This document shows positions 1 to 64,000 of a DNA stretch of 64,000 nt, piece after piece. This DNA is from a virus, in IMG/VR virus record IMGVR_UViG_3300023083_000001, positions 194,358 to 258,357 of that record, one strand, 5' to 3'. The first letter of the stretch is position 1. The number at the start of each line of letters is the position of its first letter. The position numbers were made by a program, and so were the translations under genes. A model generated the notes under the pieces. It saw nothing but the letters and a program-made list of their open reading frames with translations. It was not told the DNA's origin and did not search any database.

Positions 1-2
1 AC

Positions 3-347
3 GGCACTGCCAAGAACATCGCGGGTAGTCGTAAGTGTTTTCTTAACTGGTTGTGTTTGGGGAGCGAGTTGGACTTTGCAGTGCGTGAACATCTGTTGGA
101 TAACGCACCGGAAGGTTCGGTCGTGACAGAGATTGATCTGGTCTTTGACAAACCCCACCTACTCATTAGACATCATGTCCCGAGAACTGAAGATGAACCA
201 GGATTTGAAAGATATATTGAAAGATGCCGTCGGGAAGGGGAAACTATCCATCCAGAAGTCGACAAGCAATTGCGCTTCTTCCGATCTCTTGGATCGCCCG
301 GAGCATTCGTACTTGATCGTCGACGTTACCGGTCTCCAATTGACTAA
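3..347 (+). CDS. 3' end of a small unknown protein (5'-truncated by the window edge)
   Basis: An open frame enters from the left edge and runs to a TAA at 345-347 (about 114 residues visible). The first 60 residues look like real protein (acidic and hydrophobic alternation, a segment ending K-P-H-L-L-I). The rest overlaps the next gene by more than 170 bases, so the true end may be earlier if there is a frame change near 180-200. No family is recognised. It may belong to the same cluster of short acidic genes that follows up to 2946. Confidence 0.4.
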   Translation, partial: GTAKNIAGSRKCFLNWLCLGSELDFAVREHLLDNAPEGSVVTEIDLVFDKPHLLIRHHVPRTEDEPGFERYIERCRREGETIHPEVDKQLRFFRSLGSPGAFVLDRRRYRSPID

Positions 348-633
348 GGTCAGCGATGAAGTGTTGGTTGATCAGGGGGTTATTCTCAGAGCAGCCTTGT
401 TGTACGAGTTTTACGATGTTGATACAGAGTGGAAGGCGTTGTGCGCCAAGACGCCTCCAGATTGTGATGAGATGTTCGATGTGGAAGAAACACTGAACAC
501 CTGGTTCTCCAATCAGATAGAAGGTATCAGTCTGCGGTTTGAGTTCATTACCGCGATGAGGCCTTACTATCCATCGGATGTTGTGGTGATGGGTGACTTT
601 GTATTAATCGAAATGACTGAAGGCGAAGACTGA
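175..633 (+). CDS. small acidic protein of unknown function
   Basis: About 152 residues from ATG 175 (MSRELKMNQ...). Neither this ATG nor the one at 193 has a clear Shine-Dalgarno sequence, so the start is uncertain. The product is acidic (end E-G-E-D), has no cysteine-rich motif or membrane segment, and ends in a strand-like stretch (DFVLIEM). Similar endings (DYLLIQ, LAYLELEW, YYLAVEG) occur in the next genes, so I infer a tandem cluster of divergent relatives. The stop is followed directly by the RBS of the next gene, suggesting one transcript. Function unknown. Confidence 0.6.
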   Translation: MSRELKMNQDLKDILKDAVGKGKLSIQKSTSNCASSDLLDRPEHSYLIVDVTGLQLTKVSDEVLVDQGVILRAALLYEFYDVDTEWKALCAKTPPDCDEMFDVEETLNTWFSNQIEGISLRFEFITAMRPYYPSDVVVMGDFVLIEMTEGED

Positions 634-641
634 GGTGTTTG

Positions 642-1100
642 ATGAGTCGTGATGACGATACTGTCGATTTATATACACCGGCTCATCCACGATTACCTTT
701 ACGGGTAGGCGGTCGAGAACCGGTGTTGATGAGGATCGATACTGAGATAGCCGTTGCAGTGCAGAGTCTGACCGACTACTTCGATATATCGAAACACAAC
801 AACGTAATAGAAGGAACATTCAGTATCCTCCTGATAGCTTTGTTGCTTGAGCAAAGTGACGATGCGGTGGATGCGTTTGAAAGGATTATTACGCAGAATA
901 GAGTCAAACCCAGGATGGACGCTGACAAACTCTGGGGTGAATTCATGACCCTGATCTCGTTTTTCATCGATGTGTATGAAAACGATACGGTGTTGTTGGA
1001 AGAGCTGGAGATTTTATTACCCAGCGAAGTGCGTATTTTCCCTGAAGAAATATTTCAAGTCCGCTGGTCCAAAGGCGGCGACTACTTACTGATACAATAG
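642..1100 (+). CDS. small acidic protein of unknown function
   Basis: 152 residues from ATG 642, preceded by GAGGTG at a suitable distance. The sequence is mainly helical and acidic, with a hydrophobic helix around residues 60-72 (SILLIALLL) that is too short and too close to charged residues to call a membrane segment. The C-terminus ends in DYLLIQ, resembling the ends of neighbouring small proteins. It is co-oriented with and 8 bases from the next gene, so probably in the same operon. No function can be assigned. Confidence 0.75.
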   Translation: MSRDDDTVDLYTPAHPRLPLRVGGREPVLMRIDTEIAVAVQSLTDYFDISKHNNVIEGTFSILLIALLLEQSDDAVDAFERIITQNRVKPRMDADKLWGEFMTLISFFIDVYENDTVLLEELEILLPSEVRIFPEEIFQVRWSKGGDYLLIQ

Positions 1101-1108
1101 GAGGCGGT

Positions 1109-1522
1109 GTGAACAACCCACAGCTATTCATCGTCCCCATCGATAGACAGATGGTGGTGAGTCTTGGAACTGTCTGCAATCACCTACATTCTACTCACGA
1201 CCTGTCGTTCGAATCTCTGGACAGTATCCAACATGCGTTCATCGTAGCGTTGGCTGAATACTGGATCATGAGTGATTGGACAGGTCTGGAGTTCTTCCTT
1301 GAGTGTCTCAAGGAGTTGGAAGACGGGATGCTTAAAAGTCTGTGCGAAGTAATGATCAGACAGATGGCCGATGGCGATGTCCGGTACTACCCAAGGATGC
1401 GCGATGGGATCTACTCTCTGAAAGATGAGACCAAGTACATCACTCGTGGTTTTTACATCCAGGAAGGTAAAGTGGATGCTAGATCTCGCGCGCTGGCAGT
1501 TACGATTAGTTATGCAAAGTAA
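1109..1522 (+). CDS. small protein of unknown function (GTG start)
   Basis: 137 residues starting at GTG 1109, chosen because a full AGGAGG lies just upstream. The protein is helical and acidic in the middle (an FFLECLKELEDG stretch) with a basic, aromatic C-terminal third. No recognisable domain. It lies in the same run of short genes and shares the general plan of N-terminal strand, central helices and C-terminal strand. Confidence 0.75.
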   Translation: MNNPQLFIVPIDRQMVVSLGTVCNHLHSTHDLSFESLDSIQHAFIVALAEYWIMSDWTGLEFFLECLKELEDGMLKSLCEVMIRQMADGDVRYYPRMRDGIYSLKDETKYITRGFYIQEGKVDARSRALAVTISYAK

Positions 1523-1534
1523 TTCGAGGGCAAC

Positions 1535-1888
1535 ATGATTGAACATGAGCGCTATGTATTGTCGATCCAACCCTGCCATGGCGTTACTGATGACGCCATG
1601 GCGTCTATGCTGTCAAGCTGGGTAACGGGTACAGTTCACTCGCAACAATGGCTGACCCAAGATGCTATCCATGCGTTAATTACTAACCATCCGCTCAAAG
1701 GTTGTGATATCGAGAAGATGGCAGTGAGCGTACTGGATGCATTGGACGGTTGCGGTCTTTACAGTCACCTGCTGATGAAAGTCGAGGATTTGGATCTGGT
1801 GACCTGTCAAGTCAAAGGTAACCTGGCGTACCTGGAACTGGAGTGGAAGAAGCGAAATGAATCTGCCTATAGTTACCCAACAGCGTAG
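1535..1888 (+). CDS. small protein of unknown function
   Basis: 117 residues from ATG 1535 with GAGGG upstream. The end overlaps the start of the following gene by 32 bases, implying translational coupling. It is mixed alpha/beta and ends with an LAYLELEW strand like its neighbours. No recognised family. Confidence 0.7.
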   Translation: MIEHERYVLSIQPCHGVTDDAMASMLSSWVTGTVHSQQWLTQDAIHALITNHPLKGCDIEKMAVSVLDALDGCGLYSHLLMKVEDLDLVTCQVKGNLAYLELEWKKRNESAYSYPTA

Positions 1889-2231
1889 AAAGCCGATCAT
1901 CTTTTCGTTAAGAGATGATAAGCTCAATCGGTTCATCTCAACGATTGATCTGGATAACCATCTTCGAATCCTGGCGGGAATGTTAGAGGACTTCGTTCCA
2001 CTGTTCCCGTTCTCCACCTTCATGCTGGATTGGCCGCCATCCAAGATGTACCTCAAAGGGGCGGCTAAGGATTCCCCACTCAAAACCCTGTACGATGTTT
2101 TACAGGGACACTTATCCGAGAGTGGCTACCCAGTCACTGTACTCAGCACCATGGTGGTCCTGCATCATGAACCGTTCGACACCACCCTCATCGAAGCCTC
2201 GAGTACAGCTCGAGTCTGTTCTCTGCACTAA
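1857..2231 (+). CDS. small protein of unknown function, probable N-terminal part of a frame-disrupted gene
   Basis: 124 residues from ATG 1857. The sequence looks coding until about residue 117 (TTLIEASSTARV), then stops at 2229-2231. The frame one base later continues at exactly this point with coding-looking sequence (LCTNSEYVVIEIT), giving the ending expected from neighbouring paralogue-like genes. A +1 shift around 2210-2222 would join the two into one protein of roughly 245 residues. A palindrome, CTCGAG-tacag-CTCGAG, sits at the junction. Either a real indel, a sequencing error or a recoding event is possible. Confidence 0.55.
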   Translation: MNLPIVTQQRRKPIIFSLRDDKLNRFISTIDLDNHLRILAGMLEDFVPLFPFSTFMLDWPPSKMYLKGAAKDSPLKTLYDVLQGHLSESGYPVTVLSTMVVLHHEPFDTTLIEASSTARVCSLH

Positions 2232-2598
2232 CTCCGAATACGTCGTTATTGAAATCACCCGTGAAGTCAGGCGTTTCATCGACGCGGTTGATGGTTACGT
2301 GGAAGACCTCAGCTACAACATCGAAGGGATCATCAAAGCCTACAACCATTACCGCCACAGGAAGACCAACATCCGTGACCTAGATGACCTGGTTCCTGAG
2401 CTGCTGCATTCAAGCTTCGTCAAGAACGTAGAAGATGCAGAGAAGATTGCCAGCATAGCGCTTTACACATTCTACCCAGATATTGCAGCTGCGATTGTAG
2501 CCCATGGGTATTCCGCTGGACTTATCCATATGGTGAAAGTTCACACAACCCGTGATACACGTATGTCAAGTTGCGTATTGCTGCTGAAAGTTATCTAA
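2167..2598 (+). CDS. unknown protein, probable C-terminal part of the frame-disrupted gene
   Basis: This frame runs to a TAA at 2596-2598. The only internal ATGs (2095, 2167) have no Shine-Dalgarno sequence and lead into proline/serine-rich sequence typical of a wrong frame. Real-looking coding begins near 2215 (ESVLCTNSEYVVIEI), so this is best read as the continuation of the 1857 gene after a +1 shift. The later part is helical (RRFIDAVDGYVEDL onward) and may be a second domain. Function unknown; the start is arbitrary. Confidence 0.45.
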   Translation: MNRSTPPSSKPRVQLESVLCTNSEYVVIEITREVRRFIDAVDGYVEDLSYNIEGIIKAYNHYRHRKTNIRDLDDLVPELLHSSFVKNVEDAEKIASIALYTFYPDIAAAIVAHGYSAGLIHMVKVHTTRDTRMSSCVLLLKVI

Positions 2599-2607
2599 CC
2601 GGAGAAG

Positions 2608-2946
2608 ATGATGTCAAAACCATGTATCGTGGGTTACTGCCCCGAACTCTACGATGCTCTCCAGACGGTGGCGCATCAAGTACTCCCTTACGAACCAATT
2701 GACGAGTGGCCACCCCACGCTCGCCAATACAATGAAGAAGACCGGGACAAGCTGATCCGTCAGTTACTCCTAGGTCTTACAGATTCCGAAAAGTGTGACA
2801 GGGAACTGGAACACTACATCAACGTCCTCTTCGAGTCGATCAGCGATGATACCTTGAGGGGGTTGATCGAATTTGGCGCCATCGAGAAACTGATCATCAA
2901 CGATCGCGGCTATTATTTGGCCGTTGAAGGGGTAAGCTTTTTATGA
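2608..2946 (+). CDS. small acidic protein of unknown function
   Basis: 112 residues. ATG 2608 (or the adjacent ATG 2611) follows GGAGAAG. The sequence is acidic and helical, ending in a strand (GYYLAVEG) as in the upstream small genes. The stop TGA overlaps the next start (ATGA at 2943), indicating translational coupling. No recognised family. Confidence 0.75.
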   Translation: MMSKPCIVGYCPELYDALQTVAHQVLPYEPIDEWPPHARQYNEEDRDKLIRQLLLGLTDSEKCDRELEHYINVLFESISDDTLRGLIEFGAIEKLIINDRGYYLAVEGVSFL

Positions 2947-3335
2947 AACTCATTTCCACCAACATCGGCAAGACGATGACGTTCCAAACGTTTTCAGGTA
3001 TCAAGTACAGCAACCAGAAATTGGTCGCTCTGCTTGACGCCACGACGGTTGAAGCGTTAGGTCAGGATCCTATCGCAGGTCATATCCAAAACCTGCCGTA
3101 CATGAAGGATCCAAAGCCGGGTGCCTACACCGATTACCTGTACGCCAAGTTCACTGACGCTGACGGTACTCCTCTGTACCTCGGCATCCCGTGGACGGAT
3201 GAAGATTCCATTGTTCAGAACACTACGCCCAACTACGTCATCACGTTGGTCGGTCCTGAACAAGCGCAGGTTGACTCGTTGAAGTCCATGATGATCGCCA
3301 ATGGCATCGAGAACTTCACGATCAAAGCCGTATGA
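2943..3335 (+). CDS. conserved-looking protein of unknown function
   Basis: 130 residues from ATG 2943, overlapping the previous stop by four bases. Unlike its neighbours it is near-neutral, rich in Thr, Tyr and Pro, and has the look of a compact beta-rich domain (YTDYLYAKFTDADGTPLYLGIPW). Codon use is more biased than in the upstream genes, suggesting higher expression. It is the last gene before the stem-loop at 3345. No function can be assigned. Confidence 0.75.
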   Translation: MKLISTNIGKTMTFQTFSGIKYSNQKLVALLDATTVEALGQDPIAGHIQNLPYMKDPKPGAYTDYLYAKFTDADGTPLYLGIPWTDEDSIVQNTTPNYVITLVGPEQAQVDSLKSMMIANGIENFTIKAV

Positions 3336-3344
3336 CATACAGCT

Positions 3345-3401
3345 CACATCCCGCCTATTACAGGTCAGGGATGTGGGTCGTTATGCCCTACTGTTTTTTT
3401 T
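3345..3401 (+). terminator. stem-loop with delayed T-run
   Basis: CACATCCC (3345-3352) pairs with GGGATGTG (3368-3375). An 8-T run follows at 3394-3401. It is flanked by GACATACAG before and TTATGCC after, the CATA/TATG arrangement seen at many other gene ends in the window. The gap between stem and T-run is longer than in a textbook intrinsic terminator. Confidence 0.6.
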
Positions 3402-3453
3402 GTTAACGATACGCCTACTGGTACATGAGACACATCCCTCGAGGAATCTGTAA

Positions 3454-5616
3454 ATGGCCGCATTGACTAACCCATTCCTTCTTCCGGTTGAGCAGTATCA
3501 ACGGGACATCGATATCAAGAAAGGTTATCTCCAACAAGTTGCTAAGTATCTGTCCTGCGCGCTGAAGAAGCCGTACAAGCAATGTCTGGAGTTTGTACTC
3601 AACGAAGTGAAGGACCGCAACAGCGAGTTCCGCTTCCGTGATCCAAAGATGTTGCAGTTGATCCGCAAAGGGGTTGGTGAGCGAGTTCAGGACGAAACTA
3701 CCTTTCTGGATTACGTTGACGCTATTATCGACACCGGTCGTATTGTTTCCCCCTCGCTTGTGGTCTACGAGCGTCCTGAGGTTGAGAAGTCTGTAACCGC
3801 TGAATGGCAAGATGAGAACATCAAAGCTCGTAAGCGTTCAAAGACTGCAATGTTTGAATTGAAACAACTCGGCGAATTGATGAAGTCGGCTTTGGCTGAC
3901 TATGACCAGAACGCCCGTAAGATCCGTATCAACTCCGTGTCGGGTATGCGCGGCTTTGAAGGTAACCCACTGTTTCTGGCATCGGGTCACTCCAGCCTGA
4001 CATCGATGTGTCGTGCTGCTGCTGGGTACGGTAACGGTACGGTTGAGCGTTTCCTGGCAGGCAGTCGTCATTATCACACGCCAGAGATTGCCAAAGCTAA
4101 CATCATGGCCATGATCACCATCGAAGACAAAGCTCGTTTCCTGGCTGTGATCTCCCGCTACAACCTGGTGTATCCAACAGTTGAAGATGTGGTTTCGATG
4201 ATCCGTCGGTCTACCGACCTGTACTGGGAAACTCCAGACGAGATGGATCTGATCGAAGAGATGGTCAAAGGCATGGATCAACTGGAACGGGCTATCGTCT
4301 GTTATTCAGGCGACATGTTCCACTTGGCTAAACTCAATCCAGAGATTGTGCGCGAGTTGTTTGGCGAGATGATTGCCATCAACATCGAAGACATGGATGA
4401 CGTGGACACTGCGGCTATCCTCAAAGGTCTGGACAGTACAGAGAAAGCGTACATCAACGCCCTGTGTGCTAACGTGCTTAAAGGTACGACCCTCAAACAA
4501 GTCCAGGCAAACAATCCAGCGGGCTGGCAGACGATCGGCAAGACAGCCCAACGCTTTATATGGGCCTGTCAGAAGTATCATCAGCTAATCAATACACTGT
4601 TCGCTCCGATGCACTTGCCGCCCACTGTGGCGTCTTTGAGAAGCATCCAGCGCCGTGTCTGTCTGGCAGCTGATACTGACTCCTCTATCTTCACTACTGA
4701 GTATTGGGTGGAGTGGTACACCGGACATCTGAAACGCGGAGAAGTCGAAGACCGCATTTGGTATCTGGCGACTTACATGGTTTGTCAGTGCATTGCTCAC
4801 TCACTCGCCATGTTGTCTGCTAACGTTGGTGTTGAGCGTTCACAGATCTTCCGTCTGGCCATGAAGAACGAGTATGCGTTCCCGCAGTTCGCACTCACCA
4901 ACTTGGCTAAGCACTACTATTCTACCATGTCGATGCGTGAAGGTAACGTATACGACGAGTTGGAGTTGGAGATCAAAGGTGTGGAGCTACGTGGGTCAAC
5001 GGTACCTAAGCACATCTTGAAAGCTGCCGAAGACCTGATGCGCAATACTTTGCACGCTATTGACCGGGGTGAGAAACTCAACGCCGGCAAGGTATTGGCA
5101 TTGGTAGCAAGTTATGAATTGGACACGGTGAAGTCGATCAAGCGCGGGGAATACACTTACCTGCGCAGTGCTCAGATCAAACCTGACAGTCCGAAGATGC
5201 CGTACCACGAACTGTGGCAGGATGTGTTTGGTCCTAAATACGGCATGAGTATCAACCCACCGTACCCATGTGTGAAAGTCACTACTGAACTGGGCAACAA
5301 AACCCAACTCAAGGAATGGCTGGACAACATGGAAGATAAAGAGCTGGCTGGCCGTATGGCAGCATGGCTCATCAAGTACAACCGTAAGGACCTGCCAACT
5401 GTCTTCTTGCCAACCATGGCGATCAAAGGCAAAGGTCTTCCTCTGGAGATTCAAGATGCTGCGAATGTTCGTAAACTGGCCTACCAGATCAACTCCGGTT
5501 TCTATCGCATCCTCGAATCCATGGGTCTACACATCGTCGACCGCAACAACTATCGACTGGTGTATGACTTTCTAAGACTCGACGATTCGGTCGATGCACC
5601 GGAGGTGGTTGTATGA
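3454..5616 (+). CDS. family B DNA polymerase, C-terminal (polymerase motifs B and C) half
   Basis: 720 residues. Motif B is K156-x3-N160-S161-x2-G164 (KIRINSVSG) and motif C is D407-T408-D409-S410 (AADTDS), the catalytic aspartates that bind the metal ions. There is no exonuclease domain and no motif A (DxxSLYPS). These are found in the separate gene at 41888-43699, so the enzyme is split between motifs A and B and its active site must form from two polypeptides. The spacing between motifs B and C (about 245 residues) is much larger than usual, implying an insertion. A C-terminal region of about 300 residues would hold the thumb. Expected role: genome replication. ATG 3454 follows CCTCGAGGAA. 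Confidence 0.85.
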   Translation: MAALTNPFLLPVEQYQRDIDIKKGYLQQVAKYLSCALKKPYKQCLEFVLNEVKDRNSEFRFRDPKMLQLIRKGVGERVQDETTFLDYVDAIIDTGRIVSPSLVVYERPEVEKSVTAEWQDENIKARKRSKTAMFELKQLGELMKSALADYDQNARKIRINSVSGMRGFEGNPLFLASGHSSLTSMCRAAAGYGNGTVERFLAGSRHYHTPEIAKANIMAMITIEDKARFLAVISRYNLVYPTVEDVVSMIRRSTDLYWETPDEMDLIEEMVKGMDQLERAIVCYSGDMFHLAKLNPEIVRELFGEMIAINIEDMDDVDTAAILKGLDSTEKAYINALCANVLKGTTLKQVQANNPAGWQTIGKTAQRFIWACQKYHQLINTLFAPMHLPPTVASLRSIQRRVCLAADTDSSIFTTEYWVEWYTGHLKRGEVEDRIWYLATYMVCQCIAHSLAMLSANVGVERSQIFRLAMKNEYAFPQFALTNLAKHYYSTMSMREGNVYDELELEIKGVELRGSTVPKHILKAAEDLMRNTLHAIDRGEKLNAGKVLALVASYELDTVKSIKRGEYTYLRSAQIKPDSPKMPYHELWQDVFGPKYGMSINPPYPCVKVTTELGNKTQLKEWLDNMEDKELAGRMAAWLIKYNRKDLPTVFLPTMAIKGKGLPLEIQDAANVRKLAYQINSGFYRILESMGLHIVDRNNYRLVYDFLRLDDSVDAPEVVV

Positions 5617-5837
5617 AAATGCCGACTCACCATGATAGAACGTTCTGGCAGTGGTTGTTGCGTAAACCGGCAGTTCGTATTGAACGCCGACCTTTACCAG
5701 CCACTGCCCCACTTGGCCCAGCCCCTGCACCGGAGTGCTCCAATGTCAGAAGAACAAGTTGTACCTGCATCACAGTTTCGATTAATTGCCACGTTTGCAC
5801 CGATCGACGGTGTAGTTCAGGCGATCTTCGAAGCTGA
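5613..5837 (+). CDS. possible small basic protein, coupled to the polymerase gene
   Basis: 74 residues. ATG 5613 overlaps the polymerase stop (ATGA) and follows a strong GGAGGTGG, which argues for real initiation here. The product is basic and proline-rich at first, then cysteine-rich. Its last 95 bases overlap the better-supported gene at 5743 in another frame, and the second half reads like a shadow frame. It may be a short coupling peptide rather than a functional protein. Confidence 0.35.
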   Translation: MKMPTHHDRTFWQWLLRKPAVRIERRPLPATAPLGPAPAPECSNVRRTSCTCITVSINCHVCTDRRCSSGDLRS

Positions 5838-6285
5838 CGATAACGATCAGCGTAAGTTGCTGGACGCTGCGTATCGCTACATGACGTCCATGCCTGATCT
5901 GGTGTTGAACAAGATCTACATCACCAACCTTAACAACGATCGTACGTTCAACGATCGACATGAAGCATTGCGCCAAACCCTGAGCTTCTGGGGTAAAGAC
6001 ACCCATGCAGGAATCGAATTGGATCCTGTTGACCCTGATCCGCTAGGAACCGCGCAGCGCATTATGGGGGTTATGAAAGAGGGTATCGTTGTATCAGATC
6101 CGCTTGGCGCGTTGGCTGAAGCGATATCTGAGGGAGAACGCACTCCACTCGATTATCCGATACTTCTCATGCGGGGTAACAAAATGGGCGCTCAAGAGAT
6201 TGCCGAGCAGCGCTCAACCCGTCTTCGCGGTGCAGACACAGGAATCCCTCAGATCGACGAGGCTGGGTTCTTGCCAAAAGAGTAA
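5743..6285 (+). CDS. unknown protein
   Basis: 180 residues from ATG 5743 (MSEEQVVPAS), chosen because CGGAG lies 8 bases upstream and the longer frame from 5632 starts with unlikely sequence. The protein is acidic, mixed alpha/beta, with a repetitive charged C-terminus. No cysteine cluster, membrane segment or known motif. It is the last gene of the polymerase operon and converges on the leftward gene at 6319, with a stem-loop between. Function unknown. Confidence 0.7.
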   Translation: MSEEQVVPASQFRLIATFAPIDGVVQAIFEADDNDQRKLLDAAYRYMTSMPDLVLNKIYITNLNNDRTFNDRHEALRQTLSFWGKDTHAGIELDPVDPDPLGTAQRIMGVMKEGIVVSDPLGALAEAISEGERTPLDYPILLMRGNKMGAQEIAEQRSTRLRGADTGIPQIDEAGFLPKE

Positions 6286-6288
6286 ACG

Positions 6289-6324
6289 GCATACAGGGCG
6301 GGTTTCCCCGCCCTGGCTTTATGC
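6289..6324. terminator. stem-loop between convergent genes
   Basis: CAGGGCGGG (6294-6302) pairs with CCCGCCCTG (6307-6315) across a TTTC loop. The stem is framed by GCATA (6289-6293) and TATGC (6320-6324). It lies between the convergent ends at 6285 and 6319, so it probably ends transcription from both sides. Confidence 0.7.
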
Positions 6325-7401
6325 TGGAAGTTGACCAATTACCAGAATATCCAAACGTTCATTCAAGTACACCGCTTCGGCTGTTGTCAAGCCGTTACTC
6401 AGTGTCTTGTCTTCCTTAGACTGGATCAGGAAACGCTTGATAGCCGTGATCTCTTGCAATAGACGATCGTAGCCTGCGCGTTTACCAAACTCCAGTACCA
6501 CAGACGCCACTTCCATCTTCTGAGCAATCAGCGCCCAGATCACTTGGAAGGTCGGAGTCATCGAAGGAAACCCCACCGCTTGCAAGTAATTCTCACCGTA
6601 GACCGCTGGGATGCTGGAGAGGATCTGATTAGCCGTCATGGCTTTACCAGAGATCTTACTCACAGCGTCTGCAACAATCTCATCGGCGTGATGGTTGTTA
6701 TTGTTTTGCATGAAGGTCAAGTTCGTTCCTACAGGAGATGCGTACTTCAGACCCAACGCCACCTGCACCTTATTAAAGATCGCAACGTTCAAGTGACTCT
6801 TGAGTGCACCCACCAGAGGAACCGTAGTCAGGTATTCTTCCATGAGTTTACCAGGGTTAGCTGACTGCCACATCTTCCACTGAGCTGCCAGCAGAGGGAT
6901 GTCGATGTGAATGATCGCCAGACCTGGGTTCCTGATCACCATCTCGTTCTTCACACCCAGCTCAACGATGGTAGTATCACTCAGAGAGTGCTGGATGATT
7001 TCGATGGGGGTTACTGACTTCCAGTCACGCCACAGATCCATTGCAGTCCAGCGAGCACTCCTGGCGTAGACCACGATCTCTGGACACCCTGGATAGAAGT
7101 TACTGTCAGTAAAGATTCGACCTTTACTGAAGCTTGAGGTAATATCTAACGAGGAGCAGATATTCTTTGCGTTAACCTCAACCTTGGACATGTAGCTGAC
7201 AAGGTCGCCGTTGAACTCAACCGTGAGGGAGATCAGCAGCTTCATTAATAGGTGAGAACTGTCCAACCGTCCAGTCGATGTGGAACGCTGTTGGATCAGA
7301 CGCTGGTAGTTCAGATCGACCTGTTCTCTTAGGTAACCCATGCGGGCATACTGGAACGGCGAACGATCAGTAAAGTTGGAGGGGTTGAATAACTGATACA
7401 T
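6319..7401 (-). CDS. unknown protein of 360 residues
   Basis: Starts at ATG 7401 (MYQLFNPSN) behind AGGGACGG. Mixed alpha/beta with no transmembrane segment or nucleotide-binding motif. There is an Asn/His stretch (QNNNNHHADE) around residues 230-240. It is the only leftward gene in the first 24 kb and is divergent from the chimallin candidate at 7770, with 368 non-coding bases between. Possibly a conserved phiKZ-group protein, but I do not recognise it. Confidence 0.75.
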   Translation of the reverse strand: MYQLFNPSNFTDRSPFQYARMGYLREQVDLNYQRLIQQRSTSTGRLDSSHLLMKLLISLTVEFNGDLVSYMSKVEVNAKNICSSLDITSSFSKGRIFTDSNFYPGCPEIVVYARSARWTAMDLWRDWKSVTPIEIIQHSLSDTTIVELGVKNEMVIRNPGLAIIHIDIPLLAAQWKMWQSANPGKLMEEYLTTVPLVGALKSHLNVAIFNKVQVALGLKYASPVGTNLTFMQNNNNHHADEIVADAVSKISGKAMTANQILSSIPAVYGENYLQAVGFPSMTPTFQVIWALIAQKMEVASVVLEFGKRAGYDRLLQEITAIKRFLIQSKEDKTLSNGLTTAEAVYLNERLDILVIGQLPA

Positions 7402-7769
7402 GTCCGTCCCTATTCGATGGTTATGTATAAAATTACGGAGGTACTACTATCTTATGTAATTAAACTTACAGCCTGCCTTCCAGCAGGTTATGCCGTAGTC
7501 TATTACCCAATCTGGTTTATTCATGGTATTGGCAGCGTAAAGAAAGTGGATCTAAAAAATCTACACTAATACATTACCTACTTGAATGAATACACTAGGT
7601 TGTTGAAGTTCGCCCGTTTAATACCCGGTGGTACGCCGGGGAGTCTAGGCCCGAGTGGCTCACGACGGTGGGTTATTCTTTACGGGAATCCCTGATGCGA
7701 TAGGGGTAACTGTACATCGGACAAATCCGTCCAGCAATCGCGAACATATGTTCCATTAAGGAGTGCTTC
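7402..7769 (+). promoter_or_regulatory. long AT-rich leader/promoter region upstream of the chimallin candidate
   Basis: 368 bases with no convincing gene. AT-rich elements resemble the phiKZ early promoter core TATATTAC as I recall it: TATAAAATTAC at 7426-7436, CTATTAC near 7500 and AATACATTAC at 7568-7577. A small stem-loop, CCTGC/GCAGG (7472-7476 and 7483-7487), is framed by TTACAG and TTATGCC like the stem-loops at gene ends. The last 150 bases are GC-rich and could fold into a structured 5' leader. AAGGAG lies just before ATG 7770. Promoter assignments are inference. Confidence 0.5.
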
Positions 7770-9749
7770 ATGAGCAATAACGACGATTTCCAAACACGTA
7801 GCGACAGCCAACCCGAGGGCCGTCAGCCACGCCAGGAATCCCAAAGCAACGACCGTGCACAAGCCCGCGACGAGCGCCCTCGTCAAAGCCAACGCAATGA
7901 CGGTGAGCAAGTGACTCTGGCTGACCTCGGTCGTCTGAACGCACGTCCTGGTGTCGGTGGTCTGTCTGACGCAGCTCTGGTAGCAATGATCGAAGCTTTC
8001 GACGGCGCCAAAGCGTTCGACAAGCCAAACGTTCCTGAAGCAGTAAGCCGCAAGCGTTTCCGCGTGCTGCCACTGGATCAGAGCACTGGCCGTACGTCAC
8101 TGTCCAGCCTCCTGGTCGTTCTGCCGACCGAAATCGCTGGCAAACTCTTCACCCTGGTTTACGTTCTGCTGATCGAACAGCCGGGCGGCCCAGGTCTGCG
8201 TACTCTGTCTGATCGTGGCGAGCAATTCGAAGCCCTGATCCTGCCAGAAGACGTGATGACCGATCGTTACATCACCGTCATCAAGAGCCAGGTTGCCAAC
8301 CTGCAAGACAACTCGAACATTCTGATCGTCGGTAGCCAAGTGCTGTTGTACAGCACCGTAGCCACCATCACCGAGAAAGAAGGTCAAGCTGCAATCGCCG
8401 CCGTCTACGACAACGCGCTCGACGCCATCTCCGGCTTCCGCGAAAACATCGTCGACGCACTGAGCGACAAACGCAACGACGGCATGCGTATCAACCCTGG
8501 CATGATTGCCCGGACTGACCGCCTGGAAGTGTCTTTCGATTACAGCGGCAAAACCATCTCCGACTCTTCGGGTCTGCCGGTGCGTTCTGACGTGACTTCT
8601 GCCCTGTACTACTCGGCAGCAGCCCCTGAAGAAGAAAACCTGTACTCCCGTACTCTGCTCGGCGAAGTCCGCGCTGGCCTGGACCTGTTCCTGACCGACG
8701 ACGGCGTCGATCGTACCATCCCAAGCTTCGGTTCGCGCCGTCGCCGCGCTGGTGGTCGTGATGAAGTGGATCAGCCATTCTGGCAGCCAGTGTTCAACAT
8801 CACTTCGATCAACTGCCCTGCTGGCATTCCGTTCTCGCTGGAACTGGCTCAGCTGTTGCTGGCCCAGGTAGCACTGCAATCCAACGACTATCGTTGGGCG
8901 AACGTGCTGCGTCCTCGTTCCACCATCGCCGGTGGTCTGAAGCCAGTCGCACAACTGTCGCACCTGCACCTGCTGAACCCGGACAAGGAAAAGGCCGCCG
9001 TCATCAACGACGTCAGCCAGAACATGTCCGATCCCGATCTGTACGACTTCCTCGACGTCACTGTCAAACCGGAAATCGTATTCGGCATGGCGATCCCTTC
9101 CAGCGGCGAGAAATCTTGGGTGCTCAGCATCTACGAGCGTATCGCACTGGCAGATCCGCGTGACGCCGAGAAACTGATCGACACCTTGTTCGCATCGGCC
9201 GACGTTCTGACCGGTGGTCGTTTCACGAAACTGTACGACGAACTCTCCAACGGCACCAACCCGTCGCCGGTTGCGGCATACGGCACTCGCGCCTTCACCG
9301 GCACCTGGACCGATACCGACGGCAACGTGCGTCCTCTGAGCGAATGGAACGTTCCGGCGGTCCTGACTTCGGTTGGCGTGAAGAACCCAGAGCTGGCTCA
9401 AGACTACCAGTACACCTTCGAAGACCGTCGTCACTCGGTCGACTACAGCTTGGCACAACGCAACGGCATCCTGTCGCGCATTGTTCCAGGTCTGCACATC
9501 GTCGGTACCTGTGAGCAACTGAGCTTCCACCCTTGGTACATCCAAGCGTTGTCTCTGGCCCTGGCTGATGCGAACATGGCATCGCTGCCAACCAGCGGTG
9601 ATGGCCTGCAACAGTCGCGTCGTGTGGGTAGCACCGACTTCTCGGCGTTCGCTACTGCGGATATCGGCTCTTCGCGCCGTCGTCCAAACGACACTGCTGA
9701 TCGTGGCCGTGGTCGCGATCGCTTCAATGGCGGTGGCAACTACTACTGA
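7770..9749 (+). CDS. chmA: candidate chimallin, the phage nucleus shell protein
   Basis: 659 residues. Residues 1-48 are a hydrophilic Gln/Arg/Asp-rich tail, then a long folded core, then a flexible Ser/Arg/Gly-rich tail ending NGGGNYY. Chimallins (phiKZ gp54, 201phi2-1 gp105) are about 600-700 residues with disordered termini that link neighbouring subunits. Codon use is strongly biased to C-ending preferred codons, unlike most neighbours, implying very high expression. The gene stands alone between a 368-base leader and a strong terminator, and the next gene is an RNAP beta-prime fragment, the order I recall for phiKZ gp54-gp55. The identification rests on context, size and architecture; a major capsid protein is the main alternative. 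Confidence 0.6.
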   Translation: MSNNDDFQTRSDSQPEGRQPRQESQSNDRAQARDERPRQSQRNDGEQVTLADLGRLNARPGVGGLSDAALVAMIEAFDGAKAFDKPNVPEAVSRKRFRVLPLDQSTGRTSLSSLLVVLPTEIAGKLFTLVYVLLIEQPGGPGLRTLSDRGEQFEALILPEDVMTDRYITVIKSQVANLQDNSNILIVGSQVLLYSTVATITEKEGQAAIAAVYDNALDAISGFRENIVDALSDKRNDGMRINPGMIARTDRLEVSFDYSGKTISDSSGLPVRSDVTSALYYSAAAPEEENLYSRTLLGEVRAGLDLFLTDDGVDRTIPSFGSRRRRAGGRDEVDQPFWQPVFNITSINCPAGIPFSLELAQLLLAQVALQSNDYRWANVLRPRSTIAGGLKPVAQLSHLHLLNPDKEKAAVINDVSQNMSDPDLYDFLDVTVKPEIVFGMAIPSSGEKSWVLSIYERIALADPRDAEKLIDTLFASADVLTGGRFTKLYDELSNGTNPSPVAAYGTRAFTGTWTDTDGNVRPLSEWNVPAVLTSVGVKNPELAQDYQYTFEDRRHSVDYSLAQRNGILSRIVPGLHIVGTCEQLSFHPWYIQALSLALADANMASLPTSGDGLQQSRRVGSTDFSAFATADIGSSRRRPNDTADRGRGRDRFNGGGNYY

Positions 9750-9777
9750 GTCTGGTAGTAGTCGTTAGGGTATAGAT

Positions 9778-9815
9778 CAGGAGAGGGGTAATTCCCTCTC
9801 CTGCTTCTTTTTTTT
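9778..9815 (+). terminator. strong intrinsic terminator
   Basis: CAGGAGAGGG (9778-9787) pairs perfectly with CCCTCTCCTG (9794-9803), and a T8 run follows at 9808-9815. This is the most canonical terminator in the window and isolates the highly expressed 7770 gene. Confidence 0.9.
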
Positions 9816-9836
9816 CTTATCCCTAGGAGATCGTGT

Positions 9837-11327
9837 ATGGAATTGATTACTCAGGATATCCATGAACCTCGGCAACGGTATCCTGGTCGAAAAGGTATTT
9901 ACCCCATCATCGAGAACTTCGATGACATCTTTCGTCGTCTAGATATCCAGCCCGTGTTGGCTAATGACCTGGATCTGACAACAGATGCCGGTAAAGAACG
10001 ATTCAATGATCTGGTCTATACGAAGTACGATGGTGACGTGTTCTCTAACGTTCCCGCTTGTCCATGTCGTTACACCAAAGGTGGTAGCAAGATCCGTCAC
10101 AAGTGTGTCCGTTGTGGGCACTTAGTTCTACCGATTACCGAACAGTCCATCGAACCCATTGTCTGGGTGCGTGTGCCTGACGAACTCCCTGCTTTCATGA
10201 ACCTGACTGTGTACCGACTACTGCGTGCTCGTTTCACCAAGAGCGGCTTCAGCGTAATCGACTACATGCTCGACCCGAAATACCGTCCTCCGAAACTGGA
10301 AAGTATCGAGGAAAATCTGACCAAAGCAATATGCCCTGTGCGTGGGATTGTTTATTTCCACAAACACTTCGACAAGATCATCACTGCTCTGTGTGACCTC
10401 CGGCACTTTCAGTCGGCGACTCGCGGTGCTGTGACGCTCAAGTTCGTAGAAGCTCACCGAAAGCTCATATTCTGTAAGTACATTCCGTTCCCTTCCAAGA
10501 TCGGTTTCATTGTAGAAGATGTCGGCGATCGTAAGTACGTTGACCCGAAGATGGCGCCTGCTCTTAATGCGCTGATCTCTCTGGCTAACGTCACCAACGG
10601 CGGCCGTTCAGCAGTACGTGACATGGAGAGCCGTGTAGCCCGTGCCATTGGCAGTCTGGCGAACTACTACTCCAGCAACGAACACAGCAAGATCTTCGAT
10701 AAGAAAGGTATCTTGCGCAAACTGGTGTATGGGGTAAGTCCACACTTTACCTTCCGTACGGTTATCACCAGTAACCATAAACCTCACGACCATGAATCTC
10801 TCGAGACTCCATGGGGTGCAACAGTCCTGACGCTCAAGTTGCATTTGGCGAACAAGCTGTTGGCAGAACGTTATACGCCGAATGAAATCCTGACGCTGAT
10901 CTACGATAACACTCTGCGTACGCACTACAAGCTGGAAGAGCTGATCGATATACTGATCGCGGAAAGTCCGGGTGGACGTGGTATTCCGTGTGGCTTTACC
11001 CGATTCCCATCGCTGAAACGCGGTTCTACCCAACGGTTCTTCATCAACCGGGTGAAACGTGATCCTACAGCGCTGAGTACATCGATTTCGGTATTGACGC
11101 TTATTGCGCCGAACGCTGACTTTGATGGCGATTACATGACTGGACAACTCTGCCTGGATAACCAGACAGCCAGAGCGTTTGACCGGATGGCGCCGTACAC
11201 TGGGATCATGGATCTCAAACGCCCATTCCGTGTGGGTAATCATGCGTCCATCCCAGCGCCTGTTCTATCGACAATCAATGCCCGTCTAGAAGAGGGTGAT
11301 GACCTGTCAGTACCTGTGGAGGATTGA
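9837..11327 (+). CDS. RNA polymerase beta-prime subunit, N-terminal part (non-virion RNAP)
   Basis: 496 residues. The catalytic signature NADFDGD is at residues 426-432; its three aspartates hold the active-site magnesium. Zinc-ribbon cysteines C75, C77, C90 and C93 have the same spacing as the E. coli beta-prime ribbon (C70, C72, C85, C88). The protein stops soon after the active site, so the bridge helix and trigger loop must come from another gene (26645). phiKZ-group phages split beta-prime this way. Position just after the chimallin candidate matches phiKZ gp55. ATG 9837 follows TAGGAGAT. Role: transcription of middle and late phage genes. Confidence 0.9.
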   Translation: MELITQDIHEPRQRYPGRKGIYPIIENFDDIFRRLDIQPVLANDLDLTTDAGKERFNDLVYTKYDGDVFSNVPACPCRYTKGGSKIRHKCVRCGHLVLPITEQSIEPIVWVRVPDELPAFMNLTVYRLLRARFTKSGFSVIDYMLDPKYRPPKLESIEENLTKAICPVRGIVYFHKHFDKIITALCDLRHFQSATRGAVTLKFVEAHRKLIFCKYIPFPSKIGFIVEDVGDRKYVDPKMAPALNALISLANVTNGGRSAVRDMESRVARAIGSLANYYSSNEHSKIFDKKGILRKLVYGVSPHFTFRTVITSNHKPHDHESLETPWGATVLTLKLHLANKLLAERYTPNEILTLIYDNTLRTHYKLEELIDILIAESPGGRGIPCGFTRFPSLKRGSTQRFFINRVKRDPTALSTSISVLTLIAPNADFDGDYMTGQLCLDNQTARAFDRMAPYTGIMDLKRPFRVGNHASIPAPVLSTINARLEEGDDLSVPVED

Positions 11328-11328
11328 A

Positions 11329-11946
11329 ATGGCATACCTGCTGAGCCAGGCCGACAATGACGTCATCCATGCGACGACCCATGGCCTGATTAATAATGAC
11401 GATCTCGGTTTCTTACGGGAACGTATGAGTTCTACCATGCGGACGATGGGGAACTTTGCATCGAAGTATCTGAACGAAGCGCGTGAGAAGTTGGAGAAGT
11501 TCGATCTGGGTCGCCTCCGGGATCGAGTGGAAGTCATGCGTGATCGTTTCGGTCGTCGATGGGACGAGGATCGTATCCTCGAAGTGGTGGACCTTGGTGG
11601 TTTCCAGAATGCCAAGCCTACCATGCGGAAATACATCATGGCTGAACCAAGAACCCGTCGTCTCTATCACCAGGGACGTTTGGACGGCTATGGTAGTTTG
11701 TATCAGGATGACGAACCTGATTGCGTTGGGCGTGAACACACAGCGTATCGTGAGGTCATGCAAGGCGCATCGGTAGGTGATGAAGAGGAAGACCGCTTCG
11801 TGACTTACCTGGGATTGGAGACCGAGGAAGGTCACCCACTATCCCACGTCGAACGTACGGCAGTCCGTCGTACATGGGCTGAGCAGAAAGCAATCCTGGA
11901 TCGCGGTAAACAAGATCCAACGAGCCCGCTGCGCAAGACCCTGTAA
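11329..11946 (+). CDS. unknown protein coupled to the RNAP beta-prime gene
   Basis: 205 residues from ATG 11329 (MAYLLSQADND), one base after the upstream stop and preceded by GTGGAGGATTG. It is rich in charged residues, with long helices (residues about 30-80 look like a coiled coil with many Arg and Glu). Tight coupling to the beta-prime N-terminal gene suggests a role with that subunit, possibly supplying a part missing from the split polymerase, but no RNAP motif is visible. Confidence concerns the gene, not the role. Confidence 0.75.
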   Translation: MAYLLSQADNDVIHATTHGLINNDDLGFLRERMSSTMRTMGNFASKYLNEAREKLEKFDLGRLRDRVEVMRDRFGRRWDEDRILEVVDLGGFQNAKPTMRKYIMAEPRTRRLYHQGRLDGYGSLYQDDEPDCVGREHTAYREVMQGASVGDEEEDRFVTYLGLETEEGHPLSHVERTAVRRTWAEQKAILDRGKQDPTSPLRKTL

Positions 11947-11955
11947 CTGAAAACG

Positions 11956-11983
11956 TACAGCCCGGTGAAAGCCGGGCTGTATG
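11956..11983 (+). terminator. stem-loop without T-run
   Basis: TACAGCCCGG (11956-11965) pairs with CCGGGCTGTA (11972-11981), followed at once by TGCC rather than a T-run, so it may be an RNA-processing or polymerase-specific stop signal. TATG at 11980-11983 resembles the TATG motif reported for phiKZ late promoters; the next RBS is about 15 bases downstream. Confidence 0.55.
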
Positions 11984-12009
11984 CCCTATCGATCATTAGG
12001 AGATCAGGC

Positions 12010-12384
12010 ATGTCCGAGATTATTCCAGGTAGTACCCTCAACAAACTCAAGGCTTCTGCGGAATTACTGCGTGACATGCAGTTTCATCCATTCGACCAAG
12101 AACCGACCAATTTCACCAACCCACTCAAGATCCCAGTGACCTTGGTGGTGAAGCCCGCTGAGACCACAGCCATCTTCGAAAATCTGGTTGAGGGTAATGT
12201 TTTCGAATTCACCGCTACCGACAAACAGAACCCGTCGAGTCGTTGTGTTGTAACGATGGGGTTCGCTATGGGTGATGCTGATCTATTGCTCCGTTACACC
12301 TACAGCGAGTTCCCTGTGGACTCTTCGGTGGTTATAAACGCCATTGAAGACGGCGTCAAAGCCTGGCATGGGTTGATGAACTAA
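12010..12384 (+). CDS. small unknown protein
   Basis: 124 residues from ATG 12010 (MSEIIPGSTL), chosen over the upstream start at 11965, which lies in the stem-loop, because TAGGAG precedes it. Mixed alpha/beta (KIPVTLVVKPAETTAIFENL), no cysteine motif or membrane segment. It heads a run of short rightward genes to 16488. Function unknown. Confidence 0.75.
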   Translation: MSEIIPGSTLNKLKASAELLRDMQFHPFDQEPTNFTNPLKIPVTLVVKPAETTAIFENLVEGNVFEFTATDKQNPSSRCVVTMGFAMGDADLLLRYTYSEFPVDSSVVINAIEDGVKAWHGLMN

Positions 12385-12402
12385 CCCAATAAGGAGTTGA
12401 AC

Positions 12403-12996
12403 GTGAACAAAGAGTACCACTTAACTTACCGCCATTTCCCAGCAACCCAGGAGATTTCTATGAAAACCGAAACAGAAGATCTTGACATCAATCATCCAGG
12501 TCCACTCACGGCTGCTGATATCCCAGCCTGGGTCCGTCGTCAAGTCCTCGGGCATTCGCAACGCGAAACTGCGCCAGATCAACTTGAAGATGGTTATTGG
12601 GATCAGCTTCAACGTGACATTGTAAATCGTTACAACGGCCGTACTCCAGACGGAACGGAACAAGACTTCGTGATCAGCGAAGCGCAAACGCAGATCCAGA
12701 TGTTACGTCAAGGCGTAAGCCACGAGTTCGGCTCAAGCCTGCGTGAAGACAACACTTTGGCCGACCTGCTTAATAGCAACGAAGTCGCTTCAGCTAAGGT
12801 TGAAGTCTACACCGGCGCCGAAGCGATCGAATCGTACCGCAAGAAGATGGAAGGCCTGACGCCAGAACAAGTCGAGTTCATGACCAACCTCGGTTGTGGA
12901 CCTGATGACGTCGTGACAGTTACTCACGTTGCAGATTCCGGCCAGCGTATCCTTGACGTCCAGCACGGTAACACCACGACCAGCATCAAGCCGTAA
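12403..12996 (+). CDS. unknown acidic protein with two possible starts
   Basis: 197 residues from GTG 12403, preceded by AAGGAG. A second start, ATG 12460 (MKTETEDLDINHPG), has its own AGGAG and would give 178 residues. Both signals are good, so two forms may be made. The protein is acidic and Gln-rich with a helical middle and no known domain. It is followed closely by another small gene. Confidence 0.7.
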   Translation: MNKEYHLTYRHFPATQEISMKTETEDLDINHPGPLTAADIPAWVRRQVLGHSQRETAPDQLEDGYWDQLQRDIVNRYNGRTPDGTEQDFVISEAQTQIQMLRQGVSHEFGSSLREDNTLADLLNSNEVASAKVEVYTGAEAIESYRKKMEGLTPEQVEFMTNLGCGPDDVVTVTHVADSGQRILDVQHGNTTTSIKP

Positions 12997-13035
12997 GGAA
13001 TGGTTTGAACGTTACCGATATCAAGGAGTAATCCA

Positions 13036-13356
13036 ATGACTCTGCAACAACTATCTGCCATGTTTCTGTTGGCAGGGATCGAAGTCAAAAGTGTTGTCTC
13101 CATTCCTAACGAGTATGTCAGGGATGCAACAGACAGTCCTTGGTGGTTAGTGGGGACTTCAATGGGTCTGATCAAGATCGGTTGGAGACGCCGTGTCATC
13201 AACATCGATTGGTCACAAACCAATCGGCGCGGTATCTGCACGCAAGACGAAGTGACTAAGGGTGACGATCATGTCCACGCTTATAGTCATGGCAAAGCCG
13301 TGCAGTATTTGAGTGACCTATACCGTCACGTCCCAGTCTTCAAGGAACCCGTGTAA
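13036..13356 (+). CDS. small unknown protein
   Basis: 106 residues from ATG 13036 behind AAGGAG. It begins with a hydrophobic helix (LSAMFLLAGIEV), then Trp-rich and basic stretches (SPWWLVGTSMG, IGWRRR). The stop overlaps the next start (TAATG at 13354-13358). No recognisable family. Confidence 0.7.
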   Translation: MTLQQLSAMFLLAGIEVKSVVSIPNEYVRDATDSPWWLVGTSMGLIKIGWRRRVINIDWSQTNRRGICTQDEVTKGDDHVHAYSHGKAVQYLSDLYRHVPVFKEPV

Positions 13357-13688
13357 TGTCAAGCGACAAGAACGAACAAGTGGAAGAGCTGGAAATCTCT
13401 ATCAAAGGGACTCCAGAACAGATCGATGCGATGTTGGAAAGTGGCGATCTACAAACGGCGATCTCTTCAGTCACCGCAGAGTTTGACGCTGAAACTGAGG
13501 AAACTCATGTCCACGCGCTGGTATCTCTGACTTACAACGGCCTCGTGACTAAAGAAGTCGCAGGCGAGCTGCTGGAGAGCGCACTGGAACACGTCCGTGA
13601 AGAAGGCATGTTGTCTGACCCGGAATGGCTGAACGACCCTGCCACCGAAGAACTGGCTTGCGACGAAATCAAAGTTCGTATCCTTTAA
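13356..13688 (+). CDS. small acidic protein of unknown function
   Basis: 110 residues from ATG 13356, coupled to the previous gene by a TAATG overlap. Very acidic (many Glu/Asp), mostly helical, no known motif. Such small acidic proteins are common early products in large phages, but no target can be inferred here. Confidence 0.7.
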   Translation: MSSDKNEQVEELEISIKGTPEQIDAMLESGDLQTAISSVTAEFDAETEETHVHALVSLTYNGLVTKEVAGELLESALEHVREEGMLSDPEWLNDPATEELACDEIKVRIL

Positions 13689-13698
13689 GGAGGTGATC

Positions 13699-13818
13699 AT
13701 GAATACGTTCTATTGGTTGATCTACACACGTTGCCCTCTTCCATGTCGGGAGAGGGGCGTAAGTGGATCAACAACATGTCGAGTGATAAAACCAAAAGTC
13801 AACAGCGGCGTAAAGTAG
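13699..13818 (+). CDS. possible 39-residue peptide
   Basis: ATG 13699 follows a perfect AAGGAGGTGATC, the strongest ribosome-binding site in this region. The frame runs only to TAG 13816-13818 and gives a cysteine-containing peptide that does not look conserved. The better-supported gene at 13776 starts inside it in another frame, so this could be a leader peptide that couples translation, or the remnant of a disrupted start. Confidence 0.3.
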   Translation: MNTFYWLIYTRCPLPCRERGVSGSTTCRVIKPKVNSGVK

Positions 13819-14030
13819 ATTCATTAGCTGTGGTTAAACAGCTGACCATTTGTAAGTATCACAACGCATCGGTAACTATTCCTCTGGGGCGGTTACGTAA
13901 GAGCCATGCGTTGAATTGCGGTAGGTCGCACTGCAAGCTGTGCAGTAATCCACGTAGGACTTGGGGTCGGTTGACCTTACCTGAAATTAAAGCGAATGAA
14001 GCCTTTCGATACGCGCTTATTCAATCGTAG
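13776..14030 (+). CDS. small basic Cys/His protein, phage conserved type
   Basis: 84 residues from ATG 13776 (MSSDKTKSQQ); upstream ATG 13743 in the same frame is an alternative with no clear RBS. The C-terminal half has C-x4-H-C-x2-C followed by SNPRRTWG and then LTLPEI. This C-x-x-C-x-NPR pattern followed by a helix recurs in many phage small proteins of unknown role and may bind zinc. The product is strongly basic, so nucleic-acid contact is plausible. Confidence 0.65.
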   Translation: MSSDKTKSQQRRKVDSLAVVKQLTICKYHNASVTIPLGRLRKSHALNCGRSHCKLCSNPRRTWGRLTLPEIKANEAFRYALIQS

Positions 14031-14040
14031 GGGAATACGA

Positions 14041-14256
14041 ATGTCTGGGTGTGAAAGGTGTGTTGGGAAAATGAACATTCTCTTGAGGATTGGTGAGTTG
14101 TCCCACGAGAAAAGGCTGTCAGATGAACAGCACGAACCTTTTGTATTGTACGAAACGCGTATGAATGAGGAGAGTGTATTGGTTATCGAACCAATGTACG
14201 GAGACAGGCTTTCAGTAACGCTGATTGTAGGTAACACGCAAATCCGTACCGTCTAG
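14041..14256 (+). CDS. small unknown protein
   Basis: 71 residues from ATG 14041 (MSGCERCVGK), ten bases after the previous stop and preceded by AGGGG. The N-terminus has C-x2-C, followed by a beta-rich region. Too short for a confident family call. It is the last gene before the terminator at 14265. Confidence 0.65.
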   Translation: MSGCERCVGKMNILLRIGELSHEKRLSDEQHEPFVLYETRMNEESVLVIEPMYGDRLSVTLIVGNTQIRTV

Positions 14257-14264
14257 CAGCATAC

Positions 14265-14305
14265 ACCCCCAGGCGAAAGCCTGGGGGTGGTCTGTTCTTT
14301 TTTTT
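14265..14305 (+). terminator. strong intrinsic terminator
   Basis: ACCCCCAGGC (14265-14274) pairs with GCCTGGGGGT (14279-14288) across a GAAA tetraloop, followed by T8 at 14298-14305. GCATAC precedes the stem, as at other gene ends here. Confidence 0.9.
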
Positions 14306-14347
14306 GTTTACGCAATCAGCATATCCTGTATAGAGCAGGAGTTTATA

Positions 14348-14749
14348 ATGAAAACGTCGAGTATAGGTCCAATCGCCAATCCATTGACTTCATTGGTGGT
14401 CACTGATGAAAGATTCGTCAAAGTTAGAGATGAGTCAGGCGTACACTACGCACTGAACGTCAATACACCGTCCGAAGTTATCATGGCCGCCAATCAGATA
14501 TTTGCCAAACACGTAGTCCTCCCCTACAACGAGATGGTTATTAAAGCGTTGTTGACCCATCCGGTTCACGGGAAGATTTTCATAGTGACTGCATTAGAAG
14601 AAGAATTATACAACCCACAGTCCGTAGCTGTTCGTTACAACTTACCGCCTGAAAGATTATTCCCTTTGCGTGAATGGTGGGGTACCATCGTGAATATGCT
14701 GTTCGATTACCAAAATCTGTTCGCGGAAGACAACGCGCAACTCAAATAG
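14348..14749 (+). CDS. small unknown protein
   Basis: 133 residues from ATG 14348 behind CAGGAG. Mixed alpha/beta, with a beta-rich N-terminal third (SLVVTDERFVKVRDESGVHYA). No motif recognised. It starts a new unit after the terminator; AT-rich sequence at 14305-14340 could hold its promoter. Confidence 0.7.
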   Translation: MKTSSIGPIANPLTSLVVTDERFVKVRDESGVHYALNVNTPSEVIMAANQIFAKHVVLPYNEMVIKALLTHPVHGKIFIVTALEEELYNPQSVAVRYNLPPERLFPLREWWGTIVNMLFDYQNLFAEDNAQLK

Positions 14750-14781
14750 GATGTCCTGCTTAATCACCCGAGTACATCCTC

Positions 14782-15207
14782 ATGTCAGTCAACGTAATCA
14801 CGCTAGGTAAAGAAGGTAAGCTTGATGATCCCGATCTGAAGATCGACTACATCATGAACTGCTACTTCTTCTCCAAGTACAGCCAGTCCACCTTGTTTGC
14901 AGGTAAGATCACTTCACTGACTAAAGTCATCCAGATGTACGGTGATGACGCCATCAGTATCCGTAAGGAAGTAGAAGAGTCCCTGCAAGCATTCTTGAAC
15001 AAGTTCTTCACCACAGCCAGTGTTGAAGTGACTGTGGAAGATACCGGAGTAAACCCTGGTATTAAATTACAAATCAATGCAATAGTAAGCGACGGAGCAA
15101 GCATCTCACCTAATTCGTATAGCGTGGGTTATTCGCTCATGGTCAAGGATTCGACTCTTAAGTCCATCCTCAATATCCAGACCCGTCAAGAACTTCTCGA
15201 TAGTTAA
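14782..15207 (+). CDS. unknown protein of 141 residues
   Basis: ATG 14782 has only a weak upstream RBS. The N-terminal half is alpha-helical (DYIMNCYFFSKYSQS), the C-terminal half beta-rich (VEVTVEDTGVNPGIKLQINAI). It resembles small virion or baseplate accessory proteins in style, but no specific match can be made. Confidence 0.65.
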   Translation: MSVNVITLGKEGKLDDPDLKIDYIMNCYFFSKYSQSTLFAGKITSLTKVIQMYGDDAISIRKEVEESLQAFLNKFFTTASVEVTVEDTGVNPGIKLQINAIVSDGASISPNSYSVGYSLMVKDSTLKSILNIQTRQELLDS

Positions 15208-15233
15208 ACAACCCGCGTAAGGAAAGCCCTACA

Positions 15234-15758
15234 ATGTCGCAAAAACACATCGCTAAAGGCCGCAAGTTCCCGAAGACTTCGGATGAGCTGCACATGTTCA
15301 TCGCCGAATCCTTCCGCGACTTGCTGGCTGTTCCAGAAAACGGCGCGATCTTCGCTAACACAGTGCTTCACGCCCAACTGAGCGCACTGACCGCCAATCG
15401 TGAACACGAACAACGTGCGCAGACCGCGATCGTCCTGGTCAAGACCGAATACCCACAGTGCGTACGCGCTACAGTCACCGCGCCAGTCGTTGAAGGCGAG
15501 CTGCTGAGCGTTACCCTGGAAGTGCGTGACAACGGTCCTGAAAGCGACTGGGTCGACGCTGGCAAGCTCTACACCAAGGAAGCACTGGACAACGTCGGCA
15601 AGCTGGTTCTGTCCCAGACCGCCACACCAGGCGATCAGTGGTACGTGACCACCAACCACGCTGTCGATAAGGCGCGTGAGCAGGTCAGCCAGATGATGCT
15701 GGAACAAGCCGATGCACTGGCAGCAATGACGGCTGAAGCTCCAGCGTCCGTCAACTGA
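15234..15758 (+). CDS. unknown protein with biased codon use
   Basis: 174 residues from ATG 15234 with AAGGAAAG upstream. C-ending preferred codons suggest strong expression. Helical ends with a beta-rich middle (RATVTAPVVEGELLSVTLEVRD). No cysteine motif, no membrane segment, no family recognised. Confidence 0.75.
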   Translation: MSQKHIAKGRKFPKTSDELHMFIAESFRDLLAVPENGAIFANTVLHAQLSALTANREHEQRAQTAIVLVKTEYPQCVRATVTAPVVEGELLSVTLEVRDNGPESDWVDAGKLYTKEALDNVGKLVLSQTATPGDQWYVTTNHAVDKAREQVSQMMLEQADALAAMTAEAPASVN

Positions 15759-15779
15759 TCCGTCATTCCCGGCCAACTA

Positions 15780-15819
15780 CCAGAGAGGATAAAACCTCTC
15801 TGGTCAGTCAGAGGTTTTT
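15780..15819 (+). terminator. terminator stem overlapping the next ribosome-binding site
   Basis: CCAGAGAGG (15780-15788) pairs with CCTCTCTGG (15795-15803). The 3' arm can instead pair with AGAGG at 15810-15814, giving a second stem directly before T5 (15815-15819). That same AGAGG is the ribosome-binding site for ATG 15820, so the two folds are mutually exclusive and could link termination and translation. Confidence 0.65.
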
Positions 15820-16488
15820 ATGTCCGAAGCTGAAGATAACAAAGTAAAAGAACCGATAGACCCAGCATCTGATCATTACCGTGAGATCATCAACACCGGC
15901 CTCGAGCATATGACCGAAGCCGCGAAAGAGATCAATGGTTTTGTTGCACAGCGCAAGCGTGTGGTGCCTGAGGGTTTCTTCATCAACATGTTGCTGCCGA
16001 TCATTCGTGCACACATCCGCCAAGAACATCCCGTGGAATTGGGATACTGGCTGAACGTGGCCGACGGCATGCACAACACCATCGACGTGCATGATGACAA
16101 AGATCCAGCGAAAATCCTCTTCACCGTACCACCTGCTTTCAACAACTTACCTGACCGTGACAAGAAACCAGAAACGGGTAAGCGCTTCGGCACTATCGCG
16201 CAGCTGGTTAACGCTCAGGCGGGCATGCTGGACAATGGCGACACTCGCGGTAGCATGGCTATTGATAACGAACTCAACGCTATCTGTGCTCCCCGTCCCG
16301 AAGATGACGAGAAGACCAAAAACCTGTTACTCCTGGTTGAGATCTACGAGCGATACGAGCTTCCTCTAGAAGAACTCCTCGGATCAGCGGCCGACGAAAT
16401 TCGTCAGCTACTCCGAAAGCGCGACGGCAAAGTTGTACAGGGAACTACAAATGACGGCGATGACGAAGAGCCACCCCTCCTCTACTAA
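15820..16488 (+). CDS. unknown protein of 222 residues
   Basis: ATG 15820 follows AGAGG within a terminator-like stem. Mainly helical and charged, with an acidic C-terminus (DGDDEEPP). No known domain. The last 38 bases overlap the start of the SbcD-like gene, so the two are probably translated together; this hints at a DNA-metabolism context but nothing more. Confidence 0.7.
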   Translation: MSEAEDNKVKEPIDPASDHYREIINTGLEHMTEAAKEINGFVAQRKRVVPEGFFINMLLPIIRAHIRQEHPVELGYWLNVADGMHNTIDVHDDKDPAKILFTVPPAFNNLPDRDKKPETGKRFGTIAQLVNAQAGMLDNGDTRGSMAIDNELNAICAPRPEDDEKTKNLLLLVEIYERYELPLEELLGSAADEIRQLLRKRDGKVVQGTTNDGDDEEPPLLY

Positions 16489-17632
16489 CGCCATCACCAA
16501 AGTAATCCTGGGGGAGTTTCTATTTTCCCCCAGAGTTGCAGGTGAGATCAGGATCTCCAACATCAGTGACGTCCATCTTGGTCATGGACGTGTACCGACG
16601 GCAAAGATCCTTGATTGGTGGGAGCAGGTCTATACCCCAAAGATGCTCGATTGCCTGGACGTCATTATTGTCTCAGGTGATTTGTTTGACCGCCGTCTAC
16701 CCCATGACGGTGATGATGCAAAACTGATTGCCCGCTGGGCAGGTCGTTTCCTAAGACGTCTGGTCAAACACGGTGTAGCCCTCAGGATCCTGGAAGGCAC
16801 ACCAAGCCACGACAACCGTCAGTCCAGATGGTTAGTCGACTACAACGAAATGATGCACCTGGCAGCCGATGTCAAGTTCTACGAGTGCATCACAATCGAT
16901 GAACTGATCCCTGGTGGTCCGTCCGTCCTTTATATACCGGACGAAGTCAACCACGATGCCAACCAGACCTGGATCGAAGTCCAGGAGTACATGCGTGAGC
17001 ATGACTACAAGACCGTCGACTTTGCCGTGATGCACGGTATGTTCACGTTTCAGGAACCGATCAAGAGTATCGCGAGCCACTTGGAAGATCGGTATGAATC
17101 GATTGTGAACCACCGCATCATGATTGGACATCACCACACGCATGTCCAGTCTGGCAAGATTGTCGTCCCAGGATCTACCGAACGTCTAAGACACAATGAG
17201 GAAGAGGATAAAGGACATTACCAGTTCACCTTCTCCAAAGAGCGTGGTTTGTTCGATGAGTATTTTATCATCAACTCCCAAGCTACTGTGTTCACAACGT
17301 TTGATGTCGAAGGCTGGTCGTACAAGAAGGTCCACGATCTGCTCCAGAAACACGATCATCTGCCTAATGGTTCAAACCTGAGGCTTAAGCTTAGTCGTAA
17401 GGACGATGCCTACATCAGCTTTAATAAGTTGAAATCAGATTTCCCTCATTTCAAACTCGAGCACAAAATGGTCGAGCTGGAAGAGCAGGAGAAAGAAGTC
17501 GTAGAACTGATCGACCGCCCGGTCATGACGTCGATCCGTCCTGACACCTTACGTGCATTGCTGGAACCTAAGCTCAGCGGTATATCGGCAGAGATCAGGG
17601 CAGCAGTCGATAAGGCGTTAGAAACCTGTTGA
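16451..17632 (+). CDS. SbcD/Mre11-like metallophosphoesterase (nuclease subunit)
   Basis: 393 residues from ATG 16451 (MTAMTKSH), behind AGGGAAC. Metal-binding motifs occur in the family order: SDVHLGHG (D-x-H), SGDLFDRR (GDxxDR), GTPSHDN (a GNHD variant), VMHG, and GHHHTH. This is the calcineurin-like nuclease plan of SbcD, Mre11 and T4 gp47, which process DNA ends during recombination-dependent replication. The C-terminal third (about 300-393) is a separate charged helical region. The SbcC/gp46 ATPase partner is not visible nearby. GTPSHD replacing GNHD is a mild deviation that keeps the His and Asp. Confidence 0.85.
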   Translation: MTAMTKSHPSSTNAITKVILGEFLFSPRVAGEIRISNISDVHLGHGRVPTAKILDWWEQVYTPKMLDCLDVIIVSGDLFDRRLPHDGDDAKLIARWAGRFLRRLVKHGVALRILEGTPSHDNRQSRWLVDYNEMMHLAADVKFYECITIDELIPGGPSVLYIPDEVNHDANQTWIEVQEYMREHDYKTVDFAVMHGMFTFQEPIKSIASHLEDRYESIVNHRIMIGHHHTHVQSGKIVVPGSTERLRHNEEEDKGHYQFTFSKERGLFDEYFIINSQATVFTTFDVEGWSYKKVHDLLQKHDHLPNGSNLRLKLSRKDDAYISFNKLKSDFPHFKLEHKMVELEEQEKEVVELIDRPVMTSIRPDTLRALLEPKLSGISAEIRAAVDKALETC

Positions 17633-17650
17633 TCCAAGGAGTGTCTGCTC

Positions 17651-18505
17651 GTGTCTGTTGATTCCATCTCTCGGGATACTCTGGCGGCAAGAGCCGTCGG
17701 ACAATTCCCTATTTCGATTGCTACCAGTCTGGCTATTGAGTCAGCAGTAGGTATTTTACCTGAGGCGCCAACAGACTCTCCTGAAATCAAGAAGCGTCAG
17801 TTGTTGATGGTAAACGTCAGAACGCTGATCCGTAATCTGTACGGGTCGGTAGATAAAGAACAAAAGTCTAAGTTGGAAGAGTACACGATCGCTGAATGTA
17901 TTGCCGGAGAGATGCGGGCTATTGAAGCCATTGTCGCAGAACACTCCGATGGTCGTTGCAGTTGTGTGTTCTACTTCTGCTCCCACTTGGACGCGCCTCG
18001 TCGTTTCATGAAAGCGATCCTCAAGTCTCCCAGCACTGTCGGCCAGCAGATGTATCAAGCATCGGAAGCTGCAATCGTCAAGTACCTGGACACGGAGTTT
18101 GCGTCTACTGCTCCGATCACTCATTACGTGAGTGACTTCCCGGACATCAACCTCAACACGTTGATTATGACGCATTATCCGATCGACCTGCTGCAACGGT
18201 ATAAGTTTGCCTCTCTAATGCTCTTAGAATCACACACAGGCGCTCTCAAGCCGCCTATGATGTGGAATACCAAACTACAGAACGGTAGAGAGCTGGAAAT
18301 TATTCCGTTTGACCGCATGACACTTCAGATGTTTGGTGATGGTGTCTTGTTTACGCCAATGCCAACAAAGATCCGAAAGGTCATGTTGGAGATTGCTGCG
18401 CAGAACATGTGGACACCAGGTACTACTAAGGATCTGGCGATCTACTCGGTTGAGAAACACCACGATCCGGCACTCACGGTCTTGGTGAAAGAGATGTACA
18501 GGTAA
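17651..18505 (+). CDS. unknown protein of 284 residues (GTG start)
   Basis: GTG 17651 is preceded by AAGGAG and lies 18 bases after the nuclease stop. Mixed alpha/beta, with a cysteine cluster (C-x-C-x5-C in GRCSCVFYFC) around residues 101-108. No membrane segment or nucleotide-binding motif. Co-transcription with the nuclease and the SSB-like gene suggests a DNA-metabolism setting. Not recognised. Confidence 0.7.
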   Translation: MSVDSISRDTLAARAVGQFPISIATSLAIESAVGILPEAPTDSPEIKKRQLLMVNVRTLIRNLYGSVDKEQKSKLEEYTIAECIAGEMRAIEAIVAEHSDGRCSCVFYFCSHLDAPRRFMKAILKSPSTVGQQMYQASEAAIVKYLDTEFASTAPITHYVSDFPDINLNTLIMTHYPIDLLQRYKFASLMLLESHTGALKPPMMWNTKLQNGRELEIIPFDRMTLQMFGDGVLFTPMPTKIRKVMLEIAAQNMWTPGTTKDLAIYSVEKHHDPALTVLVKEMYR

Positions 18506-18564
18506 TAAGTTAAATAACCGGACAATGGAATGTCCACGTAATCCACCCTCAGGTATTAAAGAAA

Positions 18565-19359
18565 ATGGCTGACGACAGAAAACCCCGCAAAGACCCCACA
18601 GCGATTGACGACGGCAAACTCAAGCTGTTCGCCAAGCCGTTGAAAGATGATGGCTCAGCGCGCGCTCCATCCCTGCGGGTGAAGATGATCGAGAACAATC
18701 CATGCATCCACGTGGACCTCGGCATCAAGACTGAAGGGCGCAACGGTAAAGAAGGCTACCCGATCTCGATCGAAACGCCGATGGAACCTCGTTCTTTCAA
18801 CATGTTGATGTGCATCATCATGGACGTAGCGGCCGCCAAAGGCGCCTGCTCGTTGGAAATGGAAAACTGGGGTCACCCATTCCTCTGGAACAAAGATCAG
18901 GGTAAGAACGTCCGTTCTCCTGAGCGCATGATCATTTCCCGCTTCTGCATCTCCAAACGTGACGACGGCATGGTCACCTTCGGCGTTGCTGCTAAAGGCA
19001 AGCAGGACGTAACGTTCGAGTTCACTCCGAACGAATTCCACGCGTTGACTCAGAACGGTCAAGCGGTCGGTGTTTCCATCTCCTCCAAGCTCGCAGCACA
19101 AGCCTGGGCCGGTGTCTGGAAAGATCTGTACGTAACACACTTCGAACGGAACTGGGTAGAACCTGAGTTCATGAAGAAGCGTCGTCTGGAAAACATGCAA
19201 CGCGCTAATGGCGGTGGCAGCGGCTACAACAGCGCACCTGCTGGCGGTGGTCAGCAACAGCGTCCACAGCAACAGAACAATTACCAGCAACAACCTACAG
19301 CGCCTGCTGGCGGCGGTGGCGTACCTGACTTCGACGTAGGGGAAGATATCCCTTTCTGA
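18565..19359 (+). CDS. candidate single-stranded DNA-binding protein with an SSB-type acidic tail
   Basis: 264 residues in three parts: an N-terminal folded domain (about 1-205), a Gly/Gln/Asn/Pro-rich linker (about 210-250), and a final DFDVGEDIPF. Bacterial SSB ends in DFDDDIPF after a similar Gly/Gln linker; that tip binds partner replication and repair proteins. The N-terminal domain shows no obvious classic OB-fold signature, so it may be a divergent or different ssDNA-binding fold. Strongly biased codons suggest abundant product, as expected of an SSB. It lies next to a nuclease and upstream of RNAP genes. DNA binding is inferred from the tail and composition. Confidence 0.65.
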   Translation: MADDRKPRKDPTAIDDGKLKLFAKPLKDDGSARAPSLRVKMIENNPCIHVDLGIKTEGRNGKEGYPISIETPMEPRSFNMLMCIIMDVAAAKGACSLEMENWGHPFLWNKDQGKNVRSPERMIISRFCISKRDDGMVTFGVAAKGKQDVTFEFTPNEFHALTQNGQAVGVSISSKLAAQAWAGVWKDLYVTHFERNWVEPEFMKKRRLENMQRANGGGSGYNSAPAGGGQQQRPQQQNNYQQQPTAPAGGGGVPDFDVGEDIPF

Positions 19360-19403
19360 TCTGAAGACCATCAAATTAAACTACTGACGGCCTAGAAGCC
19401 TTG

Positions 19404-19445
19404 CCACACAGACACCGAACAGGGTCTGTGTGGTGGGGGTTTATG
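19404..19445 (+). terminator. stem-loop after the SSB-like gene
   Basis: CCACACAGAC (19404-19413) pairs with GTCTGTGTGG (19424-19433), followed by a G/T stretch and TATGCC (TATG 19442-19445). There is no long T-run. The rest of 19446-19515 is AT-rich (ATATATAAGG before the next RBS) and may hold a promoter. Confidence 0.6.
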
Positions 19446-19515
19446 CCGCCTTAGTGTAAATCTTTACAACCATACATCATAACTATGAACAGCACCATAT
19501 ATAAGGATCAGTTGG

Positions 19516-21111
19516 ATGAAATTCAGCATCTCCAGTTTCACCAAACGCAGTTTCTCAATGGTTCAGGTCGACCATCCTGGCGAGAATGAACTTATCTTTA
19601 ACGCAGCAGGCTACGCTAACACCAAGCCTGGCGCGGTGGTGGCTGATGCTGATTCAGAATTCGGTCAACGGGTAGAACTGTTTATCGAAGTCAACGAATT
19701 CATTTCACGTATGCCCGAAGCGACACAGTTGGCATTGTACGACTGCTACGCGCGGTTGGAATCTGTCTACTCGAACTACGGCGGCATGGGTTTGACAGTC
19801 AAGCATTCCAGCGACAGTCTGGACAATATGCTGGCTGACATCATTGGCGACATTTCCAAGATCGTAAAGCTTGCAGATCTGCGGGCTTACATCGTAGGTA
19901 ACAAGAATATCAAATTGCCATCTGAGCTTTCAGATGAGTACATCACAAACGACAAGATCACTCCATTGTACATGGAGCGTACCTATCGCAAAAGTGAGTA
20001 CATCGATTTGACGGCCGTGGCAATGATGACACGGTTCCTGATTCCTGTCTGGGGTACTTACTTGCCGATCAGTGGTAAAGAGAACTCGCCAGACATGAAA
20101 GAATACAACGGTTATAAACTGTTGGATAAATCTGAGCTGTACACGTGTCCTGCGCTTCAGCGTCTGGAAACGTACGTGCGGGCTAACCTGGTCGAAGGCG
20201 AGTACGAATTGACAATCGTGTTCAAGTTCTTGTCCAGCGAAGAAGTGCCGATCTACTTGATGGCATTGGCTCTGATCCGTAAACTCTCCATCGCGCCTCT
20301 GTCGGCTGAGTTCGACAAAGACCACTTGATGAAGATCGTGTACAACTACGTCTGCGGTAACAACAACCGCATGCCGGCAGCCTTTGGCTCCAACATCAAA
20401 CCAAAGACCGATAACGAAGGTCTGTCTGACGACAACGGTTCGGTGTGGTGCGTGTACAAGATGAAAGAACAGATCAGCACGGGCGATCTCATGATCGTGC
20501 AGGTCTACATCACCAACTATGTCTTCGCCGGGTTGGACATCGAGCCGACTCTGAAAGAAGAACGAATCAAGCAATGTGTTGAACGCGCCATGAACCTTCA
20601 AGACTTCGACCCTACCCCAGCACAGATTTCCTTGTGTCTGTGGGTGATGTCGACTGTTATTGCAGGTTGTGTGGTGGAGATGTTCGACAGGAAGACCCTG
20701 ATGATATCCATGGGACTGGCTCAAGCCGTACTGTGGGAATGGGGTTATCCACAACTGGCTATCCTGATGACCGCCAATCTGATCCCACTCGAAGAAGGTG
20801 AGTTGTTGCCGCCTATCCCTCGTACCAAGATTAGCCAATCTAATCGGGAACTGTTGGAAGTGATCTACCCGTACAAGTTGCCTGAAAGCAAACGCAGTGA
20901 AGCAGTCGTATCGACCAACCCAGGTATCCGGGGTGTGGAAGAAGTCGCGACTGAACTGTTCCGCAATGAATGGGAACCGCGTTGCCCTAAACCCCTGGCC
21001 GCCAGCTACTATCGTTCCGATGTTAGCCGACGTGTCGAAATCTCTACAGATATTCGTGATCAGATCGCCTCCTTGCTTATCAAGCTTGACGGTCATATTC
21101 GAATCATCTGA
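19516..21111 (+). CDS. unknown 531-residue protein; candidate fifth subunit of the non-virion RNAP
   Basis: ATG 19516 follows AAGGATC. Mainly helical, with no membrane segment, zinc site or nucleotide motif. phiKZ non-virion RNAP contains a fifth, non-beta/beta-prime subunit (gp68) of roughly this size, encoded between the gp55 and gp71-74 RNAP genes. This gene lies in the matching interval, between the beta-prime N-terminal (9837) and beta C-terminal (24454) genes. The neighbour at 21138 has similar size and is the alternative. The role is inferred from position and size only; the gene itself is clear. Confidence 0.75.
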   Translation: MKFSISSFTKRSFSMVQVDHPGENELIFNAAGYANTKPGAVVADADSEFGQRVELFIEVNEFISRMPEATQLALYDCYARLESVYSNYGGMGLTVKHSSDSLDNMLADIIGDISKIVKLADLRAYIVGNKNIKLPSELSDEYITNDKITPLYMERTYRKSEYIDLTAVAMMTRFLIPVWGTYLPISGKENSPDMKEYNGYKLLDKSELYTCPALQRLETYVRANLVEGEYELTIVFKFLSSEEVPIYLMALALIRKLSIAPLSAEFDKDHLMKIVYNYVCGNNNRMPAAFGSNIKPKTDNEGLSDDNGSVWCVYKMKEQISTGDLMIVQVYITNYVFAGLDIEPTLKEERIKQCVERAMNLQDFDPTPAQISLCLWVMSTVIAGCVVEMFDRKTLMISMGLAQAVLWEWGYPQLAILMTANLIPLEEGELLPPIPRTKISQSNRELLEVIYPYKLPESKRSEAVVSTNPGIRGVEEVATELFRNEWEPRCPKPLAASYYRSDVSRRVEISTDIRDQIASLLIKLDGHIRII

Positions 21112-21137
21112 TTTAACGCTACCAACAGGAGTTATCA

Positions 21138-22721
21138 ATGGAACTTATCAAACTGTCCTTCGTAGAAGCGGACGGGATGCTCAACCAGGTTATTCGCCCC
21201 TATGACCTGGATCAGCGTGGTTCGGCTATCGACCTCTTCTCCAAAGCCACTGAGAAAGGTTTCAATATCAGCGCTAAACGTTTGGCAGCAGTAGCCGCTC
21301 CACTCATGGGTCCGTCTACTCGTCGCAAGATCGACGCGCATATCTCCAACGGTTGGGATGCACCCCGCATCATGTTCGCAATGGTGATCGCTACCGGCAA
21401 CCGTGCCAACAGCAAAGAGTATCACTACATCGTCGGCCACACTGACGAATCCATGCACACTGTGCGTGGTACCAACGTGCGCTTCGAGAAGCGGATGAAG
21501 TTGTATTTCAACAACATCACCCGTATCCACATGACCGAAGCGACCTACATGACGCGAGATCGTGGTCATCGTTCGTTGTGGCAACCAAAGATCATCACGC
21601 ACGATCAGGTGTTGAACCGTAGCGCGATTGAAGGTTTCAACGGCGGTCGCCGCGAACACCGTAACCGCGCCATGTCTCTTCGTCCAACCGATCTGTTTAC
21701 ACGCCAGGGTGGTGAAACGGCATTCGGTGCGTACTTGACTGATAAAGATGTACCTGTCAAGAACCTGTGTGGCGTCTTCAGCGGTCAGTTGCGTTCTTCC
21801 ACTCGGGAGAATAACAGCTCGACCAACTTCATGCGTCGTAGTCTCAATGCGTTCGTCAGCTCAGCTGCCGATCCGCAGTCGGCATTCATTGACGACAACC
21901 ACGACCATGAAACCATGCAGCGTACGATCGACAGCGTGATCGAGAACAGCATCGATGCCGATCCGTACATCGAACAGATCCGCCGCGATTCCAACATCCT
22001 GGAACAAGGGTACATCACGTTCGGCGAACTGATGGACATGAACCCAGACTTTGACGAAGACTCGCAGCTTCCGTTCATCCCGCTGGACCGTAACAACCGT
22101 AACCGTATCGTGGACAACATCGTTGGCTTCAAATCCGACGAGAACGAATCCATTGCTGCGGCCATGATTGCTCACTCTCTGCCAGGCATCCTGATCAACT
22201 CGATGTATTCATCGGTTGATAACCTGACCATCACTACACGCGCGCGCGTCGGTGAGAACAAGTTGCAGTCAGCGTTTCCACATCCGTTTGTTGAAGGCAT
22301 GTCGATCGCAGCAAGCTGGCCGTACTTCGAAGATCAGATCGAAAACATCTTGATCCAGGAAGTCAGCAAGGGCGGTCAGTTTGAATTCGATGCCCGCATC
22401 GATGCCAACATTGACCAGATGATCAAGATCTGGATCCGCATGGACGGCGCGCCTGAGGCGTACTTCGAGTTCCCTGCGTTCTGCGATTCCCTGCTGTCTC
22501 CGATGTTGGAAGACAACATGAAGTCGTTCGAAGATCTGTCCAAGGGTATCGTGGATCTGGCTGGCGATTTGTCCAGGCAGCGTCTGCGTAGTAGTCCATC
22601 CGCCGTAGTGGAACCGGTCATCTTGACGGCCACTGAATCCATGCGCAATACACGTACCGACGGTATTGACCGTGGTGCAAGTCAACCTCGCGCATCCAGT
22701 CGTACTGACCGGTCCTGGTAA
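21138..22721 (+). CDS. unknown 527-residue protein with a basic tail ending RSW
   Basis: ATG 21138 follows CAGGAG. A folded region of about 490 residues is followed by a flexible Arg/Ser-rich tail (about 495-527) ending TDRSW. The next gene ends in a Gly/Arg tail with the same last three residues. Many Arg and Asn residues and paired HD/DH motifs (DDNHDHE) are visible, but no recognised catalytic pattern. Possibly a nucleic-acid-associated protein; also an alternative candidate for the extra RNAP subunit. Confidence 0.75.
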   Translation: MELIKLSFVEADGMLNQVIRPYDLDQRGSAIDLFSKATEKGFNISAKRLAAVAAPLMGPSTRRKIDAHISNGWDAPRIMFAMVIATGNRANSKEYHYIVGHTDESMHTVRGTNVRFEKRMKLYFNNITRIHMTEATYMTRDRGHRSLWQPKIITHDQVLNRSAIEGFNGGRREHRNRAMSLRPTDLFTRQGGETAFGAYLTDKDVPVKNLCGVFSGQLRSSTRENNSSTNFMRRSLNAFVSSAADPQSAFIDDNHDHETMQRTIDSVIENSIDADPYIEQIRRDSNILEQGYITFGELMDMNPDFDEDSQLPFIPLDRNNRNRIVDNIVGFKSDENESIAAAMIAHSLPGILINSMYSSVDNLTITTRARVGENKLQSAFPHPFVEGMSIAASWPYFEDQIENILIQEVSKGGQFEFDARIDANIDQMIKIWIRMDGAPEAYFEFPAFCDSLLSPMLEDNMKSFEDLSKGIVDLAGDLSRQRLRSSPSAVVEPVILTATESMRNTRTDGIDRGASQPRASSRTDRSW

Positions 22722-22759
22722 GGGACCGGCGTTACCTTCTTCAATAACAGGAAATAAGC

Positions 22760-23986
22760 ATGTCAACTAAACTTGAAACACTACTGGACTTCGACACGAA
22801 AGTGTTGGGCGATGTCGGCGTGTTCGATAATGATGGCGGCGGCATGTTGTCTTATACTGGCCGGGATGGCAAGCCTAAGGCAGTGACCATCAGTGGTAAA
22901 CGTCTGGTTCTGCCTACTCAGCAGTTCCTGCGTGACGGCGACTGGGAGAAACGCATTGCGTGGCACCCACTGTCCGAACAGATCAACGAAGGTCCAAGCC
23001 CGGTCCTGAACGCCACCAAGAACTACATCACCGAACGGTTGAAACTGACCTTCCGTGAACTGGCTCTGGCGTTGATGGAACTGGCTGCTGAAGAAAAGCG
23101 CCACAAGGCATTGACCGCCAAAGCTGGTAAGTACCTGGTGACTTTGCCAGGCGCTGATCAGAAAGTAGTCGACACCCTGCGTAAGGTTCTGGACTCGGTC
23201 GGTGATGCGCCTGAGAAACGTTCGATTACCATGTTCCTCAAGAACGGCGGCAAGAACGGTGCTCTGCGTAGCTGCATGGTCAGCTTCCCAATCCTGGATG
23301 AATCTGAAACCGAAGTAGAAGATGGTGCAACCTTCTTCGGCGTGAAGATGCCTCGTAAGACTAAGGACAAGCAATTGATCCTGAGTCTGTTCGAATACAT
23401 CCTGGGCGACAAAGACTATCGCGAGACTTACACGCAGTCGTCTAGCAACAGCGATGCGCCGTACTTGCATTGCCTGCTGCTGTCGTTCCAAGTGTTGGCT
23501 GAGCGTTTCAACAAGCTGATCGAAGTTCACGTTGCGGCTTGTCCACAACTGTCGGGTTTCAAGTTCGGTTTGGGCTGGCTTGAAAACATGAACGACTTCG
23601 ACAACTTCGCAAAAGTCTACGGCGTGGCGGTTCCATCTCTTCCGGGTAACAGCGGCGTTACTGCCTCTGAACCTGAAGACTCCAGCAAAGACGTGTTCGA
23701 AGCCGATGCTGAAGATCTGGGCAAGGTTGCTATTGACCTGCCGTGGGATGAGCGTCCAGGTGACACTGGTCGTCGTGATTCACCGTCTCGCGATCGTCGA
23801 TCGGTAGAGCGTGAACCGGTGCGTCAGGAAGGTGTTCCAACTCGTAGCCTCAAGGACGTGTTGGGCGGCAGCCGTCGTAATGACGAACCAGACCGTGAGA
23901 CTCGCGGTAGCAGCTGGCGCAGCAGCGGTCGTGATGACCGTGGTGGCGGTGGACGTCCAAGCGGCCGTGGTGGTCGTAGCTGGTAA
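22760..23986 (+). CDS. unknown 408-residue protein with an RGG-like C-terminal tail
   Basis: ATG 22760 follows ACAGGAAA. Residues about 1-295 form a folded domain with biased codons suggesting abundance. Residues about 300-340 are acidic, and the last 70 are Arg/Ser/Gly/Asp-rich, ending in repeated GGGG-R and RGGRSW. RGG-like tails usually bind RNA or ssDNA or drive self-association. It is the third gene of the 19516 unit, ending at a stem-loop. Family not recognised. Confidence 0.75.
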   Translation: MSTKLETLLDFDTKVLGDVGVFDNDGGGMLSYTGRDGKPKAVTISGKRLVLPTQQFLRDGDWEKRIAWHPLSEQINEGPSPVLNATKNYITERLKLTFRELALALMELAAEEKRHKALTAKAGKYLVTLPGADQKVVDTLRKVLDSVGDAPEKRSITMFLKNGGKNGALRSCMVSFPILDESETEVEDGATFFGVKMPRKTKDKQLILSLFEYILGDKDYRETYTQSSSNSDAPYLHCLLLSFQVLAERFNKLIEVHVAACPQLSGFKFGLGWLENMNDFDNFAKVYGVAVPSLPGNSGVTASEPEDSSKDVFEADAEDLGKVAIDLPWDERPGDTGRRDSPSRDRRSVEREPVRQEGVPTRSLKDVLGGSRRNDEPDRETRGSSWRSSGRDDRGGGGRPSGRGGRSW

Positions 23987-23994
23987 CGGCATAC

Positions 23995-24020
23995 ATGGGC
24001 AGGGGTAAAACCCTGCCCAT
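23995..24020. terminator. stem-loop between convergent genes
   Basis: ATGGGCAGGG (23995-24004) pairs with CCCTGCCCAT (24011-24020), preceded by GGCATAC and followed by CTTGCTTTTTAATTT. It separates the rightward gene ending 23986 from the leftward gene ending 24042. Confidence 0.75.
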
Positions 24021-24041
24021 ACTTGCTTTTTAATTTGTGGC

Positions 24042-24386
24042 TCAACTAACCGTAAGGCTGGTCCGATAGACTTGTTTCAACCGTGCAACTGTAGATTCAT
24101 CAGGGACGAGAAGACTGTTCAAGTTCTCATCCATGGCGTGTGTATCATTCAACCCGTTAAGTCGCATAACAAGCCGATGGTCTTCGAGCGCAACATTCGA
24201 AGCTAGAAGAAACCCCGTCAGATCAAATCGGTAGAGATAACCCGTCTCTGGCGAGATATAAACGCTTCGTGTGCTGGGGTCATTCTTCAGCAGTATGACC
24301 AACGACTCGATAAAAACATTATATTCATCGGTCATGGTGATGAGGTCCGGCGATTGGATCATGTAGCTATCTAGCTTCGTGGGCAT
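24042..24386 (-). CDS. small unknown protein on the opposite strand
   Basis: 114 residues from ATG 24386 (MPTKLDSYMIQ) behind TAGGAG. It is a lone leftward gene inserted between two rightward operons. The product is acidic, mixed alpha/beta, with no motif recognised. The gap 24387-24453 must carry both its promoter and that of the RNAP beta gene. Such single inverted genes often enter phage genomes as independent cassettes. Confidence 0.7.
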   Translation of the reverse strand: MPTKLDSYMIQSPDLITMTDEYNVFIESLVILLKNDPSTRSVYISPETGYLYRFDLTGFLLASNVALEDHRLVMRLNGLNDTHAMDENLNSLLVPDESTVARLKQVYRTSLTVS

Positions 24387-24453
24387 TTCAGTCTCCTAAA
24401 ACCTACAGTCATACATCATTTACCTGACCAGCAATAACAACCAGGAGTAGTGA
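24387..24453. promoter_or_regulatory. divergent intergenic region
   Basis: 67 AT-rich bases between the leftward gene at 24386 and the rightward RNAP beta gene. CATACATCATTTACC resembles the AT-rich phage promoter elements seen elsewhere in this window. CAGGAG precedes ATG 24454. No defined promoter can be proved from sequence alone. Confidence 0.35.
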
Positions 24454-26610
24454 ATGAGTTCGCATAACCCTAAAGAGTTTTTGATCCCTCCTGAGATGGT
24501 TCCTATCAGTGGATTGAATCCATACTTTCACTATGTAGCGTCAGCCCGGCAAGTAATGTTCACCGGTAACCTGCCGCAAGCGCTGTTGGTGGATGGGCGT
24601 ACTCGTAAACGGCAGCAGTCTGGCTTTGAGCGAGAAGTTGCTCGTGCCACGTTTAGCCACTCCTTCCCTCGGGATGCGGTGGTGCTTAAAATCATTCCCC
24701 GCTTCAGTTCCCAGATGTGGGGTGAGAACTTCGCAATCAACCCCATGGACCTTGTGATCTACGAGGACTATGAAACCCGACAGCTTGATTGTATCGAATT
24801 GTCCAAGTTTCACGTAATGCACCAGCATTACGGGTTCCAGTTCGATTACGACATGGACGTGTACAACAAGCTGACCAAAGGTGCCCGTTTTGAGAAGGGT
24901 ACTGTCATTGCACGTAGCCCAGCAGTGACACCGGACGGCGACTACATGTACGGTCTGGAAACCAACGTCTGTATGATTTCCCACCCGTCAGTGACTGAGG
25001 ACGGTGTGATGTACAGCAAGAGCTATGCAAATCGCATTCGCTCTGATGGTTTCGAAAGCCGGATCATTCGGTGTGGGCGTACACATTACCCCATCAACTG
25101 GAACGGCAATGCCAGTGAATACAAACCAATCCCGGATGTCGGCGACTTCATTCGTCCGAACGGTTTGATCGCAGCGCTTCGTCCATACGACAGCAAGTTC
25201 GACCCGGTCTACATGTCCAGGAAGAAGTTGTTCGCTCCGGTGTACGGCTTGGACACACCTACCTACGGCATTCCCGATGCTCAGGTAGTTGACATCAAGG
25301 TGTTGCACAACGACCGTCTGCCAAATCCTCGGATGCCTGAGGAGATGGGTAAGCAGTTCCGCAAGTATCACGAAGCGGATAAGCGGTTCTACACCGACAT
25401 CGTCAAGACGTGCCTGTGTCGCAATGGACAGAAGATGCAAAAGGACGTAGACATGTCTCCACGTCTGCGTGCTCTGGTGTTTGAAGCCATCGCCCGTGCT
25501 GGTGAAGCATTGATCGAAGAAGGCATCTGGCCTAAGGCTGAGTCTGACGAACTGCGTGCTCGCAAGAACTATCGCGGTGAACTGCTGGACGAATTCCAAG
25601 TCGAGATCATCTATAAGTACAAGACCACAGTGGGCGAAGGTCCTAAGGTTACGGACTTGGACGGTGGTAAAGGCGTAGGTTCGTTGGTAGCTGAAGACGA
25701 AGACATGCCGGTGGATGCATTCGGTAACCGTGCCGAAGTGGTAATCTTTGCCAACTCAACTGTTAACCGTCTGAACAACGGCAGGCAGCATGAGCAGGTA
25801 GTAGGCGCCGCAGGGCGTGATGTAATCAAACGCATCCGCCGTACGTACGGTCTGCCAGACGTTGGGGCTATTCCAGACCAAGTCATCCGTGATGCAGTAA
25901 CAAAGAACGAAGCCCTGTCCAACAAGAACTTCGGTTACTTGATGGGCTTCTACAAGATGGTCAGTCCTAAACAGTGGAAGCTCCTTAACCGTAAGGAAAC
26001 TATCCCGATGGGTCGCCATCTGAAACACTTGATCGAAGTCATCAAAGACGGCGACGATCCGTACGGTCTATACATTCAGATCGTGTCGGACTCTGGCGTT
26101 CGGATGGACAAGGTCATTAACGAAATCAAGAACGGTCCGTATCGTCCCGAGATGTCTCCGGTCACGTACAAGGACTTTGACGGGAAGTTTGTAACGACCA
26201 AGACAGATGTCCTGATTGGTCCGAACTACTACCTGGCGCTTGAGAAGACAGCGACAGACTGGTCTGGTGTATCTTCCTCGAAGGTGAACCATTTCGGTGT
26301 GAACGCTCGTCTGACCAATGCGGACAAGTACACCTCGCCTGGACGTCAAACCGTTACTCGTTCCATGGGTGAATCGGAAGGTCGTAACCTGGCGCACGCA
26401 ATGGGTGGTGAACATGTTGCCAACATCATGGACATGAACAACAACCCAGTAGTCCACAAAGAAGTCTGCCTCACAGTCTTGACGCACCCAACTCCGACGA
26501 ACATCGAAGCCGTGGTGGATCGGGAGTTGTTCAAGATGGGTGGTCACAGGCCTTTGGCTTATGCCATTCACCAGTTGGTGTGTTCGGGTAAAAACATCTC
26601 TCGCAAGTAA
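24454..26610 (+). CDS. RNA polymerase beta subunit, C-terminal part (non-virion RNAP)
   Basis: 718 residues. Around residues 165-200, NVCMISHPSVTEDGVMYSKSY matches the bacterial beta segment with the GYNxEDAI motif. Near the C-terminus, LIGPNYYLALEK, then SPGRQTVTRSMGESEGRNLAHAMGG, matches the bacterial GxxYyxKL and GGQRFGEMEvwAL regions that close around the catalytic centre and contact beta-prime. The beta N-terminal half is absent, as in phiKZ where gp123 and gp71-73 split the subunit. It is followed 34 bases later by the beta-prime C-terminal gene, the same order as phiKZ gp71-73 and gp74. Insertions relative to bacterial beta are present around 390-430. Confidence 0.88.
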   Translation: MSSHNPKEFLIPPEMVPISGLNPYFHYVASARQVMFTGNLPQALLVDGRTRKRQQSGFEREVARATFSHSFPRDAVVLKIIPRFSSQMWGENFAINPMDLVIYEDYETRQLDCIELSKFHVMHQHYGFQFDYDMDVYNKLTKGARFEKGTVIARSPAVTPDGDYMYGLETNVCMISHPSVTEDGVMYSKSYANRIRSDGFESRIIRCGRTHYPINWNGNASEYKPIPDVGDFIRPNGLIAALRPYDSKFDPVYMSRKKLFAPVYGLDTPTYGIPDAQVVDIKVLHNDRLPNPRMPEEMGKQFRKYHEADKRFYTDIVKTCLCRNGQKMQKDVDMSPRLRALVFEAIARAGEALIEEGIWPKAESDELRARKNYRGELLDEFQVEIIYKYKTTVGEGPKVTDLDGGKGVGSLVAEDEDMPVDAFGNRAEVVIFANSTVNRLNNGRQHEQVVGAAGRDVIKRIRRTYGLPDVGAIPDQVIRDAVTKNEALSNKNFGYLMGFYKMVSPKQWKLLNRKETIPMGRHLKHLIEVIKDGDDPYGLYIQIVSDSGVRMDKVINEIKNGPYRPEMSPVTYKDFDGKFVTTKTDVLIGPNYYLALEKTATDWSGVSSSKVNHFGVNARLTNADKYTSPGRQTVTRSMGESEGRNLAHAMGGEHVANIMDMNNNPVVHKEVCLTVLTHPTPTNIEAVVDRELFKMGGHRPLAYAIHQLVCSGKNISRK

Positions 26611-26644
26611 TTGCGAGAGGTACTCTTGAGGAGTCGTAATAAAG

Positions 26645-28618
26645 ATGAGACGATTCAAAGCCAGTGAATTGTTTACTACACACGTCTACATGTGGCCTTG
26701 CAAACAGCTGGAGAAGTTCATCCTGGAGTTTGATGACGGGGACTGGATTGAGACTAATACCTATCGCACCGAAGTCTCTCGCAAGATGTGGATGGCTCAC
26801 GAACATTACGATCGACTGCCCATCTACAAACGGCACCACATCGGCAATGGTCCTCTGAGTAATGCCAGGTTGCAGGACGTGGCGTCTGCCATTGTCGAGG
26901 ATGTGCAGAACATCTACGGGGACGCAGGTTATAATCGGGAAGAGTTGTGGTTCCTGACGTACAAGGCGTTCGAGCGTTTGTATAACGAATCGATCGTCGA
27001 GTATTCTGAATACGTGCGAAGTTCCAACTCGTTCGACTTCAGTGACCTGTACGAGTTTCCTCCGATCAAAGCTGCACGGGAAAAGATCCTGGAGAACCCG
27101 AACAACCTTTCCATTAAGAAAGGCTACGATGAAGCTGCGTTGGTATTGATGAAAGATCCACTCATCGCGCGTAACTCCATCGTGTCTGACTTGCGAGCCG
27201 GTTTGCTCAAGATGGAACAGTTGCTCCAGATCCTGGTGATCCGTGGCGATAACACTGACATCGATTCGCACATCTACAACCGACCTATCACCGGCAACTA
27301 TTTCGCAGGGATCCACGATCCGGCGGAAGCGATGATGGAATCGACCTTGGCGGCTAAAGCGATCATCTTTACCGGTGCTCCGCTTGAGCAGACTGAGTAT
27401 GCGAACCGTAAGATGCAGTTCACCTCCCAGAAGGTAGATCTGTTGGTCATGAACGATTGTGGTGCACGACCTGAAGCTGAGATCGAAGTCACCTTGTCCC
27501 GCTTCAAGGACATGGAAGGTCTGTATTACCTGGATGAGAAGACGGGTAACCAGAAATCTCTGCGTATCTGGGATACGGACATGATCGACAAGAAGCTGAA
27601 GTTCCGTCTACCGTTCAACTGTCGGTATCGCGACCAGAACAACATCTGTCAGAAGTGTTACGGCGACTTGGCGTACAACATCCCGTTCGGTACCAACATT
27701 GGGCACGTGGCTTCCACCATGACCCAGTCTGAAGTATCGCAGCAGGTATTGAAGGTTAAGCACTCCGAAGCTTCAGCGGTGTCTGATCTGATCAGCATCA
27801 ACGAAGACGAGCGTCCGTACATTCTACCAGGCGGCGAAGCCAATGAGATCCGTCTCAATCCAAGACTGGCACGTAAAGGCATTAAGTTGCTGCTGCGTAG
27901 CGTTTCCAGTCAAGGTACGGCCAACGCCTCGAAGTTGCCTATCCTGAAGAAGGCTGATGTGCAAGAAGGGTTGTCGACTTCCCGCTTCAGTCAGTTCAAG
28001 GACGTCACGTTCGAAATCCCAGCTGAGGGTAAACAACCCATGCGTTATCACGTAGCGGTATCGCGTGGTGCTCGGATGAGTTATCTCACAGCTCCATTCC
28101 TGCGGTTCTTCCTTAAAGAAGGCTTCAAGATTAAGGATGATGGTTACTATCACATCAACCTGGATAACTGGGACTTCGACCAGCCTGTGTTTGAAATGCC
28201 CAACCGTCACGGTAACATGAAGGACTTTGCGGCAGAAGTTGAAGTGTTCATTCGTTCGACACGTGATTCGTCCCAGCGTCACTTGGGTCGATTGAAACAA
28301 CTGAAAGGTTACGACGATCCAGTAGAAGCATTGCTGGACCTGCACGAACTGATTAGCAGTAAGGTGTCCGTACACTTTACTCATGTGGCGATCGTCATGC
28401 TGTCGATGATGGTGGCGAAGAACAACGGTAACGACTGGAGTATCCCTCCTATCGAAGTACCAGTGAAGTTCGCCAAGTATGACCAGATCATCAACGGTGG
28501 ATCCCTGGGTCCTTTGTTCGCCTATCAAGGTGGCAGAAAGATCCTGGAAGACATTGATCAGTACATGAACACCAACCGAATGCCTCACTTGATGGACCCG
28601 ATGCTCTTACCCGTGTAG
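26645..28618 (+). CDS. RNA polymerase beta-prime subunit, C-terminal part (non-virion RNAP)
   Basis: 657 residues. A four-cysteine zinc site (C272, C326, C335, C338) matches the second zinc site of bacterial beta-prime. It is followed by GTNIGHVASTMTQSEVSQQVLKVKH (residues 349-373), the counterpart of the GxxVGIIAAQSIGEPGTQLTxxTFH trigger-loop helix. The segment around 223-265 aligns with the bridge-helix exit. Together with the NADFDGD gene at 9837 it rebuilds a complete beta-prime. The C-terminal 280 residues cover the rest of the clamp and jaw. Coupled to the beta gene, with GAGGAG upstream of ATG 26645. Confidence 0.88.
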   Translation: MRRFKASELFTTHVYMWPCKQLEKFILEFDDGDWIETNTYRTEVSRKMWMAHEHYDRLPIYKRHHIGNGPLSNARLQDVASAIVEDVQNIYGDAGYNREELWFLTYKAFERLYNESIVEYSEYVRSSNSFDFSDLYEFPPIKAAREKILENPNNLSIKKGYDEAALVLMKDPLIARNSIVSDLRAGLLKMEQLLQILVIRGDNTDIDSHIYNRPITGNYFAGIHDPAEAMMESTLAAKAIIFTGAPLEQTEYANRKMQFTSQKVDLLVMNDCGARPEAEIEVTLSRFKDMEGLYYLDEKTGNQKSLRIWDTDMIDKKLKFRLPFNCRYRDQNNICQKCYGDLAYNIPFGTNIGHVASTMTQSEVSQQVLKVKHSEASAVSDLISINEDERPYILPGGEANEIRLNPRLARKGIKLLLRSVSSQGTANASKLPILKKADVQEGLSTSRFSQFKDVTFEIPAEGKQPMRYHVAVSRGARMSYLTAPFLRFFLKEGFKIKDDGYYHINLDNWDFDQPVFEMPNRHGNMKDFAAEVEVFIRSTRDSSQRHLGRLKQLKGYDDPVEALLDLHELISSKVSVHFTHVAIVMLSMMVAKNNGNDWSIPPIEVPVKFAKYDQIINGGSLGPLFAYQGGRKILEDIDQYMNTNRMPHLMDPMLLPV

Positions 28619-28634
28619 TACGCAGCATAGAGAG

Positions 28635-28661
28635 AGCCACCTTCACCGGTGGCTTTTTTTT
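28635..28661 (+). terminator. intrinsic terminator after the RNAP genes
   Basis: AGCCACC (28635-28641) pairs with GGTGGCT (28648-28654), running directly into an 8-T run (28654-28661). GCATAG precedes the stem. Confidence 0.85.
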
Positions 28662-28702
28662 CTACATATAGAGGGAATACTTTAACCAATTCACTAGGAG
28701 TA

Positions 28703-30226
28703 ATGGTTGTGCGTATAGATGTCTTTAGCCATTCCTTCATGGTGACTGAATTATCAGACCGCCAGAATCATGCAACGAAGCAGTTTATCCGAACATTGAT
28801 TCAATACGAACCTGTGGTTACTGAGGGTCGTAAGGAAATGGTACCAGCTCGCGTCTTTGCCTCAACCAACGAGGACCGCGAGTACTTCAGGTTCCACATC
28901 AACATGTTCTCAGAATTCCTGGAGCGTCTGCGTTTCGAGCAGATCCCCGATCGTGATGTCCAACAACATCACCACAAGTTTGAGGTGCGGGAAGATTCGA
29001 AGATAGAACACATCGTCAAGTTCCTGCACAACCCACGTGACACTCAGCCGGACATCATCGACTACATCAAGGCTGATGGGGATAACAAAGTCGTTACCCT
29101 CCAACCGGGCGGTGGTAAGACACTGATCGCTAAGCACTGCATCGCTGACTTCGGTGTCAGGACTGCGTGCATCATGCGTGGTAGCTTCATCGATCGATGG
29201 GTTCCTGACCTTGAGGATACCTTCGAGCTGAAACGTGGAGAGTTATTGGTCATCCGTGGATCGCAGTCTCTGAATGCGTTAATGGAGATGGCGTTGGAAG
29301 GGGATGAGTTGGGTAAGATCATCATGATCTCCATCAACACCTTCACCAACTACATCAAGGACTTCGAGAAACAAGGCGCGTCCGAGCAGTATCCGATTCC
29401 ACCAGGCTACTTCTTTGAGAAGTTAGGGATTCCTTTCGGTATCTTTGACGAAGCCCACCAGTTCCCCCACCAAGTCATGAAGATGTTCTCTTACATGCAC
29501 ATTGGTAAGTTCCTGTCCCTGTCCGCCACATTGAACACCCAAGACAAGTTCATGAATTCAATGTACGAAGTGATGTACCCACGAGGTACACGTTTCGATG
29601 GCGGTAAGTTCAACGCCTTTGTTGTAGCTGCATCGATCAAGTATTCGTTAAAGGTACCCAACTCTATCCGGTGTAAGGGCTTCCAAGGCGCGTACAGTCA
29701 TACAACGTTTGAAGCCTCACTGATGGTCAGGAAGAACAAACGTCTGCTTGACAACTACCTGGCGCTCATCAGCTGGGCGGTTAAAGAGAACTTCACCGAT
29801 GTAATGATCAAGGGTCAGAAAGCGATCGTGTTCTGTGGGACCATCAACTTCTGTACCCTGGTTCAGAAACACTTGCAAGCGCTTCACCCGCATCTTAAGG
29901 TGGTGCGTTACGTATCGAAAGACAAGATGTCGGTTATGGACAGTGCAGACATTATCGTCAGTACAGTCTTGTCAGCAGGTACAGCTGTGGACATCGTGGG
30001 TCTCAGGTACAACCTGCTGACCACCGCGATCGATTCGCAGCAGTCAAATGAACAAACGATGGGTCGGACACGAGTCTTGAAAGACTGGCCTGGTACCGAT
30101 GTCGTGTTCCATTACTTTGTTTGTGATGGGATCGAGAAGCACATGAAGTATGACATGAATAAACGGGAGTACTTCCGGGGCCGTGTTAAGTCGCACGGTA
30201 CGGTAATGGCTCCTATCAGCGTATAA
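28703..30226 (+). CDS. SF2 DNA helicase, UvsW-like
   Basis: 507 residues from ATG 28703 (MVVRIDVFSH), preceded by TAGGAG. An upstream in-frame start at 28649 falls inside the terminator and is rejected. SF2 motifs are clear: Walker A QPGGGKT (about 134-140), DEAH (249-252), SAT (274-276), and a motif VI region QTMGRTRV (about 440). The N-terminal 110 residues are a non-helicase domain, as in T4 UvsW, which unwinds branched intermediates and R-loops. It lies directly after the RNAP genes. A role in replication, recombination or transcription clearance is inferred. Confidence 0.85.
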   Translation: MVVRIDVFSHSFMVTELSDRQNHATKQFIRTLIQYEPVVTEGRKEMVPARVFASTNEDREYFRFHINMFSEFLERLRFEQIPDRDVQQHHHKFEVREDSKIEHIVKFLHNPRDTQPDIIDYIKADGDNKVVTLQPGGGKTLIAKHCIADFGVRTACIMRGSFIDRWVPDLEDTFELKRGELLVIRGSQSLNALMEMALEGDELGKIIMISINTFTNYIKDFEKQGASEQYPIPPGYFFEKLGIPFGIFDEAHQFPHQVMKMFSYMHIGKFLSLSATLNTQDKFMNSMYEVMYPRGTRFDGGKFNAFVVAASIKYSLKVPNSIRCKGFQGAYSHTTFEASLMVRKNKRLLDNYLALISWAVKENFTDVMIKGQKAIVFCGTINFCTLVQKHLQALHPHLKVVRYVSKDKMSVMDSADIIVSTVLSAGTAVDIVGLRYNLLTTAIDSQQSNEQTMGRTRVLKDWPGTDVVFHYFVCDGIEKHMKYDMNKREYFRGRVKSHGTVMAPISV

Positions 30227-30230
30227 CTTA

Positions 30231-30250
30231 GCCGGGGAGAAATCCCCGGC
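30231..30250 (+). terminator. stem-loop after the helicase gene
   Basis: GCCGGGGA (30231-30238) pairs with TCCCCGGC (30243-30250) across GAAA, followed by CTTTATTTCCC. A weak T-run allows partial read-through into the next gene, which starts 24 bases downstream. Confidence 0.65.
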
Positions 30251-30273
30251 CTTTATTTCCCTTAGGAGGGTAG

Positions 30274-30612
30274 ATGGATCTCAGCAAGCTCTCTTACAAA
30301 GAGTTAGACACGCTCCTGGAACAGGTCGTCGTTGCCCGTAACGCAGCTTGGCAAGCCTTAGGTAGCGTACCTATCGAACATCCAGTAAATGGCTGGAACT
30401 GTTTCCATTGCGGTATGAAGTTTTACCACGTTCATCAAGCCAGACTCCATTTTGGTACCGCAGTGGACGCAACACCTTACTGCCAGTTCTCCCCCGAAGC
30501 TCACAACCTGATTCACCGTATTAGGGAATTGGAACTCGAACTTGAAACCACACGCGAAGTTTTCGCTGAGCATTTAGAAGGATGTAGTGATGTCTCTCAA
30601 AGTAAAGTCTGA
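30274..30612 (+). CDS. small zinc-finger protein, phage conserved type
   Basis: 112 residues from ATG 30274 behind TAGGAGG. The middle has C-F-H-C, then ARLHFG, then a distal P-Y-C (CFHCGMKFYHVHQARLHFGT), matching a zinc-binding pattern common in small phage proteins (CxxC, later HFG, then PxC). A Leu/Glu-rich helix follows (RIRELELELETTREVF). The function of the family is unknown. The stop overlaps the next gene. Confidence 0.75.
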   Translation: MDLSKLSYKELDTLLEQVVVARNAAWQALGSVPIEHPVNGWNCFHCGMKFYHVHQARLHFGTAVDATPYCQFSPEAHNLIHRIRELELELETTREVFAEHLEGCSDVSQSKV

Positions 30613-30895
30613 GCCTTTGGAAATAACCTCTTCGACATTCATCGGGAACTTCCGAACTTCTGATCTCCTCAAATGGAAATCGTCAGCCATTCCAGTGCCA
30701 CAGGAAATCCTCGCTAAATCAAATCTCTCAATGAACTTGCTGTTAAATCAGTACAGCCAAGGGAAACTGACGCGTGAACAGTTCCTGGATGCCCTCGAGA
30801 AACAAATGGGTCCTCAGCTAGACACTGAAGCAACGATCTCGGATGAAACCATCCAGAAGTTCTTGGCGCAAGTCCAACCTCAAGATAAGGAGTGA
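30590..30895 (+). CDS. small unknown protein
   Basis: 101 residues from ATG 30590 (MSLKVKSEP), overlapping the previous gene by 23 bases and preceded by AGAAGGA. Mixed composition with an acidic C-terminus. The next gene starts 2 bases after its stop, so the three genes 30274-31947 form a coupled set. Function unknown. Confidence 0.7.
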   Translation: MSLKVKSEPLEITSSTFIGNFRTSDLLKWKSSAIPVPQEILAKSNLSMNLLLNQYSQGKLTREQFLDALEKQMGPQLDTEATISDETIQKFLAQVQPQDKE

Positions 30896-30897
30896 TC

Positions 30898-31947
30898 ATG
30901 TTCGATAAGTATACGTCAGAAGTTCTCGCGCTGATTGAAAGGGCCATCAACGAAGTTACCGGTCAGGTGGTGACTGATGCTGAAGTCCTGGACATCCTTA
31001 AAGAGCTGGATAATCGCGGCCTTGAGGTTAAGGTCAAGCCGCGTGTACTGGATGAGCTGCAAGCCGAGTTTGCGAGAACAACTCACGACATGCCTTTCAT
31101 CATCCGTCCTCAAAGCTTGCCGTTAGTGGAGGATAGAGTGTCGGTTCGTCGTGAGGAAGTCCACGGTGGGGTGGATTACTTCGCTTACTACAGACAGCCC
31201 AATAAAGCCACAGCTGAAAGGGTGAAAGCTGAGTTCGATAAGGAACTGGGCTGTACCGACAAAACGAAGATCGTTACCGTACCATCAGAACAATCGGTCG
31301 TATCGGGTACGGCCGCAGCAGTTGTCTCGACACTGAGCCCACTAGGTGTATCACCAGCCTTTATGGTGGACGGTAAGTACAACGCCGAAATGCACCGTAT
31401 GATGATCGATGAGGAGATCAACAATCCGACTTACCCGCATGTGATGAAACTTCTGAAGCCTAACCTCGTAGTGGACTTGGAAGACCTCAAACGGAAAACC
31501 GAAGGACTCGATCCCAACGACGCGTTTCTGACGCAAGAGCAACAAGGGTGGATCGTGCAACGTTGTAATGTTGACAAAGAGTATTTCGAAGCAAAGGTGG
31601 CCATGATCGATCGCAAGCTTATCGCCGACATTGATATCTCTGATACCTATCCGAAAACAATGACGTTAGCGGTAGATCTCCCACCCTCCCCTTTCACGGT
31701 GGTTATTCATCATGACTGGGAGGTGGATTTGATTCGTTCCGACAGAACCTCGTTCTTCAAACGGGACGAGTATTCTGTTCTTCTTGCCGATTTAATGAAA
31801 GTCGTTACGGATGTCCGGGCCGCAATACAACGAACTGAACATTCCAGCAGAAACGATATTAATGTATCTATCACAATGAGCATTGCTGCAATGTTTGATA
31901 GTAACCCGAACTTCAAAGGTGTGACTTACCTCAGTCCCAAGACGTAG
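30898..31947 (+). CDS. unknown 349-residue protein
   Basis: ATG 30898 (MFDKYTSEVL) follows AAGGAGTG. Acidic, mixed alpha/beta, with a predicted helical N-terminal region and a beta-rich C-terminal region (TMTLAVDLPPSPFTVVIHHDWEV). No catalytic motif, zinc site or membrane segment. Last gene of its unit, ending at a strong terminator. Confidence 0.75.
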   Translation: MFDKYTSEVLALIERAINEVTGQVVTDAEVLDILKELDNRGLEVKVKPRVLDELQAEFARTTHDMPFIIRPQSLPLVEDRVSVRREEVHGGVDYFAYYRQPNKATAERVKAEFDKELGCTDKTKIVTVPSEQSVVSGTAAAVVSTLSPLGVSPAFMVDGKYNAEMHRMMIDEEINNPTYPHVMKLLKPNLVVDLEDLKRKTEGLDPNDAFLTQEQQGWIVQRCNVDKEYFEAKVAMIDRKLIADIDISDTYPKTMTLAVDLPPSPFTVVIHHDWEVDLIRSDRTSFFKRDEYSVLLADLMKVVTDVRAAIQRTEHSSRNDINVSITMSIAAMFDSNPNFKGVTYLSPKT

Positions 31948-31952
31948 ACAGC

Positions 31953-31996
31953 ATACAGCCCGGCTCACGCCGGGCTGTATGTCACTTCTTTTTTTT
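31953..31996 (+). terminator. strong terminator between convergent genes
   Basis: ATACAGCCCGGC (31953-31964) pairs perfectly with GCCGGGCTGTAT (31969-31980), a 12-bp stem with TCAC loop, followed by T8 at 31989-31996. A near-identical element occurs at 38643-38672. Confidence 0.9.
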
Positions 31997-32007
31997 GTAT
32001 CAAACCA

Positions 32008-33630
32008 CTACTGAGCTGGAGAGTAGTAGATCACGACGTTATTGCGCTCTTCTTCTGAAGTCACGTAACGCAGGATGTGGTTCAGATCGTAGAGCTTGGC
32101 TTCCTGTACACGGCCCGCAGGACGGCGCGTGTGGATCAGCAGGGTCAGCAGATCTTCGAACGTCGAGGACGCCGACTTGCTCACTTTCATCTGAGCCCAA
32201 CCACGGCGAGCCTTATCGGAGATGAACAACGTGTTGTAGTTCTCGTTGATGAAGTCCAGCAGGATGTTCCAGCCTTCGTAGAAGGACTGGGTGTCGCGCT
32301 GCATGACCAGACGGATTGCCTTGTACAGAATGACCTGAGCAGTTGCTGCCGTGGCTTCGGTCAGGTTCGACCCATTCTTGGACATGATGTTCTTGTACTC
32401 TTCCAGCTTGGACTTCAGTAGCATGTTATCCACGTTTGCCTCCGACGGCATTTCAGGTAGTGAATCAAGCAGACGTGCGGCGCTGAAGGACTGAGTCAGC
32501 CCCAAACGTTGACGCAGTTGCTCCAGCAACTCTTCTTCAGTGAAATCAGTATCGATCTCCTTGAGCAGAGCGCTTCGTAGTTCTTTGTACTGCCAGTGGT
32601 GGATCGACTTCGCTTTACGAGTCGCATCGTCTTTCAGCACACCTTGAGAAGTGTACTCAGGACGTTCACCGGTGAGGGCGTAATGCTTGGCTGCTTCGAC
32701 AGTCCAGTTGCCTGGCATGCGGAAACGTTTGTACAGCTCTTCTTCCAGAGCCTGCTCATCGACACCCTTAGGTGTCTTGATGCTGCCGTCTACCCAATCG
32801 AGCAGTTCGTCAGACGACCAGTCGGTGAGCGTACGTTGACGGCGGATATCTACCGGCCAGTTACCGCGGCGGGTCTTGGCTGGTTGGACACGCGATTCGT
32901 GGTAAAGGAACAACGTTGCGAAGTCCCAACCTTTCAACGCATCTTCAGGAAGGATACGGCTGTACAACGCTCGCAGATCTTCCTCAGTGAGTTTCTTGGC
33001 TTCAGCTTCACCAACGGTTACCTTTTCCCCGCTTTCAGGCTCAGCAGCCTCAGGCGCTACGGCAGCCGGTTCAGCCTTATCTTCCGGCGCAGCGCCCTGC
33101 TCTCCGCTCGACTCTTGAGCTTGGGTGCCTTCGGATGACTGAAGTCCATCATCCTGGACAGCTCCAGCATCTCCAGTAAGACTGGCTTCGGGTAGCGGGG
33201 CATCCACAGCTTCACTCGGACCAGACGTTTCGAGAGTTTCGCTGCTGTCATCTTTCGACTCAGCAGGGGCTTCTGAGGCTTTGCCGCCATCCGATTCGTC
33301 TGCCGCGCTGTCATCCGAGGACTTGCCGCTTTCGCTACCTGAATCCTGATCAGACGCCTGGTTGGGTTCGCCGACAACGTCAGGGAATTCCTTCGGTTCA
33401 GCTGTAACAGTGCTACGCTGGTCTTTATTGACATTGGAGTTACCTTCCACCGGATCGCTGGCAGGTCCTGGTTCCAGGATGGTATCGGATCCTGGAATGT
33501 GTTCAACGTCGCCAGTTGCACCACCTTTGTTGTCGGTGTTATCCAACACTTGACCCGAAGTAGGATCTTGCATTGGGGCGTTGTTCTGATTACCCGCTAC
33601 AGGGTTCTTTCTGTTGTTCTTGGAAGACAT
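32008..33630 (-). CDS. acidic protein with a long disordered N-terminus (probable virion protein)
   Basis: 540 residues from ATG 33630, behind GAGGTAAC. Residues about 1-215 are low-complexity, rich in Ser, Asp, Glu, Ala and Gly, with no hydrophobic core. Residues 215-540 are a folded, mainly helical domain with repeated EELL/ELRSALLKEI-type helices. The same architecture (acidic tail plus folded domain) is seen in the 36356 protein. It follows the beta-prime fragment gene by 6 bases, so it is probably expressed with it. Not recognised. Confidence 0.75.
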   Translation of the reverse strand: MSSKNNRKNPVAGNQNNAPMQDPTSGQVLDNTDNKGGATGDVEHIPGSDTILEPGPASDPVEGNSNVNKDQRSTVTAEPKEFPDVVGEPNQASDQDSGSESGKSSDDSAADESDGGKASEAPAESKDDSSETLETSGPSEAVDAPLPEASLTGDAGAVQDDGLQSSEGTQAQESSGEQGAAPEDKAEPAAVAPEAAEPESGEKVTVGEAEAKKLTEEDLRALYSRILPEDALKGWDFATLFLYHESRVQPAKTRRGNWPVDIRRQRTLTDWSSDELLDWVDGSIKTPKGVDEQALEEELYKRFRMPGNWTVEAAKHYALTGERPEYTSQGVLKDDATRKAKSIHHWQYKELRSALLKEIDTDFTEEELLEQLRQRLGLTQSFSAARLLDSLPEMPSEANVDNMLLKSKLEEYKNIMSKNGSNLTEATAATAQVILYKAIRLVMQRDTQSFYEGWNILLDFINENYNTLFISDKARRGWAQMKVSKSASSTFEDLLTLLIHTRRPAGRVQEAKLYDLNHILRYVTSEEERNNVVIYYSPAQ

Positions 33631-33636
33631 GGACAG

Positions 33637-34926
33637 TTACCTCAAAAAGCCCTCTACATCCAGAGGGGTGGTTTTCAGTTCCTTAGCGTGGGCAGATCCC
33701 ATCATCACGGCCATCATGGTCGAGGGGATCTCGCTAATCATGGAACCGACAGAGTCGGGGTACTGGCTTACCTTGTCGCCCATGCACACGGTACAGACAT
33801 CGCCACGTGGGGTAATGCAGTAGGTGGGGGCAAAGATACCGTAGAGTTTGCCTTCGTATGTTCCCAGGTTCTCAGCGGTGATCTTGACGGGTTTACCATC
33901 GTCTAACAGCGTGCGGCCAATCCGACGTTTATCGATAATCACATCCAGTGTGTTCTTGGTACCACAGAACTCTTTGACGATCCGGGCGTTCTGGAAGATA
34001 CGTCCCATCAAGTCCACGTCTTCACCCGCCAGTGCAGTCAGAGCACCACGGTAGTAGGAACCTGCCCGCAGTGAGTTGACCATGTCTGGATACTTGGTGA
34101 CATCCAGACCTTCATCCAGAGAGTTCTTGATCAGTGTGGCGCGTCCGCCTTCAGAGAAGCCGGCCTCTGGGCCGTGAATCAGGAACATGCGTTTGAGCGC
34201 AGTGTTCAGAGACTTCTTCTTATAAAGGAATCCTTCAGCAGGATCCCCCTTTAAGTTGTTCTCTATGTAGTTTTTCACCAACGCGTCTTGAATCTTGGAC
34301 TGAGCCACTGGGTCGTCAATCTGATCCTTGTACTGCTCAAACAGTTCATCGCGCAGCTTGGTGTTGTTGGCAGGCGCTTGAAGCGACTTCTCCGTTACAG
34401 AAGGTACAAACAACTCATACCCCGCCAGGTCGCCAATAGCTTTGCCAAAGCGCAGCCAATGTTTGACGTACAACTGACCAGCGACATCCCTCCCCTCCGA
34501 AGGGTCATCCTGCATACGGTCAACGAAGATCTGTTCGATACTGCCCAAGTCAACAGGGCCGACTTGATATTCGATACGATCCTGCGCTGCGTAAACCAAC
34601 ACGCGGCTGTTGAAGATGAGATCGCCCCATGTACCATTCTCCAGATCGACCTTCAGGTTCTCAACATCACCTGCTTTGATCGGTCCGGTTTCTTCGTGGT
34701 AGATGAATGGAATCTCGTAAGGGTTAACGCCCTCAAGTGGTTGCCATTCAAAAGTCCCCGTTTCATTAGGGACATACACCTCAACGCCTTCGGGGTTGTG
34801 TTTCAACGCCCAAGGTTCTGGTTCACCACCGATGTCAATTACAACACTCATGGCACGCAACATCCATTTACGGTCGTAATGCGCTTTGGCCTTGAGAGAC
34901 CCGATAAAGTAATCGTACTTACGCAT
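33637..34926 (-). CDS. second RNA polymerase beta-prime C-terminal fragment (probable virion RNAP)
   Basis: 429 residues from ATG 34926, with GGAGAAGG upstream. NSLRAGSYYRGALTAL, then DLMGRIFQNARIVKEFCGT, matches the bacterial beta-prime stretch from the bridge helix to the first cysteine of the second zinc site (GYLTRRLVDVAQD...CGT). A C-x7-C-x2-C cluster and a trigger-loop-like MMAVMMGSAHAKEL follow near the end. It is clearly distinct from the 26645 protein and stops soon after the trigger-loop region. phiKZ carries a second, virion-packaged split RNAP (gp80, gp149, gp178, gp180); a leftward gene beside structural genes fits gp80. The specific gp80 match is inference. Confidence 0.78.
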   Translation of the reverse strand: MRKYDYFIGSLKAKAHYDRKWMLRAMSVVIDIGGEPEPWALKHNPEGVEVYVPNETGTFEWQPLEGVNPYEIPFIYHEETGPIKAGDVENLKVDLENGTWGDLIFNSRVLVYAAQDRIEYQVGPVDLGSIEQIFVDRMQDDPSEGRDVAGQLYVKHWLRFGKAIGDLAGYELFVPSVTEKSLQAPANNTKLRDELFEQYKDQIDDPVAQSKIQDALVKNYIENNLKGDPAEGFLYKKKSLNTALKRMFLIHGPEAGFSEGGRATLIKNSLDEGLDVTKYPDMVNSLRAGSYYRGALTALAGEDVDLMGRIFQNARIVKEFCGTKNTLDVIIDKRRIGRTLLDDGKPVKITAENLGTYEGKLYGIFAPTYCITPRGDVCTVCMGDKVSQYPDSVGSMISEIPSTMMAVMMGSAHAKELKTTPLDVEGFLR

Positions 34927-35809
34927 CACCTTCTCCGAAAATGGATTTGTATTTCTCAGCGTAACGAGGACGTAGTTGTTCAGCCTGACGACGAACGTCT
35001 ATTTCGAAACACAAGTCGTCCAGACATTCGCCGATAGCTACTTGAGCTGATTCAAAGCTTTCGCTGGAAATAGCGGCCAGGGAGAACAGTTGATCCACTT
35101 GTGTCTCAACCGGCTTATCCAACAACCGACCCACATGAACGCCGTACAGACTTTCAAGCGACGAACCCAGTCCCAAGTTCTGAGAACCTAACGTAGCGCC
35201 GAGAGAATCACCGTTAGCTTTTACCAAACGTGATAATCTTTTGAGCAAATCAGGCGACCCATCTTCACTGGTAACATCGTCGGTAGTCACTGCGTCCGCG
35301 CAGACCTTCCGTACGGTCTTAGTGAAGCCGTCGCTGATCTGCACCAACTGTGGGATCCATTCTTCGTAATCGAACGTACCGAGTTGATCCACGATCTTGC
35401 AGAAAGCGTCATCAACGTCTTCTGCCGAATCCAGCAGATCAACCAACACACCTGGTGTATCGGTAGGATCGAAGTTCAGGATGATATCCGCCGCTTCGGC
35501 GAGCATTTCCAGTGGGATGTCGGGGTTGAGTTCTACGCCGCAATTGTTGAGCGCACGTTCGGTCGACAGGCGCAGGATCTCGTCAACACTGACGGTAACT
35601 TGCTCTGGTCCGATATTGTGCGAACCCAACTCTCCAAGCAGAGCATCCAGTTCATCCAAGTGAGCCTTCCAGTGGCAGGCGCTTAACGTTTGATTCAGTC
35701 GGACATAGAGTTCCTCCAACTCTGGAGAGCAACGGTCACGTACTAAGGTACGGATAGTCCACTGAATGATGTCGTCATCTTCAAAATCGGCATCGGGTAA
35801 AACGTTCAT
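34919..35809 (-). CDS. unknown acidic protein upstream of the virion RNAP fragment
   Basis: 296 residues from ATG 35809 (MNVLPDADFEDDD), behind GGGGAG. Very acidic and helical, with several cysteines but no zinc pattern. Its stop overlaps the start of the beta-prime fragment by 8 bases, so the two are translationally coupled. It heads a three-gene leftward operon. It may be a partner of that RNAP fragment or a virion protein; unknown. Confidence 0.75.
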   Translation of the reverse strand: MNVLPDADFEDDDIIQWTIRTLVRDRCSPELEELYVRLNQTLSACHWKAHLDELDALLGELGSHNIGPEQVTVSVDEILRLSTERALNNCGVELNPDIPLEMLAEAADIILNFDPTDTPGVLVDLLDSAEDVDDAFCKIVDQLGTFDYEEWIPQLVQISDGFTKTVRKVCADAVTTDDVTSEDGSPDLLKRLSRLVKANGDSLGATLGSQNLGLGSSLESLYGVHVGRLLDKPVETQVDQLFSLAAISSESFESAQVAIGECLDDLCFEIDVRRQAEQLRPRYAEKYKSIFGEGDA

Positions 35810-35894
35810 CGGACAAGCTCCCCGTCAGAACTGTAATTAAACATAAATACGACCTTATATATGGGTCATCTAAAGCTTCATACTAGAGGTTATC
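35810..35894. promoter_or_regulatory. divergent promoter region
   Basis: 85 bases between genes reading left (35809) and right (35895). AT-rich core with ACATAAATAC and TATATATGGG. TATG within TATATATG fits the minimal TATG motif reported for phiKZ late promoters. AGAGG precedes ATG 35895. Confidence 0.45.
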
Positions 35895-36359
35895 ATGTCA
35901 GCATCTCATCAAACTACGCGATTCGGTTCGCGAGACGTAGATCTCAGCGCTCAGTGCGATGAGATTGAAAAGGACACGGTCAAGCTTTGCCGCTCGGTCG
36001 GGCTCGCTATCCGCGCAGCTATCCAACCCATTGAAGAACTACCGCTGTCGTTGTCGCTTCTCGAACAGGCGGGTCGTAAGGCCGACATTCCTAAACTGGG
36101 TCAGCTGGTCCAGTCGATTGCTCGCGATCAAGACAAGTTCATCGCTGAGAAAACGGCCCTCGATGCAAAGTTCGAGTCGCTGAAGAACGACCGCCCTACC
36201 AAGAAAGGTAGTCTGTCTCGTTATTCCAACAGCGTATCCTTTCTGGGTCATGAATACATCGACCTGAACCAACGGATCGCTCAAACCATGGGGATGACGA
36301 TCGGCGATTACTTCGATCTCATCCAACCACTAACCGAACCCGCTGAGGCTGTATCGTGA
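35895..36359 (+). CDS. small helical protein of unknown function
   Basis: 154 residues from ATG 35895. Almost entirely helical and charged, with a coiled-coil-like stretch around residues 75-105 (QDKFIAEKTALDAKFESLK). Its stop overlaps the GTG start of the 604-residue gene (GTGA at 36356-36359), implying coupled synthesis. Possibly a chaperone or virion assembly factor; inference from context only. Confidence 0.75.
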   Translation: MSASHQTTRFGSRDVDLSAQCDEIEKDTVKLCRSVGLAIRAAIQPIEELPLSLSLLEQAGRKADIPKLGQLVQSIARDQDKFIAEKTALDAKFESLKNDRPTKKGSLSRYSNSVSFLGHEYIDLNQRIAQTMGMTIGDYFDLIQPLTEPAEAVS

Positions 36360-38170
36360 CCGATAGCAAAACTCCTGACGACGAAGTATCGAAAGACGAA
36401 CCCGGTGTCCACACCGGTAGCCATCAAGACGATAGCTCTGCACCTGCCGAGACGGTTGTTGATTCGGCAAGCGGTGACGAACCTCTCCTGGCACCGCCGG
36501 TTGATGAGGATGAAGATACGGTCAGTCAGCATCTGGTTGACGATCCTATTCCAGCTCCTGAGCCACAAACAGAACCTGCCGGTCAAGCAGGTGCTGACGA
36601 AGAACCTGAAGCAGCGCCTGACGTTTACGCCGGTATCTACACACCGAACGAGAACGTCACTGAAACGCTGAAAGTGCTCGACGAACTCACCGACGATGAA
36701 CTGCGGGCTTTGGCCAAAAACGGTTCGGTACTTCTTTCCAACATGGAAGAAGAAGAGTTGATCAAGATCGATGCCATGGTCCGTCAGCAAATCGGACGTA
36801 ACCAGAAGCATCGTCGTAAGCTGGTTGACGATGGCGTTCCAGGTGATTGGCAAGCTGTTGAATTCATGCGGGGCGATAAGCCCATCATCGTCTTCATGAC
36901 AGAAGCTGAACGTGAAGCAATGCAGGTGCTCGAGTTTTACAGCCGCTCGATCCGTCACGGTACTGGTCAGGATGTTTTCACCGACGGTAACAAGTGGACC
37001 AACCTGCCGGCGATTGGTGATTCGAAGATTGCCATGGGTCTGGTTGACCACAGCAAGAACAAAGATCCGATCGTTGTGCTGCGTCATAAGCTGGGTCTGT
37101 CGAGTGAACACTCCGTCCCGATGTGGGGCACGGGTCTTCATTTGTCTCTTGAAGGACCAGGGGCTCTTGAGAACCTGATGCTTGACACCAAGCTGCTCCT
37201 CGAGAAGATCGATCAGGGCCGTGGCAGCAGCGGTTATGTCTACAGCGCCTCATCGGTTTACCTGAACCGTGAAGTGGCCTCGTTCGTGCTGAACAAGGTA
37301 CGTTACTCTACGGCTGGTACTGTGGACGTGGAAACGCTCAAGGACCTGTTGCTGCTGACTGACCTGGAACCACTGGCTCTGGGTGCTGCATCGACCATCT
37401 TCCCAGACGGTTACATGTTGCAACGTCCGTGTCTCACCTCCCAGGGTGGTTGTGGTCATGTGATTGAACGCCGTGTGAATCTACGTCGGATGCTCTTTGT
37501 CAGTGATTCCAAGCTGACCAAAGATCAGTTGCAGTTCATGTCCAAGCGTTCGGGTCGTGTTGACATCTCCACCATCAAGACTTATCAGGAGCAGATGCGT
37601 CCTCATATTTCCCGCCTGGTGGCGTTGAAGAACGGTCAAGCAATCCGTCTGCGCGTTCCGACCATTGCAGCCTACGAGCGTATCGCCGGCGCCTGGATGG
37701 ACAAGATGCAGAACAAGGCCAAGGAGCTGGTGCAGTCCAACGCCAATGAACAAGAACGTAACAACTACATGGCTCGGGCTACCAACGTTGCATTGTTGAT
37801 GGCGTACGGTCATTGGGTTGAAGCGTTTGTGGACTTGGGTAACGGTCTTGACGATGATGCAGTTGACATCGTTAGCCGTGCTGGTTCCAAAGATGCAGAA
37901 GTTCAGTACAAGGCGGACATGGCGATTGACAAGTTGCTGGAAGATCTTTCCGGCGACGTTGACTTGGCTACGAAAGTAGTCACTGCGATTGAGCAGTTCA
38001 TCGTCGACATGACCATCGCAACGGTAGCTGTACCTAAGGCAATCTGCCCTAAGTGCGGTAATCCGGTATCGGGTGACGAATCTTCCAAGCATCCACACTT
38101 GGTTAATATTAACCCGATCGAACTTTTTTTTACCCTACTCCGCCACAAAATAATGACTGCCGGCGGATAA
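36356..38170 (+). CDS. virion/baseplate-type protein with C-terminal zinc ribbon (pre-frameshift product)
   Basis: 604 residues from GTG 36356. Residues 1-100 are acidic and disordered, 105-560 folded and helical, and the end has C564-x2-C567, H579, H581, then PIELFF. A CPxCG motif followed by a hydrophobic PxxxFF end resembles the T4 gp26 baseplate-hub family, but the protein is much longer, so that link is tentative. At codons L590-F591-F592 the mRNA contains C-T8-A, a canonical slippery run; a -1 shift there would replace the last 12 residues with 162 new ones from the following frame. Probably structural or assembly related. Confidence 0.7.
   Translation: MTDSKTPDDEVSKDEPGVHTGSHQDDSSAPAETVVDSASGDEPLLAPPVDEDEDTVSQHLVDDPIPAPEPQTEPAGQAGADEEPEAAPDVYAGIYTPNENVTETLKVLDELTDDELRALAKNGSVLLSNMEEEELIKIDAMVRQQIGRNQKHRRKLVDDGVPGDWQAVEFMRGDKPIIVFMTEAEREAMQVLEFYSRSIRHGTGQDVFTDGNKWTNLPAIGDSKIAMGLVDHSKNKDPIVVLRHKLGLSSEHSVPMWGTGLHLSLEGPGALENLMLDTKLLLEKIDQGRGSSGYVYSASSVYLNREVASFVLNKVRYSTAGTVDVETLKDLLLLTDLEPLALGAASTIFPDGYMLQRPCLTSQGGCGHVIERRVNLRRMLFVSDSKLTKDQLQFMSKRSGRVDISTIKTYQEQMRPHISRLVALKNGQAIRLRVPTIAAYERIAGAWMDKMQNKAKELVQSNANEQERNNYMARATNVALLMAYGHWVEAFVDLGNGLDDDAVDIVSRAGSKDAEVQYKADMAIDKLLEDLSGDVDLATKVVTAIEQFIVDMTIATVAVPKAICPKCGNPVSGDESSKHPHLVNINPIELFFTLLRHKIMTAGG
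38125..38131 (+). promoter_or_regulatory. candidate -1 ribosomal frameshift site (T TTT TTT)
   Basis: The run C-TTTTTTTT-A occupies 38123-38132. In the frame of the 604-residue gene the codons are CTT TTT TTT ACC, so T TTT TTT at 38125-38131 has the right phase for a tandem -1 slip of two Phe tRNAs. The -1 frame is open from 38107 to 38619, and the downstream coding sequence has no start with a ribosome-binding site. Confidence 0.7.
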
Positions 38171-38619
38171 GGACCAACGCCAAAGGGGTATTCGAAGATT
38201 TCATTCACCACGTCGGTAACCTGAACTTTGGGGAGGGTAAATCGCCCTTCACAACAGGGACTGAGTTAAACGACTTGGTGATGAATGAAACGATTCCCGA
38301 TGACTGGACCCGTCAACTGGCAATGATGGAAACGTACGATCAGTCCATGGGGATCTTTGACCATGACTCAGCTGAAATGACTGATCCACTTTCTGTCATT
38401 GGGTTCCACCCCGCCGAGGATCCTGTAACAGGAAACAGACTGGAGATCTTGATGCGTGAGTTGATCGCGTGTCGAATTCCAGAGCTGACCAACACGCCTC
38501 TTGCTGAACTCCTCAACTATCCACGTCACTTACTGGATATGTTGCTCAAGGACGGACGTAAGGCGCGTAAGAAGGAAGAGGCGGATATAACCCAGTTGAA
38601 CCTGGACTTGTCCGGGTAG
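38131..38619 (+). CDS. frameshift extension of the zinc-ribbon protein
   Basis: This frame is open from 38107 and becomes coding-looking from about 38170 (NAKGVFEDFIHHVGN). Its first ATG (38281) has no ribosome-binding site. If entered by -1 frameshifting at 38131 it adds 162 residues, giving a 754-residue fusion. The extension is acidic with a basic helical end (DGRKARKKEE). An independent 112-residue protein from 38281 is the alternative. Frameshift pairs of this kind are typical of tail-assembly chaperones in many tailed phages. Confidence 0.65.
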   Translation, partial: YPTPPQNNDCRRIRTNAKGVFEDFIHHVGNLNFGEGKSPFTTGTELNDLVMNETIPDDWTRQLAMMETYDQSMGIFDHDSAEMTDPLSVIGFHPAEDPVTGNRLEILMRELIACRIPELTNTPLAELLNYPRHLLDMLLKDGRKARKKEEADITQLNLDLSG

Positions 38620-38642
38620 CAGTGCGTGACGGAGCGAACAGC

Positions 38643-38672
38643 ATACAGCCCCGGCTCAGGCCGGGGCTGTAT
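38643..38672. terminator. stem-loop between convergent genes
   Basis: ATACAGCCCCGGC (38643-38655) pairs perfectly with GCCGGGGCTGTAT (38660-38672), a 13-bp stem with TCAG loop. It is nearly the same sequence as 31953-31980 but lacks the T-run. It lies between the rightward unit ending 38619 and the leftward gene ending 38678. Confidence 0.75.
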
Positions 38673-38677
38673 GTCGC

Positions 38678-40009
38678 TTACTGAAATTTACCGTTCAAAG
38701 CCTTACGGTACTTCCAGAGTACTGCCTGTTCCGACAAGGTGAAGTCTTCTTTCTTATCAGTCACGTAACGGTCCATCGTCTTCGCTACGTTGAGCGCAGC
38801 TTTGGATACAGCGATCGTTACGTTGTTACGGTTGGCTACCAACATCCCGAGAGAATTCTCAAGCGCTGTGAAGCCTTGCAGGATCGAAGTCAACGACATG
38901 AAGAATGGAGCCAGCTTGTTGACGTAAACATCTTGCAGCGAGGCAGGAAGCTTCGTCTCGTCGAAGGACTTGATACGATCCAACGTCGGAGTGATGCGCG
39001 CAGTACTGCTGTTGATCAGACCGTTCAGATCCGAAGACCAGTCATCCACACGCCCTGTCACGATCGTCTTGGTGAAAGCAGCTTCATCAATAGGAGGACG
39101 GGAGTTCTCAGCACTGCGATAGCTGTTGAGCAGGAAACCCGACATGCTTTGGAAGTTGGTCATCTTACTGTTGACCTGAACACTCTTGGTGGAGTATCCA
39201 GCTTCAGTCACCAGGCGCGTCAACGCCCCGCTGGTCATGTCTACCAACTCGATCTTGGCAATCGCCAGGTCGATGTCGGCAGCCGTCTGCGCAACGATCA
39301 ACTCTTTCAGGAACGCATCCACACCTTCAACGAATGGCGAGACTTTGAGAGTCAACACACCGATGATGGTTTTGAACGCTTCATGATGTTGTTCCGGCGC
39401 TTGTAGAAAACTCTGCTTCAGGCCGTTCCATTTGTAGGCGTTGTGGGCTTCGCTCTTGAAAGCACCATCTTTGACTTTCTTGAAGTCACCAGCCATGCGA
39501 GTGCCGGAGACGACTTTGTCGGTTTCGATGATGTAGTTCTGAATTGCAATGAGTTTCCCGCCCACGTCGTCCACCGCTTGTGTACGCTGAGTATCGCTTT
39601 GAATGAATTGCCACAGACGTTTGAACGACTTGACAACGAAATCCAGGATCTGACGAAGTGCCTTGACTACAGCTTCAAACGCTGTACGTGTAAAGCCTTC
39701 CATCGACACGTCGTAGTTCACCCTGGAAGGTTCCAAGGTAAAGCTGTTGATCGGGTATTGATCGACCAGATCGTTGAGTGCTGGGTACAGAGGTGTTAAA
39801 GCCTTGACGCGTTCCATGTCACCACGGCAGATGTACTTACGGTCTACGATGGTGCTGTAGGCGTCGAACACCGTTACCATGTTACCGTACTCTTGATCAT
39901 GCACTGGGTTCAGCAGGTCTGTATCTACAGCACTTTTAGCTCCGATCTCATCGGAGAAAGCTTCACCGGATTCGAATGACAGATTGTCCAAAGCGATACT
40001 TACGTTCAT
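38678..40009 (-). CDS. inner-head protein candidate with S-x-E processing site
   Basis: 443 residues from ATG 40009, behind AAGGAC. An N-terminal region of about 104 acidic residues ends in S102-M103-E104, followed by G105 and a long basic amphipathic helical segment (AVVKALRQILDFVVKSFKRLW). In phiKZ and 201phi2-1 the head protease cuts after S/A/G-x-E in capsid and inner-body proteins. The same layout occurs at 50677, 52110, 53280, 61359 and 62555. A second S-F-E is at 11-13. Role inferred: propeptide-bearing protein packaged in the head and possibly ejected with DNA. Confidence 0.72.
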   Translation of the reverse strand: MNVSIALDNLSFESGEAFSDEIGAKSAVDTDLLNPVHDQEYGNMVTVFDAYSTIVDRKYICRGDMERVKALTPLYPALNDLVDQYPINSFTLEPSRVNYDVSMEGFTRTAFEAVVKALRQILDFVVKSFKRLWQFIQSDTQRTQAVDDVGGKLIAIQNYIIETDKVVSGTRMAGDFKKVKDGAFKSEAHNAYKWNGLKQSFLQAPEQHHEAFKTIIGVLTLKVSPFVEGVDAFLKELIVAQTAADIDLAIAKIELVDMTSGALTRLVTEAGYSTKSVQVNSKMTNFQSMSGFLLNSYRSAENSRPPIDEAAFTKTIVTGRVDDWSSDLNGLINSSTARITPTLDRIKSFDETKLPASLQDVYVNKLAPFFMSLTSILQGFTALENSLGMLVANRNNVTIAVSKAALNVAKTMDRYVTDKKEDFTLSEQAVLWKYRKALNGKFQ

Positions 40010-40061
40010 TTCACGTCCTTCAGTTTTGATTCGATACTACAGGCTGCTTAAGCAACCCGTC

Positions 40062-40484
40062 CTACACGCGCAGCAGGTTTACAGCTTCAAACACTTCAGC
40101 GTTCTGGATCTTCAGTGTTTCGATCTCAGGCATCAGTTCCAGCAGCGTCTGCGAGAACGGTGCGATTTGCAGCAGGTCTGAAGCCTTGGTGTTGAACGCG
40201 ATGTTGTAACGACGCTCGTACAGACGGAAAGCGTATTCACAAGCCCGGTCCACATCGAATGGCAGCGCTTCGTTGATTTCAAACAACGCCGCACGGCAGC
40301 TGTCAGCGTTCTCTTTGAAGTAGCCACGCAGATCGCCTTGGGAGATTGGCGACGACGGCATCGGGACAACCAGCGCGCAAGCCAGTGCGAGTACCACGGT
40401 GACACGTTGACGACGGTTCTCGACCGTAATACCTTCCGGCATAGCGGAGAGGGTCGACACGATATTGATAGCGTTCATTGCCAT
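40062..40484 (-). CDS. small protein with one membrane segment
   Basis: 140 residues. ATG 40484 overlaps the stop of the metalloprotease gene (TAATG) and follows AAAGGA. Residues about 29-45 are hydrophobic (VVLALACALVVPM), a likely membrane helix or signal-like segment after a basic stretch (RRQR). The remainder is acidic and helical. Coupling to the M48-like gene suggests a joint role. Function unknown. Confidence 0.72.
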   Translation of the reverse strand: MAMNAINIVSTLSAMPEGITVENRRQRVTVVLALACALVVPMPSSPISQGDLRGYFKENADSCRAALFEINEALPFDVDRACEYAFRLYERRYNIAFNTKASDLLQIAPFSQTLLELMPEIETLKIQNAEVFEAVNLLRV

Positions 40485-41785
40485 TATCCTTTCAGAGCAG
40501 CGGAGAGTTGATACAAACGATTGTTAGCAAGTTCTTCAGTCAACTCTTGCTGACCGATTTCTTTACCACGTCCAATGACAGCGTCCAGTGAATAACGAGT
40601 GATCTTACCAAACACATCAGACCATTCGTGCTTCTCTTCCAGTAGCTTATCCAGCTCATCGATCTCGGCCAGGATCTGTTTGCGAAACGCATCGTCGAGT
40701 GAGCGATCTTTTAGAACAGTCACCAACTCACGACGTAACGCTGCAATACGCTGAGGAAGTGTGGTGTATCCACTAGACAGTGCAAAGAACGTAAACGAGT
40801 TGGTTGCCATGCCGATAGCGAAGGTAGTAGCGATCCGTTTGATCGTGGCAAGAAGGACTTTAGCTGCACCTTCGGCCACAGTAGCGAATGGCAAGGCGAC
40901 GATGTTGGAAAAGTTCATCATCAGACCAAACCACTTAGGCTCATACCCGGCTTCAGCAAAGATCCCAGCACTGCGTTCTAATTTAGTCAGACCACGTGCT
41001 AAGTCCACACCCATACCCCATCGAGCCGCGAACTGATCAGCTACAGCTTCAGCCATGCGTTGATCGTACCACCGGGTATTGAGAGCACGCTGCATCCGAG
41101 TAACTTGACCTTCAAGCACCATCGCCACTACTTCAGCGCTGGTTACATCCTCACGCAGTGACTTGTCAACTTCAGCCAAACGCAGAGCAGCCTTACCGAC
41201 CCACATGCGTTTCTCAAGGGTTTCCTGATTGTCCATCCGACCCACTACTTCAGCCAGGATGTAGTTGGTGATCAACGTTTGCCCGAGGTATTCGTAGTAG
41301 GTGTAACAGTGACCCAACTCGTGGAAGTAAAAACCTGCCACTTCACCCGCTGTGAAATACCCGTCAAAGAATGACGGCGTGATCAAGAACTCGTTGGTCA
41401 ACTTGCTGAAGAACCCACCCACTTTAGCCATCTTCAAATCAACGTAACCGTCGATGATCTGATTGCCATTCATGTTATCCAAATCAAACTTGGCTAACAG
41501 CTTCTCTGCACGTGGGTTCAGTGGGGACAGTGCATTGAGATTAGGAACCATCGCCGCAACGTGATAAGGGCCACGCAGGAATGCCTTCTTAGTGAAGTAA
41601 GGCTTAAAACGAATACCTGTGGCGTCTAACGTCAGCTGGGCGATCTCGTTCAGATACCTCTCAATGAGGTGCAGTTCACCGTTAGCCGTCATTGCCTGTT
41701 GAAACAGTTTGGTCACGCGTTTCGGGTACTCGGCGTTCGTCTGAAAGGCAATCGCTTCCATCGACTCCTGTAGCGTAAGTGTCAT
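40484..41785 (-). CDS. M48-like zinc metalloprotease with C-terminal membrane region
   Basis: 433 residues from ATG 41785 (MTLTLQESME), chosen because GGAG lies upstream. H155-E-L-G-H159 is the zinc-binding HExxH, and E246-x3-D250 (EAVAD) fits the third ligand motif ExxxD of the M48 family. Residues about 285-335 are hydrophobic and could form one or two membrane helices. The phiKZ-group head-maturation protease is a serine enzyme, so this is something else, possibly acting on host membrane or virion proteins. It heads a leftward operon with a membrane protein and an inner-head protein. Confidence 0.75.
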   Translation of the reverse strand: MTLTLQESMEAIAFQTNAEYPKRVTKLFQQAMTANGELHLIERYLNEIAQLTLDATGIRFKPYFTKKAFLRGPYHVAAMVPNLNALSPLNPRAEKLLAKFDLDNMNGNQIIDGYVDLKMAKVGGFFSKLTNEFLITPSFFDGYFTAGEVAGFYFHELGHCYTYYEYLGQTLITNYILAEVVGRMDNQETLEKRMWVGKAALRLAEVDKSLREDVTSAEVVAMVLEGQVTRMQRALNTRWYDQRMAEAVADQFAARWGMGVDLARGLTKLERSAGIFAEAGYEPKWFGLMMNFSNIVALPFATVAEGAAKVLLATIKRIATTFAIGMATNSFTFFALSSGYTTLPQRIAALRRELVTVLKDRSLDDAFRKQILAEIDELDKLLEEKHEWSDVFGKITRYSLDAVIGRGKEIGQQELTEELANNRLYQLSAALKG

Positions 41786-41887
41786 GATAGTAGCTCCATA
41801 AGCCACGGTGGGAATCATCCCATTTGCAGTACAAATCTAATTGGTAGACATATGCTTTACGGGGAACTCAAATGAAAGAGGCAACTG
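41786..41887. promoter_or_regulatory. divergent promoter region
   Basis: About 100 bases between the leftward protease gene and the rightward polymerase exonuclease gene. GACATATGCTTTACGG (CATATG palindrome) lies near 41850-41865, giving TATG on both strands. GAGGCAAC precedes ATG 41888. Confidence 0.4.
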
Positions 41888-43699
41888 ATGTCCATTCCTA
41901 CTACTGCGGCTGAGATTGACAAGTATATTTTGTCACTCCCCAAAGAAAGAATTGTTGCACGTGAATGTAAGCATGCCACGTATACCACTCACCGTAATGG
42001 TGAACGGGCAGACATGCTGGTTATCAAGGAATATCTGATCCTGGATGACGGTACGCGTATTCCACGCATCCGTAATGTCGAGAATTACCAACGACCTTAT
42101 TGGGTCACCAAGCCACACTTTCGTACCCACCCAGACAAGATCCAGTTTGAAGATCTGTCACGTCTTGACATGTTCAAGTCACCGCAATGTAAGTTGCGTC
42201 AAGACATCTGCATGCGCTTAGGTCACGGTAACCCGTCGAACCCGATCAAGATGCTGGCACGTTCACCATTCTTGTACGGGCTGGATCCAGGTCCTGAAGT
42301 CTTCCTGAAACAAAGTTACATGACCAAGTGGCCTGATTCGTTTGCACCTAACCGTGTCACCGTGATCGATGCCGAGACCGATGTGAACGGCGCACTGCAC
42401 AAGAAGTTACAATTGCCGATCTGCTGGTCACTCGTCAGCGATGATGAGATTGTTCTGTATGGTAATCAGGAATGGACGTACGACATTCCCAACTACGCCG
42501 AGCAGGTGTTGGCTGAGTACAAAGAAGTCATCGGTCAATGGGTCGAGATGATCCGTGAAACGTTGAAAGAAAAGAAAGGCGAGAACAAAGGTAAGTATCC
42601 AGAGTGGGTAGACCTGATCGAGAAGATTCCGGTGCGTGTTGAAATGTTGAAGAACGACTTCGCCATTACTAAAGGCATGGTCGATCGGCTACATGAAACC
42701 CAACCCGACATCGTCACAGGCTGGAACGTATTCTTTGATGCGAAAGTCATCGAGACGTCCATCGTCAATGCCGGACAAGATCCAGCTGACGTGTTGAGTG
42801 ATCCTCGTGTTCCGTTTGAGTACCGTGGCGCATTGTTGCGAGAAGGTCAGCGTGACAAACTGACGGCGTCTGGTCGTAAGATGCAGCTCGATCCACAGGA
42901 ACGTTGGAACGTTGTGCTCAACACAGCCTCCTGGCGTATGCTCGACGCGATGCAGGTGTATTGGCAGTTGCGTAAGGCAAAGGGTAAGGAATCTGGCGGT
43001 TACGGCTTAGACGCGATTCTAGGACGTCAACTCAAAACCGGTAAGTTGAAGTACGCTACAGAAGACACCATGGTTCCACCGGGTACGCTTCACTGGCACA
43101 TGGACATGCAGAAGAACTACAAGGTCCGATACGGTGTGTACAACATCATCGACTCCTTGGGTGTATGGGTGTTGGATAAGAAGAACAACGACTTGTCTTC
43201 ACAAGTCAGTTCGTTGGCAGGCCCTGCCGACTACTCTAACTTCAACTCACAACCGCGTGTCAACGCCACCGACATGCTCTTCAGCGTCTTGAAGATGCGT
43301 AAGAAAGTGATCTGTTCGACGTCCGACCAGATGGCTGATGAGAACGACAAGCTGGTAACCGGTAAGGACGGGTGGATTATCACCTTCCCCTCACACAACG
43401 TCGTGGACTCAGGTCTGTTCTTGTTTGAGGACATGCCGAACGTTCAATCAATGATCCACATGTTCAACGCGGATGCTGACGTTGAAACGACATACCCCAC
43501 TGCTGAGATCATTCAGAACCTTTCCAAGGAGACGACAATCGCAGAACCATGCAGGGTGATGGGAGTGGGTCGAGAAGCATTGCGTCTCGCCAGTGTCAAC
43601 ATGACAGGTGGTCGAGGCAATGCCGTTGAGATCATCGAAACCATTTGCAAGATGCCCACGTTTGATCAGTGGGTAGAGTTAGCCAAAGAAAAGATGTGA
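41888..43699 (+). CDS. family B DNA polymerase, N-terminal half (3'-5' exonuclease and motif A)
   Basis: 603 residues. Exonuclease motifs are intact: Exo I D161-x-E163 (VIDAETD), Exo II N280-x3-D284 (TGWNVFFD), Exo III Y418-x3-D422 (YNIID). Motif A of the polymerase domain is D531-x3-TYPT (DVETTYPT). The protein ends about 65 residues later, before motif B, which is in the gene at 3454. The two products must therefore assemble to form one active site. The gene is a single-gene rightward unit about 36 kb from its partner. Confidence 0.88.
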   Translation: MSIPTTAAEIDKYILSLPKERIVARECKHATYTTHRNGERADMLVIKEYLILDDGTRIPRIRNVENYQRPYWVTKPHFRTHPDKIQFEDLSRLDMFKSPQCKLRQDICMRLGHGNPSNPIKMLARSPFLYGLDPGPEVFLKQSYMTKWPDSFAPNRVTVIDAETDVNGALHKKLQLPICWSLVSDDEIVLYGNQEWTYDIPNYAEQVLAEYKEVIGQWVEMIRETLKEKKGENKGKYPEWVDLIEKIPVRVEMLKNDFAITKGMVDRLHETQPDIVTGWNVFFDAKVIETSIVNAGQDPADVLSDPRVPFEYRGALLREGQRDKLTASGRKMQLDPQERWNVVLNTASWRMLDAMQVYWQLRKAKGKESGGYGLDAILGRQLKTGKLKYATEDTMVPPGTLHWHMDMQKNYKVRYGVYNIIDSLGVWVLDKKNNDLSSQVSSLAGPADYSNFNSQPRVNATDMLFSVLKMRKKVICSTSDQMADENDKLVTGKDGWIITFPSHNVVDSGLFLFEDMPNVQSMIHMFNADADVETTYPTAEIIQNLSKETTIAEPCRVMGVGREALRLASVNMTGGRGNAVEIIETICKMPTFDQWVELAKEKM

Positions 43700-43706
43700 C
43701 ATAAAG

Positions 43707-43746
43707 CCCCTACCCATGACCGGCACTCGCTAGTCATGGGTAGGGG
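43707..43746. terminator. long stem-loop between convergent genes
   Basis: CCCCTACCCATGAC (43707-43720) pairs with GTCATGGGTAGGGG (43733-43746), a perfect 14-bp stem, preceded by ACATAAAG. It lies between the polymerase gene and the leftward gene ending 43757. Confidence 0.8.
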
Positions 43747-43756
43747 TCTATTACGT

Positions 43757-46690
43757 TTACGTACTGGCGTGACGCTTGAAGTTCACTTCGATCGAGTCGA
43801 TCACCGCGAAGGTTCCGTCTGGTTGATTCAACAACGATTTTGCAATGCAGAACCGTGAGGATTCATCCAGGATGGTAACCACGTTGTAATCGTTCTCAGG
43901 ACCACCCAGGCCGGACAGATGGATGCTGACGATGTCAGTACCCGCCTTGGCACGGATAGCGCTCTCGAGCGTGTTACGGGAGATCACGGTAGCATCCAGA
44001 CCAGCCACTGCTTCTGCAATAGCCGTAGCCTCGAGAGACTTACGGATGTCGTTATCACCGTACACTTCTTTGCTGACGTAGAAATCAATCGTCAACGATT
44101 GCGCCGTATGCAGCGTCTTCAGTTCGCTGTCCTCAACCAGACAGTCAACAAACTTCAACGTGTTACGCGGTTGGAAGTACAGATCGGTACGTTCGATGAG
44201 ATTCTCACGCACAGCGCCTAAGGTCTCGTTGATCCAGGTCACCAGGATCTTCGGTGCTTCAGCAGTGTAGGTCGAATCATTGATGTCCGTCGCGTAACGA
44301 TAGACCGCATCGAAGAGCACCACGTCCCACCAACGAATGATGTTACGCTCTGATTCCATGATCGGATTGCCGTTCTCATCGAGGACAGCTTCACCGGCCC
44401 TATGCCGCATTTCCTGCACACCGTCCGCATTGAGGACAGGATCGCCCTTAGCGAATTTGACCTTGAGGTGTTTGTCGGCACCCGTACCTTCGATGATCAC
44501 CTGGTTGTTAGCGTCAGTGGCGTAAACGTTCTGCAAGTAGAACTTGGGAACATCCACTTGATAGGTCAGATACTTTCTCAGACCGATCATGCTGCGAGCA
44601 CGAGCCCACAGACCTGACATCTCATCACCCAGCACCACCGAGATGGTTTCGTGGTACACGCCAATCGATCCATCAGGCAACAGGAACTTACCCACTGCAT
44701 CATCCACCGGCATTTTAGTAGCACCGACGACAGTGTAGTCACTCACCGACCAGATCAAATGGAAATCTTGATGCAGGACGGTAGGGTAAGCTCGTTCGAT
44801 AGGTTCGTACATGCTGAAGTTGGTCAGGGTCAACAAGTGATCCTTGGTGATGTCCCATCTCGTGCTCAGCTTGAACTCAAACCAACGTTCGCCATCGGAG
44901 CCTTTGGTGATCTGCACACCGTTGATGTACGCAAGGTCGCTTTCGCCATCGGGGTAGTACGCCAACTGCACATGCACCTGATCGTCACGCAGCGCTTGCC
45001 AAGCGGCATTGGAGCTACTCTTGATCTGGATCACGTAACCATCTTCATTACGAGTAATTGTTTCACTCGTACTGGAACTGATGGTCAGCCCCAAGGTGTC
45101 GTTACTGGCCATGTAGGACGTAACGTCTAACGTTGGTGCGTTGAGGAAGTAAGGACGTGCATGGAACTCGTTCTCACCAATGTCCAACACGTAATGCAGC
45201 GGCGTGTACAGGTAAGTGCCATCGCTGATGGTGTTCACCTTGGCATCACCTGTCAACAACTCGAGCGCACGACGATCAGCGTCTGAAACAATCTTCAAGA
45301 CCCCGTCAGTGTTGCGATACAAAGTCTGAGGTGTCACGGTAAACCGTGTGCCGTTGTCAATGACCGTGTCCATGTTCACGATGTCACTGATTGCAGTCTT
45401 CATCGTGATAACAGCCGAGTCGATCCCGGTGCTAGCCTGACCCGCTGGGTTGGACGGCATTGCACGTGTCGCCAGGTACGTACGGTTGGTCACGTCATCG
45501 ATGTTCATGATCACATCGAAACCCAGTTCGGCTAACTGAGTCCCCATCTGAGCATCACTGATCGGCAAGACCGAATCGCCAACCGAGTTGGTGAGTACAC
45601 GTTGACGACGTTCTTCAAACGACGGCGCAGCTGCACCACCTGTCACGATATCCGTGGAGAAGATGCTAACAGTAGCCATCACGGTCAGAGGTGCGTAGTA
45701 GATCGCGTTGTCGTCTTCATCCAGGTCGCGCCATGTGGCGACGTAGTTGGTCGGCTCCAGACCCGAGAGCGACAGGTTCATCGGTCCCTTGGTAGTGTAG
45801 ACATCCACCCGGATATCACGCGTAGTCAGATCGGTTGCGTAATACACATAGGGCAGTTCAATCGTTAACTCACCATCTATGACCTTATACAGCAAGGTTG
45901 GATCGGTAGGGTCGAATACTTGTTGGCTGCGAGTGGTCTTGATCTCAGACCACAGCCCTGACGACAAACGGCTGAACGCACGAACGTAATAGAAGTCATC
46001 GGTCAACGTCAACACTTTCTTCAGCGACTTCGAGGCGCTCAAGCTGTACTGGTAAGACGTCAGGAGCATCTGTTTAAGGAACACCCTCAAACGCACCATA
46101 ACGACGTGTCCGCCGTTATTATCGGTGATGCCAGTCGTTACCAGACTCCAATCGACTTTGTTCCCACGCAGCGTTTGCAGAGGCGACAACTGACTGCCGT
46201 CATACACGACATCAATAGCACCGTGCGTCTTGACCAGGAAGTTAATCGGATACTGAAAGGTAAAGGCTGCATTGTTGACCACGATCTGCGTGTGTTTAGG
46301 GATGGTCAGTTTCTTGGTCCCAGTCGTCCCCACACGCACAGCGTTCTGCAAGATCTCGTCACGAGAGATGTAGATGTCAAACCACGTCCCGGCAGGCGTT
46401 GCAAACATCCCCTCGTAATCTTTGTCGGACAAGTGATAGTAAAGATCATCATCTTCCACCGCCATGACTGAATACTGACGGGTGTTCAGAATCTCATCGC
46501 GCTGTACAGCGCCTGCGGTCATCAACACAGAGGCTTCGATCAAGTGAGGGAAAGGCATCGATGGATCGACCATCAACACTTCACCATCAAACGCAGCTTC
46601 CAGGTTTTCCATCATCAAGCTGTTGAGCCGAGTAGGCTCGTAACGGATCTCAGCCATGGCAGCCAAAAGCTGAGTAGAAGTAATTGTCAT
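43757..46690 (-). CDS. large baseplate-wedge-type structural protein
   Basis: 977 residues from ATG 46690, behind GGGGAT. Long beta-rich protein with Thr/Asp/Tyr-rich domains. The C-terminal 150 residues resemble the end of gp6/gpJ-like baseplate proteins: LTIDFYVSKEVYGDNDIRKSL, then AIAEAVAGLDATVISRNTLESAIR. gp6-like proteins form the ring that joins the wedges around the hub. It is coupled to the next leftward structural gene. No enzymatic motif. Homology is judged by eye only, so another baseplate or fibre role is possible. Confidence 0.65.
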   Translation of the reverse strand: MTITSTQLLAAMAEIRYEPTRLNSLMMENLEAAFDGEVLMVDPSMPFPHLIEASVLMTAGAVQRDEILNTRQYSVMAVEDDDLYYHLSDKDYEGMFATPAGTWFDIYISRDEILQNAVRVGTTGTKKLTIPKHTQIVVNNAAFTFQYPINFLVKTHGAIDVVYDGSQLSPLQTLRGNKVDWSLVTTGITDNNGGHVVMVRLRVFLKQMLLTSYQYSLSASKSLKKVLTLTDDFYYVRAFSRLSSGLWSEIKTTRSQQVFDPTDPTLLYKVIDGELTIELPYVYYATDLTTRDIRVDVYTTKGPMNLSLSGLEPTNYVATWRDLDEDDNAIYYAPLTVMATVSIFSTDIVTGGAAAPSFEERRQRVLTNSVGDSVLPISDAQMGTQLAELGFDVIMNIDDVTNRTYLATRAMPSNPAGQASTGIDSAVITMKTAISDIVNMDTVIDNGTRFTVTPQTLYRNTDGVLKIVSDADRRALELLTGDAKVNTISDGTYLYTPLHYVLDIGENEFHARPYFLNAPTLDVTSYMASNDTLGLTISSSTSETITRNEDGYVIQIKSSSNAAWQALRDDQVHVQLAYYPDGESDLAYINGVQITKGSDGERWFEFKLSTRWDITKDHLLTLTNFSMYEPIERAYPTVLHQDFHLIWSVSDYTVVGATKMPVDDAVGKFLLPDGSIGVYHETISVVLGDEMSGLWARARSMIGLRKYLTYQVDVPKFYLQNVYATDANNQVIIEGTGADKHLKVKFAKGDPVLNADGVQEMRHRAGEAVLDENGNPIMESERNIIRWWDVVLFDAVYRYATDINDSTYTAEAPKILVTWINETLGAVRENLIERTDLYFQPRNTLKFVDCLVEDSELKTLHTAQSLTIDFYVSKEVYGDNDIRKSLEATAIAEAVAGLDATVISRNTLESAIRAKAGTDIVSIHLSGLGGPENDYNVVTILDESSRFCIAKSLLNQPDGTFAVIDSIEVNFKRHAST

Positions 46691-46702
46691 TTCAAATCCC
46701 CA

Positions 46703-47779
46703 TCAAAGACCTTTGATCAAACGCGCGTAGTCATCATTAGCAACCCACCACTCCAACTCCATCGTCCCAAGGTTGATCCAAGGGTAACCGTTGTAGTTAG
46801 TGGCAGCGAGGAAACGACGTTCTACTTTCGTGAAGCTGCTTTGCCGTTTAGTGTCAGACATGTTCGCGTTGTAAGACTGGATCCGCATGTTGAATTCAAG
46901 CAATTGGATCGGGTCGTTATACACGGCACCGACCGAGGCGAACTGCACGGAGATCTGTTTGTTCTCAAACTCGAATGCATCTTCACGGTTAAAGCCAAAT
47001 CCTGCACCGATGGACAGGTTCTGCGGAACACTGGCGCCTGTGTGGAACCACTGCTCGATGTACCGGCCACTGATATCAAACTTGTAACGTTCAATGCGCG
47101 TGTTGAAATCCATCTCATCACGAGCACGTTGAAGTGGATGTGGGATACACGGACCTACACGCAATGCACCCATGTAAATGATCCAGGTGTGCAGCAATGC
47201 AAGAACCACGTTACCTTTAATGTTGTTGAACACGCACGTTACATCGTACCGGCCGTTGTACTCGGCAATCGAGTCCGGCATGATCCACACTTCTTTGGCA
47301 GCACCTTCTGGACTGCTGTAGATGTTCAATCCAATGTCAGGCGGGTTGCTCATGCTAACAATGGTGTTAGAGAGCAGCGCTATATAAGGGAAGTTGCGAT
47401 CCACCAGCGGAGTCGGTTTTGCGATCTTGTAGGTGGTCGGATCAAGCATCATCCTGACAGCGTATTGATAGGTGAATGGATCCTGCGTCATCAATGCGGC
47501 CAACTGCCGCACCGTGGCAATGTTATCGTATGACAAATTGAGATTTGGCCTTGTGAACAACACAAGTCCTTGCATCTCTCTGTGCAAAGGCAAAGGAGCC
47601 ATATTTGGCAGACGATTAAGCCCGTAAAGCACATCGGCGTATCGGCTGTATTCGGCGCCACTGCCCATCGTACGGGCGACGTTGTCCATCAACTCGTAGG
47701 CATCATCAAGACCACCAGATTGCGCCACGTGGTTCAAGATACTGGCGTAGGCATCGCCAAAGTCGGTTGCAGCTCCCAT
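46703..47779 (-). CDS. virion structural protein (baseplate region)
   Basis: 358 residues from ATG 47779 (MGAATDFGDA), with GAGGATTG upstream; TTG 47785 is a less likely start. Mixed alpha/beta, aromatic-rich, no membrane segment. It is the first gene of a leftward pair with the gp6-like gene, so a baseplate or tail role is inferred. Not recognised individually. Confidence 0.7.
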   Translation of the reverse strand: MGAATDFGDAYASILNHVAQSGGLDDAYELMDNVARTMGSGAEYSRYADVLYGLNRLPNMAPLPLHREMQGLVLFTRPNLNLSYDNIATVRQLAALMTQDPFTYQYAVRMMLDPTTYKIAKPTPLVDRNFPYIALLSNTIVSMSNPPDIGLNIYSSPEGAAKEVWIMPDSIAEYNGRYDVTCVFNNIKGNVVLALLHTWIIYMGALRVGPCIPHPLQRARDEMDFNTRIERYKFDISGRYIEQWFHTGASVPQNLSIGAGFGFNREDAFEFENKQISVQFASVGAVYNDPIQLLEFNMRIQSYNANMSDTKRQSSFTKVERRFLAATNYNGYPWINLGTMELEWWVANDDYARLIKGL

Positions 47780-47905
47780 AACCAATCCTCAATCGTTGTA
47801 GATAAAGTTTCTATGAATCGTGATCGTTGGTCACGGTTTAACCATTAACGTTTCAATCGAGTAACTGGTCTTTCAATTAATTATAGAAGACCTTAGGAGA
47901 ACCCA
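47780..47905. promoter_or_regulatory. divergent promoter region
   Basis: 126 AT-rich bases between leftward and rightward structural genes. Features include TTTCTATGAATCG, an inverted repeat CGTGATCGTTGGTCACG, and TCAATTAATTATAG close to the rightward RBS (TTAGGAG). TATG in TTTCTATG is a possible late-promoter core. Nothing else coding is seen. Confidence 0.4.
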
Positions 47906-49171
47906 ATGAGTATTGCAGGTGTGTTTCAAGCGGTTGGGGCGGGTGTAAGATCGGCTGCGGCGATGAAGGGTACTGAATACGTTGCCGGGGCTGTCGCTGG
48001 CGCCCTTACCGCTACCGCAGTCGGTACCACGCTTAACAAAGCTATTTCAGCCGTCGTTCGCGCTATGCAAGCAGGCGCTGGTCAAAACTTGGTTTCCAAA
48101 AGTGCAGGTGTTCGGGTTGAACCTTTTGTACTGGTCGACTCCCGTGCCGTGCGCCTTCCGTACATCAAAGACGTACTGAACGTCAACCAACGTCTGTTCA
48201 CCGCTTACTACATGCTGGGCGTGAGTTCCGAGAACAAGATCGGTTCGATCAAAGTTGCCAAACGTCTGGACAACTTTGCACCTGACCGCAATCTGCTCGA
48301 CGCAACCGCTTCGTTTCTGACTGCTGGGGCGGACATGCAATCGTCGACGGCATCGTTCCTTTCTACCGAGTCATATCACTTCGGCCTCCCATTCGTTGGC
48401 GAAGCGGCTGGCTTGCACCGTTATGCTGGTTACACAACTGAAGCTAACAACCCGGTTGTTGCCATCAGAACCCCACAAGCCTCTGGCGCTAGCGTCAATG
48501 GTGGTGGTGCTGCGAAGATCATCCAGGACGTCGGCAACTTGGCGATTGGTCAGATCGTTGACGTACAGATCCAAGACGGCGGTGCCACTGGCACTGTGCA
48601 AGTGATGATCCGTCTGCGTGTGATGGGTATTGATCCAGTAGCGATCGCTGGTATCTTGGCGTTGGGTGGTAACGACAACGGTATCTCGGCGCGCCTGCGT
48701 AAGTTCCGCGTCGGTGAACTCACCATGTGGAATGACCTGGTCATGCAACAGGACCGTATCGACGAATACCGTCGTACCGTCTTCGCTGACAAGTCGGGTT
48801 ACTTCCGCAAAGCTCACGCTCGCAAGAACAAATCTCTGTTGGCTACCTTGCTGACTGGTACTCCGTCGGTGGCTGAAGCGACCTCGATCGCGATCATCAC
48901 CAAAGAAACCCAGCTGGAAACCGAAGACCGGATGAATGGTCGTTTCAGCGACTTCGCCACGCGTCAACGCATGTTCGAAGACTCGTTGCTTATGCTGTTG
49001 ACCGTGATCGATGCTGACATGGAAACGGTGACGATCTACACCCGCGACATCGAGGATTACGCTACCCACACCATTAAAGATCTGAAAGGTCCTGGTGCGG
49101 CTAATAGCAATGGTGATCTTGCTGACATCATGAAGTCCTACCTCGAAGGCCGCGTACCGGGCCGTCTGTAA
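47906..49171 (+). CDS. virion structural protein
   Basis: 421 residues from ATG 47906 behind TTAGGAG. It begins with a small-residue hydrophobic region (about 25-60, Ala/Gly/Thr-rich), then mixed alpha/beta, with biased codons suggesting abundant product. It is the first gene of a rightward structural operon (47906-54575). Not recognised. Confidence 0.72.
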   Translation: MSIAGVFQAVGAGVRSAAAMKGTEYVAGAVAGALTATAVGTTLNKAISAVVRAMQAGAGQNLVSKSAGVRVEPFVLVDSRAVRLPYIKDVLNVNQRLFTAYYMLGVSSENKIGSIKVAKRLDNFAPDRNLLDATASFLTAGADMQSSTASFLSTESYHFGLPFVGEAAGLHRYAGYTTEANNPVVAIRTPQASGASVNGGGAAKIIQDVGNLAIGQIVDVQIQDGGATGTVQVMIRLRVMGIDPVAIAGILALGGNDNGISARLRKFRVGELTMWNDLVMQQDRIDEYRRTVFADKSGYFRKAHARKNKSLLATLLTGTPSVAEATSIAIITKETQLETEDRMNGRFSDFATRQRMFEDSLLMLLTVIDADMETVTIYTRDIEDYATHTIKDLKGPGAANSNGDLADIMKSYLEGRVPGRL

Positions 49172-49202
49172 TTCCAACATCTGTTTAGTGAGAAATAGTC
49201 CA

Positions 49203-50105
49203 ATGGATATCGCCGCATTCATCCGCAACCTCCTCCCGACGTTTGGGAAGAAAGATGTACGGGAAAAGCTTCGCATCATTTCCCGGAAGATCTCTGACAT
49301 CGTCCAGCCTTGCCTGGAGTTGTTCCTGACCTCGATCGATGAGAAGTCATTGGTATCGGCGTACGGGATCAAGTTCAAGCGTGACTTGCTCGCGATCCTT
49401 CCTCCTCGCCTGCGTAACGTGGACAAGCCTTACGGCATGGTCCTGACCGCAGCGATGTCGAACGCCAGTAAGCTGGTCGACTTGCTCGAGACCTACATCA
49501 CCAAGAACTTGAGTGAGACCATCAACATCGAAGGCATGACCTATCAAAAGGCATCCGTCATTCGGTTGATTGAATTGCTCGACTTCACGGTCGATTACGC
49601 CGGACGGCAACTGGCGTACCTGGTCGCTTCGGAAACCAACGTGGTCGCTTTCGAACGTCCTGATGGTAAGCCGTACACCCAGGCTGAAATGAACTACATT
49701 CTGAACAACCAAGCAACCTACTTCAGGATGCTGGATCTGCTCAACGGCGATCCAAAGAAAACGTTCTCGACGATTGAAAGTATTCCTGAGATCGTGATGG
49801 GCGACATGGCCATCGGCGAAGTTCCAGCGTTGGCAGGTGCTTCGGCTGACCCTTTGCTGCTGGGTGCCATTCCTGGCATCTCCAACATCTTCCATTGGGT
49901 CGGCATCCGCGTCGTTGACTACGAAGTCGAACGCTACGAATGTGCCTTGAAACAAAAGCGTGATATCGAGCTGCGTCTGGAGTCGCTGAAACAGCGCCGT
50001 CTGGGTAACCTCGACGCACAGACCGAGTCGATCATCGAAGGCTACGAACGTGAGCTGACTCTGTCACGTGCCAAGATCGCTCGCTTTGAGGAGAAAGCCC
50101 GATGA
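49203..50105 (+). CDS. virion structural protein
   Basis: 300 residues from ATG 49203 (MDIAAFIRNLL). Mainly helical, with a coiled-coil-like, highly charged C-terminus (about 250-300, KRDIELRLESLKQRR). The next gene starts inside its stop (ATGA at 50102). In a structural operon; not recognised. Confidence 0.72.
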   Translation: MDIAAFIRNLLPTFGKKDVREKLRIISRKISDIVQPCLELFLTSIDEKSLVSAYGIKFKRDLLAILPPRLRNVDKPYGMVLTAAMSNASKLVDLLETYITKNLSETINIEGMTYQKASVIRLIELLDFTVDYAGRQLAYLVASETNVVAFERPDGKPYTQAEMNYILNNQATYFRMLDLLNGDPKKTFSTIESIPEIVMGDMAIGEVPALAGASADPLLLGAIPGISNIFHWVGIRVVDYEVERYECALKQKRDIELRLESLKQRRLGNLDAQTESIIEGYERELTLSRAKIARFEEKAR

Positions 50106-50614
50106 GACTCGTCTATACGCACCGTGGGTTTCCCACTGCGATGGACGTGACGTCGGGTGTGGAGAGCATTTACGAGTCTCCCGCCATCAGCGACATCTAC
50201 CGCCGTCGTATGGAGCAGAACCGGCCTGACGTAGCCCTGGAGCTTGTTCAGATAGCTACTATGACCAAAGAGTGGCAAGCGACGCGAGGGTTCTTTGTAC
50301 CCTCGCTGAGTCCAAGTGTTCGCATCAGTGGTGCGGTGGCTTCCTTCATTGGCGAGACCGCTCTCTATCTGACGAAACAGATCACCCGCCGTCGTGTCTC
50401 GTTTCAAGACCGTGGGTTGATGATCAAAGCCGATGCATTGGTTGATGCGCGTCTTCCTAACTTCAGTAAAGAAGAACGTGCGGCAATCGAAGAGCTTTCG
50501 TTTCTGAGCACTGAAGAAATCATCCAAATGTGGGTGGTGAACCTGGGTGTTGATGATCTCTCGCAAACCCTCCAGTTGTATGTAGGTGATCGCAGCAACG
50601 CTGCCGCCTCGTAA
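50102..50614 (+). CDS. small virion-operon protein
   Basis: 170 residues from ATG 50102, overlapping the previous stop by four bases. Mostly helical, with basic central residues (KQITRRRVSF). Coupled expression with the 49203 protein suggests an interacting pair, for example head or tail assembly. Not recognised. Confidence 0.7.
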   Translation: MRLVYTHRGFPTAMDVTSGVESIYESPAISDIYRRRMEQNRPDVALELVQIATMTKEWQATRGFFVPSLSPSVRISGAVASFIGETALYLTKQITRRRVSFQDRGLMIKADALVDARLPNFSKEERAAIEELSFLSTEEIIQMWVVNLGVDDLSQTLQLYVGDRSNAAAS

Positions 50615-50676
50615 TACTGTGCGTATACGCCGTCGGCTTGCATACCGACGTAATTTTCCTAGGAGTTTTAAACGTT

Positions 50677-52002
50677 ATGAGCAATTCCACTCTCGCAGCA
50701 TCCCTTCGCCAATACGCTATCGAAGCTGGCGAAATCGGTGAAGATCCGATCAAAGATGATCCGTCCCTGATCGGCGCTGAAGAAATCACCATCGTCACCG
50801 ACAACACCCAAACCGAACTCGAAGAAGCTCTGGAAGAAACTTCCGAGAAAGTTGAGCGTCTGGAAGACAACGGCGCCGGCGCTGAAAAGATCATGGACGC
50901 TGTTGAGTCCCTGGAATCGTACGTTTCTGCGATCCTGGCCAACCGCGAAGCTGGCGTTCCTCTGAACGGCCCAGCCATGCAATACCTGAACATGGGCCTG
51001 ACCGCCTCCCTCGAAGCCCGCGACATTCCTCGCGAAATCTTCGAAGCTGACGTGCTGGCTCTGCACACTTCCTTCGAGTCCAACTCGAGCGAAGACTACA
51101 GCACTGAAGCTGAAGAAAAGGCCAAAGGTCTGCTGGCTCGCCTGTGGTCCATGCTCAAGGCCGCCGTCTCCGCCATGGCGACCGCGTTCAAAGAGTTCTT
51201 CACCACCATGGGCAAAAACGCCAGCGCTATCAAAGCCGCCGGTGCCAAGCTCAAGCGTGTTGGCGGTTCGATCAAAGGCGAAGTCAAAGAAGGCAAAGTC
51301 TCTGTCGGCAAGAACTCCCGTCTGGGTGAAGGCGCTTCGATCAATCCAGGTAAAGCACTGGACGATCTGAAAGCTCATTACACCACCGACGTGCTCGGCA
51401 TCACCAAGCAGATCCGCGCTACCCTGGGCGACCTGTCCACCGTGCTGGCTGATCCAACTCCTGCCAAGATCGAAGCGTGGGAAGCGTCTGCCGCTGGTAA
51501 AGCTCCTTCGAGCAAAACCGTCGTGCTGCCAGGCGCTTACTCGCTGAAGTACGTGGCCGGCGTTGGTTCGGGCTTCGAAGCTCTGTCCAAAGCAACCTTC
51601 TCGGTTGTCGGCTCGGCTAACGCCAATGCCGCTGGTCAGATGGATCCGCTGACTCCTGCTGAAATCACCGCACTGGGCGGCAAGATCGAAGCGATCGGCA
51701 CTCTGATGGAAACTGCTGCCAAAGAAGTTGACACCATCGTCAAGGCTAACGACGCTCTGCTGGCTAACGCCGACAAAGCTGTTACCAAGGCTGCTGGTGG
51801 CACTCCTGAGCAGGTGGCTGCTGCGCGTAAAGCTCTGACCTCGGCTCGTTTCGCGATCGTTGCGAACAAAGGCGTGATCCCTGCTTACCTGCGTCACGTT
51901 GGCGCTGCTGCCAAAGAAGCTTACGGCGTTGGCATGGCCTCCGCTCGCAAGTACGGCGCTGTAGCCGCTGCCGCTGCTCCTGCTGCCGCTGCTACTGCCT
52001 AA
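50677..52002 (+). CDS. inner-head protein candidate, highly expressed, S-x-E site
   Basis: 441 residues from ATG 50677 (MSNSTLAASL), preceded by TAGGAG. Acidic propeptide-like region 1-134 ending in S132-F133-E134, then S135. A basic amphipathic helical region follows (about 150-205), then an Ala-rich helical body ending in an Ala run. Codon use is the most biased in the right half, so it is likely among the most abundant virion proteins. Same plan as 38678, 52110, 53280, 61359 and 62555. The S-x-E motif matches the known phiKZ-group protease site. Confidence 0.75.
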   Translation: MSNSTLAASLRQYAIEAGEIGEDPIKDDPSLIGAEEITIVTDNTQTELEEALEETSEKVERLEDNGAGAEKIMDAVESLESYVSAILANREAGVPLNGPAMQYLNMGLTASLEARDIPREIFEADVLALHTSFESNSSEDYSTEAEEKAKGLLARLWSMLKAAVSAMATAFKEFFTTMGKNASAIKAAGAKLKRVGGSIKGEVKEGKVSVGKNSRLGEGASINPGKALDDLKAHYTTDVLGITKQIRATLGDLSTVLADPTPAKIEAWEASAAGKAPSSKTVVLPGAYSLKYVAGVGSGFEALSKATFSVVGSANANAAGQMDPLTPAEITALGGKIEAIGTLMETAAKEVDTIVKANDALLANADKAVTKAAGGTPEQVAAARKALTSARFAIVANKGVIPAYLRHVGAAAKEAYGVGMASARKYGAVAAAAAPAAAATA

Positions 52003-52023
52003 CGGTAGTTGCAACTGATTGAA

Positions 52024-52054
52024 CATATAGGCCGGGCTTGTCCCGGCTTATATG
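52024..52054 (+). terminator. stem-loop after the inner-head gene
   Basis: GCCGGG (52031-52036) pairs with CCCGGC (52042-52047), extended by CATATA (52024-52029) against TATATG (52049-52054). It has no T-run and may slow or process rather than fully stop transcription, since the same-direction operon continues. Confidence 0.65.
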
Positions 52055-52109
52055 CTGCTAGCGACTTTATCCTATGACCTAATAACCCTACAGCACAAAG
52101 GCGGCTTGT

Positions 52110-53276
52110 ATGGACAATGAATTACTGGATCAGGATCCGTTCCACGATCTAATACAAGCTGACAGTACCTTGAGTGCAAGCTTCGAGAATCTTCAGCGTG
52201 TGATGGACTCCTACACCGCGCTGGAAAGCTTCATGCAAGCAGGTGAATCTCTGCCCTCATTCGAGTCTGTATCGCGCCCAATGATCGCAGCTATCCTGGG
52301 TGGTACCGATTACGATGTAGACGATCTCGACGTCAGCGTCGAGTCAGTACGCGGGATGGTAGGTTCAGCTGTTAAAGCAATCCTTGCAGCCTTGCAGAAC
52401 TTCTTCAAGTCCCTGTTCTCTTTTCTGAGCAGTATGGACTTGGCGGCTTCCTGGCTGATGCGCAAAGTTGTTCTCCTGGAACGGCAGGTGGCGTCGAGCC
52501 GTGGTAAAGTGGCTCAGCAAGAACGCGTAACTCTGGGGCGTCAGTACAAGTACTTGCGTGTGGGTAAAGTCTTTGCTGAAGATTCCCTGCGTCTTGAAAC
52601 TGAACTGAAGAACCTGCTCGGTGTGATCAATGTGATTAACACTGAATATTTGAACTCCGTTCTTAAGGTTGCTGAACGTCTGCCTGCTGCTGTACGTGGC
52701 AAGACTTCAGATGCCTTAGTCACCGAGTTGGTAGGTTTGATCCGTGGTGTCCCTTTCGATGGACTGGCTTCGAAGATGGGGATGTCCGATGTTCCCTACG
52801 AACGCTTCAGTCGTAAGAACGTGCAAGCCACCAGTCCATTGCTGGGCGGGAAAAGCTTGTTCTACCTTAAGTCTGATTTGGATGCTAAAGGTGTGCGAGG
52901 TTTCAGGTTCCATGGTTTCAGTTATGACACCACGGGACGGGACGTAGGTCGTGTAGAAGCAACGCATGACTTCAACACCCTGTCACCTGCACAGATCGGC
53001 AACATCCCAACGGTGGTGCGTGAGATCCTACAACAGATCTCCAAAGGTGCTAACGCCAGTACCCGCAGCCAGATCACGCGTACACAACGCACGTTGGATA
53101 ACTTCGTCAAGGCTCAAGAGTCTTCGGCAGGTGGTGATGTGGACGCTATCCGTAAAACTGTATCAACTCTCACTTATTGGATGTCTTCTCCATCCAGAGC
53201 CCTTTTCATTGACTCGATGTCGGTCTGTCGAGCAGTGGTTCTTTATTGCAACGCGTCCATTCGAACCTACAGGTGA
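52110..53276 (+). CDS. inner-head protein candidate with S-x-E sites
   Basis: 388 residues from ATG 52110. Two candidate sites, S50-F-E52 and S76-V-E78. The second lies directly before the amphipathic hydrophobic helices (AVKAILAALQNFFKSLFSFL), the position used in the paralogues. The body is basic and helical. The stop is 3 bases from the next inner-head gene, so the pair is co-translated. Role inferred from family layout. Confidence 0.72.
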   Translation: MDNELLDQDPFHDLIQADSTLSASFENLQRVMDSYTALESFMQAGESLPSFESVSRPMIAAILGGTDYDVDDLDVSVESVRGMVGSAVKAILAALQNFFKSLFSFLSSMDLAASWLMRKVVLLERQVASSRGKVAQQERVTLGRQYKYLRVGKVFAEDSLRLETELKNLLGVINVINTEYLNSVLKVAERLPAAVRGKTSDALVTELVGLIRGVPFDGLASKMGMSDVPYERFSRKNVQATSPLLGGKSLFYLKSDLDAKGVRGFRFHGFSYDTTGRDVGRVEATHDFNTLSPAQIGNIPTVVREILQQISKGANASTRSQITRTQRTLDNFVKAQESSAGGDVDAIRKTVSTLTYWMSSPSRALFIDSMSVCRAVVLYCNASIRTYR

Positions 53277-53279
53277 ATC

Positions 53280-54575
53280 ATGTCTCAATTTAAACAACAG
53301 TACCAAGAAGCACTCAAAGGCGGAGCAAGCCTGGAGTCCGCTGAGATTGCCGGTATGGCTGCAATGCCTGTCGACAGTAGCGAGTGGACTCAGGACGACG
53401 TTGAAGACATGCTGGAAGATCGTGACAGCGTTATTGTATCTGATGATGCCGTCACCGACCTGGCTGCCGATGGTAAGTTCCTGGCCGCATCGTCTGCCGT
53501 CACCAACGTGGTAGGTCAGGCTGCAACGGCTGCTGAAACCATGCCACCTGCTGTAGCCGAAGCGTTTGTCGATCAAGCCAACTGTGTGATCAACGATGCG
53601 TCGAAAGTGATTGGTTCGCCGATCCCTAACCTCAAGTGTGACGAAGATGGTTTCGTCAACAACGCGTCGATGGAAGGTCTGTCCGATTGGTTCGGTACTG
53701 CTGCCCGTGCATTCAAAGCTTCCACCGGTCAGTTCTTTGGCCGCATCGCTTTGACGTTCACTCGTCTGAACGAAAGCTCCAAGGGTTTGCTCAACCGCTG
53801 CTCACGCATCCGTAGCAAAATCAAGTCCCGTAAGGGTGCAGGCGGTAAGGCGCTGAAGATCAGCTCCAGCGATCTGCGTTACCTGATCCTGGGTGATGGC
53901 TACGTCAACAACCCGATCGCAGCGTTGAATGAGTTCAGTGCGCTGAGTCTTTCGGTCAGTCAAGTCGTCGAGCAGTATTTTGACCGTGTGGACAAGATCC
54001 TCAAGGCCAAGATCTTCGATGCGTTGGCTAATGCCTCGGGTAACCGTTCGGTGTTCACCAATATCGAGACGTCTGACCTGCTCAAGCAACTGACTGACAT
54101 TATCAGCAAACAACCAGCACTGAGCCTGGGTAATGTGAAGTATGCAGTCAGTAAGATCGACTCGTCCAAAATCATCGGCGTGACCTTGCAAGACCAAACC
54201 CCACTGGCCGAACAGCTGGTCAAGCATCTGGACCCTATCCAGTCGCTGACCAATGAAGAAGTCATGGAATGGGTCAAAGGTCTGGAAGACTTGATCAACG
54301 CTCAAATGACGCGTCTGGAGAAGATCACCGACCGCACCAGCCGTTCGTTCGACAATGTACGCTCCACGCTCGAGAAGCTGAACTACACCGGCGGTGACAA
54401 AGATGAGCCGCTGCTGGCTGACGATGTCGACGTCATCGAACTGTTGCGTTTGGAAAATCAGATGGTCAGCGAAGTCGGCGCTATCTGCGAACGTCTTGCC
54501 AGCTACCAGCAAGACCTGGTCAACCGTCTCGACTCGGCGTTGGTCGTTGTAGAAGAATCCCTCTTCCAGGACTGA
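53280..54575 (+). CDS. inner-head protein candidate with S-x-E site
   Basis: 431 residues from ATG 53280. Acidic N-terminal region, then S130-M131-E132 before G133, followed by a basic helical stretch (SDWFGTAARAFKASTGQFFG). It shares SMEG with the 38678 protein. The C-terminal part is a long helical domain. Last gene of the 47906 structural unit; a terminator stem follows. Confidence 0.75.
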   Translation: MSQFKQQYQEALKGGASLESAEIAGMAAMPVDSSEWTQDDVEDMLEDRDSVIVSDDAVTDLAADGKFLAASSAVTNVVGQAATAAETMPPAVAEAFVDQANCVINDASKVIGSPIPNLKCDEDGFVNNASMEGLSDWFGTAARAFKASTGQFFGRIALTFTRLNESSKGLLNRCSRIRSKIKSRKGAGGKALKISSSDLRYLILGDGYVNNPIAALNEFSALSLSVSQVVEQYFDRVDKILKAKIFDALANASGNRSVFTNIETSDLLKQLTDIISKQPALSLGNVKYAVSKIDSSKIIGVTLQDQTPLAEQLVKHLDPIQSLTNEEVMEWVKGLEDLINAQMTRLEKITDRTSRSFDNVRSTLEKLNYTGGDKDEPLLADDVDVIELLRLENQMVSEVGAICERLASYQQDLVNRLDSALVVVEESLFQD

Positions 54576-54591
54576 TCAGACATAAGGCCTG

Positions 54592-54623
54592 CACGCAGAG
54601 GGTACTGCCCTCTGCGTGTTATG
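54592..54623 (+). terminator. stem-loop after the inner-head genes
   Basis: CACGCAGAGGG (54592-54602) pairs with CCCTCTGCGTG (54608-54618), preceded by ACATAAGG and followed by TTATGCC. No T-run. Confidence 0.7.
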
Positions 54624-54652
54624 CCGCCACCTGACAATAGGTAGATCATCCA

Positions 54653-56407
54653 ATGCCGCGAATTACAGTCAAACTCGCGTCCAGTTACGAGAACATCTCA
54701 AGACCTGTGTGTATGGGTCTGGCTCGGGATGTAATGGTGCTGTGCGACATCGACGAGAAGACACCTGTGTTCATGCCAGGTGAGTTTGAACAAGTCAATC
54801 AACCCAACACTGAAATGGGTGGATCGGGCGAAGCTATCTTTGAAAGCTTTGAACGCATCATCGTGGTAGCCGAAGACAACATGCGTCAAGAGTCTGTTCT
54901 GAATCAGGTTGTACGTCAGAACGAACTCCCACCCATGTTGGAAGATAACCGACTGGGGATCAGTGTACGTCCCGTCTACATGCAGTCGGACATCACGTTG
55001 TCGTTCCGCTACATCTGTAGTACACGTCAGCAGGCTATCAAGTGGCGCGATGAGTTCGCTGCAAGGCGGGCTGAGAACCGTACCAGCGTCTCCCATGAGA
55101 TCAGCTACAAGATCCCAGTGCAGGATGGCGTCATTGGTCTATTGGCACATTTGCATCATCTGCGTGAAAAGACGGCAGGGTATGGTGAAACGTTCAACGA
55201 GTATTTTAGAAGTATCCAGAAGCGTGAGTTCATTGGACTGGGTACTCAGGATGGGGACATTGATAAACTCCTCATCGCTGTTCCTGAGAAACAAGTGGAA
55301 GTCACAGGGTGGTTTGATTTCAACGAGATCCCCAAGGAAACCAAGATCAGTGGTAACTCAACGTGGGAGATTCAATTCACCTACCGTCTGATGTACCACC
55401 GTGCCACTCACTTGTACATTTCCTATCCGTTGATGGTTCACCAGAGTCATATCTCGAAAACCTACTTCTCATCTCGTCCTCGGTATTGCATTGAGGAGTT
55501 GAACAAGAACGGGGCCATTGGGATCAAGGCACTGGATGCAATCGATGGTCAGTACAACCACTTCCCGGCACCAGCGGACGGGATGCGGATTCCAGCTTAC
55601 GATGAGTGGATTCCACAACCTCGTTCACAACCGCCCATGAGCGTCTCAGCAATCTCGTGGATGATTCAGCTCAATCCTAAAGATTCTCAGGATATCTTGA
55701 ACCTGACCCAGCTTCCAGACATGCGTCTGACTCTGGAGATGGACACGTACCTGAAGGTCATCTACAAGACGCTGCACAAACGTGGTGGTGGGTTGTGCTT
55801 CCTGACGCTGTACGCCAACGACATGCCGCTCGATGAAGCATTCCTCACGGTGGACAAGGATCTGAACGTACGGGCGACTGTACCTTTGGATTTACGTAAA
55901 CAATACCACCTGCGTCTGAACTTTCCAACAGCTTACATGCTGTTCAATAAAGCGACGATCAGGTTGATGCAAACACACAACAAAGCAACGTTGCAAACAT
56001 TTCAATCCATCCTACCTTCACTTGATGTCGAATACGCATTGTCTCTTCTGATCGGTGGGTTGTATCTACCGGAAGCTTATATCGCCTGGTTCTACAAATA
56101 CCTGGAAGATCACGGGACAGGTTTTGCACCGGGTACAGGTGGTATTGGCGAACATGTCAATACAGGTTCTGGTGAAGGTGGTGGGTTACCTCAAGGTGGT
56201 GGTGTAAGTGGTATCGGTGGACCAGGTAGTGGGAACAACAGCGGTGGGAACGGTAATGGTCCGACAGGTCCTGGCAACGGTGGTCAGAGTGGCGGGGATG
56301 GTAGCGCTCCTACACCTGCTGAGTGGACAAAGCCCGTTTGGCAGCGACGTGGTACCAATGGTAACCATTGGGTCCAATGGCTGATCATTGCGACAGCCAA
56401 TCGTTAA
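54653..56407 (+). CDS. virion structural protein with a glycine-rich tail
   Basis: 584 residues from ATG 54653. Residues 1-475 form a mixed alpha/beta body, rich in aromatic and basic residues. About 480-555 is a Gly/Ser/Asn-rich linker, and the last 30 residues are folded again and Trp-rich (PVWQRRGTNGNHWVQW). A Gly-rich linker with a small terminal domain suggests a flexible surface or fibre-connecting part. First gene of a four-gene structural unit to 59831. Not recognised. Confidence 0.7.
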   Translation: MPRITVKLASSYENISRPVCMGLARDVMVLCDIDEKTPVFMPGEFEQVNQPNTEMGGSGEAIFESFERIIVVAEDNMRQESVLNQVVRQNELPPMLEDNRLGISVRPVYMQSDITLSFRYICSTRQQAIKWRDEFAARRAENRTSVSHEISYKIPVQDGVIGLLAHLHHLREKTAGYGETFNEYFRSIQKREFIGLGTQDGDIDKLLIAVPEKQVEVTGWFDFNEIPKETKISGNSTWEIQFTYRLMYHRATHLYISYPLMVHQSHISKTYFSSRPRYCIEELNKNGAIGIKALDAIDGQYNHFPAPADGMRIPAYDEWIPQPRSQPPMSVSAISWMIQLNPKDSQDILNLTQLPDMRLTLEMDTYLKVIYKTLHKRGGGLCFLTLYANDMPLDEAFLTVDKDLNVRATVPLDLRKQYHLRLNFPTAYMLFNKATIRLMQTHNKATLQTFQSILPSLDVEYALSLLIGGLYLPEAYIAWFYKYLEDHGTGFAPGTGGIGEHVNTGSGEGGGLPQGGGVSGIGGPGSGNNSGGNGNGPTGPGNGGQSGGDGSAPTPAEWTKPVWQRRGTNGNHWVQWLIIATANR

Positions 56408-56414
56408 CGGCATA

Positions 56415-56434
56415 CGGCGGGGAGTGATCCCCGC
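56415..56434 (+). terminator. stem-loop between co-oriented structural genes
   Basis: GGCGGGG (56415-56421) pairs with CCCCGCC (56428-56434), preceded by GGCATAC and followed by TTTAATTTT. Probably a partial terminator inside the structural region. Confidence 0.65.
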
Positions 56435-56457
56435 CTTTAATTTTGAGAGGTCTCGTT

Positions 56458-57813
56458 ATGCCAGTGGTAACCGAACCAGAAGACGAAAAGAAGTTTCTTG
56501 AACCCAACCTCATCATTGCTCCTGAAGATTACCAAACGCCAGTAGTCGATACACGCAAAGTTGATTACGACGGACTGTCGACTTACATCGGCGGGATGAA
56601 GTGGGCAAACGACTATTACTCGCAGATCCAAGGACGTGACAGCGCTGCGGCATCCTTTCAAGATGACCTCCCCGCACCGTTTGGTCAGTATCGTGAGATC
56701 CGTGGTTTCGAGATTGTCGTTACCTCAGAACTCAGCGGTGGTCAGAACTCAGAAGACGCCCGTGGCTTTACCAAGGTCGGCGCTGGCTTGGTGTACAGCA
56801 TCATCACTCCACAAGTGGGTGACGTGTTCATCGCTGACGTAGGTAATGGCAAGAACGCGGCATTGCAGATCACCAGCAGCACACGTCAGAGTATCTTTCC
56901 AGAATCACCATCGGTGGTTGAATACCGCATCACACGTTTTGTCGACGAGAAATTCCTCAAAGCGTTGAAGGGCCGCGTCCAGCAGACGTTCTACTTCATC
57001 AAACAAAACTTTCGCAATGGCGTTAAGTGTCTGTTGACCGAAGAAGAAGTCAACATCACTCAGGATCTGGGGGAGTCGTATTTCCGCTTGATGAACCTGT
57101 ATCTGCATGACTTCTTCTCGGAACGTTACCACACGTTGTTAGTACCGGGACAGAATACAGCAACCTACGATCCGGCAGCTGTCAGGTTTGTTCGCAGTAT
57201 CTTGGCGTCTGGCGATCATCGGCTGGTGATGCAGATTACCGAACTGGGTGTGTCGCACGATGTATTTTCTAAAGAATTTACCTTATTCGATGCAATCAAA
57301 AACCGTGATGCCAACTTGCTGTACAGTTGCTCCAAGAAGATGGCGTTGAGTTCAGTGGCTGCGTATCGCACGTATCCCTGGATGGCAAGCATCTACTACA
57401 GCGGTATCAAACAGATCGTCAGTCCTGTCGATGTCGGGTTCAGCGTCAACCACGAGAACCACATTCCTCACGCCTCCATCGGTTTCGAGAAAGCGCAAGT
57501 GGGACATCGTGATATCGATTCTATCCTGCCTCAGCTGGGATTGGTCGAAGAAGAAGATCGTCCAGAATACGGTCGTTACATCCACCGCATCACCAAGGAC
57601 GATTACTACGTCTTCAGCGAAGCGTTCTACAAAGACACCGAAGGGAAGTCCATGCTCGAAACCATGGTCCTCGAACGTCTGCGTGGTCGGGCGATCAACT
57701 TGGGTGATCTGGCTGAGATGGCTAATTACGCGGTGAAGTTCGATAACCTGGAACGGTACTACTACATTCCAATTATCCTCACCCTCATCAAACTGGCTTC
57801 AGGAGTTCTGTAA
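56458..57813 (+). CDS. virion structural protein
   Basis: 451 residues from ATG 56458 (MPVVTEPEDEKK), with GAGAGG upstream. The earlier start at 56443 precedes that RBS and is unlikely. Mixed alpha/beta, acidic, no membrane or metal motif. It is followed by genes at 57815 and 58416 with almost no gap, so the three form a coupled block, probably baseplate or tail components. Not recognised. Confidence 0.72.
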   Translation: MPVVTEPEDEKKFLEPNLIIAPEDYQTPVVDTRKVDYDGLSTYIGGMKWANDYYSQIQGRDSAAASFQDDLPAPFGQYREIRGFEIVVTSELSGGQNSEDARGFTKVGAGLVYSIITPQVGDVFIADVGNGKNAALQITSSTRQSIFPESPSVVEYRITRFVDEKFLKALKGRVQQTFYFIKQNFRNGVKCLLTEEEVNITQDLGESYFRLMNLYLHDFFSERYHTLLVPGQNTATYDPAAVRFVRSILASGDHRLVMQITELGVSHDVFSKEFTLFDAIKNRDANLLYSCSKKMALSSVAAYRTYPWMASIYYSGIKQIVSPVDVGFSVNHENHIPHASIGFEKAQVGHRDIDSILPQLGLVEEEDRPEYGRYIHRITKDDYYVFSEAFYKDTEGKSMLETMVLERLRGRAINLGDLAEMANYAVKFDNLERYYYIPIILTLIKLASGVL

Positions 57814-57814
57814 C

Positions 57815-58426
57815 GTGCAAACTACCTCGTTGACCCAATCCGGTTACCGTCTCAAACCCAAAGATAATAAGCGGCGGTCAACGGCGTACTACATCTTCGA
57901 TCCCGAAGCGACACACATCTTCGAGATTGATCATGCACACTTCGTTGCGCTGAACAAACGCTTCAACGTCCCTATCGTCACTACCGGTGTCGCGGGTGAC
58001 ATGGAACGTATCGCTGCTGAGATGGTCAGTACCAGCGGGACAATCTGGAAGATGGTGGAGCTGTTCGTTGATGGCGCTACCCTATCTATCCCAGATACAG
58101 CGACCGCCGCTGTGATCTATAGGCGTATCCTGGATCACTTCGACCATCACTTCACATTGATGAAGACGGACAAGATGTACCACGCCCCACCTGCTGAAGA
58201 CTTCCGGGCGATGGGTGAATTCGCCACCGCTATCCGTCCGTGGGCCTTGCAAAGTAATCCTGAGATCGAACAGGTCCAGGGCCACAAGATGCAAAAGTTC
58301 CTTCCGATCCGAGCGACGTTCAGTCAAGCGACTGTGGCGATGGTCAAGAAGGAAGATGTCATTCCGAAGAGTGTCAAGCTGATGGACAACATCGAGCGGT
58401 ATCTGGAGATGCAAAATGGCGGTTGA
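57815..58426 (+). CDS. virion-region protein (GTG start)
   Basis: 203 residues from GTG 57815, with CAGGAG upstream, two bases after the previous stop. Beta-rich start, helical middle. The end overlaps the next gene by 11 bases. Tight coupling suggests assembly into the same substructure as its neighbours. Not recognised. Confidence 0.7.
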   Translation: MQTTSLTQSGYRLKPKDNKRRSTAYYIFDPEATHIFEIDHAHFVALNKRFNVPIVTTGVAGDMERIAAEMVSTSGTIWKMVELFVDGATLSIPDTATAAVIYRRILDHFDHHFTLMKTDKMYHAPPAEDFRAMGEFATAIRPWALQSNPEIEQVQGHKMQKFLPIRATFSQATVAMVKKEDVIPKSVKLMDNIERYLEMQNGG

Positions 58427-59831
58427 ACTCGAAACGTCGGCCATCTTCGAAACAGCGAAGAAAATCGGCAACTCACCCGGTAGTCCGTACTTCATCTTGA
58501 CGGTAGAAATCAAAGCGGGCGGAAAGGACATTGTCCCGTTGCAGATCCTGCGCCACGACATCGGACGGCGTTACGTGGACTCCTACCAGGATAACACCTC
58601 ACTGGTGGTGTCCATGGGGATGGGTACGTTGATGAACGAGATCAGTCCCTTCCAGGACGATCTTAAGCTCACATTAAACATCTCCCAGTGCGATGAGTAC
58701 GCTGCGCAGCTGACAAACCTCCCTGTGTTCTCCAGGACGTTTAAAGCGTATCTGGGTGATGACATCCCTCGTGCTTCTGAAGCGGGTAACAGCCCGGTCA
58801 TGGAAGACACCGAGACGGCTAACCGTAGCACCATCCTGCATGTCCGGTTTATCCTGGAAGAAGTAGCAGTGGAGCAACTGCGCAAGTTCCCAGTGGGGAT
58901 TAACGCACGGGGCGTTCCACCGTTCATGGTCATGCAGACGTTGTTGGTCAAAGCGTGTCAGGCGTTGAAGTTGGGTAAGGATGAAGTGATCACAAACTTC
59001 GACCTGGTAGAACCTAACAACACCGCAGGACGCGATCACGTGATCATCAAGGATGGGACTTGTATCCTGGATGTACCTGACATTATCCAGAACACTCAAG
59101 GCGGGATCTATTCCACCGGCTTAGGTTTCTATATCCAGGGTCGGTGTGTTTACACCTGGCCGATGTATGACGTGTACCGTCAAGATACCGCCAAGCGAGT
59201 GTTGCAGATTGTTTTGGCACCTTCTAAGTATTCGAGGATGTTGGACCGTACGTGGATGGATCAGGGTCGAATGATCACGATCTACTCTGCGGGTGTCTCC
59301 AAGGTCATTGACGACTCGTTGGGTAAACTCAACACCGAAGGTAACGGCGTACGCTTTGCAGCCGCTGGTAAGTTGTTGGAAGGCTTTGCGACGGTGGCTG
59401 GTAACAAGGCAACGGTATCACGTAGTGCCAACAACAATGAGTACACCACGGCGATTGTAGGTAATGGTCAAAACCTGGCGCCAGTGTCCGGTCAAAAGGT
59501 GAGTTCCAATATCTACCTTGAAACCAGCAAGTTGGCCAAGCGTAATGGCGCAATCATGATTGTACCGTGGCGGCGGAGTAATCCTGAGTTGCTGACACCT
59601 GGAATGGCCGTAGAGATTCTCTACGACTACAAAGGCGTCATCAGGACGATTGAAGGTTCCTTCCTGGAAAGCATGAACAGTTACGAGCTGGACGGTGAAG
59701 GGATGAACGTGGATCGGTGGACAGCCAACACATCGCTTCGAATCTTCATTGATCGAAACGATCCTGACTACATCGACTTCTTGAAAGACGGCGGCCAGTT
59801 GTCCGCCTCGCCTGATATCGGATCTATCTGA
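58416..59831 (+). CDS. virion structural protein, possible baseplate hub component
   Basis: 471 residues from ATG 58416. The C-terminal third has a hub-like pattern (TPGMAVEILYDYKGVIRTIEGS, then NTSLRIFIDRNDP), reminiscent of gpD/gp27-type hub domains that carry a loaded OB-like fold. The N-terminal half is beta-rich. Last gene of the structural block. The hub assignment is a weak visual judgement. Confidence 0.65.
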   Translation: MAVELETSAIFETAKKIGNSPGSPYFILTVEIKAGGKDIVPLQILRHDIGRRYVDSYQDNTSLVVSMGMGTLMNEISPFQDDLKLTLNISQCDEYAAQLTNLPVFSRTFKAYLGDDIPRASEAGNSPVMEDTETANRSTILHVRFILEEVAVEQLRKFPVGINARGVPPFMVMQTLLVKACQALKLGKDEVITNFDLVEPNNTAGRDHVIIKDGTCILDVPDIIQNTQGGIYSTGLGFYIQGRCVYTWPMYDVYRQDTAKRVLQIVLAPSKYSRMLDRTWMDQGRMITIYSAGVSKVIDDSLGKLNTEGNGVRFAAAGKLLEGFATVAGNKATVSRSANNNEYTTAIVGNGQNLAPVSGQKVSSNIYLETSKLAKRNGAIMIVPWRRSNPELLTPGMAVEILYDYKGVIRTIEGSFLESMNSYELDGEGMNVDRWTANTSLRIFIDRNDPDYIDFLKDGGQLSASPDIGSI

Positions 59832-59936
59832 AGATTTATTGAGTGCTACATTACTCTCTTGACTAGACAGGCTGGAGGACACCCCTCCAGTCTACCACCA
59901 GACAGGAATCAGGAATGATTTTAAGGGTAACTAAAT
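59832..59936 (+). promoter_or_regulatory. intergenic region with stem-loop and promoter-like element
   Basis: TACATTAC at 59847-59854 resembles the phiKZ-type early promoter core. CTGGAGG (59872-59878) pairs with CCTCCAG (59884-59890). The following small genes could be early and independently transcribed. Assignments are inference. Confidence 0.4.
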
Positions 59937-60590
59937 ATGAGCAGTACACTCTCTCCCGATGCACCTGTAGTGGAACAGGGTAAGCTTCTCAACATGATCA
60001 TGCATCAGGGCATGGACAAGATGACGCACAAGCAGTTCATCGTCCTGAAAACGTTTGATTATGGTGATTTGCTCGAAGAGATTCGTTCACAAGGCCACAT
60101 CAAGAGCGAGGATGTGTTTGTAAGGCTCTACAACGTGCTTATGGAACGCGAGATCATCGAACCTATCCAATCATGCATCTTGGATATAGGTGTCCATGGT
60201 CGAAGCTCCAAGGCCGTCCAGGAACATTACCGGCATAAGCTCAACAGTAACAGCAGTCTGATGAAAACCCTGATACATGAACTGGAGAAGATCCTGTTCA
60301 CGTTTGATGGACCAGAAGGTGAAATCCATCTTCTTAAATCAGGCGGCGTTGAGACGCTAGGTCATGTGCTTGTGAGTCTGGAAGATGGTACCGGCATTTA
60401 TGCCAGCACGACGTTGGATCTTATCGGCCCAGGTGCGTCGGACTTCCCTGATTTATTTGAGGAGGAAATCAAACAGGCCCTGCACGGATACTTAGTTGAC
60501 AATCATCCAGGCTTGTCGATTAGCATGGACATCAAGATAAGGAGGTCTGAACTAGCGTTAGCTACTGGAGATTTCTTATGCTCGATGTAA
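59937..60590 (+). CDS. unknown protein of 217 residues
   Basis: ATG 59937 (MSSTLSPDAP). Its RBS is weak (AAGGGTAAC), so the start is likely but not certain. Mixed alpha/beta, with a helix-rich N-terminal region and a beta-rich centre. The next gene starts inside its end (60578). It heads a three-gene set of small unknown proteins resembling the cluster at the left end of the window. Confidence 0.7.
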   Translation: MSSTLSPDAPVVEQGKLLNMIMHQGMDKMTHKQFIVLKTFDYGDLLEEIRSQGHIKSEDVFVRLYNVLMEREIIEPIQSCILDIGVHGRSSKAVQEHYRHKLNSNSSLMKTLIHELEKILFTFDGPEGEIHLLKSGGVETLGHVLVSLEDGTGIYASTTLDLIGPGASDFPDLFEEEIKQALHGYLVDNHPGLSISMDIKIRRSELALATGDFLCSM

Positions 60591-60859
60591 CTGTCCTTGT
60601 GCAAGACGTCCAAACCGTACTCCAACGCAAAGATCCTCATGCGGCTGTTCTGATTACCTTGCTCGTTAGTGAGCACCTGTCAGAAATCCCAGCCGAAGAC
60701 ATCGTTTCAGAATTCAACAACCACCACATCGACGCAAGAGTTGGTCAGTATCACCTCTTTCTTTCTATTGAGGGATCACGGCTACGCATTCCTTTACGTC
60801 CCTTACTTCAAGGTGACAAACATGAGCTACCGATTAAAAAGCATCACAAAACCCGCTGA
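60578..60859 (+). CDS. small unknown protein
   Basis: 93 residues from ATG 60578, with GGAG upstream, overlapping the previous gene by 13 bases. Its plan (N-terminal strand, helices, a YHLFLSIEG strand) resembles the small genes at 175-2946. Basic C-terminal tail (KKHHKTR). Unknown. Confidence 0.65.
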   Translation: MLDVTVLVQDVQTVLQRKDPHAAVLITLLVSEHLSEIPAEDIVSEFNNHHIDARVGQYHLFLSIEGSRLRIPLRPLLQGDKHELPIKKHHKTR

Positions 60860-61301
60860 ACGTCAATCCATTCTAACCACCCTCGCCATTGCTGCGATGA
60901 TCCACCAAACCAATGAGGCTGTACAAGAAACTGCAAAACACCTGATGCGTGATGCATCGATATCGTTGGTCAAGTCTCTGCTCAAACCTCTGTCTGAAAG
61001 TCACAATGCCCTAGACATTGTGATCGATGAAGTGGTCTATCCGATTGAAGAGAAGATCCTCGGTCGGGTAACGCTGGATAACTACACCTACGACATCGTC
61101 ATTACGTGGCGAGGCATTCTGGATTACACCACTGATCAGATTGCATTACTCACCGCTGGCAGGTTTATTCAGCGAGGTCTGATAGTGGGCCGGATCTACA
61201 TGACAATGATTCACCCTGTGTATCGTCATGAGTATTCGACCAGTTTGGATCTGGCTGAAGTATCACGGTTCTCGCGTGCGGATATTGAGCATGCGGCATA
61301 G
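60822..61301 (+). CDS. unknown protein of 159 residues
   Basis: ATG 60822 (MSYRLKSITK), behind AAGGTGAC, overlaps the previous gene by 38 bases. The longer frame upstream has no RBS and starts with wrong-frame-like sequence. Helical N-terminal half, mixed C-terminal half. Last gene before the strong terminator. Unknown. Confidence 0.65.
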   Translation: MSYRLKSITKPAERQSILTTLAIAAMIHQTNEAVQETAKHLMRDASISLVKSLLKPLSESHNALDIVIDEVVYPIEEKILGRVTLDNYTYDIVITWRGILDYTTDQIALLTAGRFIQRGLIVGRIYMTMIHPVYRHEYSTSLDLAEVSRFSRADIEHAA

Positions 61302-61306
61302 ACGAC

Positions 61307-61350
61307 ATATAGCCCGGCGTGAGCCGGGCTATATGCTGCTTCTTTTTTTT
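61307..61350 (+). terminator. strong terminator between convergent genes
   Basis: ATATAGCCCGGC (61307-61318) pairs perfectly with GCCGGGCTATAT (61323-61334), followed by T8 at 61343-61350. The stem core is the same as at 31953-31980. Confidence 0.9.
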
Positions 61351-61358
61351 GCAGTGAA

Positions 61359-62549
61359 TCACGCCGCCTTGAAAGTGGCCAAGCTTTTCTTGCCGTGCGT
61401 GTAAGCGCCTTTAGCTACATCAGTTGCCAAAGGCATCAACGTACGCACAGCGCTAGGTACTTTAGCCAACAGAGCACTGACAACCTTAGGACTGATTTTG
61501 TCCATGTTGTCTTGCTTCAGTTTACCCTGCAACCGAGTGATGGTGGTGACCGCTTCTTTAAGCGAGTCGCTTTGTTTCTCCATCTCAGCGCCCAGCATTA
61601 CGATTGCATCGGCCAAGCCCTGAACGCCGTTGTTGTCAAGAACCTTAACGCTTGGTACGCCCGCATCACCAGACAACGTTACTTTCAGCGTCAAACCGCC
61701 GATCGTACCGTCTTCAATTGCCACGGTTTTGTTACCGGGGAAATTTTGAGTCTTCTTGATATCAGACGTATTAACCGAAGCGGTCAACGTGCTACCGTCT
61801 TCTTGACCAACGCCAAGAGACTCTTGGAAAGCCTTACCTACCATGACCGATGTAGCGGCAGCCAGGTAGATACCTTTCCACTCATTGCAATACGCACGCA
61901 GAAGATCAGTTGTCTTGTCGACAGCGTTTTCGGGAGCCATGTCCGCGTCACCCACTTGCAGGTAACTGGTCCACGAAGCGCGGCCTTCAAATTCGGTCTG
62001 ATCAGGAGTACCCTTACTGGCCACAGCAGCGGCTTTCAAGGACGCGCCCATCTTCTTGACAGCGGCAGCGTGGTTCTTGAGATTGGTGACGAAGGTACTC
62101 ACGTTGGCGATGAAAGACTTGATCACAGCCACGAACGCATCCCACAGGCGCTTGAGCATGCCCTTGGATTTACCTTCAGTGTCTTTACGGTTCTCATCAC
62201 CCGTCTGGGTAACGCCGACAGCTTCAAAGCTTGCGCTGTAGACATTGGATTCCAGAGCAATGCCCATCGAACCCAGTACGGCGTGCATACCCAGTTGATA
62301 TTGACGAGCAACACGGCCGTTCCAGTCACCTTCAGGTACGGTGTCAAGGAACTGGGAGACGTAAGACTCCAAGGACTCAAGACCATTACCCATTTGCTCA
62401 ACGTTACGGCTGATAGCGCCAACGGTGTCACAAGACGATGCCAGTGCGTCAGTCGATTCTTCGATATCGCGTTCAGCAATGACCGGGTCCAACTCAGCCG
62501 CCATGGCGATTGCTGCTGCATTCTGTAGCGGGTCGTTATGCACTTGCAT
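61359..62549 (-). CDS. inner-head protein candidate with S-x-E site
   Basis: 396 residues from ATG 62549 (MQVHNDPLQN), with AAGGAT upstream; the frame from 62606 has no RBS. The acidic N-terminal region ends in S107-F108-E109, then A110. A hydrophobic/basic amphipathic stretch follows (about 130-175, KRLWDAFVAVIKSFIAN). LESYVSQFLD and GMHAVLGSMGIALES are close to LESYVSAILA and GLTASLEARDIPRE in the 50677 protein, so the two are true paralogues. Packaged head protein inferred. Confidence 0.75.
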   Translation of the reverse strand: MQVHNDPLQNAAAIAMAAELDPVIAERDIEESTDALASSCDTVGAISRNVEQMGNGLESLESYVSQFLDTVPEGDWNGRVARQYQLGMHAVLGSMGIALESNVYSASFEAVGVTQTGDENRKDTEGKSKGMLKRLWDAFVAVIKSFIANVSTFVTNLKNHAAAVKKMGASLKAAAVASKGTPDQTEFEGRASWTSYLQVGDADMAPENAVDKTTDLLRAYCNEWKGIYLAAATSVMVGKAFQESLGVGQEDGSTLTASVNTSDIKKTQNFPGNKTVAIEDGTIGGLTLKVTLSGDAGVPSVKVLDNNGVQGLADAIVMLGAEMEKQSDSLKEAVTTITRLQGKLKQDNMDKISPKVVSALLAKVPSAVRTLMPLATDVAKGAYTHGKKSLATFKAA

Positions 62550-62554
62550 AATCG

Positions 62555-63826
62555 TTATCCTTCGGTTCCGTAGCGGTGAGTGCAGGCGTCGATATAACCG
62601 ACACACGCCTTAATGGTTTTGATGTAATAAGGGCTGGTGTTAGTCCAACCCCAGGACGAGAGAGAACAAGCTTTGCTCAGCGCCTTGAACGCATTACGCA
62701 GTTCAGTGACATTGACGGCTTCTTCATCCTTGACATTGACGCCCTTGCTAAGAGATGCTACTTGTGCAGTGAGCTTCTCTATTGCAGTGACTTCCGTGTT
62801 CAGCTTGTCCAGCACCGTCATTGCACTGATAGCGTCGTTGATCCCATCCTTCATTTCTTCAAGGGTAAGGATCTTGGCCAAGTGATCTTTAGCCGTCACG
62901 ATGGGGTCGATACTGACGGTTGCGCCGAGAAGCGGAAACTCCCCTGTGCCTTCTTTGAGTTCCAGACTGTGCGTCACCACAAAATCAATCTGAACCTTGG
63001 CGTTTGCTTTGTTGGACTGTGAGGCGTGCGACTTGATCGCATCAGATGCCTTAGTCAACGCAGCGGCGGAGACCGAAGACGTGGGCAGAGAGACCGAAGT
63101 AATCCCCTTCCACTGATTACGCCAAGCTGTTACGAAGTCTTCAAAACGCGCCACGGTGTTGACGATCTGAAACGACGGCGACACTAGACGTTCGTTCTTG
63201 TCAGTCAACCAGATCGCGGAAGTACCCAGGTTGATTGTCCCCGAAGGATCTTTGATCGAACCCTTAAGCGCATCAACCTTTACCTTGACCTTAGCTGCGT
63301 AATCTTTGACAGCCTTAGCGTTGGTATTGATCTTGGCAAAGAAGTTCTTCATGGCGTCTGCCAGAGCCTTGAGGGCTGTGTAGATCCACGAGAAGATGCG
63401 ACTCACCAGATTGTTCTTGCGATCGATCACTTCGGAACTGTATTGCTTCAACGTCATACCGGATTCAAACGAGGGTACGATCATCGACGACGGAATGTCA
63501 ATACCCCGTGCACGCAGAATACACTCTACAGAGATGCGAAGTAACTCACCACCCTGCTCATCCAAACCCTGCTCCCCGTAGGTAGTCAGAGTCTGATTTA
63601 CCAATCCTTCCAAACCGTCCGCGGTCTCTACGCCATCAGAGATCAAGGTAACCTGCGCATTAACAGACTCGGCAACATCGACCAAACTTTCGATGTTATT
63701 CGCAGCGTCTGTTTCCAAGAGTGCAATCTCTGCGCTCTCTAAGGCAACACGTTCCAACTCAATCGCATTGGTGTCGACACGCGGTAATGGCTTGCATTGA
63801 GACATACGTCTTAACATGTCGCTCAT
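62555..63826 (-). CDS. inner-head protein candidate with S-x-E site
   Basis: 423 residues from ATG 63826, behind AAGGATCC. Acidic N-terminal region, RISVECILRARGIDIP (matching the paralogue motif before the site), then S119-F120-E121-S122, then a hydrophobic/basic segment (about 135-190, VSRIFSWIYTALKALADAMK). Separated from the 61359 gene by only 5 bases. The third clear member of the subgroup with 50677 and 61359. Confidence 0.75.
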   Translation of the reverse strand: MSDMLRRMSQCKPLPRVDTNAIELERVALESAEIALLETDAANNIESLVDVAESVNAQVTLISDGVETADGLEGLVNQTLTTYGEQGLDEQGGELLRISVECILRARGIDIPSSMIVPSFESGMTLKQYSSEVIDRKNNLVSRIFSWIYTALKALADAMKNFFAKINTNAKAVKDYAAKVKVKVDALKGSIKDPSGTINLGTSAIWLTDKNERLVSPSFQIVNTVARFEDFVTAWRNQWKGITSVSLPTSSVSAAALTKASDAIKSHASQSNKANAKVQIDFVVTHSLELKEGTGEFPLLGATVSIDPIVTAKDHLAKILTLEEMKDGINDAISAMTVLDKLNTEVTAIEKLTAQVASLSKGVNVKDEEAVNVTELRNAFKALSKACSLSSWGWTNTSPYYIKTIKACVGYIDACTHRYGTEG

Positions 63827-63844
63827 TACCGGATCCTTTGTCTA

Positions 63845-64000
63845 TTATTGCGTGGCAACCACGGTAGGGTCGAACTTGTCGGGCGATCCTTCAGCATTCT
63901 TATCCTTACGACCCACCGCCATGTCGATAACCCGCACACTGGCTTTGATACCAGTGAGGACCTGAGGAACGGTTTTCACCCAACCGGAGATCATGATCGA
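63845..64000 (-). CDS. 3' end of a further leftward gene (cut by the window edge)
   Basis: The reverse-strand frame from the window edge to TAA at 63845-63847 encodes about 51 residues (ISGWVKTVPQVLTGIKASV near the start). It ends 18 bases before the 62555 inner-head gene, so it is probably the upstream gene of the same leftward operon. Too little is visible to assign a function. Confidence 0.65.
   Translation of the reverse strand, partial: SIMISGWVKTVPQVLTGIKASVRVIDMAVGRKDKNAEGSPDKFDPTVVATQ

Follow-up and report, generated by a model that had tools for sequence, protein, structure and literature searches.

Organization of the locus

The window is the whole 64-kb stretch of DNA analysed here; it forms the 3′ end of a 258-kb virus record, and its source group is the phiKZ-like jumbo phages. 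Window features lie on the + strand unless stated otherwise. The gene under study (36356–38170) begins with GTG and encodes a 604-residue protein, which matches phrog_4585 (E 1.6e-73) and is a homologue of phiKZ gp077, PhiPA3 gp074 and 201phi2-1 gp136. Its start lies on the stop of the upstream gene (35895–36359) in a GTGA overlap; the upstream gene is the positional homologue of phiKZ gp078 and belongs to the same transcription unit, in an order conserved among GenBank relatives. The unit is closed by a 13-bp hairpin (38643–38672) between convergent genes, likely a terminator, and is very stable: the 71 nt around it have a folding energy of −40.2 kcal/mol (z −6.6).

The neighbours of the gene include the virion RNA polymerase β′ subunit (phrog_2962) and a phiKZ-type DNA polymerase, and the gene order beside the β′ subunit gene is maintained in GenBank relatives. 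The immediate neighbours yield no match to tail-tube or tape-measure families. Elsewhere in the window, 40484–41818 of the minus strand encodes a 444-residue phrog_2767 protein of unknown function, whose HELGH (HExxH) motif makes it a possible metallopeptidase-like protein.

A DNA-level search of GenBank phages found no relatives of the window locus, and protein searches and group alignments were needed to find them. A tblastn search with the 604-residue protein matched 204 phage records, every one at less than 60% identity, including those of phiKZ gp077, PhiPA3 gp074 and 201phi2-1 gp136; an initial scan of viral contigs with the window protein as query returned zero matches.

A slippery heptamer and an open −1 frame in the window

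Close to the end of the gene, the heptamer T_TTT_TTT (38125–38131) lies in X_XXY_YYZ phase inside an 8-T run (38124–38131). The 0 frame around the run is GAA CTT TTT TTT ACC, so the heptamer is indeed in the phase that the earlier note had assigned to it for a tandem −1 slip. After such a slip, reading would continue as TAC CCT ACT and so on until TAG (38617–38619). The −1 frame extends from 38113 to 38619; the end agrees with the earlier note, while its opening at 38107 has to be moved to 38113 because a TAA at 38110–38112 closes the frame upstream.

The 592 codons up to the end of the site, joined to the 162 codons of the −1 extension (38131–38619), would encode a long product of 754 residues, as previously counted. 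The earliest start codons in the −1 frame, TTG, GTG and ATG at extension codons 49–51, stand without a Shine-Dalgarno sequence, in line with the remark that the first ATG lacks a ribosome-binding site. The short product carries both CPKCG and PIELFF, the motifs noticed before, and its C-terminal stretch (38032–38131; AVPKAICPKCG...HPHLVNINPIELFF) is conserved. The predicted junction peptide is HPHLVNINPIELFFYPTPPQNNDCR in the window and FPHLIPIDMLSTFFYFGGLEVKPDGVVNDLR in phiKZ, with the 0-frame counterparts HPHLVNINPIELFFTLLR and FPHLIPIDMLSTFFTLAASK, respectively.

Conservation of the site and the −1 frame

We read the 3′ end of the gene in 127 distinct loci, comprising the window, 29 GenBank phages and 97 environmental contigs. 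A TTT-TTN motif is in phase at the homologous place in 122 of the 127 loci (30/30 window and GenBank genomes and 92/97 environmental contigs), and in these 30 genomes and 92 contigs the TTTTTN site is located 27–114 nt upstream of the 0-frame stop. The strict heptamer, with T as its first base, is found in 26 of the 30 window and GenBank genomes and at 79 of the 92 environmental sites with the motif; the rest read A_TTT_TTY or G_TTT_TTY, which permits one good and one imperfect re-pairing. The remaining five environmental loci (L091, L093, L108, L114 and L117) have NTT_TTT instead of TTTTTN and no second Phe codon at the site, yet their −1 frame is open, and slipping by a single tRNA-Phe may therefore work there.

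Beyond the 0-frame stop, the −1 frame is open in all 127 loci, with a length of about 150–180 codons in every locus except that of Pseudomonas phage RVTF4 (L014, 3215–3735). In RVTF4 the extension is interrupted after 58 codons, and the next annotated ORF seems to continue the homologous region; the break is probably a one-base sequencing error or an indel. An in-frame fusion of the two parts is absent from all 127 loci. The T run and open −1 frame, whose conservation in related phages the earlier note had proposed to check, are both there, and we found no relative with separate genes and good ribosome-binding sites, the arrangement that the note had set against its own reading. Taken across these alignments, the arrangement appears as an old and conserved feature of phiKZ-like phages.

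The modelled short product resembles T4-like baseplate hub assembly proteins

In the alignments of the short product, F591 is invariant and P584 and F592 are conserved in more than 90% (alignment A6), and the zinc-like motif CPxC is aligned across the family (alignment A1). The AlphaFold model of the 604-residue protein is confident, with a pLDDT of 80.9 and a pTM of 0.80, with the first 80 residues disordered. After direct homologues, the Foldseek matches among viral models are to proteins named 'Baseplate hub assembly protein, bacteriophage T4-like', with E 3.9e-5 and 1.2e-4 at a probability of 1.00 and TM-scores by target of 0.51 and 0.60, a comparison of a predicted model against predicted models only. 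In addition, 3 of 68 family members match phrog_150 (baseplate hub), with E down to 4.4e-4, and the same PHROG contains T4 gp26 and gp51.

T4 gp26 and gp51 are listed as hub assembly chaperones (PMC3004832). They are paralogues (BLASTP 2e-6) with matches to phrog_150 for each; one is short, the other has a longer C-terminus, and their genes lie at 15803–16429 (−) and 16480–17229 (+) of L139. The predicted fold of the short product is similar to that of such T4-like hub assembly proteins. The end of the short-product family (...AVP...CPxC...P.L.PLD....FFTL...) has a layout similar to that of T4 gp26 (...AVPIKCPECGKTHAHVIRGLKEFFELL), with a weak profile score: hhalign of the family against gp26 gives E 7e-4 to 1.4e-3, yet a probability of just 18–26%. 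A PDB fold search with the short-product model gave no matches, Pfam and PDB sequence searches gave no significant match, and no relative with a solved structure emerged from them. A PF12322 search of seven records was also without a match and carries little weight, since its control gave no signal either.

Mass spectrometry picked up gp256, the phage Churi homologue, as early as 15 minutes post-infection, in a study that lists it as non-structural (PMC11849849). The record of 201phi2-1 gp136 is without a virion mass-spectrometry note, and the neighbouring gp138 and gp139 carry one. The non-structural listing of Churi gp256 fits a chaperone; its early timing fits less well.

The fold match, the link to phrog_150, the layout of the C-terminus and the T4 gp26/gp51 chaperone pair together point to a T4-like pair of tail assembly chaperones, produced through a lambda-type mechanism, as the best-fitting reading. 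We consider a ribosomal frameshift combined with a tail-assembly chaperone role to be probable, and hold the role at this strength because the gene is distant from those for the tail tube and the tape measure and because a homologue is already present at 15 minutes. The guess of a tail or baseplate assembly factor in the earlier note thus gains moderate support from the fold match, the weak PHROG links and the non-structural Churi homologue, with the gene position and the early detection counting against it.

Alternatively, the frameshift pair could be genuine but act outside tail assembly, with a non-structural function during the early or middle stages of infection, such as in transcription or the phage nucleus. 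The virion RNA polymerase β′ subunit gene nearby, in a maintained gene order, the homologue made by 15 minutes and the conserved CPxC motif are in keeping with such a role, whereas the fold match to baseplate hub assembly proteins, the PHROG matches that connect the family with the baseplate hub and with tail proteins, and the fact that tail assembly chaperones are typically such short/long frameshift pairs (PMC5009743) argue against it. We regard a non-structural role as rather unlikely and favour one in tail assembly.

Selection at the slip site

Site statistics were calculated over 97 non-redundant sites with the motif, with the expectation taken from each gene's own codon use. The codon before the site encodes eleven different amino acids (V, T, I, L, A, S, Y, G, F, N and E), yet T occupies its wobble position in 86 of the 96 cases where it could, against 28.8 expected (z 14.2). 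For the second Phe codon, TTT is used in 61 of 95 cases (32.8 expected). The first Phe codon is TTT at 97/97 sites, a count that is conditional on how the sites were picked and is therefore given no weight. Furthermore, TTTTTT occurs nowhere else in the gene in the 30 window and GenBank genes. The codon choices indicate that selection acts on the slip site at the nucleotide level.

Slippage of RNA polymerase on the T run, instead of the ribosome, would also make a long protein. Runs of 7–9 T at 73 of the 97 sites would suit it, and phage RNA polymerases are unusual; it is less likely, however, because the run is just 5–6 T long at the other 24 sites. In addition, the phase is always that of the −1 heptamer, and the wobble T that completes the heptamer is selected. 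We judge polymerase slippage to be improbable.

The −1 frame evolves as a protein

Past the 0-frame stop, mismatches at codon positions 1, 2 and 3 number 2115, 1444 and 4584, respectively, over 68 pairs that are not independent, a pattern indicating that the −1 frame is under purifying selection and evolves as a protein. The window −1 protein matches records of the phiKZ-like group from its first residue onward, and the extension matches phrog_12109 (E 3.3e-16); one extension matches a tail-protein PHROG. The conserved motifs of the extension are HV...FG, Y...GI, E and EFL.LPR, followed by a long helix, and its AlphaFold model is of fair quality, with a pLDDT of 82.8 and a pTM of 0.64.

GenBank records mostly annotate the second part as a separate downstream gene, and some start codons do lie inside the frame, as would be the case if the extension were an independent gene starting within it. 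The annotation is inconsistent, however: starts vary, the product is truncated in phiKZ (gp076.4, 80 aa) and nearly missing in SL2, and phiKZ, SL2 and SNUABM_54 have fragments only. Homology runs upstream of the annotated starts to the slip site, and at 93 of the 97 sites the first 25 extension codons contain no start preceded by even a 4-nt Shine-Dalgarno match. Moreover, an independent gene offers no reason for selection on the heptamer. With no conserved Shine-Dalgarno starts and with homology reaching the slip site, we treat an independent gene as ruled out and give it very little credence. A sequencing error or pseudogene, with a miscounted T run in a single-frame or broken gene, has a negligible chance. 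Homopolymers are error-prone and the later break in RVTF4 looks like such an error, but 127 loci, originating from many laboratories and environments, share the out-of-frame arrangement while differing in T-run length and sequence context, which refutes it as a general explanation.

Proposed mechanism

At the level of sequence, the site, its phase, its conservation, the selection on both frames and the lack of an independent start are established; that the slip takes place on the ribosome, how often it does so and that the products serve tail assembly are inferred. The reading of the earlier note, a programmed −1 frameshift, is strongly supported by the conservation of the site, the selection on the wobble T and the selection on the −1 frame. 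Programmed −1 frameshifting is very likely, and, judged from sequence alone, a programmed frameshift or an equivalent slip almost certainly produces the long protein; ribosomal −1 slippage by two tRNA-Phe would be the simplest reading.

In this mechanism, one start of the 36356–38170 gene would give two proteins. The majority of ribosomes would stop at 38170 and release the 604-residue protein, while a minority would slip −1 on T_TTT_TTT, with two tRNA-Phe re-pairing, and add 162 residues to make the 754-residue protein. The shared part would be a probable chaperone of the T4 gp26 kind, acting on the baseplate hub or the tape measure. The extension, helical and with a long C-terminal helix, would probably add a second binding surface, as the T part of lambda gpGT does.

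We found no conserved RNA structure downstream of the site, with a mean z of −0.51 over 97 sites versus −0.41 for an in-gene control stretch, and a Shine-Dalgarno-like stimulator is present upstream at just 6 of 97 sites. In the window, a possible local hairpin of 6 bp (TCCGCC...GGCGGA, 38139–38167) lies 7 nt after the site, with a z of −1.57 for the 61-nt stretch; it is not a feature of the family. Low-efficiency slipping without stimulators has been described in tailed phages (PMC5009743).

Comparison with known systems

The arrangement resembles phage lambda gpG/gpGT in having a short protein and a longer −1 product with a common N-terminal part and an open −1 extension, apparently without a conserved stimulatory structure (PMC5009743). 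In contrast to lambda, the shared part is far larger (604 residues in the jumbo phage), the site is of the U_UUU_UUU type, and the gene does not lie between the tail-tube (major tail protein) and tape-measure genes. Sequence, Pfam and PDB fold searches returned no match to gpG/gpT or any other known tail assembly chaperone.

T4 uses two separate genes for gp26 and gp51, whereas the jumbo phage would use one gene and a frameshift. Profile comparison of the extension with the C-terminus of T4 gp51 gave no match, and homology between the two is unsupported by this comparison. According to PMC10885494, in a statement citing Vladimirov, Gautam and Davidson 2022, some T4-like phages have a short and a fused long chaperone gene in place of frameshifting.

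The closest counterparts are phiKZ gp077 with gp076.4 and PhiPA3 gp074/gp073, which are direct homologues with identical order, phase and slip site. Their GenBank records give separate hypothetical proteins, with gp076.4 as an 80-residue fragment and no frameshift annotated.

In Synechococcus phage S-8S55 (OQ504983.1, 3132–3293), the region matching a gp51-type C-terminus runs across the boundary between a gene annotated 'baseplate hub assembly chaperone' and one for a hypothetical protein, and cyanophage gp51 has been reported without its first ~200 residues (PMC3037559). Together, these two observations suggest a frameshift pair in S-8S55 also.

A possible history, which we put forward tentatively, is that a single gene of phiKZ-like jumbo phages yields, through −1 frameshifting, the counterparts of T4 gp26 and gp51, and that this would be the older state, later replaced in the T4 lineage by a duplicated short gene alongside a long, fused one.

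Implications for phiKZ-like phages

Short/long frameshift pairs are known already; what is new is the occurrence of one in this phage group, with so large a shared part and with a T4-type fold. In the open-licence literature searched, no frameshift is linked to a gene of the phiKZ gp077 family, and the suggestion in the earlier note that such a chaperone pair had not been described for this group agrees with this search.

If true, the proposed reading would extend short/long frameshift chaperones to a phage group for which we found no earlier report, and would link lambda-type frameshift pairs with the two-gene pair of T4. It would correct the annotation of many genomes, in which the extension is now split, truncated or missing. 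Furthermore, it would account for two conserved, functionally unassigned genes of jumbo phages, both the nucleus-forming ones and their relatives, and would provide a testable handle on phiKZ tail assembly.

Follow-up and report, generated by a model that had tools for sequence, protein, structure and literature searches.

The two genes and their motifs

The analysed stretch of DNA, 64,000 nucleotides long (positions 194358-258357 of a virus record of 258,357 bases; hereafter the window), carries two polymerase-related ORFs whose products we call the N-half and the C-half. Both ORFs start with ATG and have zero internal stops (603 aa and 720 aa). They lie 36,271 bp (~36.3 kb) apart, in agreement with the first-pass annotation, which had described them as intact and about 36 kb from each other; the residues that it had placed (D531 in DVETTYPT, K156-G164 as KIRINSVSG, D407/D409 in ADTDS) were found at those positions. 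The features are the following.

41888..43699, + strand: N-half gene, 603 aa, N-terminal and 3'-5' exonuclease domains and first part of the palm (motif A); PHROG 3011 (1e-165); model maps to RB69 gp43 1-473
42368..42376, + strand: Exo I, D161-x-E163; invariant in 50/50 N-halves
42725..42739, + strand: Exo II, N280...D284; N280 in 49/50 and D284 in 50/50 N-halves; aligns with the Exo II stretch of RB69
43139..43153, + strand: Exo III, Y418...D422; 50/50 N-halves
43472..43498, + strand: motif A (DVETTYPT), D529-x-D531...Y536-P537; 50/50 N-halves; profile alignment to RB69 407-432
3454..5616, + strand: C-half gene, 720 aa, fingers, remaining palm (motifs B and C) and thumb; PF20286 (3e-211), PHROG 2927 (1.1e-206); model residues 90-703 map to RB69 gp43 448-892
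3829..3843, + strand: R126...K130, presumably the counterpart of the fingers Arg/Lys that bind the triphosphate in other family B polymerases; 48/48 C-halves; profile alignment to Pol zeta
3919..3945, + strand: motif B (KIRINSVSG), K156...N160...G164; 48/48 C-halves
4672..4680, + strand: motif C (ADTDS), D407-T-D409; 48/48 and 20/20 C-halves
4909..4917, + strand: K486...Y488, a KxY-like motif that we take to be the one known by the name KxY; 48/48 C-halves; profile stretch 483-533 aligns to RB69 705-755
4975..4980, + strand: K508-G509 (KG); 48/48 C-halves

Conservation was read from 50 N-halves and 48 C-halves, the window together with viral contigs. Six of the 55 N-half representatives gathered were left out of the alignment, five because they are interrupted or cut (L218, L224, L229, L241, L243) and L188 as over-long, while all 47 C-half representatives were kept. 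Among the N-halves, the residues of Exo I, II, III and motif A vary little or not at all, with D529, D531, Y536, P537, N544 and T549 each present in 50/50. One of the patterns used to gather N-halves, which contributed 3 rows of 50, ended at D529; another search was run without any motif A pattern. Among the search patterns for the C-halves were the D407-D409 and K471/E473 blocks, so that their invariance in the 48 sequences is partly built in, and they are invariant also in the 20 C-halves gathered before the pattern search. The motif sets exclude each other: a motif A-like pattern is found in 50/50 N-halves versus 0/48 C-halves, and motif B-like and motif C-like patterns in 0/50 N-halves.

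Some N-halves are longer than that of the window. The excluded L188 protein (3983-6790, 936 aa) extends several hundred residues beyond the usual carboxyl-terminal end, with no Pfam match. Those of phiKZ (L015 1474-3390) and 201phi2-1 (L016 1489-3618) have an extra ~60-125 residues past window residue 385, a stretch that is partly acidic in 201phi2-1.

Homology and predicted structure

The C-half matches the Pfam family PF20286 (divDNApol, 'Divergent Family B DNA polymerase'; 3e-211) over residues 12-706 of 720. The sole Pfam signal of the N-half is a weak exonuclease match under the cut-off. DNA polymerase PHROGs cover both halves (3011 for the N-half, 2927 for the C-half), and phiKZ gp82 and 201phi2-1 gp144 are among the tblastn matches of the N-half. 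Judged on sequence, the match of both proteins to DNA polymerase families is far beyond chance. A profile of 17 N-halves aligns in order with the Exo II, Exo III and motif A blocks of RB69 gp43, D531 falling on the motif A Asp. The motif A piece is weak when taken singly (9.5 bits) and becomes convincing through its order and its invariance. For the C-half profile, the aligned regions are RB69 705-755 and, in several polymerases, the fingers and motif B. Searching the solved structures by phmmer with the single N-half and C-half proteins gave no relevant match, hence no close solved relative.

AlphaFold2 models built from the 50 and 48 sequences have a mean pLDDT of 86.0 and pTM of 0.80 for the N-half, and 89.5 and 0.85 for the C-half. 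VIA-align places N-half residues 23-551 on RB69 gp43 1-473 (4khn: Z 26.0, rmsd 3.2, 360 aligned) and C-half residues 90-703 on 448-892 (3uiq: Z 11.6, rmsd 5.0, 362 aligned). The latter fit is moderate, and Foldseek by itself finds far poorer matches to the C-half (best E 6.6e-4, TM about 0.2). Jointly the models cover nearly the whole RB69 enzyme with an overlap of about 25 residues and follow the gp43-type domain order (N-terminal, exonuclease, palm, fingers, thumb), so that, as modelled, the two proteins tile one T4-type polymerase. The cut falls near RB69 450-473, at the palm/fingers boundary, leaving the motif A strand on one protein and the fingers on the other. The gp43 of T4 type is a single chain, whereas here two ORFs 36.3 kb apart encode it, and the enzyme, though it would function as gp43 does, files with that of the phiKZ group. 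The first-pass reading of a single family B polymerase, divided between motifs A and B, in a phiKZ-group phage is thus supported by family matches, profile alignments and context.

The segment 526-554, which contains motif A, has pLDDT < 50 in the isolated N-half model though it belongs to the best-conserved parts of the protein. This combination in the model fits folding upon a partner; a shallow alignment or other causes may explain it too. At the other side of the cut, the first ~90 residues of the C-half (window 3454-3720) have no counterpart in the RB69 alignments and may contribute to the site at which the N-half docks.

The same data bear on a different view of the two proteins, in which the C-half alone makes up a whole, if divergent, polymerase, and the N-half is nothing more than an independent proofreading exonuclease visiting the replisome. 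The C-half does have a Pfam family of its own, and Iyer et al. 2021 (PMC7824862) interpret it as a polymerase whose exonuclease is a protein apart, standing alone. We hold this to be very improbable: the motif A-like pattern is missing from every one of the C-halves and present in every N-half, with D529, D531, Y536, P537 and N544 invariant; the C-half model matches RB69 from residue 448 onward only, past the motif A strand; and the N-half of phage AR9 is described, in an excerpt of PMC5312081, as holding a partial catalytic domain.

Distribution and genome context

With tblastn, named phage records were matched at 1e-5 in 273 cases by the N-half and 280 by the C-half, and at 1e-2 in 283 and 291, these looser sets including T4-like polymerases. 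Matches span 94-99% of the protein length in the best-listed records, and the best named relative is phage pPa_SNUABM_DT01 (37.5% and 42.9% identity for the N-half and the C-half, respectively). Examination of 25 records for both halves found the C-half in 25/25 and the N-half in 24/25, 23 of the latter by BLAST and one, Fusobacterium phage JD-Fnp4, by profile. The JD-Fnp4 protein (gene JDFnp4_99), missed by BLAST, has Exo I-III-like and motif A-like stretches discernible by eye. The lone record without an N-half is a 70-kb fragment (G007). The split is therefore the rule in the phiKZ group, and its qualification as unusual in the first-pass annotation was not borne out. Of 24 records, 10 have both halves on one strand and 14 have them on opposite strands. 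The spacing is 1.7 kb at the least (phiR1-37) and reaches tens of kb; most values fall within 25-43 kb, and those from records opened between the halves are larger. A second phiR1-37 match, at 148142, was rejected, there being no polymerase-like ORF of at least 200 aa at that place.

A fused form was sought among the stop-to-stop ORFs of the loci L001-L247: 140 match the N-half profile, 119 the C-half profile and 0 both, in a set where many contigs are included more than once and both halves occur together in one locus only (L024, phiR1-37).

The window also codes for the following proteins, which place the phage in the nucleus-forming phiKZ group.

7770-9749: nuclear shell protein (PHROG)
9837, 24454, 26645 and 33637: RNA polymerase beta-type subunits (PHROG)

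The nuclear shell family is matched in 13/17 records, the window's own included. AR9, phiR1-37 and JD-Fnp4 carry the split polymerase without a nuclear shell match, and the cut between motifs A and B is as in the window in AR9 and phiR1-37 and apparently in JD-Fnp4, from which the split probably predates the phage nucleus and is not an adaptation to it. An absent match is not proof of absence, since SPN3US likewise gives none. In a published comparison (PMC10299810), PBS1 and phiR1-37 serve as relatives without chimallin.

Interruptions of the two genes were observed in several relatives. The N-half gene is broken at or beside the motif A codons in G008 (L088 1568-6554), Goslar (L019 2956-6490), L241 (3962-7419), L229 (3926-7482) and L218 (3968-6226), its last piece starting at profile position 496 in four of them and 498 in one. 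Group I intron matches exceed the cut-off twice in L088 and also in L241, fall slightly short of it in L218 and in Goslar, and are very weak for L229. Motif A of the N-half gene looks like a recurrent intron site. In phiR1-37 it is the C-half that occupies two ORFs, g164 and g167, separated by a stretch that matches a group I intron (L024 214-2537); the N-half of this phage is followed by a homing endonuclease gene.

A polymerase probably assembled from two chains

The split is an established, already described arrangement of the phiKZ group, in print since about 2012. The abstract of Cornelissen et al. 2012 reportedly mentions two polypeptides that resemble the exonuclease domain and the polymerase domain of the T4 enzyme. 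The term 'split subunit DNA polymerase' is applied to OBP, phiKZ and SPN3US in passages of PMC5105663 and PMC5694885, which credit the first identification, in OBP, to that study. Excerpts of other reports list the polymerase of phiRP12 and phiRP31 as two ORFs each (PMC5468394) and, for AR9, identify gp152 as the catalytic subunit and gp132 as an exonuclease that also has a 'partial catalytic domain' (PMC5312081). OBP, phiKZ, SPN3US (gp18 and gp44), AR9 (gp132 and gp152) and phiRP12 (ORF3 and ORF251) have the same two proteins, the same cut and separate genes; the window differs from these PF20286/PHROG 2927 and PHROG 3011 pairs by sequence divergence only. In the open-licence literature we found no statement that the motif A Asp lies on the exonuclease protein, the wording for AR9 coming near.

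A cut between motifs A and B is also found in the T4-like Aeromonas phage 44RR, where gene 43 ends past motif A and 43B carries motifs B and C, so that such a cut is not peculiar to the phiKZ group. The 44RR genes are adjacent, 49 bp apart, in contrast to the 36.3 kb in the window, and their cut comes later, within the fingers: the N-part reaches PF00136 position 143, whereas in the window the C-half match begins at 103. The two splits therefore look independent and probably are separate events. For phage 25, a review (PMC2988022) states that 43A and 43B purify together and are active as a polymerase. In jumbo phages of group 2.2, passages of PMC7824862 describe a minimal Pol III alpha core split over two distant genes, with reassembly expected. 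That enzyme is split and distant like the polymerase of the window but its fold is unrelated.

Archaeal PolB is presumably encoded in two genes in Methanothermobacter and Nanoarchaeum equitans, and we take the halves of the latter to be joined by a split intein. MIJ3, a jumbo phage of another group, has a split PolB and a putative split intein, according to an excerpt of PMC6892783. The same covalent joining in the phage of the window has hardly any chance of being correct and was rejected: the C-intein end HN[C/S/T] occurs within the first 130 residues of 0/48 C-halves, and N-halves end 69-119 residues (median 85) past the motif A Asp, so that an N-intein would scarcely fit after the conserved tail. 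The idea that the split genes are remnants and that the phage relies on another polymerase has nothing for it beyond this phage being known from sequence alone and merits next to no credence, as the ORFs are intact with every catalytic residue and no PolA, PolIII alpha, second PolB or other intact polymerase was found with PF00136, PF03104, PF00476 and PF07733 in the 258 kb of the record, which may be incomplete. That search was also for the intact full-length enzyme whose presence elsewhere would have spoken against the first-pass proposal of assembly in trans, a proposal that the sequences thus appear to uphold.

We are highly confident that the two genes encode the replicative family B polymerase of T4 type as a pair of obligate subunits, which associate non-covalently into a heterodimer and share one active site. 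That the complex physically forms and is active is what we infer from homology, the tiling of RB69 gp43, conservation and the searches that found no other polymerase or splicing motif. The heterodimer is supported by co-occurrence of the halves in 24/25 records with mutually exclusive motif sets, by family matches, in-order profile alignments and models covering nearly all of RB69 gp43, and by the precedent of 43A and 43B in phage 25. The N-subunit would supply the exonuclease for proofreading together with the first strand of the palm, including D531 of motif A and the steric-gate Y536, and the C-subunit the fingers, motif B, the motif C D407/D409, the rest of the palm and the thumb. Upon non-covalent association the metal-binding Asp residues would come from two separate chains, so that neither protein would polymerise alone.

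We lean, with limited assurance, towards a wider hypothesis. The motif A strand and the conserved tail (D529, D531, Y536, P537, R566, N571, N578) may form a fold-upon-binding module, which would lack structure on the exonuclease subunit and complete the palm only once docked on the C-subunit. All multisubunit-RNAP jumbo phages would then have a two-chain active site, and the split would predate the phage nucleus and have an origin separate from that of the T4-like one.

As a discovery this has little weight, the split being a hallmark of the phage group. The refinement is that the so-called stand-alone exonuclease appears, from its sequence, to hold also an essential polymerase motif, the motif A Asp. 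With motif A on the exonuclease subunit, the C-subunit alone is expected to be inactive and both genes would have to be cloned together, and annotations that take PF20286 as the whole polymerase would miss part of the catalytic site.
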